22,899 nt of DNA from a virus. Each line of letters opens with the position of its first letter. Positions within the stretch are counted from its first letter, which is position 1. The position numbers and the translations under genes are program-made. Shown piece by piece: positions 1 to 22,899 of this stretch. The notes beneath the pieces were generated by a model. That model had not been told where the DNA came from. It was given only the letters and a program-made list of their open reading frames with translations, and made no database searches. Where the stretch lies: the IMG/VR virus record IMGVR_UViG_3300028361_000131, positions 1 to 22,899 of that record; one strand, given 5' to 3'.

Positions 1-483
1 CACATAGTGTAGTCTATGTTTGATATCAGCAATTGTGCCGTCAATATCACAGACCACAACATCTCCCTCTACTTTCTTTAGACCATACTGAATGGCCATG
101 TTGTTAATAACGTCAGCACCAACACTCTTTTCTCGTTGTTGGTCTCTTAGTATACACGTTTCTACATCTGTGTCAACCTTCTCGATTGAGAACTTGGCTT
201 GAAGTCCATCAGCAACCCGTCTCCACATCTCTTCGTTCGCTGGATTAAGGTTACAGTCATCAATGATGACGTGCTCAATGCCACTGTTAATCAAGTGCTT
301 GACAAGAGTAATCTCTGCTGATACCACAGACTTCTCGTTCTTTCCTGAGTATACACCGTAGTTAAACATCTCTCTTAGCAGGTCACGGTTGACCCTCGCT
401 ACTAGCTTATGTGTACACAAAGCACTAGCTACTGTGCTCTTCCCTGAGGCTGGAAGCCCCCTCATCATTATGATTTGTTTCAT
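1..483 (-). CDS. pseT: Polynucleotide kinase / 3'-phosphatase, T4 Pnk type (3' end cut off by window)
   Basis: Repairs broken RNA or DNA ends: the N-terminal kinase phosphorylates 5'-OH ends and the C-terminal HAD domain removes 3' phosphates, giving ends a ligase can seal. The 161 visible residues start MKQIIMMRGLPASGKST, with a P-loop at about 9-17. VNRD near 31-34 and DDCNLNP near 75-81 match the T4 enzyme's layout. The HAD nucleophile motif DIDGT is at 146-150, just before the window ends, so most of the phosphatase domain lies outside. The start overlaps the stop of the 52-residue gene before it (ATGA), which suggests coupled translation. An RNA ligase is two genes upstream, as expected for an RNA-repair pair. 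The assignment is strong; the missing C-terminus is the only gap. Confidence 0.9.
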   Translation of the reverse strand, partial: MKQIIMMRGLPASGKSTVASALCTHKLVARVNRDLLREMFNYGVYSGKNEKSVVSAEITLVKHLINSGIEHVIIDDCNLNPANEEMWRRVADGLQAKFSIEKVDTDVETCILRDQQREKSVGADVINNMAIQYGLKKVEGDVVVCDIDGTIADIKHRLHYV

Positions 484-638
484 AAGCTTTTCTTTACTAT
501 GGTCTTTCGGTAAGTAATATATACTACACCCGCTTTTGATTTGGTCTCTCCTCTAGTGTATACCTCAATGTGAGTGACATTGTTTGTCTTAACCTTTTTG
601 TTAAGTCGTCTCTGAGTTCGTGCTCGGTTCTTGTTCAT
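480..638 (-). CDS. Small basic protein, 52 residues, unknown function
   Basis: The protein begins MNKNRARTQRRLNKKVKTNN and is rich in Lys and Arg, so it may bind nucleic acid; that is inference from charge only. A start further upstream at 701 is possible, but it would run inside the RNA ligase gene. The start at 638 lies 2 bases past the ligase stop and fits the tight packing of this operon. Its TGA stop overlaps the ATG of the kinase gene. It sits between two RNA-repair genes, so a role linked to RNA ends is possible, but no family was recognised. Confidence 0.6.
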   Translation of the reverse strand: MNKNRARTQRRLNKKVKTNNVTHIEVYTRGETKSKAGVVYITYRKTIVKKSL

Positions 639-640
639 AA

Positions 641-1642
641 CTATTCTGTTACTCGACAATCTACACACTGACTTGTGTGCACATCTTCTCCTGAACCACA
701 CTCGACACAGATTGTTTTATCTGCTACGCTTATCGTTCCTAATAATATATCCTTGTAGATTTGGATAGCTTTCCTGTTAGCTAGACCTGCTAGTGACCTA
801 AAGTTTAAGGCTGGTACTTTCTTGGCGATAGCCCACACCTCCTCTGTTAGCATGTCATGATACACTGTGTTGGCAATGCGTGGGATATGCTTGAGGTCTA
901 ACTTCTCTTCTGTCTGAGGCTGTAACTTCTGCATTACTTTCTGTACCCGTGCCAGTGTGATGTACTTGTTCACTACCCACATCTCATGGTAAGTCTCGCT
1001 ATGCTTATTGTTGCCACCGAATGTAACAGCACTGTTCTCTTGGAAGTTCTGACTTACAATCTTAGCATAGGTGTTGTCACCAAACTTATCAATGAACCCT
1101 TCGTTCTTAAGCACGATACCCTCACCCTCTTCACCAATGGTAGACTTACCAACGAACACCATGAGTTGTTCAGTGGTAGGGTTAGTAAACATGCCGTGGT
1201 AGGCTGGGGTGTTAATACCAAACCTCTTAGCGGTACTGATTACATTCGCCTTAGATAAACAAGTCTCCTTATCTTGGGTACTCACAAAAGAAATATCAAA
1301 TAGATAGAACTGATGAAAGCTTGTCTCTGTGTAGTGAATAGTATGCTTGACAAGCCACTCACCGTAGAGTCTAAGGTTGGTGTTCTCTGTCAAGAGTTTC
1401 TTTATACCCTCATGCCCTGCTACATACTCAAGAAAACCATTGAAGTAATTGTTACCCTCTACTGGATTCATCACGTCACTACACAGTGTGTTGTTACGTG
1501 AACCGATGGCAATCTTACCATCCTCTATCCATATCTGTGCATTAGCACCGTCAATCTTTTCCTCTACGTGTACATCACCTTCTAAGATACCGTCTGTCTC
1601 TTCCTTACCTAGACGATGTATCTTAGGGTATCGTTTGAACAT
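641..1642 (-). CDS. rnlB: RNA ligase, Rnl2 type, with C-terminal zinc ribbon
   Basis: ATP-dependent ligase that seals 3'-OH to 5'-phosphate ends. Nucleotidyltransferase motifs are in order: motif I EEKIDGANA with the adenylated lysine at 29, SRNN at about 48-51, LYGEW at 92-96, FYLFDI at 112-117, EGIVLKN at 174-180 and YAKIV with Lys194. The DGANA form of motif I is typical of the Rnl2 (T4 gp24.1) family. The length of 333 residues is close to T4 Rnl2. The C-terminus carries two CxxC pairs (Cys312/315 and 326/329), which look like a zinc ribbon. I do not recall this from the T4 enzyme. Together with the kinase-phosphatase downstream it forms a pathway that could repair tRNAs cut by a host anticodon nuclease; that target is inferred. 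Confidence 0.92.
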   Translation of the reverse strand: MFKRYPKIHRLGKEETDGILEGDVHVEEKIDGANAQIWIEDGKIAIGSRNNTLCSDVMNPVEGNNYFNGFLEYVAGHEGIKKLLTENTNLRLYGEWLVKHTIHYTETSFHQFYLFDISFVSTQDKETCLSKANVISTAKRFGINTPAYHGMFTNPTTEQLMVFVGKSTIGEEGEGIVLKNEGFIDKFGDNTYAKIVSQNFQENSAVTFGGNNKHSETYHEMWVVNKYITLARVQKVMQKLQPQTEEKLDLKHIPRIANTVYHDMLTEEVWAIAKKVPALNFRSLAGLANRKAIQIYKDILLGTISVADKTICVECGSGEDVHTSQCVDCRVTE

Positions 1643-1648
1643 GCTGGA

Positions 1649-1933
1649 TTATTTCTTAGTCTTAGTAATCTTACGGTACTCTCTTACTTCTTCTTCTACA
1701 AACTCTACCTTAAGGTACTCTTCAAGGTGTCGTATTCGGTACTCAGCATCTTCATACATCATGATTAGCTTACTAACACTGTTGTCTAGGTTCGTTACCT
1801 TTCCCTTAAGATTTGACTGACGCACCCCGACACCCTCTAGTTTACGGTTTAGTTGTACGAAGTGTGCTCTAATAGTTCTGTCAATCATTGACTGTACCTC
1901 TGGGCTAATCTTGTTCTTCTTTTTTCCAAACAT
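1649..1933 (-). CDS. Coiled-coil protein, 94 residues, unknown function
   Basis: Starts MFGKKKNKISPEVQSMIDRT. Residues from about 15 to 85 are charged and helix-prone, with spaced Leu, Val and Ile consistent with a coiled coil, and the C-terminus is basic (KITKTKK). No catalytic motif or membrane segment is visible. It ends 6 bases before the RNA ligase start, so it is probably co-transcribed with the RNA-repair genes. The MFG opening is shared with the 46-residue gene upstream (MFGDLF), but the rest of the two proteins is unlike. Function unknown. Confidence 0.65.
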   Translation of the reverse strand: MFGKKKNKISPEVQSMIDRTIRAHFVQLNRKLEGVGVRQSNLKGKVTNLDNSVSKLIMMYEDAEYRIRHLEEYLKVEFVEEEVREYRKITKTKK

Positions 1934-1936
1934 ATT

Positions 1937-1990
1937 TTATTTTTTTAACTTCTTATTAACTGCGTTGATGTCTATTTCATTACTACTCAT
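1937..1990 (-). CDS. Possible 17-residue peptide
   Basis: An open frame MSSNEIDINAVNKKLKK fills the gap between the 46-residue and 94-residue genes. It starts 7 bases past the former's stop and ends 3 bases before the latter's start. The composition is gene-like, but at this length chance is a real alternative and there is no ribosome site to help. Confidence 0.3.
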   Translation of the reverse strand: MSSNEIDINAVNKKLKK

Positions 1991-1997
1991 ACGCTAT

Positions 1998-2138
1998 CTA
2001 TTGAACTTTAACGTGGTCTTTGATATCTTCTATGAACTCAGAACTCTCGGTGTCAAAGATTTCATCAGTGATTACTGCTGTCACTTTCGCTGGTAAGGAT
2101 ACTACGTCTACTGCTAGATTAAATAAATCTCCAAACAT
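1998..2138 (-). CDS. Small acidic protein, 46 residues, unknown function
   Basis: The frame reads MFGDLFNLAVDVVSLPAKVT and ends IEDIKDHVKVQ. It has an amphipathic N-terminal half and an acidic C-terminal half. It begins 1 base after the ATP-grasp stop codon, which fits the tightly packed operon and supports it as real. Pattern recognition hints at the short phage proteins that start MFGDLF and often accompany structural or membrane functions, but no family can be named. Confidence 0.55.
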   Translation of the reverse strand: MFGDLFNLAVDVVSLPAKVTAVITDEIFDTESSEFIEDIKDHVKVQ

Positions 2139-2139
2139 A

Positions 2140-3057
2140 TTAAATCATTTCGTTAAAGACTGATACGTATGCGTCTAGTGTGTCAGTGTTACCTAGTCCA
2201 GGTGCACTGTTTACTTCTAGTACGAACACATCACCCTCGTTGTCCATAATAATATCTACTGCTCCAAAGTCTAGGCCAAGAGCTGAGATAGCTTCTATAG
2301 CCAGGTCTTCGATACGTTCTAGTCGGTTAAGATTACCTGTTCGGTAAATCCAATTAGACGCTAGGTTACGTACGTCTGCTTCTTCTCCTTCTGCGGTGAC
2401 TACCTCACCGTCCTCACCTACTCGTCGTGACTTCTTCTGGTAAAGAATAACCTCACCATCAAACACATGTACCCGATACTCTCCTTTGTTTGATACACCT
2501 GCTGTGTATAGTGGAGCAATAGGTAAGGGTAGTGTGGCTGCTCTCGTCTGTGGTTGTATAGAATCAGTCCTTCTAGTAACTATGTCTGCAAGATGGTCTT
2601 CTGAAGCCCCTCTTAGTTGCATTGTGATGTTGCCAAGGAGAGCACGTTTTGCTATTTCTCCCTCAGTTAGAACAAGTGTAGCACTGGGCTTAAACACCTC
2701 AATGCCTGCACCACTATGACCATTGAGTTGATGACGTGCGTACACTTGTGTACCTTCACGCAACCATTCTTCTGCTTCCTGTCGGTCTGTTGTGAAGGGT
2801 ACTGCTGGTACATCACGCTCTTGTAGGTTCTGTAGAGTAGTCAGCTTGTTAGCTGCTACTGCTACTGCACTAGGAGAGTTAAGAATATCAACACCCTCTA
2901 GGCTAGGAGGAACTTGTGAGTTACCCCAGTTAATAACAATGTGACCTGGGCGGTATCGGTAACGTGAGTTCTCTGTTCTAATAACTACACCACCAAGAGC
3001 TAACTTCAAAGCCCGTGCTGATTGTGAACCTGTTTTGTATGGTAAGATTTTAAACAT
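2140..3057 (-). CDS. ATP-grasp ligase (RimK-like)
   Basis: ATP-grasp enzymes use ATP to activate a carboxylate as an acyl phosphate and join it to an amine or thiol. The 305 residues show the expected order: a pre-ATP-grasp region, a glycine-rich loop GHSGAG at 113-118, EYRVHVFDGEVI at 193-204, and the C-terminal metal site DFGAVDII...VLEVNSAPGL with Asp268, Glu281 and Asn283. This is the pattern of the RimK/D-Ala-D-Ala ligase superfamily. The substrate cannot be read from sequence. It shares the left arm with a glutamine amidotransferase, two amidoligase-type proteins and a gamma-glutamyl cyclotransferase homologue, so a role in peptide or glutamyl-amide synthesis is inferred. It is the first long gene behind the leftward promoter at 3130-3158. 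Confidence 0.88.
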   Translation of the reverse strand: MFKILPYKTGSQSARALKLALGGVVIRTENSRYRYRPGHIVINWGNSQVPPSLEGVDILNSPSAVAVAANKLTTLQNLQERDVPAVPFTTDRQEAEEWLREGTQVYARHQLNGHSGAGIEVFKPSATLVLTEGEIAKRALLGNITMQLRGASEDHLADIVTRRTDSIQPQTRAATLPLPIAPLYTAGVSNKGEYRVHVFDGEVILYQKKSRRVGEDGEVVTAEGEEADVRNLASNWIYRTGNLNRLERIEDLAIEAISALGLDFGAVDIIMDNEGDVFVLEVNSAPGLGNTDTLDAYVSVFNEMI

Positions 3058-3059
3058 AT

Positions 3060-3122
3060 TTATTTCTCTAGTATTATGGCGGTAGCCAGTAGCATTAAAG
3101 CGATGATTACTGCGTATAACAT
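3060..3122 (-). CDS. Single-pass membrane peptide, 20 residues
   Basis: The frame encodes MLYAVIIALMLLATAIILEK, an almost uniformly hydrophobic segment of membrane-spanning length. It ends 2 bases before the ATP-grasp start. The promoter just upstream places the likely transcription start within about a base of the ATG, so the peptide would be translated from a nearly leaderless message. It may anchor or regulate something, or it may be only a short open frame in the 5' end of the message. Confidence is moderate because of size. Confidence 0.45.
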   Translation of the reverse strand: MLYAVIIALMLLATAIILEK

Positions 3123-3129
3123 TATTTAT

Positions 3130-3158
3130 ATTGTATCATACTTGAACTTAAAAGTCAA
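3130..3158 (-). promoter_or_regulatory. Leftward sigma-70 promoter for ATP-grasp/RNA-repair operon
   Basis: On the minus strand, TTGACT (3158-3153), a 17-base spacer and TACAAT (3135-3130). The predicted start is near 3123, next to the ATG at 3122. It lies back to back with the plus-strand promoter at 3222-3250. Confidence 0.7.
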
Positions 3159-3221
3159 GCATATTATTTGTAAGGCTTTTACCTAGCAACAGGTCAGTTA
3201 TAGTCAGGATGACACTACCCC

Positions 3222-3250
3222 TTGACAAAAATACAATAGTATGATATACT
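3222..3250 (+). promoter_or_regulatory. Rightward sigma-70 promoter for structured RNA A
   Basis: TTGACA (3222-3227), a 17-base spacer and TATACT (3245-3250). The predicted start is near 3257. No plus-strand gene follows; the next about 400 bases hold only hairpins, so the promoter most likely makes a non-coding RNA. Confidence 0.75.
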
Positions 3251-3256
3251 AGTATT

Positions 3257-3650
3257 CTGTCCTTTGATTAGGAATAGGGAAACAATTATCGAGGGCGTAG
3301 AATCTACTACATAATCTGTGAGACACCACAACCCTAAGTCTTATGTCGTCGCTTACTTGGGTGACATAAGGCACCGCCATGTTCTTCGGAACGGAAAGCT
3401 TAGACCACAGGTTATATCACTATACCTGTACTGTACGGATGGCCGTTAGCAGGAGAGTCTATTCAAGTAAGAAGTATATCTCAGTAACTCATTTTACACC
3501 AGCCAGAATACATTCTGATTCAGTAATGAATCATCCCGAACCATAGTGATAACATAATAGTGGTACTATCAACCTTCCCCTCGTCTCTGACGAGGAAAGA
3601 AGTGTACCTAGATAATCTATAATACCCAGCCAGAATAAGGTAGTCACGGT
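3257..3650 (+). ncRNA. Structured non-coding RNA A, about 390 nt, class unknown
   Basis: This gap follows a strong plus-strand promoter and contains no convincing gene. Stems seen on the plus strand: CTTATGTC/GACATAAG (3340-3347/3363-3370); GTTC-TTCG-GAAC, a C(UUCG)G tetraloop (3381-3392); ACAGGT-T-ATA/TATACCTGT with a TCAC loop (3407-3429); ACGG/CCGT (3435-3446); CAGAA/TTCTG (3504-3517); CCTCGT/ACGAGG (3579-3595); ATAAGGT/ACCTTAT (3635-3662). A 12-base direct repeat CCAGCCAGAATA lies at 3499-3510 and 3626-3637. Either copy could pair with TATTCTG at 3253-3259, which would close the molecule. The 3' end is not defined; no hairpin with a T-run was found, and transcription runs toward the end of the convergent gene at 3652. 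No match to tRNA, tmRNA or RNase P was recognised by eye. Confidence 0.6.
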
Positions 3651-3651
3651 A

Positions 3652-4119
3652 TTAAACCTTATACTTACTAATAATATCATCAACAGGTAGAGAACACGCA
3701 TTGATACACACCTCACCACGTGATGTTTCTTTCCAGTCATTGAGTGGACGATGAAGTGACTCACGTTCACGCTTCTCTAGGTGACGCTTCTTCATAGTCT
3801 TCTTGATATTGTCGTTGGTACTGTCACGTCTGGTGTTGCGTGGTCTAACTTCAAGAGCAGAGGATGGGTCTTCAAACTCGTTAGCCATGTCATCCATACG
3901 CAGGAGAGATTCACCCCTCAATCTAATTGCTCTAAGGCTTGCTGCTTGGGACTGAGTAAGCCCCTCTGGCACACGCCCACTGTGTGTGTTGTAATAGTGT
4001 TGTAGTTTCTCTTGCTGTATTGCGTACTTGGCTGTGTCCCTCATTGAAGTTCCGCTGTGTAGGTTCAACCACTCTGCCACTCTCTCTGCTTCTGCTGGTG
4101 TCCAATCCTCTGGTCTCAT
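3652..4119 (-). CDS. Unknown protein, 155 residues, after the amidotransferase
   Basis: Begins MRPEDWTPAEAERVAEWLNL, a helical acidic N-terminus. The middle is rich in Ala, Arg and Glu and a strongly basic stretch lies around 90-120 (TMKKRHLEKRERESLHRP). Two cysteines occur near the C-terminus (CINACS). No known family was recognised. Its ATG overlaps the TGA stop of the amidotransferase (ATGA), so translation is probably coupled and the protein may be a partner of that enzyme. Its 3' end faces structured RNA A on the other strand. Confidence 0.7.
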   Translation of the reverse strand: MRPEDWTPAEAERVAEWLNLHSGTSMRDTAKYAIQQEKLQHYYNTHSGRVPEGLTQSQAASLRAIRLRGESLLRMDDMANEFEDPSSALEVRPRNTRRDSTNDNIKKTMKKRHLEKRERESLHRPLNDWKETSRGEVCINACSLPVDDIISKYKV

Positions 4120-5423
4120 ACTCTTTCATGCTTAATTGAATTTTGGTAATCCTCTAGCTCCACACATAACTCCATAACCTCTTGCATCTCGTCTTCTGAT
4201 AGACCAAGGGAGGACATAGTATCTTCTAAAGCGTCCTGCTGACTCTCGATACCCTCGTCTAGTTGCTTGAAGGTGCTCTCTGATATGTATCCCTCTATCC
4301 TACTGACGTGCAGCTTCTCTCTCTTGGTCTGTAGCTGTGCGTGTTGGGCTGCCATGCTCTCTAGTCTACGCCTAGCCCCTTCACTTTGTTCTGTTGTCAT
4401 CTCGAAGTCTGACTCAACTTCTGGTGCTTTTAACCCCATCTGTTGGGGTCTTTCTAGTGGCATACGGCTGGCTCTGTATGCAGCGTAACGCTTTGGTACG
4501 TAGTAACACTGGTGGTCGATGAACTCCACGGCGAAGGCTGCGTCTGCTAGTCCAGTCTCCTTCATCTCAGGGAAGGTGTAATATTTATTTTGCAACTGTC
4601 GGTGCTGGTTACGGTGCACCTCTCTCTCTAACTCAGTCAGAAATCTTGAACTCTTTACTGGTACGAATGTCTTGCTCTCATCAATGGGGAAACCCTGCTC
4701 GTAAAGAACAGAGTCACCTGTATCGTAGCTATAGATAAGCATAGGAGAAATGAGACTGCTGTGCTCTGATGATACACCCTCGTACTTCTTGTGGCTCACT
4801 GTGCCCAGTTCTCTACCATGATTGCGACCATAGTATACTGACACTACTTGGTCAGTACCCTTGACTAGTCGCACACCCCAGAAGGCAGCAGGGCCAAAGG
4901 TTCCTACCTTGTCTGACTTGTCCTCTAGGTGACGTGCTAACTCTATAGCAAGACTCTCAGAGTCGTTGTGTTCTAGTCCCTTGCCTTCTATTACCTCCCT
5001 TGTGTCGTCACGGTACGTGGCAATGACCTGCTTGTTGAACTCCGTATGGTAGTCATAGCCGTCTGCCTTATGGTTCTTCTTAAGGATGTCTGTGTTGTGT
5101 ACTTTACCGTTGTGGGCAAAGTAGTAATCAAACTCAAGCTCCTCATTGCTAACAAACATAGGGTGTGTCGTACCAAGTGTGTTCTCTGTAGATGTAGGGA
5201 AGCGGTGGTGAAATAAAATCATAGGTGCTGTCTCTTTAAGCAGCAGCTTTTTAATCTCATCCTCTGTCTTAGCACGTTGTACGCTAACCAAGTTCATAGC
5301 ACCGTCGATAGCTAGATAGCCATACCCCTTTGTGCCACGTGTCGATTGCTTTTTATACAGGTCAAACACCTGTTGTGCTACTGGTCTGTTTCTTTTAGAC
5401 CACAGTGCTACTAATCCACACAT
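4116..5423 (-). CDS. Class II glutamine amidotransferase (Ntn hydrolase) with C-terminal coiled coil
   Basis: Hydrolyses glutamine to ammonia for amide synthesis, or acts as a related amidohydrolase. The N-terminus MCGLVALW puts the nucleophile Cys at position 2 after Met removal. Family motifs follow: RGTKGYGYLA at 29-38, HHRFPTS at 72-78, FAHNGKVHN with the oxyanion Asn105-Gly106, and NDSESLA near 155. These match the glutaminase domain of GlmS and PurF. No sugar isomerase or PRTase domain follows; instead residues from about 345 to 425 are charged and coiled-coil-like (AQLQTKREKLHVSR). The partner that uses the ammonia or glutamyl group is probably among the neighbouring amidoligases. It starts 3 bases after the amidoligase gene stop. 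The domain call is firm; the substrate is unknown. Confidence 0.88.
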   Translation of the reverse strand: MCGLVALWSKRNRPVAQQVFDLYKKQSTRGTKGYGYLAIDGAMNLVSVQRAKTEDEIKKLLLKETAPMILFHHRFPTSTENTLGTTHPMFVSNEELEFDYYFAHNGKVHNTDILKKNHKADGYDYHTEFNKQVIATYRDDTREVIEGKGLEHNDSESLAIELARHLEDKSDKVGTFGPAAFWGVRLVKGTDQVVSVYYGRNHGRELGTVSHKKYEGVSSEHSSLISPMLIYSYDTGDSVLYEQGFPIDESKTFVPVKSSRFLTELEREVHRNQHRQLQNKYYTFPEMKETGLADAAFAVEFIDHQCYYVPKRYAAYRASRMPLERPQQMGLKAPEVESDFEMTTEQSEGARRRLESMAAQHAQLQTKREKLHVSRIEGYISESTFKQLDEGIESQQDALEDTMSSLGLSEDEMQEVMELCVELEDYQNSIKHERV

Positions 5424-5426
5424 AGT

Positions 5427-6449
5427 TTATTTAACTGTTATACCTGAGTAGTACCCAAGTAATCTTTTAACGTACATCTCTAACATCTCATCATCAAGGA
5501 ACTTCACAAACTCTTCGGGTGTGCCCTTCATAGACTTGAGTTCTTCAAACTCCAAGGTCTCAAGTTTATCTGCGATTGCCTGGTGCAATCGTAACCAAAG
5601 GAGCACCTTACCCGCGTCTGTTGTGCCACCGTGAGAACGAATCTCTAATGTGCCGTGTCTGTCCCAATAACAATGCAGGTTTACATTATGATAACGTGAG
5701 TTATCGTAGTGACCTGTCTGCCCTCGCCCTTTGTACCACACCCGCTTCAAGTCTTCTTCTGTCTTTATTGCTGCGATGTCACTGAGTTCATATGACTCAC
5801 CAAGAGGGATACAATACATGTTACCAAACCTTCGTGAGTTAGATACAATATTCTCCATCACACCAGAGAACAGGGTGTAGAAGTAGAATGAATTCTTAAG
5901 CCACTGCAATCGGTCTGGCTTTTCTAGGTAGTAGTATGTGTAGTTGACACGTGGCTTACGCATCAGCTCAGCTCTTGAGAAGTATACTACGTTACCAAAG
6001 TGTGCTGTCTTTATGGTAGAGTCATCTATAATGGTTTGGTTCTGCAACAGGTTCATAATGTTTGGTATTCCGAGGTCTTTCTTAACCCTACTAGAGAAAG
6101 CAAACACCGTACCCTTATAGCTTGGCTCTGAACGTGATGACTTTAACACACCACCTACATCCTTCTTACCATCAAGGTGTATGTGCATGGATGTCTTAGC
6201 GTTATCACATGTGGCACCATTCTTCTTTAGAGTCTCACATGCAAACTCTACTGCACGCTCACCTTCCTCACCTGACAGTGGCTCTGATACCCACTCACCC
6301 GCATGTTTTAGTGGCCGTAATGAACCATCCTCTATCACCTCTATAGACTGTCTGATTCTTGTCAGTGCGTCACCTGTAGGTGCTACGAACTCAATCTCTA
6401 CACCGAACCTACGATTAGACTGTATCATCATGGTATAAGTTATTGTCAA
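5427..6449 (-). CDS. Putative amidoligase, Amidoligase_2 family
   Basis: Glutamine-synthetase-like fold family predicted to form amide bonds. Visible marks are FGVEIEFVAP at 15-24 (metal-binding acidic pair), DGSLRP near 41, EPLSGEEGERA near 56-66 and SMHIHLDG at 87-94, the His-x-His pair typical of the family. The 340-residue length fits. The start at 6449 overlaps the upstream gene by 35 bases; in-frame ATGs at 6431 and 6428 would shorten the overlap and place GVEIE closer to the N-terminus, as is usual, so the true start may be there. It lies between another amidoligase-type gene and a glutamine amidotransferase, which supports a shared pathway. No member's substrate can be deduced here. 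Confidence 0.85.
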   Translation of the reverse strand: MTITYTMMIQSNRRFGVEIEFVAPTGDALTRIRQSIEVIEDGSLRPLKHAGEWVSEPLSGEEGERAVEFACETLKKNGATCDNAKTSMHIHLDGKKDVGGVLKSSRSEPSYKGTVFAFSSRVKKDLGIPNIMNLLQNQTIIDDSTIKTAHFGNVVYFSRAELMRKPRVNYTYYYLEKPDRLQWLKNSFYFYTLFSGVMENIVSNSRRFGNMYCIPLGESYELSDIAAIKTEEDLKRVWYKGRGQTGHYDNSRYHNVNLHCYWDRHGTLEIRSHGGTTDAGKVLLWLRLHQAIADKLETLEFEELKSMKGTPEEFVKFLDDEMLEMYVKRLLGYYSGITVK

Positions 6450-7431
6450 TCATGCGTTCAAACCCTCGTGCTCCCCCTACCATCTTTCTCTCCCAACTTT
6501 CGTATGTTTTTCCCATAGTGTTGCAGAATTTAAGCGGCTCGTCTGAGGTCAACCACTTTCTTGTTGATACCAGCCTCTCAGTACCAAGTCCGTTACCAGT
6601 AGCTCTATTTATAGTAAGGAACTCAGAAAGGATGTCAAAGTTTTTAAGAGCCAGCTCGTAGTCATTATTGTTAATGGCCTTCTTCACATCCTTCATGGAT
6701 ATCATAGACATCAGTTCTTTGTCTCTGTTCTGCTCTACTATGGCCATAGCGTTGCGACACAACTGACTGGCAAAAGACCACAGTGCGTAGTGTTTCAACC
6801 AGAAGTTACTAGGTACACGGTACTCTAGTCCGTATGACTTAAGACGATACTCACCAGCTCGACCATAGTTCTTTCGTCGTACTGCATTGAGTGGGTCACG
6901 GTCAATAAGAACCAGTGTGTTGCCTGCTACAATATCCAACGTCTTTACAAATCTCTCTGCTAACTCTTGGTCTGTACGGTTAGTTCTAAGCATTGTGTTA
7001 CCAAGGTGAATGTGTCCAGCACCAGCTCGGAACCTCTCTCTCAACCCAGTCACACGATGTGGGTTTTTTTCTTGGGCACTAAGTGTTGGGTTACAACCAA
7101 ACCTCTTCATCTCTGGTGAAGCTTTCTTCCACACCTCGTCACTAATGATGTGACCAGGTTCAAAGCTAAGCTCTGCTCCTACTTCTCTGGCGTAACCTCG
7201 TGCGTTAAAGATTGCTCTCGCAAGAAAGCTACCTGCTGATACACGACAACCTGACGGTGCTGGGTGTAACTCACCCTGGAAACCATCACGTGCTACATTT
7301 CGGGAGTTTTCAGGGAGTACCTCAGCACTGGGGACTACCTCACCGTCTCTGATAAAGAAGAACTCAGGGTCTGACCCTACTGTACCCCTCGGCCCGAAGT
7401 ATAGGTCTAATGAACTATCACTTTTACTCAT
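6415..7431 (-). CDS. COOH-NH2 ligase type 2 family protein (phage amidoligase)
   Basis: Predicted ligase joining a carboxyl to an amine, related to the glutamine synthetase fold. The 338 residues contain GSDPEFFF at 19-26, GELHPAP near 53-59, AGAGHIHLG at 136-144 with the His140-x-His142 pair, and the conserved block RRKNYGRAGEYRLKSYGLEYR followed by VPSNFW. I recognise this set from phage-encoded COOH-NH2 ligases. It follows structured RNA B by 18 bases and overlaps the next amidoligase gene. Its His-x-His and acidic motifs parallel those of the next gene, so the two may act in sequence on one product; that is inference. Confidence 0.85.
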   Translation of the reverse strand: MSKSDSSLDLYFGPRGTVGSDPEFFFIRDGEVVPSAEVLPENSRNVARDGFQGELHPAPSGCRVSAGSFLARAIFNARGYAREVGAELSFEPGHIISDEVWKKASPEMKRFGCNPTLSAQEKNPHRVTGLRERFRAGAGHIHLGNTMLRTNRTDQELAERFVKTLDIVAGNTLVLIDRDPLNAVRRKNYGRAGEYRLKSYGLEYRVPSNFWLKHYALWSFASQLCRNAMAIVEQNRDKELMSMISMKDVKKAINNNDYELALKNFDILSEFLTINRATGNGLGTERLVSTRKWLTSDEPLKFCNTMGKTYESWERKMVGGARGFERMIDNNLYHDDTV

Positions 7432-7449
7432 ATTGTTTTATTATATTTT

Positions 7450-7696
7450 AATGTACACCTAACTACACTTCCGTCACCAGAAAGTAATAGGGTTATTCTT
7501 AGTCCTTTGCATTTGGCTGTATACGAAGAGTGACCCAACAATACTCAGGAGAATCTGCACGCGACTCGGTTTACATGCGAGCGTATCTGGGACTTCTGCC
7601 AAACTGACATAGTGTCCACGGCACTCAACTGTCTCGTTTTCTACCCACTACCTTCTTAGGTGTATCACTACACAGAAGTATAGTTAGGTGTACATT
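7450..7696 (-). ncRNA. Structured RNA B closed by a 22-bp helix, class unknown
   Basis: The gap between the cyclotransferase and COOH-NH2 ligase genes begins and ends with 22-base arms (7450-7471 and 7675-7696) that are complementary at 21 positions. The one exception is a G-U wobble if the minus strand is the RNA, but a C-A mismatch on the plus strand, so the minus strand is favoured. Inside the helix, GTGTA-GTGA-TACAC (7660-7673) makes a GNRA-type tetraloop on the minus strand only. TTTGGC/GCCAAA and AGTCC/GGACT pairings could cross as a pseudoknot. The element fills nearly the whole gap, 8 bases after one gene and 18 before the next. It could be a processed RNA or a structured spacer controlling the downstream genes. 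No T-run follows, so it is not a simple terminator. Confidence 0.6.
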
Positions 7697-7703
7697 CTGC
7701 TAA

Positions 7704-8054
7704 CTAATAACTACTAATAACTTCTTTTGCTTGCTTACAATAACTCTCTAGTCTCTCCCCTGCAAAGTACACTAGTGCCTTCACAGTCTCACCGTTCACT
7801 TCAAACTCTCGCTCTAACTCTACGTACCCTGCACCAATCTCCATCCTATTGATAGAGAAGTATTCTTCGGGTGGCAACTCATACAATTCTACATCATGTA
7901 CGTCTTCACCTGTAGTGAGTAGTGCTGGGTATGCACTTACTGCATACATAGTACCTACAATAGTAGAGTTACCAACGTGCTTACAATTCTCTATACCACC
8001 GTGATTGTACTTTCCTTTCTTCAAACTACCGTATACTGCTACTGTCTTTAACAT
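7704..8054 (-). CDS. Gamma-glutamyl cyclotransferase-like protein (AIG2/GGCT fold)
   Basis: This fold typically releases 5-oxoproline from gamma-glutamyl amines, cutting gamma-glutamyl amide bonds. The N-terminal signature VAVYGSLKKGKYNHG at 5-19 is the substrate-binding loop. The central strand-rich region and NRMEIGAGYVEL place the probable catalytic acid at Glu72. Its 116 residues match the compact AIG2/BtrG-type family. In this cluster it is the natural counterpart to the amidoligases: one group makes glutamyl-type bonds and this one may remove a protecting glutamyl group, as BtrG does in butirosin synthesis. That pathway analogy is inference. It starts 3 bases after the 119-residue gene stop. 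Confidence 0.85.
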   Translation of the reverse strand: MLKTVAVYGSLKKGKYNHGGIENCKHVGNSTIVGTMYAVSAYPALLTTGEDVHDVELYELPPEEYFSINRMEIGAGYVELEREFEVNGETVKALVYFAGERLESYCKQAKEVISSY

Positions 8055-8057
8055 AAC

Positions 8058-8417
8058 TTAATTAACCTCACAATTAGGGCAATCGCAATTTCCACTGCAT
8101 TGCAGCCATTTGCTCTTACGTGCCAGTTTTTTAAACTTTTCTATATCCACAGTCCATGTGTAAACTTTAATTATACAACTTGAATTTGGATTTAACCGAG
8201 CTGCTGTACTGTGTACTGCACCCAGTCTCTTAGAGCGTATGAACTTCATAAGCTCTTCACCCCTACCTCTTGTGACAATGTCTGTAAAGATTACAAAAGC
8301 CCCGTTGAACTCATCTTCTACAAACCAATCATCTGCTACTTCTTCAAGAGTTTCTTGTGGGCTTATTTTCAGTCCTGATATTTCTCTCACCCCACAACAC
8401 CGCATCTCATTTAGCAT
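8058..8417 (-). CDS. Unknown protein, 119 residues, with Cys-rich C-terminus
   Basis: The start chosen is the ATG at 8417 (MLNEMRCCGVREISGLKI). A longer frame to 8501 exists, but it would overlap the 53-residue gene in another frame. The 8417 start falls 4 bases after that gene's stop, the spacing seen throughout this operon. The body has an acidic stretch (ETLEEVADDWFVEDEF), an FVIFTDIV strand and a basic helix. The C-terminus SGNCDCPNCEVN has Cys spacing suited to a small metal site. Two more cysteines are near the N-terminus. No family was recognised. Confidence 0.65.
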   Translation of the reverse strand: MLNEMRCCGVREISGLKISPQETLEEVADDWFVEDEFNGAFVIFTDIVTRGRGEELMKFIRSKRLGAVHSTAARLNPNSSCIIKVYTWTVDIEKFKKLARKSKWLQCSGNCDCPNCEVN

Positions 8418-8421
8418 AATG

Positions 8422-8583
8422 TTAGGATAGTACCCATAAGTTAATCGTCGCTGATAATTCACCACGGAACTTACCCGCTGGTGTAACATGTGCAATGACA
8501 TGTTTGTTACGCTGTTCGTAACTGTCTACTTTAGACTGACCAATCAATGAATTGATTAGTACCTTGGTTGTTTCTTTAATCAT
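8422..8583 (-). CDS. Small protein, 53 residues, unknown function
   Basis: The frame encodes MIKETTKVLINSLIGQSKVD and continues to ATINLWVLS. Composition looks coding, with an alternation of polar and hydrophobic residues suggesting a small alpha/beta fold. It starts 13 bases after the stop of the 47-residue membrane gene and ends 4 bases before the next start. A competing frame (to 8501) covers part of it, but the tight operon fit favours this reading. Confidence 0.55.
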   Translation of the reverse strand: MIKETTKVLINSLIGQSKVDSYEQRNKHVIAHVTPAGKFRGELSATINLWVLS

Positions 8584-8596
8584 TTTCTGCGATATT

Positions 8597-8740
8597 TTAT
8601 TTTAGTAAAGAACACCCTGCCCAGAAAGCTGAGGAAAGTGCCCAGAAAGCTGTTGCTACTTCACCCATACTAAATGCTAGTACACAAGCTGATAATCCTA
8701 ATACGACAGCTATACCCTCTATAATACTATCTGTTTTCAT
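8597..8740 (-). CDS. Small membrane protein, 47 residues
   Basis: The frame encodes MKTDSIIEGIAVVLGLSACV and ends AFWAGCSLLK. Two hydrophobic segments (about 6-23 and 28-46) separated by MGE suggest a hairpin in the membrane. The repeat ALSSAFWA resembles a helix-packing face. It overlaps the end of the 134-residue gene by 14 bases. Small two-segment phage membrane proteins can be holins or exclusion proteins, but no lysis gene is nearby, so that role is not claimed. Confidence 0.6.
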   Translation of the reverse strand: MKTDSIIEGIAVVLGLSACVLAFSMGEVATAFWALSSAFWAGCSLLK

Positions 8741-9131
8741 CTATTGAGAAATTAAACGATACTGTTAAGCCTTCCTTGGTTACTTTACTACCACATACCC
8801 AGTTTATATCAAGCTCTGGGTGTAACTTACTAGCTGCTACAAAGGCATTTACGATAGTTTCTTCTATCTTATCTTCCTTAGATACTTCAGCTTTTACCTG
8901 TAACTGTACGTTACTTTCTACCCCAACACCTACATCTTCATAACTTTCGCGGTCAGCTCTCTCTACATCTGCCCAGTAACCTATACAATCTACCAGAGTA
9001 CAACCACCTACAACTTTACTTACCTGCTCTGCTATAAACTTCATAGCAGGGTGATGACTGCTAAATGAATTATTATCGCTACCTACGTCTAGACTGTACA
9101 TTACTTGTTTTCGTTCGTGTGTTTTAATCAT
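8727..9131 (-). CDS. Unknown protein, 134 residues
   Basis: Begins MIKTHERKQVMYSLDVGSDN; an in-frame ATG at residue 11 is an alternative start. It has a mixed alpha/beta look: a helix around 29-42, VGGCTLVDCIGYW with two cysteines, then long alternating strands (VQLQVKAEV, LTVSFNFSI). No motif of a known enzyme was found. It sits mid-operon, with its end overlapping the small membrane gene. Confidence 0.65.
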   Translation of the reverse strand: MIKTHERKQVMYSLDVGSDNNSFSSHHPAMKFIAEQVSKVVGGCTLVDCIGYWADVERADRESYEDVGVGVESNVQLQVKAEVSKEDKIEETIVNAFVAASKLHPELDINWVCGSKVTKEGLTVSFNFSIDENR

Positions 9132-9168
9132 GTTTTAATACTACACTACTTCACTGGTAAATGCAACA

Positions 9169-9468
9169 CTACTTTACTACGTTCTTTCGCTTGTTAAAAG
9201 AGATAAACTTTCCACCTAACTTACGGTCATATACACGTAAGAAAACATCCTCTTTACCCTTCTTTACGATAACGGCATACTGGTATTTATTTTCCATTGC
9301 TAGAAACTTTTTAGCCAGTCCCACTAGCGTATGCCCTTCAAACTTACCCGCTACGTTACGTGTATCGTTCGCATATTCTAGTACGTATACATTTTGCTTA
9401 TTTGCACGTTCCCGCCGTTCGGTCACTGTCTTAAAGCCCAGTGCTATAGCTTTTTCAAAGTTTAACAT
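9169..9468 (-). CDS. Small basic protein, 99 residues, unknown function
   Basis: Starts MLNFEKAIALGFKTVTERRE. It is lysine-rich, with likely beta strands (NVYVLEYA, YQYAVIVKKG, DVFLRVYDRK) and a basic C-terminus (FNKRKNVVK). Charge suggests nucleic acid contact, but there is no recognised domain. It is the first gene of the left operon downstream of region D, whose structured plus-strand sequence begins just beyond its start. No convincing minus-strand promoter was found directly upstream. Confidence 0.6.
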   Translation of the reverse strand: MLNFEKAIALGFKTVTERRERANKQNVYVLEYANDTRNVAGKFEGHTLVGLAKKFLAMENKYQYAVIVKKGKEDVFLRVYDRKLGGKFISFNKRKNVVK

Positions 9469-9504
9469 CTTTATATTGTTTATTCTTTAATAATACCGTG
9501 TATT

Positions 9505-10620
9505 GTACACGTTACATGCTAGGATAGGTTTATAGGTACATTGTGTTACTTATATGCTACAGGAGAATATTAAGTACGGTATTTTTTCAATCCTTTTTAC
9601 TGTTAAGGTTTAACAGTCCTAGCGTGTAACGTGTAGCCCAGTTTTGGAAACTGAGCTTGCACGTTTTTGATTATATATAGCCCTCCCTTACACATTCTCA
9701 CACGTAACGCGGTGACTTTTACCACCGCATGTTTTTATGGACGTGCTACACTCTGTAAAGTATTTGACTCACAGTGCTCATGACTCGTCCAAAGGCCGTT
9801 CGGCACTCAGTTTACCACTAAGTCGCGGTCACGTTTCACTAGTCTATACAGTAAGTACTAAGCTATATATGTTTTTTGTTTATACTTTAATACTAAGATT
9901 GTGCCATGTTACAAATCGTAAACTATAGTACGTTTCACCTGTTAAGGTGCTCAGTACTGTATAAGCCAAGGCGTACCGCTGCTAGTAGCTCACTCTTCTA
10001 GTGGCTTGTTTACTCGCTGGCGTGTACCCTAGTAGACACAATGTATATAAAGTGTATCAAGTACTCTTTAATGTATTGTATTAAGGTATAAACTATCCTC
10101 ACCCCGTGATTTGCTACCCTGGCACACAAAGCCTTTTCAATAGCTTGTATACATTGCCTGGTACGGTTCGATGATTTGGGCATGTTATACAGTAGCCCAC
10201 TGTTATATATAAGACTATGGCTTGCAATGGTTAAAGTGTACTATTCTTGGCTACAATCCTCGCGCCTGGCGTACTTCTAAAGCTATTTTCTAAAGGCTTT
10301 TATAGGTACGGCGTGAATAATCTCACTAGAATTTTGTATACTTTCTTCTTGCTAGGCGTGGCTATTCACCGCGCCTACTTTGTCTATTTGGTTTGCCAAG
10401 CTGGTCACGTTGCTTTTCTTGACTGTCACCATTCTAGCATGGAATTTTTCTCTTGTAACTATGCAGGAGTGGTTTTCTGTGTTGTAGTTTTTAACTGTTC
10501 GATAGGGGGCAAACTACGTGCCACGATACGATATACAGTACACGGTACTGTATACCATAGTACTAGCAAGGTATTTGCTGGTACTAGGTACACACTACAC
10601 TAGTCTTCTATACTTTACAA
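9505..10620 (+). ncRNA. About 1.1-kb non-coding region with dense hairpins, probable large structured RNA D
   Basis: No credible gene lies between 9469 and 10631. Plus-strand pairings include 9506-9524/9617-9635 (19 pairs); ACTGTTAA/TTAACAGT (9599-9617); GCGGTG/CACCGC (9709-9728); a helix 9845-9863/9949-9963 with a 4-base bulge, enclosing CACC/GGTG; AAGCCA/TGGCTT (9963-10007); CTTTAAT/ATTAAGG (10066-10086); ACAGT/ACTGT (10189-10203); GGCGTGAATA with TATTCACCGCGCC (10310-10375); TATACAGTAC/GTACTGTATA (10532-10554); and AGTACTAGCA/TGCTGGTACT (10559-10585). At least four imperfect helices contain U-G wobbles on the plus strand that would be A-C mismatches on the minus strand, so the plus strand is favoured. 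It may be one large RNA or several. No clear promoter was found, and the class is unknown. Confidence 0.45.
9628..9668 (+). terminator. Possible intrinsic terminator or attenuator hairpin
   Basis: A long hairpin (9628-9665, loop TGG) is followed by TTTTT. Its 5' arm overlaps the 3' arm of the helix 9506-9524/9617-9635, so the two folds compete. The T-run is short, so termination is plausible rather than certain. Confidence 0.35.
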
Positions 10621-10631
10621 GTGACAAACTG

Positions 10632-10973
10632 TTAAATTTGTGTTATAAGTGAATTTGCTTCAAGTAAGGCCTGTATTCTGGCGGTCATACGGTATTCTGG
10701 CTCATTCTCTACCAGTATCTCTTCAGTACGTAGCGTAACCCAGGCACGAGTGAGACATTCATAATCGCACTTGATAGTATCAGACTTTACAACGGTATAC
10801 TCGTGCTCGTTTGCGAACACTGGTAATACTATTGCATAGCTGAAGTTTTGCCAAGCTATTACCGTTACAAGTGTTGCAATGATGATTATAGAAGGGTTCC
10901 TATAGAACACACTGCTAGTGACATCACGCTTAACTCGCACGGCCTTACTTACTACAGTTTTAAAAGTACTCAT
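10632..10973 (-). CDS. Membrane-anchored or secreted protein, 113 residues
   Basis: A basic N-terminus (KAVRVKRD) is followed by a hydrophobic segment at about 27-54 (NPSIIIIATLVTVIAWQNFS), consistent with a signal anchor. The remaining about 60 residues would lie outside the membrane and contain Cys69 and Cys73 (KCDYEC). The end is acidic then helical (RIQALLEANSLITQI). It is the first gene of useful size behind the leftward promoter at 11108-11136. A surface role such as superinfection exclusion is possible but unsupported. Function unknown. Confidence 0.7.
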   Translation of the reverse strand: MSTFKTVVSKAVRVKRDVTSSVFYRNPSIIIIATLVTVIAWQNFSYAIVLPVFANEHEYTVVKSDTIKCDYECLTRAWVTLRTEEILVENEPEYRMTARIQALLEANSLITQI

Positions 10974-11107
10974 TTTTATGTTTGGTTATCTTGTAACTCC
11001 ACATAACTTACTCACCTGCTAAACATCATACAGGAAAGAAAACAAAGCACAAGTCCCAAGCCATGAGAATACCCACAATTCACATTATACGGCTATAAAT
11101 AAGGCTT

Positions 11108-11136
11108 ATTACAACACAATCCAGGCGGTCAGTCAA
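11108..11136 (-). promoter_or_regulatory. Leftward sigma-70 promoter for the left arm
   Basis: On the minus strand, TTGACT (11136-11131), a 17-base spacer and TGTAAT (11113-11108). Start expected near 11101, giving a leader of about 130 bases before the ATG at 10973. A second TATAAT lies at 11089-11084 without a good -35. Confidence 0.55.
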
Positions 11137-11207
11137 GCAATTAACACAGTAGAGACAAAAGAAAACACCACACTGTATAGCATGGTGTCTCTTGGTAGTA
11201 CTAGCAG

Positions 11208-11318
11208 CTAGTCTATGCAATAGAACATGGTCACATATTGATATGTATTTATGTCACCCCGTGCCAGTGCCTTGTCTAGTCCTGCTACTAGTCTCTCCCT
11301 CAGTGTTGCCTTGCTCAT
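11208..11318 (-). CDS. Small protein, 36 residues, unknown function
   Basis: The frame encodes MSKATLRERLVAGLDKALAR and ends GDINTYQYVTMFYCID. A basic amphipathic helix followed by an aromatic tail gives a gene-like composition. It lies alone between the leftward promoter region and the tandem repeats, and the nearest gene downstream starts at 10973. A regulatory peptide is possible; no family was recognised. Confidence 0.5.
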   Translation of the reverse strand: MSKATLRERLVAGLDKALARGDINTYQYVTMFYCID

Positions 11319-11354
11319 AGTTATATATGGTTACTGATAACTAACTACACTTTC

Positions 11355-11399
11355 TCACGTATCTCTCACCCTGTCTACTAGTACCTGTGCATAACTCAT
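11355..11399 (-). CDS. Possible 14-residue peptide
   Basis: A frame MSYAQVLVDRVRDT just upstream of the 36-residue gene has coding-like composition but is short enough to be chance. It ends in TGA, a stop otherwise seen here only in ATGA overlaps, which counts against it. Confidence 0.2.
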   Translation of the reverse strand: MSYAQVLVDRVRDT

Positions 11400-11402
11400 C
11401 TT

Positions 11403-11441
11403 ATAAGTATACATCATAAGTATATCTCATAAGTATACCTG
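11403..11441. repeat. Three tandem 13-base repeats
   Basis: ATAAGTATA recurs at 11403, 11416 and 11429 with an exact 13-base period. On the minus strand each unit reads TATACTTAT, close to a -10 box. They could be repressor sites, iterons or stacked -10 elements. A further pair GTATATACACC at 11456 and 11479 has a 23-base period. Confidence 0.6.
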
Positions 11442-11899
11442 TATAGTATCATTATGTATATACACCACCCCTTCTATAGTATATACACCCCTCCCCCCTC
11501 ACTCGTTAAAAGAATTGCAAACACAATGCCCCATGATTTCATTCACACAATGCAGCGTTTGTCAAGGTTGACTGCACAGATATGTGTGGTGTAGTTATGT
11601 CACAGTTCCCTGTTTTGTCAAGGGTGGGGGTATGGGGGTCAGGCGCTGTGTGTATATGTATAGCTACCCCACAAATATTTTGTAACTTTTTTTGAATTTG
11701 TTACTTAGCTTTACGATTCTGCTAAAAATGATATAAATCTTTTTATCAATCAGTATAACTTTCACATCCCTTAAAAAGTACAGGAGTACTGGGGGTCACA
11801 CACCGTCTCACAGGCTCAGCAAGGGGGCACCACTGGTTTTAAATATCAAACAGGTACAATGTATCATCTTGCCCTAATCCGCCGCTTAGAACAGAGGGC
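11442..11899. other. Gene-free control region, possible replication origin
   Basis: No gene was found here. It holds a C-rich tract (11486-11498), a G-rich tract with runs at 11622, 11626 and 11634, a repeated GGGGGTCA (11634 and 11791), an A/T-rich stretch about 11670-11760 with GTAAC/GTTAC inverted arms, and the hairpin AGTAC-AGGA-GTACT near 11779-11790. A minus-strand TTGACA at 11621-11616 with ATAACT 17 bases on is a weak promoter candidate. Repeats plus an A/T-rich patch between divergent arms is the usual setting for an origin; this is inference. Confidence 0.3.
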
Positions 11900-11928
11900 T
11901 TGACAAGATTTAAGTTGTATGTTATAAT
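11900..11928 (+). promoter_or_regulatory. Rightward consensus sigma-70 promoter for the virion module
   Basis: TTGACA (11900-11905), exactly 17 bases, then TATAAT (11923-11928): a full consensus match. Start expected near 11935, about 65 bases before the first gene of the right arm. Confidence 0.85.
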
Positions 11929-11940
11929 GATTCAACTTAT

Positions 11941-11979
11941 GTAAGCAGCAATGCTGTTTACTTTTAAATAATAAGTAAA
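11941..11979 (+). promoter_or_regulatory. Leader with two overlapping hairpins
   Basis: GTAAGCAGC/GCTGTTTAC (11941-11961) and TTTACTT/AAGTAAA (11957-11979) share bases 11957-11961, so only one can form fully. This lies in the 5' leader before the terminase genes. Regulatory switching is possible but unproven. Confidence 0.35.
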
Positions 11980-12000
11980 ACAAGTAGTTCACTACAAATT

Positions 12001-12465
12001 ATGGAGAAAAAACCAAGAAGGAAAAGTATTCCTATTGTAATCCCTAACGCGGAGGCTCTATCCCCAGAGGAGTTGGCTAAAGCAAAGCACAACGAGAAGA
12101 TGCGTAGACTTACTGTGAGGAACAGAGGGAATGACCCAGGAGTAGAGAAGAAGACAGGTAATGAGCTAAGAATTATAGATACAGACGAAATGGTAGCGAT
12201 GGCTAAGCAAGGAAGGAACTCGGCTATTCAATTGTTGAATAAGAAGATGCAAGAGTTGAATGATGACCCTGAAGCCCTAGCAAAGGTAAACTTTGCCACA
12301 CTCGCCACAACATTTGGTATCTTGGTAGACAAGTCTCTTATCCTCGAAGGTATGCCCACACAGAACATAGCTATCCACGCAAAGGTAGATGTGAATATGA
12401 AATCAGAAGAGCTGATGGCAGAACTAGATAAGATGCGACAGAATTACACGGAAGAGAATAAGTAA
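12001..12465 (+). CDS. Probable terminase small subunit
   Basis: The 154-residue protein begins MEKKPRRKSIPIVIPNAEAL, a basic N-terminus, followed by helix-rich sequence (SPEELAKAKHNEKMRRLTVR, MVAMAKQGRNSAIQLLNKKM). Position and size match small terminase subunits, which recognise the packaging site and load the large subunit onto DNA. No helix-turn-helix could be proved by eye, so the call rests mainly on its place right before the large terminase (4-base gap). It is the first gene behind the consensus promoter at 11900-11928, and its start has no clear ribosome site. Confidence 0.55.
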   Translation: MEKKPRRKSIPIVIPNAEALSPEELAKAKHNEKMRRLTVRNRGNDPGVEKKTGNELRIIDTDEMVAMAKQGRNSAIQLLNKKMQELNDDPEALAKVNFATLATTFGILVDKSLILEGMPTQNIAIHAKVDVNMKSEELMAELDKMRQNYTEENK

Positions 12466-12469
12466 TACT

Positions 12470-14116
12470 ATGGATGAACTACACGTAGCAGATAAGGAAA
12501 TAGACTTAGATGTTGATAGTGTATCTGAGTTTGAAAGAAGAAAGCAACTGTATCTAGACTGGCTTGAGATGCCAGAACAGAAAGAAAGACTTGTGGCCAG
12601 GGCCAACTACAACGCAGCAGCGTTGAAGGACCCAAGTGCTCAGGTGTTCCTGTATGCAGCTTGTAAGAATGAAGCTTCAATGGCAGACGGATGTATATTC
12701 TTTATTGAGAACTTCTGCTGGACGTTCGACCCTAGAAGTAAGAATAAGTTCTTACCCGTAGTGTTGTTCGATTACCAGAAGGACGCAGTGAGATATATCA
12801 TCGACCACATCGACAGGGGGGTCAACTTCCTAATCGAGAAGTCACGTGACATGGGAGTATCATGGTTGATAGTTTATATCTTCCTATGGTACTGGTTGTT
12901 CTATGAAGGAATCAACTTACTCATCGGGTCATACAAAGAAAGACTTGTAGACGATGGTGTGAACCAAGATGCCTTGTTTGGTAAGCTAGAGTTCGCTCTT
13001 AAGAACATGCCTAAGTGGTTAGTCCCCAGAGGATTCACATATCGTAAGCATAGACTTAAGCTTAAACTAATCAACCCAGAGAATAATAACATTATTTCAG
13101 GAGATACAATGAACCCTAACTTCGGACGTGGTGCTAGAAAGACAGCCATCTTTTATGATGAGTTGGGATTCTGGGACACAGCTAAGGAGTCGTGGGAATC
13201 AGGAACACAGACAACATCATGTCAGATAGCAAACAGTACACCTAATGGACGAGACTTCTTTTGGAAGTTACGTACAGGTAAGATGGATGTTCTGTCTCTG
13301 CTATGGAAGATGCACCCTCTCAAAGACCAGAAGTGGTATGAATTTGAGAAGACACGTAACACAGATGAGAACATGGCCCAGGAGATTGACCTCAGTTATG
13401 AGAAGTCATTGATGGGTAAGGTGTACCCAGAGTGGGAACCAACCATGGGACACTTTGAATACAACGAGTCCTATCCACTATACGTAGGAGCAGACTGGGG
13501 TAAGGAGGATGGACAGTCCATCATCTGGGCTCAGTTAATAAACAACAAGCTTAGAATAGTAGACTCCTTCTATAAGACAGGAGAGACCATTGACTTCTTT
13601 GTTCCTTTCTTTACAGGTATGATTCCATCAGACGAATTCAGATACACTAGTAAAGAAATAAAGAAGATTGAACAACACAGGAGATGGAGAAGAGGTACAG
13701 TGTTTGGAGACCCAGCAGGTAGGTTTACTTCTGCTGTTTCAAACAAAAGTGTGTTCTCTATCCTCAAAGAAAACGGTATCCATGTCAACTGGGAAGAGAG
13801 ATGGAAAGAGTTTCAGACTCGGCGGACAGCAGTTAAGATGCGTGTGCGTCAAGGAGTTGAAGTAAACAAGACTGATGACAACGAGTACTTGAGCATGTGT
13901 ATAGAACAATCTGCTTACCCTAAGTCAAGAAAGAATGGGGAGGAGGAGATACGTGGAGTAAAGCCTAATCACGATTGGACTTCTCACCACAGGTCAGCAC
14001 TAGAGTACTTGTGTCTCGGACTAGAAAACATTAGAGGACCACAGGCCGTGGTACAAGATAAGTTTAGTAAAGATGGAAAAGCATTTAATCCCTACACGCG
14101 AAGACGCAAGAGGTAG
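12470..14116 (+). CDS. terL: Terminase large subunit (packaging ATPase and nuclease)
   Basis: The motor that pumps DNA into the capsid and cuts the concatemer. The 548 residues show a Walker A-like EKSRDMGVSW at 123-132, which lacks the canonical GKT/S but matches the variant seen in some phage terminases. Walker B AIFYDELGFWD is at 226-236, with a likely coupling motif NSTPNG at 255-260. The RNase H-like nuclease domain starts at VGADWGKEDG (Asp342), with a second acid in FGDPAGRF (Asp414) and HDWTSHHRSALEYL near 501-514. Length is normal. The 3' end overlaps the next gene by 44 bases. Identification is secure from motif order and from the portal gene that follows. Confidence 0.92.
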   Translation: MDELHVADKEIDLDVDSVSEFERRKQLYLDWLEMPEQKERLVARANYNAAALKDPSAQVFLYAACKNEASMADGCIFFIENFCWTFDPRSKNKFLPVVLFDYQKDAVRYIIDHIDRGVNFLIEKSRDMGVSWLIVYIFLWYWLFYEGINLLIGSYKERLVDDGVNQDALFGKLEFALKNMPKWLVPRGFTYRKHRLKLKLINPENNNIISGDTMNPNFGRGARKTAIFYDELGFWDTAKESWESGTQTTSCQIANSTPNGRDFFWKLRTGKMDVLSLLWKMHPLKDQKWYEFEKTRNTDENMAQEIDLSYEKSLMGKVYPEWEPTMGHFEYNESYPLYVGADWGKEDGQSIIWAQLINNKLRIVDSFYKTGETIDFFVPFFTGMIPSDEFRYTSKEIKKIEQHRRWRRGTVFGDPAGRFTSAVSNKSVFSILKENGIHVNWEERWKEFQTRRTAVKMRVRQGVEVNKTDDNEYLSMCIEQSAYPKSRKNGEEEIRGVKPNHDWTSHHRSALEYLCLGLENIRGPQAVVQDKFSKDGKAFNPYTRRRKR

Positions 14117-14498
14117 AAAAATTCCTTACCAGCACGAAGGCAGCTACTGGTTTCGTAGGTTAGTGAAGGAACTCTACAAAGAGTCTGCCTACTTCAGAGT
14201 AGTTAGAATCAGAGCTGGGTTCTTCCGTATCTACTGGAAGGACGCATACGTCCATGAGATGTATAAGGAGATGCCGTACATAGGATATGTGTGGTACACA
14301 GACTCGCCGTACAAGGAATCATTTAAACTTGTTCAAGAGTATGAACAGGAGGGAGAAATTCAAAGAAAGATAAAGAACTTCGTGGAGGGGTACGCGGAGG
14401 CTGCCAAAGCTATTAAGCTAAGGACATATCAATTTAAAAACAGTAAAGAACATTACGACCTGGCCAAGGATATGTACAAGCAGGTTGTAATTAAATAA
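14073..14498 (+). CDS. Unknown protein, 141 residues, between terminase and portal
   Basis: Begins MEKHLIPTREDARGRKIPYQ, overlapping the terminase C-terminus by 44 bases in another frame. The next in-frame ATG is far inside, so this start is the best available, although a non-ATG start after the overlap cannot be excluded. It is rich in Tyr, Lys and Glu (SYWFRRLVKELYKESAYF, YVWYTDSPYKES), with a helical C-terminus. No family was recognised. Its position suggests a packaging or head role. Confidence 0.7.
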   Translation: MEKHLIPTREDARGRKIPYQHEGSYWFRRLVKELYKESAYFRVVRIRAGFFRIYWKDAYVHEMYKEMPYIGYVWYTDSPYKESFKLVQEYEQEGEIQRKIKNFVEGYAEAAKAIKLRTYQFKNSKEHYDLAKDMYKQVVIK

Positions 14499-14511
14499 GT
14501 AACAAGTAGTT

Positions 14512-16467
14512 ATGAAACCGAAGAAAGCCCCAATTAAAATTTACGAACTCTTCTATGCAGATGGAGAAACATTCCAACCATCAGATACAGAAACCCTGGT
14601 TGTATCCAAGCACCTAGAATTGTTCAGACGTGCCCAGCAAGATAGAGACAGGTCATTCGCATACTTTGACGGTATGACATTGCTTGAGATGATTGAAGAC
14701 TCAGTCGAGAGAACAAGCTCAAACCTATACCTGAGAGATGGTATGGAAGATTGGCAGTCAGGATTCGACAGTGGATTCATTAGAACAAAGGTTCTTACAA
14801 TCGTTGGTAAGATAGTAGAGCAGCTACCTATCGCATCAGGTGTCCCAAGAGGAGAAGAGGATACACTACGAGCCCGCATCATCACAGACCTTTACCAGTA
14901 CACAGAAGAGCTAGACGAGTACGAGACATTCATGTCTTCGTTTGTGTTCGAGCTCATCGTTAAGGGTACAGCTATTGGACAGGAAGATGTAGAGTACACA
15001 AAGAAAAAGATTCGTGTTGTTAAAGGACATGGAGACGACATGACAGTAACAGAGAAGGTTATCAAGACAACTAGATTCTATTCTGAGCTTGTACCTCTAG
15101 AAGAGTTCTACCCAGCGACACTTGGTGTCATCGGAGTAGCAGCACAGCCATACGCATACAGACGAAAGCGGATGGACTTCATTGTCTTTAAAGAAAAGTT
15201 CGGACACTACAAGAAGGCAGAGCTAGTCTCTGGCAAGCAGTCGTCTATGTCAGAAGGTGGGTCAGAGCCATACTACATGGACTTCATCTCATCAGATGTA
15301 TCAGAAGGTAGTGTCGAAGTCATCTGGTTCTTTGACCCAATGAATGATGAGTTCATTATCACAGCTAACGGAATTTGGCTTAACCCTCTAGGTACCAAAG
15401 AAGAAGTACAACCTCTACCTTGGAACCATAAGGAGATGCCATTCTTCTCAGCTATCAATGAACCGTACGGCCAATTCTTTTATGGAAAGTCTACACCGAA
15501 CAGACTTAGTTCAATGTCTGATACACTCAACGTGTTGCAGAACATGATGATGGACCAGTCATTCCTGTCTATCTTTACACCTATCATCACCCAAGGGTTT
15601 GATGGATTTGAAGACGACTACCTAAGACCAGGGCGTAGAACTTCTATTGATACAGGTGGTGTCTCATTGAGCAACGCCATCATGCCACTACAGTTCCCAA
15701 CACCAACAGGTTTCCACCAATACATTCTTGAGTACACCAAGAGAATTATGGAAGAGTCCTCAGTGGATAAAATCTCTAGTGGTGGAGCAGGAGGAGGAGC
15801 AGATAGAACAACTGCCTTTGAAGTACAGCAAGCAGCCGCAGGAGTAGCCGCTATCTTGACAACTGTCGCACGTTATGTGAACACAGCTATCAAGAGAAAA
15901 GCTAATCTAAGAATCAAGAACATTCTACAGTTTGGTTTCCAACCTAACTCAACAATGGTTCCTGGTGTTATGGCAGAGACTGATACTACAAAACCTTTTG
16001 CAACCTTCTCATTTGCAGGAACAAAACTAAGTGACGGTACTAGAGGAACAAGAATCCTTGAACTGTACAAGAACTCAGAGAGTCTTCCAGCAAAAGAAAA
16101 CACAGACGCGAGAGCAGCAGTAACAGGACTTGAGAGAGGAGAGACCGTTGAGGTCACAGCAATCTCACCTGACTACATCAGAGATGGTGTGGACTACGAC
16201 ATCATCCTAGGACTAGACCCTAAGCGAGAACGCTCATCACTAGCGGAGCAAGGACTCTTATTGAATCAAATCCAAACACTGGCAGCAGTGGGTGGAGACA
16301 GAGTCAACCTAGATGAACCGCTAACTAAGTTAGCTATCTCAATGGGACTAGACCCTACTAAGATTATAAATGAAGAGCAGCCTCAAGCTCCTGAAGAAGA
16401 AGCCCCAGGACCACAGGGTGCAGCAGCTCAAGCAATGGGAGCAGCCCAGCGTCAAGCAGCAGTCTAA
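14512..16467 (+). CDS. Portal protein
   Basis: Forms the ring at the capsid vertex through which DNA enters and leaves. At 651 residues it is in the range for large portals. The N-terminal half is mixed alpha/beta. Around residues 320-390, the segment SMSDTLNVLQNMMMDQSFLS and the following loop resemble the stem and crown-side region of portals. The C-terminus is Ala/Pro/Gln-rich (QAPEEEAPGPQGAAAQAMGA), a common disordered tail. It follows the terminase genes and precedes scaffold and capsid, the classic order. The leader contains AAGTAACAAGTAGTT, a near copy of the leader of the first gene in this operon, instead of a Shine-Dalgarno site. Confidence 0.82.
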   Translation: MKPKKAPIKIYELFYADGETFQPSDTETLVVSKHLELFRRAQQDRDRSFAYFDGMTLLEMIEDSVERTSSNLYLRDGMEDWQSGFDSGFIRTKVLTIVGKIVEQLPIASGVPRGEEDTLRARIITDLYQYTEELDEYETFMSSFVFELIVKGTAIGQEDVEYTKKKIRVVKGHGDDMTVTEKVIKTTRFYSELVPLEEFYPATLGVIGVAAQPYAYRRKRMDFIVFKEKFGHYKKAELVSGKQSSMSEGGSEPYYMDFISSDVSEGSVEVIWFFDPMNDEFIITANGIWLNPLGTKEEVQPLPWNHKEMPFFSAINEPYGQFFYGKSTPNRLSSMSDTLNVLQNMMMDQSFLSIFTPIITQGFDGFEDDYLRPGRRTSIDTGGVSLSNAIMPLQFPTPTGFHQYILEYTKRIMEESSVDKISSGGAGGGADRTTAFEVQQAAAGVAAILTTVARYVNTAIKRKANLRIKNILQFGFQPNSTMVPGVMAETDTTKPFATFSFAGTKLSDGTRGTRILELYKNSESLPAKENTDARAAVTGLERGETVEVTAISPDYIRDGVDYDIILGLDPKRERSSLAEQGLLLNQIQTLAAVGGDRVNLDEPLTKLAISMGLDPTKIINEEQPQAPEEEAPGPQGAAAQAMGAAQRQAAV

Positions 16468-16476
16468 TAAAACTAT

Positions 16477-16773
16477 ATGATTGAGAAAGCGTTGAACAAA
16501 CTTGGTTACTACAAGGCAACCATTCACAAGAACATGAAGGTTAGTGAGGCAGAAATCTTTGAGGTGTTCAGAACCTACGGGGGCACAAAGCACTTCAAGA
16601 CTTTACTACACAACCTTTCAGAGAGAGACAGAGACTTGTACTTCCAAGCATCATGCGACGAAGACAGAAGAAAAATTAGGGGGGCCTACGAACGAACACA
16701 ATACTTTATATCCTTAATCCAAAAATCAAATGACCAACCAAAAGCCGACAGCAAACCAGAAAGAAAAAGATAG
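16477..16773 (+). CDS. Unknown protein, 98 residues
   Basis: Starts MIEKALNKLGYYKATIHKNM. It is mostly helical and charged, with a middle segment SERDRDLYFQASCDEDRRKI and a hydrophilic basic tail (QPKADSKPERKR). It starts 9 bases after the portal stop and its last 44 bases overlap the 42-residue gene in another frame. It could be a small head or packaging accessory protein. No family was recognised. Confidence 0.65.
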   Translation: MIEKALNKLGYYKATIHKNMKVSEAEIFEVFRTYGGTKHFKTLLHNLSERDRDLYFQASCDEDRRKIRGAYERTQYFISLIQKSNDQPKADSKPERKR

Positions 16774-16858
16774 TTACGAAGACCCATTTGAAAGTGAAGC
16801 CCCTGTATCCGCGAAGGTCGCCGTCATTGGAGAGACTTGTACTTCATGCGAAGGCTAG
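16730..16858 (+). CDS. 42-residue peptide ending CTSCEG, resembles ribonucleotide reductase alpha tail
   Basis: The frame encodes MTNQKPTANQKEKDSYEDPF and ends VAVIGETCTSCEG, with Cys37 and Cys40. Class I reductase alpha subunits end in a flexible tail with a Cys-x-x-Cys pair that re-reduces the active site, often after a Glu and with only one or two residues beyond. This peptide has that shape and lies 3 bases before the reductase beta gene, but no alpha gene is visible here. It may be a detached or remnant alpha C-terminus, or an unrelated small redox peptide. It overlaps the preceding gene by 44 bases. Confidence 0.5.
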   Translation: MTNQKPTANQKEKDSYEDPFESEAPVSAKVAVIGETCTSCEG

Positions 16859-16861
16859 CTC

Positions 16862-17842
16862 GTGAGTTCTATATTTGAAAAGCGAACTAATCTAAAGCCA
16901 TCTGAGTACCCAGAACTATTAGAATACACCGATGCTATTCGGCATTCTTACTGGGTTCACTCAGAGTTTAACTACACATCAGACGTAAACGATTTCTATT
17001 CCAACATAACTCAATCAGAGAGAAGCGCTATCACCAAGACAATGCTAGCTATCTCACAGATTGAAGTTGCTGTAAAAGGATTTTGGGGAGACGTTTACAA
17101 GAAGATGCCTAAGCCAGAGATAGGTTCTGTAGGGGCTACGTTTGCAGAATCAGAGGTAAGACATGCAGACGCATACGCAAACTTGATTGAGCTGCTCGGA
17201 CTTAACTCTGAGTTTGCAACCATCAATGAAGTACCTGCGATAAAGAAAAGAGTAGAGTACCTTGACGATACAATCCGTCTTGCTCACTCAGAAACAAACG
17301 AGGATTACATCAAGTCAGTTATCTTGTTCTCAGTATTCATTGAACACGTATCTCTCTTTTCTCAATTCCTAATCATGATGGGATTCAACAAGTACAAGAA
17401 TCAATTCAAAGGAATTAGTAACGCTGTTGAAGCAACCAGCAAGGAGGAACAGCTACACGGAATGTTCGGCATAGAGCTGGTCAATATAGTCAAGAAAGAA
17501 AACCCTGAGTGGTTTACAGAAGAACTAAGCCAGGAGTTACTTGTCGCTTGTCACAAGGCCTACGATGCAGAGAAAGAAATAGTAGAGTGGATACTGGAAG
17601 AAGGAGAGCTAGACTTCCTAAGCAAGGAAGAGATACTAGAGTTTATCAAAGATAGATTCAACAGGTCTGCCTTAGCCCTTGACTTCCCACAGCCATTTGA
17701 AACAGACATAAAAATCCTAGAGGCAACCGATTGGTTCGACACTGAAGTGCTAACAACCAAGCACACAGACTTCTTTTATAAGAGAAGTACGAACTACAGT
17801 AAGAAGCTTGCACCAGTTACATCAGCAGACCTGTTTGACTAA
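16862..17842 (+). CDS. nrdB: Class I ribonucleotide reductase beta subunit
   Basis: Houses the dimetal site and radical for making deoxynucleotides. Ligands appear in the usual order: Glu68 (SQIEVAVKGFW), Glu98-x-x-His101 (ESEVRHADAY), Glu161 (VFIEHVSLF) and Glu196-x-x-His199 (EEQLHGMFG). Tyr105 sits in the radical position, four residues after His101. The first ligand is Glu where many class Ia/Ib enzymes have Asp. The length of 326 is nearer NrdF than E. coli NrdB. The C-terminus ends acidic (SADLFD), as needed for docking to alpha. The start is GTG, with AAGG 7 bases upstream, one of few Shine-Dalgarno-like sites here. Its place inside the virion operon suggests late nucleotide supply. Confidence 0.93.
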   Translation: MSSIFEKRTNLKPSEYPELLEYTDAIRHSYWVHSEFNYTSDVNDFYSNITQSERSAITKTMLAISQIEVAVKGFWGDVYKKMPKPEIGSVGATFAESEVRHADAYANLIELLGLNSEFATINEVPAIKKRVEYLDDTIRLAHSETNEDYIKSVILFSVFIEHVSLFSQFLIMMGFNKYKNQFKGISNAVEATSKEEQLHGMFGIELVNIVKKENPEWFTEELSQELLVACHKAYDAEKEIVEWILEEGELDFLSKEEILEFIKDRFNRSALALDFPQPFETDIKILEATDWFDTEVLTTKHTDFFYKRSTNYSKKLAPVTSADLFD

Positions 17843-17856
17843 ATGTGAGTTTGCTA

Positions 17857-17884
17857 TTGACACATCTTTAATAGATGTTATAAT
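17857..17884 (+). promoter_or_regulatory. Sigma-70 promoter for RNA C and the scaffold-capsid genes
   Basis: TTGACA (17857-17862), a 16-base spacer and TATAAT (17879-17884), beginning 14 bases after the reductase stop. Start expected near 17891. Confidence 0.8.
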
Positions 17885-17890
17885 ATACCA

Positions 17891-18075
17891 TGTACTGCGA
17901 CCCTCGGCAGTGCACCCGTTACGAAAGTAACACCCAACTCTTATGAGTAGGGTGATGGACACCTGCAAAATGAGTCAGACATCCATCACCTTGCTCGTAA
18001 AATTTACGACGTAAGCGTATTAGGAGGAAACTCCCTCACCATACTGGACTCGACCAGTCGCGGGCATTGCCGCGT
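17891..18075 (+). ncRNA. Structured RNA C, about 185 nt, scaffold-gene leader or separate RNA
   Basis: Immediately after a strong promoter, the sequence is a chain of hairpins: GTACTGC/GCAGTGC (17892-17913, with a U-G wobble only on the plus strand); GTTAC-GAAA-GTAAC (17918-17931); CCC-A-ACTC/GAGT-A-GGG (17933-17952); GGTGATGGA/TCCATCACC (17951-17959/17982-17990); TCGTAA/TTACGA (17995-18009); GGAG-GAAA-CTCC (18023-18034); ACTGG/CCAGT (18043-18058); CGCGG/CCGCG (18059-18074). Two are GNRA tetraloops. There is no T-run, so transcription probably continues into the scaffold gene about 40 bases on. It may be a processed RNA, a leader controlling the capsid genes, or an RNA with a packaging role. 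The class was not recognised. Confidence 0.6.
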
Positions 18076-18115
18076 CAACAAGTGTATTAACATAAGGGGG
18101 TGAGAAAAAAAGATA

Positions 18116-18745
18116 ATGACAGAGGACGAAATCAAAGCATTGCAAGACGCCAAGGCAGCAACTGATGTAGAACTTGCAGAAGCTAGAGAAGCCGCGAGAG
18201 TGGCAACCGAAGCAGCAGGTAAATCCAAAGCAGACGTAGACAAGATTGTCGCGGAGCTAACGGAGGAACGTCGGAAGAAGCAAGAGGTAATTGACAAAGC
18301 AAAATTAACAAGCGGAGAAGTAGATGTTAATGACCTTGTAACCCAGGCATTCAACAAAAGAGAAGGCGAGAGACGCACATCTGATTTTAACCAGGCGATG
18401 ACAGAGTTCAAGAACTCTAAGACTGAGTTCACAGCAGATGCAGCAGGACTTGTTTACTCTAGGTTTGAAGATGGACTCAAGAGATTTAACTTCTCAGATG
18501 TAGAGACCAAAGAACAAATGAAAGAAAGACTTGAAGAAGCCTATAGGTTCCTCAAGCCTTCAAGTGAAGCAGCAGAACAGACTTACTTAGGAAACTCAAG
18601 TAACCCAGCACCAGTACCTCAAGCAAACCCAAGTCAGTCATTGGCTGAACAGAAAGTTCTTGAATCAACTGGTATGGATAAAGAGAAGTACAGCAAGCTA
18701 AAGAGTAAGTACGGTGATGCGTTCACTAGTCTAGGTCTAGACTAA
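18116..18745 (+). CDS. Probable capsid scaffold protein
   Basis: Scaffolds guide capsid assembly and leave before or during DNA filling. This 209-residue protein is helical and charged, with an N-terminal coiled coil (about 1-65, Ala/Glu/Lys-rich, LAEAREAARVATEAAGKSKA), a Phe-rich middle and a Pro/Asn/Gln linker (NPAPVPQANPSQS). A short C-terminal helical end follows, as scaffolds often use to bind coat protein. It lies before the coat genes, as expected. AGGGGGTG lies 13 bases before the ATG, a possible but distant ribosome site. The call rests on composition and position. Confidence 0.68.
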   Translation: MTEDEIKALQDAKAATDVELAEAREAARVATEAAGKSKADVDKIVAELTEERRKKQEVIDKAKLTSGEVDVNDLVTQAFNKREGERRTSDFNQAMTEFKNSKTEFTADAAGLVYSRFEDGLKRFNFSDVETKEQMKERLEEAYRFLKPSSEAAEQTYLGNSSNPAPVPQANPSQSLAEQKVLESTGMDKEKYSKLKSKYGDAFTSLGLD

Positions 18746-18770
18746 CTCCAAAACTAAACAAAGAATTACA

Positions 18771-19286
18771 ATGATTCAAAAAACAGGAACACTTGGTAAT
18801 GCTGGAGGTCCACTTTTAGTAGACCGAGTTCTTGCTAACTCTCTTGTAGTAGCCACAGGTTACTCAATGAAGACTGTCTCAGGTTTCGCAACACTAGGTA
18901 CAACTGGTGCACGAGTACTAGGACACATCGAAGGGTTAGTAGGTAAGGACGGCCTATCACCAATTGTAGATGGAAGTTACAAGAGTAACATCGGTGAGAC
19001 AATCACTCTGGCTTCTGACAACCAAACGGTAGCAGGAGTACGAGCTCGAATGGACGTAGACACACGTTCACTTTACACAGCAGAACTAGACGCAGCTATT
19101 GGGACAACCTCAACAGCAGGTGGTTCAGGTGCTGCTGGAAAGAACTTCGACCTCGCAGATAAAGATACGCTTGACGAAAGTACATCAGCAGAGACCGTAG
19201 CACAGTACTACTCTCACGGAGTAGACAGAAACGATACAGCTAATGTTATCGTGAACATCTTAGAATCTGAGGTATTTGGCTTCTAA
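18771..19286 (+). CDS. Probable head decoration or stabilisation protein
   Basis: The 171-residue protein is Gly/Ala/Thr-rich and low in Cys, with beta-strand character (SLVVATGYSMKTVSGFATLG, SNIGETITLASDNQTVAGVR). A glycine-rich loop (TSTAGGSGAAGKN) precedes an acidic C-terminal part. It is placed directly between scaffold and major capsid gene, where small decoration proteins such as phage lambda gpD lie. No sequence motif proves it; an unrelated structural protein is the main alternative. Confidence 0.55.
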   Translation: MIQKTGTLGNAGGPLLVDRVLANSLVVATGYSMKTVSGFATLGTTGARVLGHIEGLVGKDGLSPIVDGSYKSNIGETITLASDNQTVAGVRARMDVDTRSLYTAELDAAIGTTSTAGGSGAAGKNFDLADKDTLDESTSAETVAQYYSHGVDRNDTANVIVNILESEVFGF

Positions 19287-19313
19287 TTAACAACCCAACT
19301 TAAATAATTTAAT

Positions 19314-20288
19314 ATGATTGAAACAAGAAGTAAGTGGGGTGAATTGATTAAAGGTGTAGGTATCGAAATCTTGGAAATGTTTGACCAAGGTACAGAACTA
19401 TACACACCAGGAATCTCAGCCCTATTAAAAATGGAATCATCTGACGTTGGACAAAAGTCTTTCTCAGGTAAGGTTTCAGAAAACAGAATCACTCGTAAAG
19501 ACGAAGGTGATTCAACTGACGAACTTAACAGATACCGAACTTACCTAACACAGGTAGACTACTCAGCATACGCTGCTAAGATTGAAGTGACCCGTGAGAA
19601 CATCATGGACCGTGACTTCTCTGCACAGCTTGATGAGGCATCTGACATTGGACGGGCATCTAACTTCTCGCAAGACGAAGCTGGTATCCAACTATTCAAT
19701 GGTGGGTTCACAACTAGAAAAGAAGATATCAAAGGATATCGTTACCAGTACTACGGAGATGCTGTGCCTACTTTCAGTACGCAACACCCTTCAGCAGTAC
19801 CAGGGACTTCTAGTCAAAGTAACGCTTCAGGAAGTGGAGCAGTACTATCAGAAGCTAACCTAGAAACTGGTCGTCTGTCATTGCGAAAGCAAACTACAGA
19901 TGCTGGTGGACCACTTACTATGGGAGGTTCGGAAACACTTGTGCTTCCTATCGCCCTAGAAAAGACAGGTCGTCAGATTACTGAGTCAGAAAGAATTCCT
20001 AACGGAACTGACAATAACGAAATCAACGTGTACCAAGGTGCAATCGGAATGGCTACATCAGTCCTCATGGATGAAATCCACGGAGGTTCTGACCTTTCAT
20101 GGTTCCTAGTAGTACCAGGTGCAACTAAGTTCATCCACGATGTTCGAGAAGGAATGTCACCATGGACTGAAGTTGATGAAGACAAAAAGACATTGACCGT
20201 AGGTATGTACGGACGATGGGCGAACTACACCAAGGACTGGAGACGAGCATACGGCTCAACAGGACTCGGAACTACTTACAGTGCGTAA
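19314..20288 (+). CDS. Major capsid protein
   Basis: Builds the icosahedral shell. The 324-residue protein follows scaffold and decoration genes. Residues 1-95 form a helical N-terminus with ELYTPGISALLKMESSDVGQ, and DYSAYAAKIEVTRENIMDRD is a likely spine-helix region. The segment ALEKTGRQITESERIPNGTD and WFLVVPGATKFIHDVREGMS fit the peripheral domain, where coat proteins carry a LVVP-type strand. The end MYGRWANYTKDWRRAYGSTG is aromatic and basic, as in several HK97-fold coats. A Ser/Gly-rich loop lies near 163-175. Family assignment below HK97-like is not possible by eye. It has an A/T-rich leader without a ribosome site. Confidence 0.75.
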   Translation: MIETRSKWGELIKGVGIEILEMFDQGTELYTPGISALLKMESSDVGQKSFSGKVSENRITRKDEGDSTDELNRYRTYLTQVDYSAYAAKIEVTRENIMDRDFSAQLDEASDIGRASNFSQDEAGIQLFNGGFTTRKEDIKGYRYQYYGDAVPTFSTQHPSAVPGTSSQSNASGSGAVLSEANLETGRLSLRKQTTDAGGPLTMGGSETLVLPIALEKTGRQITESERIPNGTDNNEINVYQGAIGMATSVLMDEIHGGSDLSWFLVVPGATKFIHDVREGMSPWTEVDEDKKTLTVGMYGRWANYTKDWRRAYGSTGLGTTYSA

Positions 20289-20304
20289 GCTAGTTGTTAC
20301 ATTC

Positions 20305-20322
20305 AGGGGCTTTACAGCCCTT
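20305..20322 (+). terminator. Hairpin after the capsid gene, weak terminator or processing site
   Basis: AGGGGCT-TTAC-AGCCCTT forms 7 pairs including one G-U on the plus strand. There is no T-run, so complete termination is unlikely. It may attenuate or stabilise the capsid message relative to the genes that follow. Confidence 0.4.
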
Positions 20323-20364
20323 GGAGTGTGACCATTAGGACACAGAAATAATTGCAATTATCAT

Positions 20365-20583
20365 ATGAAAAATCTAAAAGTATTTAACCCTACCGAAGAG
20401 AACCTAAGAACAGTTTATCTCGGAGAGGAGTACAAGATTAAGTCTAAAGCAACAGAAACTTTTGAAGCGACACTTGCTAAAAGATTTATCGAAACATACC
20501 CGTTCCTAGAACTGGTAGAAGAAAAAGAAGTGACTGAAAAGTCAAGCGTATTAAAGGAAGTTATCAAAACTAAAACTAAGTAA
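20365..20583 (+). CDS. Small structural-module protein, 72 residues, unknown
   Basis: Starts MKNLKVFNPTEENLRTVYLG. A short beta-rich first half is followed by a Glu/Lys-rich tail (VTEKSSVLKEVIKTKTK). Small proteins at this position, just after the capsid gene, are often connector or chaperone-type. No motif was recognised, so the role is inferred from position only. It ends 2 bases before the next start. Confidence 0.55.
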   Translation: MKNLKVFNPTEENLRTVYLGEEYKIKSKATETFEATLAKRFIETYPFLELVEEKEVTEKSSVLKEVIKTKTK

Positions 20584-20585
20584 TC

Positions 20586-20987
20586 ATGTATCCAAACGTA
20601 TACAGTAACCAGACAACTCGCAAAGCATTTGATGCAGTGACACTTAGTGGTACAGCATCTGACAACCGTTACGAGTTTGGTACGGAAGGGTTCAGCAAGT
20701 TGACAGTAGACTTAGGCTACGCGATGGGTGGAGGAGAGTCTGCTAACAAGCTAGCCTTTACTCTAGAGCATTCACCTGATGGTGGAGTCAATTGGTTCAG
20801 CCTAGTCATTGACAGTACGTCAACTACCTCAGAGATAACCCCACGAGTGTGGGAGATTACAGGGACAAACAACCTCAGTGTCATCGTTGACATTGCCTAC
20901 AAGCTTATGCGTATCTCCCTAACAGAATCAGGAGTCGCAACAACAGCAGGAACAGCCAGTGTATTTTACACAATCTCTGGTAACTAA
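20586..20987 (+). CDS. Probable virion protein, 133 residues, beta-rich
   Basis: Starts MYPNVYSNQTTRKAFDAVTL. Repeated strands (LAFTLEHSPDGGVNWFSLVI, LSVIVDIAYKLMRISLTESG, GTASVFYTISGN) and many Ser, Thr and Gly suggest a beta-sandwich structural protein. LEHSPDGGVNWFSL resembles the short repeat-like element SxDGGxxW found in some tail or fibre proteins. It is compactly placed, 2 bases after the 72-residue gene. It is likely a neck or tail component, but no family is certain. Confidence 0.6.
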   Translation: MYPNVYSNQTTRKAFDAVTLSGTASDNRYEFGTEGFSKLTVDLGYAMGGGESANKLAFTLEHSPDGGVNWFSLVIDSTSTTSEITPRVWEITGTNNLSVIVDIAYKLMRISLTESGVATTAGTASVFYTISGN

Positions 20988-20998
20988 CAAATAAAAAA

Positions 20999-21730
20999 AT
21001 GAAGAACCCAACAATACTGAAAGGTGAGTTGAGTCTTCTTCGAGCAGACAAGTCAGCAGTCATCACGGAATTACGGAAGTCAAGTACCCTATTGAAGAAA
21101 GAAAAGGAAGCAATCAATGAGCTTGAACTGAAGCGTGAAGGAGTGAGGATTGAGATTCTAGAAGAAGTAGCACGACTCGACAAGTTAAAGAGCCGTGCTA
21201 TTTTTGTAAGAGATGAACTTAAGGAACTAACACAGAGCCTTAAGAACAGAGAGAATCAGGATGAAGTGTCTAGCGTAAGAAGTGCTCAAGAAAGAAAACT
21301 ACACCTTGGACGTATCAAAGATTTGAACGAACAGGAGGAGGAAGTAATCGGTGAAGTCAGTAGGCTCAAGAGCTTGTATGACAAGAACTCTGCTACCTTT
21401 AATAAGCATGAGTCAGAAAGAATGGTAAAGCTAAGAGCACTTGATGCTGAGCTATTGAACAAGTCTAGTGAACTCTTTAAAGTTGAGCTCAGTCTTGAGA
21501 AGCGTACTGAAGAAGAATATAAGCTTACCAAGTCTAGGCTCAAGAGAGAGGACAAGATTAGGTTAAGAGAGAAGAACCTGGATGCTAAAGAAGTATCACT
21601 CGGTAAGAGGGAAGAGGATTTAATAACAATGTCTAAAGACATGACAATCGTTTACGGACGATTGAAGGAAATGTATTCAAGGGAACATCCTGATGTGAAC
21701 CTAGACAAGCTAATCCTTAACGCTTTATAA
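20999..21730 (+). CDS. Long coiled-coil protein, 243 residues
   Basis: Almost the whole protein from about 5 to 215 is charged heptad-like sequence (LLKKEKEAINELELKREGVR, EEVIGEVSRLKSLYDKNSAT). A short C-terminal helix ends VNLDKLILNAL. Such proteins occur as tail or fibre stalks, tape-measure-like spacers or assembly helpers. It follows small virion genes and precedes the fibre gene by 1 base, so it may form the shaft carrying that fibre. The exact role is unknown. Confidence 0.65.
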   Translation: MKNPTILKGELSLLRADKSAVITELRKSSTLLKKEKEAINELELKREGVRIEILEEVARLDKLKSRAIFVRDELKELTQSLKNRENQDEVSSVRSAQERKLHLGRIKDLNEQEEEVIGEVSRLKSLYDKNSATFNKHESERMVKLRALDAELLNKSSELFKVELSLEKRTEEEYKLTKSRLKREDKIRLREKNLDAKEVSLGKREEDLITMSKDMTIVYGRLKEMYSREHPDVNLDKLILNAL

Positions 21731-21731
21731 T

Positions 21732-22899
21732 ATGTCAATACTGCCATTTAACATAACCAACCCAGGAATTTGGATTGACGGTATCCTCACCTCAGCAGAG
21801 AGAGGATTCGTAACAAACCTTCAGGGATTAAACTACGAGACAGGGGACATACTCTATGCTAACTCAGATGGAGAATTAGTATTACTTAAGGCTGGAACAA
21901 ACGGAGAGTTTGTCAAGCTAGTGTCTGGCGTACCTGCGTGGGCATCAGCCGCAGCAGCGGCAGACGATACTGCCTATGATGCAACATCTTGGAATGGCAA
22001 CACAGACGCTGCCACAAAGAATGCAATAAGAGATAAGATTGAATCACTGTCAGGTGGACATGATGCTGTGACGCTTGCAGGAACAGGTACATATCTCTCT
22101 CTAAGTGGACAAGTAATAACAGTAGACGCCATAACAGAGTCTGACATCTCAGACCTTGGGACATACTCGACAGACATCCACTCTAATGCTACAGCATTGG
22201 ACGCAGTGTCGGGTACAAACACAGGAGATGAAGTAGATATGACAGCTACAGTGGGTGGGCTGGTACCAACACCACCAAACAACACCACTACATTCCTACG
22301 GGGTGACGGTACATTTGCATCTCCTCCAACAGGCGGTACAGTTGATGTTCTATCTAACGTAGCCACTGCAAGAATCATTGGACGAACTACCGCAGGTTCA
22401 GGTGACTCCGAGGAACTAACAGCAGCTCAAACACGCACACTCCTCAACGTAGCTGACGGAGCCACTGCCAACAGCACTAACGCAACTCTACTTGCTCGTG
22501 CCAACCACACAGGCACACAACTAGCTGCAACCATCTCAAACTTTGCCGTTACAGTAAGAGCTACTGTACTGACTGGACTCTCTACTGCTAGTAGTGCTGC
22601 TGTAGCAGCGGGGGATACTATCCTAGTAGCTGTCGGTAAGCTACAGGCTCAGATTACTAATCGGGTATCTCTGACGGGGAATGAAACCATCACAGGAGTA
22701 AAAACCTTCTCCAGCTCACCTATCGTCCCAGCCCCTACTACAGACCTACAAGCTGCTACAAAGAAGTATGTTGATGATAATAGTGGCGGAAGTGGTAACA
22801 ACTATTTCAATGACGAACAAATCGACCAGTCAGGTGGTACGTCTGATACGTACGGTGCTCTAGCTGGAACTATCAACGGTACAAATAGGGTCTTTACTG
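21732..22899 (+). CDS. Tail fibre or appendage protein, 5' part (runs off window)
   Basis: The frame stays open from the ATG at 21732 to the end of the window (389 codons), starting MSILPFNITNPGIWIDGILT. It is rich in Thr, Ala, Ser and Gly. Markers common in phage fibre proteins are SGTNTGDEVDM near residue 165-175, FLRGDGTFASPP near 188-199 and TGVKTFSSSPIVPAP followed by DLQAATKKYVDDN around 320-350. These suggest trimeric fibre shaft and adapter repeats. Receptor binding would be in the missing C-terminus. The call of fibre or tail protein is good; which appendage is not determined. Confidence 0.78.
   Translation, partial: MSILPFNITNPGIWIDGILTSAERGFVTNLQGLNYETGDILYANSDGELVLLKAGTNGEFVKLVSGVPAWASAAAAADDTAYDATSWNGNTDAATKNAIRDKIESLSGGHDAVTLAGTGTYLSLSGQVITVDAITESDISDLGTYSTDIHSNATALDAVSGTNTGDEVDMTATVGGLVPTPPNNTTTFLRGDGTFASPPTGGTVDVLSNVATARIIGRTTAGSGDSEELTAAQTRTLLNVADGATANSTNATLLARANHTGTQLAATISNFAVTVRATVLTGLSTASSAAVAAGDTILVAVGKLQAQITNRVSLTGNETITGVKTFSSSPIVPAPTTDLQAATKKYVDDNSGGSGNNYFNDEQIDQSGGTSDTYGALAGTINGTNRVFT

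Follow-up and report, generated by a model that had tools for sequence, protein, structure and literature searches.

What does a phage do with five families of enzymes that make or cut amide bonds, encoded together in its early region? The question is raised by the window, i.e., the whole stretch of DNA analysed here, a virus record of 22.9 kb whose late genes (terminase, portal, capsid) form a rightward arm and whose early genes form a leftward one. The cluster lies in the leftward arm. Its order of transcription is gamma-glutamyl cyclotransferase (GGCT), COOH-NH2 ligase, Amidoligase_2, glutamine amidotransferase (GATase), a 155-aa protein, and ATP-grasp ligase. All five enzyme genes are on the minus strand, and their catalytic motifs are intact. 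We are confident (probability about 0.85) that the window holds a slimmed-down version of an amidoligase cassette known from lytic phages, the phiEco32/LUZ24/RIO-1 type, with an amide-bond mechanism that we infer below.

Five amide-bond enzymes in the leftward arm

The genes of the cluster are as follows.
2140..3057, minus strand: RimK-like ATP-grasp ligase (phrog_2599, 2e-79; Pfam RimK/YheCD; RimK structures, 3e-11)
3652..4119, minus strand: 155-aa clade-specific partner with a conserved C-terminal part of ~50 aa (relatives of the window only)
4116..5423, minus strand: class-II (Ntn) GATase with a divergent C-terminal half (GATase_6; PurF/GlmS profile; invariant residues)
5427..6449, minus strand: Amidoligase_2, likely start ATG 6431 (PF12224; AlphaFold2; YbdK fold match)
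6415..7431, minus strand: COOH-NH2 ligase of the phiEco32 type (PF14395, 2.7e-10; phrog_3815, 3e-35; AlphaFold2)
7704..8054, minus strand: GGCT, GGACT/AIG2-like (PF06094, 5.5e-13; UPF0131/AIG2 structures; YGSL, Glu72)

Profile searches (Pfam, PHROG) and the catalytic motifs confirmed each of the five enzyme families that the original prediction had placed in these genes. The ATP-grasp protein matched the Pfam models of YheCD/RimK (2e-6 and 4e-5, both above the cut-off), its family profile matched the structures of RimK alpha-L-glutamate ligases, and the catalytic motifs ExR and ExN are kept. The R2K_2 and R2K_3 models remained below the cut-off and were outscored by RimK/YheCD. The criteria used for the R2K clade are two conserved lysines in RAGNYA and, for R2K.3, ExGD replacing ExN; the protein of the window has ExN, not ExGD. 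Amidoligase_2 was recognised by PF12224 at 1.2e-21. Its motifs ExE/HxH/ExR and the motifs DPE/HxH/EYR of the COOH-NH2 ligase are present and invariant in relatives. In addition, the COOH-NH2 ligase of the window clade has a C-terminal extension that is missing in the reference phages aligned. The GATase_6 match (4.5e-5, 23.9 bits) lies slightly under the Pfam cut-off of 27 bits, and the GATase assignment was accepted because the family profile matches PurF/GlmS structures (1e-22 to 1e-18) and because Cys2, Arg74, and His-Asn-Gly 104–106 are invariant in relatives. The family profile of GGCT matches solved UPF0131/AIG2 proteins, and both YGSL and Glu72 are conserved.

No solved relatives of the two amidoligase families were found by searching their profiles against structures, and a weak hit to a designed repeat protein was set aside. 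Both proteins were modelled with AlphaFold2 from alignments of viral contigs, with a mean pLDDT of 91.8 for Amidoligase_2 and 89.8 for the COOH-NH2 ligase. The nearest structures in Foldseek were YbdK and glutamine synthetases for the former (E 9.5e-4, probability 0.99), and gamma-glutamylmethylamide synthetase and glutamine synthetases for the latter (E 4e-5, probability 1.00). Nearly every match on both lists belongs to one superfamily, the glutamine synthetases/gamma-glutamyl ligases. The predicted amidoligase folds are thus borne out: as judged from the models, both proteins are confirmed to carry the glutamine-synthetase/gamma-glutamyl-ligase fold. The relation to glutamine synthetases is remote because the TM score is about 0.4 in both cases.

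The architecture of the cluster is looser than first described. The earlier description of several ATGA or short overlaps holds for one ATGA overlap, between the GATase and 155-aa genes (4116–4119), and for one overlap of 14–35 nt between the COOH-NH2 ligase and Amidoligase_2 genes. It was otherwise overstated, as the gene run is broken by two gaps of 594 nt (3058–3651) and 272 nt (7432–7703). To judge from relatives, ATG 6431 is probably the true start of Amidoligase_2.

A variant of a published phage cassette

Gene content was scored in 183 loci with profiles made from proteins of the window, its relatives, and named phages. Alignments were used because scans for close relatives with a single protein yielded few loci. 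The COOH-NH2 ligase loci counted (n = 56) extended at least 6 kb to either side. Within a span of 8 kb, the COOH-NH2 ligase was accompanied by Amidoligase_2, GATase, and ATP-grasp in 46 of these 56 loci, and by GGCT as well in 27, while GGCT was found in 31 altogether. Similarly, Amidoligase_2 and GATase were present in 40 of the 41 ATP-grasp loci, the four core genes in 30, and all five in 17. As a control, 27 loci were fetched with the ribonucleotide-reductase-like protein of the window. The set occurred in none of the 25 loci outside the window clade, a rough base rate since some of these loci were short, and the two control contigs that held members of the set are the window's own relatives. 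That the five genes are chance neighbours in this phage could be argued from the two gaps in the gene run and from the mosaic early regions of phages, but the frequency of the core four against the controls and the gene order kept across the window clade make it extremely improbable. Chance adjacency is excluded by the co-occurrence test, and the five genes belong together, as originally proposed; instead of never carrying these genes together, the relatives show strong co-occurrence.

In named phages, matches to the COOH-NH2 ligase came from 303 records and those to the ATP-grasp from 310, and their counts per genus were almost equal. Of 50,697 records of named phages, about 300 contain the cassette, as do many viral contigs, and the gene set is also present in UFV-P2, Slicky01, Alcaligenes phage QDWS535, and ctwe8250. 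The cluster is therefore not new. It is the "peptidoglycan modification cassette" of phiEco32, LUZ24, and RIO-1, for which the same five enzymes have been published (COOH-NH2 ligase, Amidoligase_2, class-II GATase, RimK-like ATP-grasp, and GGCT), and all of them are present in the window. The PSA-HP1 paper described a seven-gene cassette of this name with the same enzymes and placed it in RIO-1, phiEco32, 7-11, PA11, tf, MR299-2, LUZ24, PaP3, and CW02 (PMC5498523). The same five enzymes are named in a 2025 paper (PMC11945000), and UFV-P2 was published with all of them (PMC3890496). According to a passage in a citing paper, the amidoligase and COOH-NH2 ligase families originate from Iyer et al. 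2009 (PMC10580990).

The copy in the window is one of a small clade of variants. It resembles the cassettes of RIO1-like podoviruses (RIO-1, PSA-HP1) and of phiEco32 and LUZ24 in having the same five families in one early-region cluster. On the other hand, the window has neither the ~190-aa phrog_4877 protein, usually encoded between the two amidoligases in the RIO-1/phiEco32/LUZ24 cassette, nor any Peptidase C26; its gene order is different, and it has the clade-specific 155-aa protein and an RNA element in the gap. Many cassettes carry phrog_4877 (common, not universal) and a PuuD-type Peptidase C26, the latter in 26 of the 56 COOH-NH2 ligase loci and 20 of the 41 ATP-grasp loci. Neither was found in the window or in the related contigs L002, L003, L094, and L097, of which the window and L002 are fragments, and the whole-record search for phrog_4877 in these five records was run without a positive control. 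The amidoligase genes of all five lie close together or overlap. UFV-P2 (LUZ24-like, L004; ORF21–29) has the same five enzymes within 6 kb and in the window's order except for GGCT, but it also has gp22 (phrog_4877), an HNH gene, and a 72-aa small protein that are absent from the window, and its proteins are only about 14–36% identical to those of the window. No defence-system match was obtained with PADLOC.

The original prediction also named the 155-aa protein and nearby small membrane proteins as possible members of the system; the evidence for both is weak. The 155-aa protein has no trusted family in Pfam or PHROG. Its counterparts of 110–155 aa follow the amidotransferase gene and are conserved in the C-terminal half. 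The start of its gene overlaps the GATase stop (ATGA), and the protein is conserved but restricted to the window clade (about five contigs among the loci searched) and is therefore not a general part of the cassette. A LysW-like carrier peptide was rejected as its identity, since the C-terminal end is not fixed across relatives. It also has no detectable relation to the DUF7195 protein of 72–77 aa that follows GATase elsewhere, and was not accepted as its counterpart. The case for the small membrane protein (10632..10973) is weak, because it lies 2.6 kb from the cluster and is a neighbour at the level of the clade only.

Probable chemistry and candidate acceptors

We hypothesize that glutamine serves the amidotransferase as the source of ammonia or of an amide that is passed on. 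A carboxylate, most likely that at the gamma position of glutamate, would be activated with ATP by the two synthetase-fold ligases and coupled to an amine, and the RimK-like ATP-grasp would extend a carboxyl end by an amino acid, probably glutamate. The cyclotransferase would trim gamma-glutamyl groups as 5-oxoproline, and Peptidase C26, in other copies, would also remove gamma-glutamyl groups. Small gamma-glutamyl compounds are the substrates of both Peptidase C26 and GGCT. The strongest pointer to a bond of the gamma-glutamyl type is that these two unrelated enzymes for the removal of such groups recur. We infer this specificity rather than read it from the structures, because the Foldseek matches are remote. 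GGCT is absent from about half of the cassettes and may therefore be optional. The chemistry of PuuA/PuuD and YbdK is similar in combining a glutamine-synthetase-fold ligase with a gamma-glutamyl-removing enzyme, but the fold similarity is remote, and the window has GGCT and no PuuD-type enzyme.

The substrate should be cytoplasmic because the chemistry needs ATP and no signal peptides were recognised by eye on the cassette enzymes. The most likely function, as far as sequences indicate, would be to make and trim gamma-glutamyl-type amide linkages on a cytoplasmic acceptor. The proposed construction of a short peptide or glutamyl adduct by the phage is plausible and in line with published predictions. 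The acceptor is possibly peptidoglycan precursors, which are the leading published candidate: their peptide stem would be altered during infection, with a block of superinfection or protection of the envelope as the outcome. This cell-wall and superinfection idea is traced to Iyer et al. and Hardies et al. 2013, as cited in passages of later papers (PMC11945000, PMC10580990). None of the papers found reports a product, substrate, or phenotype of the cassette or a test of its function. No recurrent cell-wall gene was seen by eye among the clustered neighbours of the cassettes. Frequent neighbours look, also by eye, like replication genes of the primase/polymerase type. A match in an archaeal genome (L182) was discarded as an argument against peptidoglycan, since it is apparently a large phage fragment that was binned as archaeal.

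Two other functions were weighed against the modification of peptidoglycan precursors. The cassette might make a small gamma-glutamyl or peptide metabolite, e.g., a glutathione-like or protected-amine compound, or take part in nitrogen metabolism as an auxiliary metabolic function, which we regard as rather doubtful. Among the nearest folds are ligases that join gamma-glutamyl groups to small amines (YbdK, gamma-glutamylmethylamide synthetase), and Peptidase C26 and GGCT would suit such compounds, but three ligases exceed the needs of a simple metabolite. For a Planctomycetes phage carrying similar genes, a benefit to growth on nitrate or ammonium has been reported, and the authors suggested nitrogen metabolism; however, the benefit was not linked to the genes in question (PMC10945688).

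Alternatively, the RimK-like ATP-grasp and the amidoligases could tag proteins by adding glutamate or other amino acids to a host or phage protein. In one variant, the modification of a host ribosomal or transcription protein would lead to host takeover. The ATP-grasp profile has its best match in RimK, an enzyme that glutamylates ribosomal protein S6, the PHROG label of its family is S6 glutaminyl transferase, and the R2K relatives of the ATP-grasp are predicted protein-peptide ligases (PMC4431377). Nevertheless, tagging leaves the free-standing cyclotransferase and Peptidase C26 unexplained and has no conserved target protein in the neighbourhood, so we consider it unlikely. DNA, another target named in the original prediction, was dropped, as no base-modification gene was recognised in the window.

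A candidate structured RNA in the larger gap

The 594-nt gap between the 155-aa and ATP-grasp genes contains three further features.
3130..3158, minus strand: promoter-like site upstream of the ATP-grasp gene (TTGACT-17-TACAAT, extended -10)
3222..3250, plus strand: promoter-like site pointing into the gap and presumed to drive the structured RNA (TTGACA-17-TATACT, extended -10)
3257..3640, plus strand, ends approximate: candidate structured non-coding RNA (comparative folding, nucleotide identity)

The RNA element is 79–80% identical to L002 at the nucleotide level, whereas the five enzyme genes of the cassette are 57–67% identical. The RNA ligase gene, at 79% identity to L002, is an exception among the genes of the region. 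Compared with shuffled alignments, RNAalifold gave z-scores of -4.8 and -4.6 on the two strands, against 0 to -1.1 for coding controls of similar identity; folding of the single sequences was not significant (z -1.1 and -1.6). All 55 predicted pairs of a 214-nt core are kept and none is broken. Seven of them are changed on both sides, compared with 0 or 1 such changes in the slid-partner control. The plus strand is favoured because a C(UUCG)G hairpin lies on it. The plus-strand promoter-like site has 11 of 12 consensus matches, and related sites, read by eye, are present at the same place in L002, L003, L094, and L097. A sequence related to the minus-strand site is also found by eye at the same place in these four contigs, while the number of sites of its type in the region equals the chance expectation.

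The element has no Rfam family, and RsaJ was rejected as its identity because the Rfam match was due to chance. Its covariance model matches only the window and the L002 contig, so two sequences of the window type are known. The element in the gap of L094/L097 is unrelated in sequence and is not matched by the covariance model, and its comparative folding gave z -5.1 to -5.7. No earlier report of the RNA element was found in literature queries that were not directed at RNA. We think it somewhat probable that the clade has a new structured non-coding RNA of ~385 nt with its own promoter on the opposite strand, and, given the L094/L097 element, that this site may regularly hold a regulatory or serving RNA. 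The RNA element is a lead separate from the cassette.

Taken together, the strong co-occurrence, the synthetase folds, and the recurrent partners that remove gamma-glutamyl groups leave amide bonds of the gamma-glutamyl type as the likely chemistry of the cassette itself. The cassette occurs in phages of well-studied Pseudomonas and E. coli strains, and laboratory phages, e.g., LUZ24 or phiEco32, make its chemistry accessible to tests.

Candidate structured elements next to the ATP-grasp gene

The gap separating the gene of the 155-aa protein from the ATP-grasp gene holds a structured RNA candidate, and two viral relatives of the window (L094 and L097) carry a second structured element there:
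window 3257-3640, plus strand, structured RNA candidate between the 155-aa and ATP-grasp genes
L094 9361-9835 and L097 9401-9800, minus strand of these loci, structured element

The sequence of the window candidate is kept in the related locus L002, with compensatory pair changes between the two, and the candidate has a promoter-like site of its own. No Rfam family was found for it. The L094 and L097 elements share 73% identity over about 250 nt, with an RNAalifold z of about -5; they occupy the same gap and are unrelated in sequence to the window candidate.

Flanks of the cassette and the late module

window 1-1642, minus strand, Rnl2-type RNA ligase (PF09414, 4e-23) and adjoining polynucleotide-kinase-like protein (by eye)
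window 9470-10630 and 10974-12000, two stretches of roughly 1 kb each without convincing genes
window 10632-10973, minus strand, small protein with a hydrophobic stretch
window 16862-17842, plus strand, ribonucleotide-reductase small-subunit-like gene (by eye)

On the downstream side of the cassette, the ligase and the kinase-like protein likely form an RNA repair pair, and the ligase gene is unusually highly conserved (79% nucleotide identity to L002). On the upstream side, the small protein is found in the window's clade, with a conserved C-terminal half (ARIxALxEANxLITQI). The two stretches of roughly 1 kb contain short blocks with 68-80% identity to relatives. The reductase-like gene lies amid the late structural module, between portal and capsid, and has relatives at 58-78% identity in 27 viral contigs.

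Cassette neighbours in other loci

Annotated nicotinate/nicotinamide phosphoribosyltransferase genes lie within about 7 kb of the cassette in L005, L006, and L009, and two of these three loci also have an annotated PRPP synthase gene nearby. NAD salvage is a possible neighbour of the cassette in several other phages. In L182, a contig in an archaeal bin, the GATase, amidoligase, and COOH-NH2 ligase genes adjoin phage-like genes (PhoH-, sigma-, RNase H-, and PurA/PurZ-like, by eye); this contig is probably a large phage.
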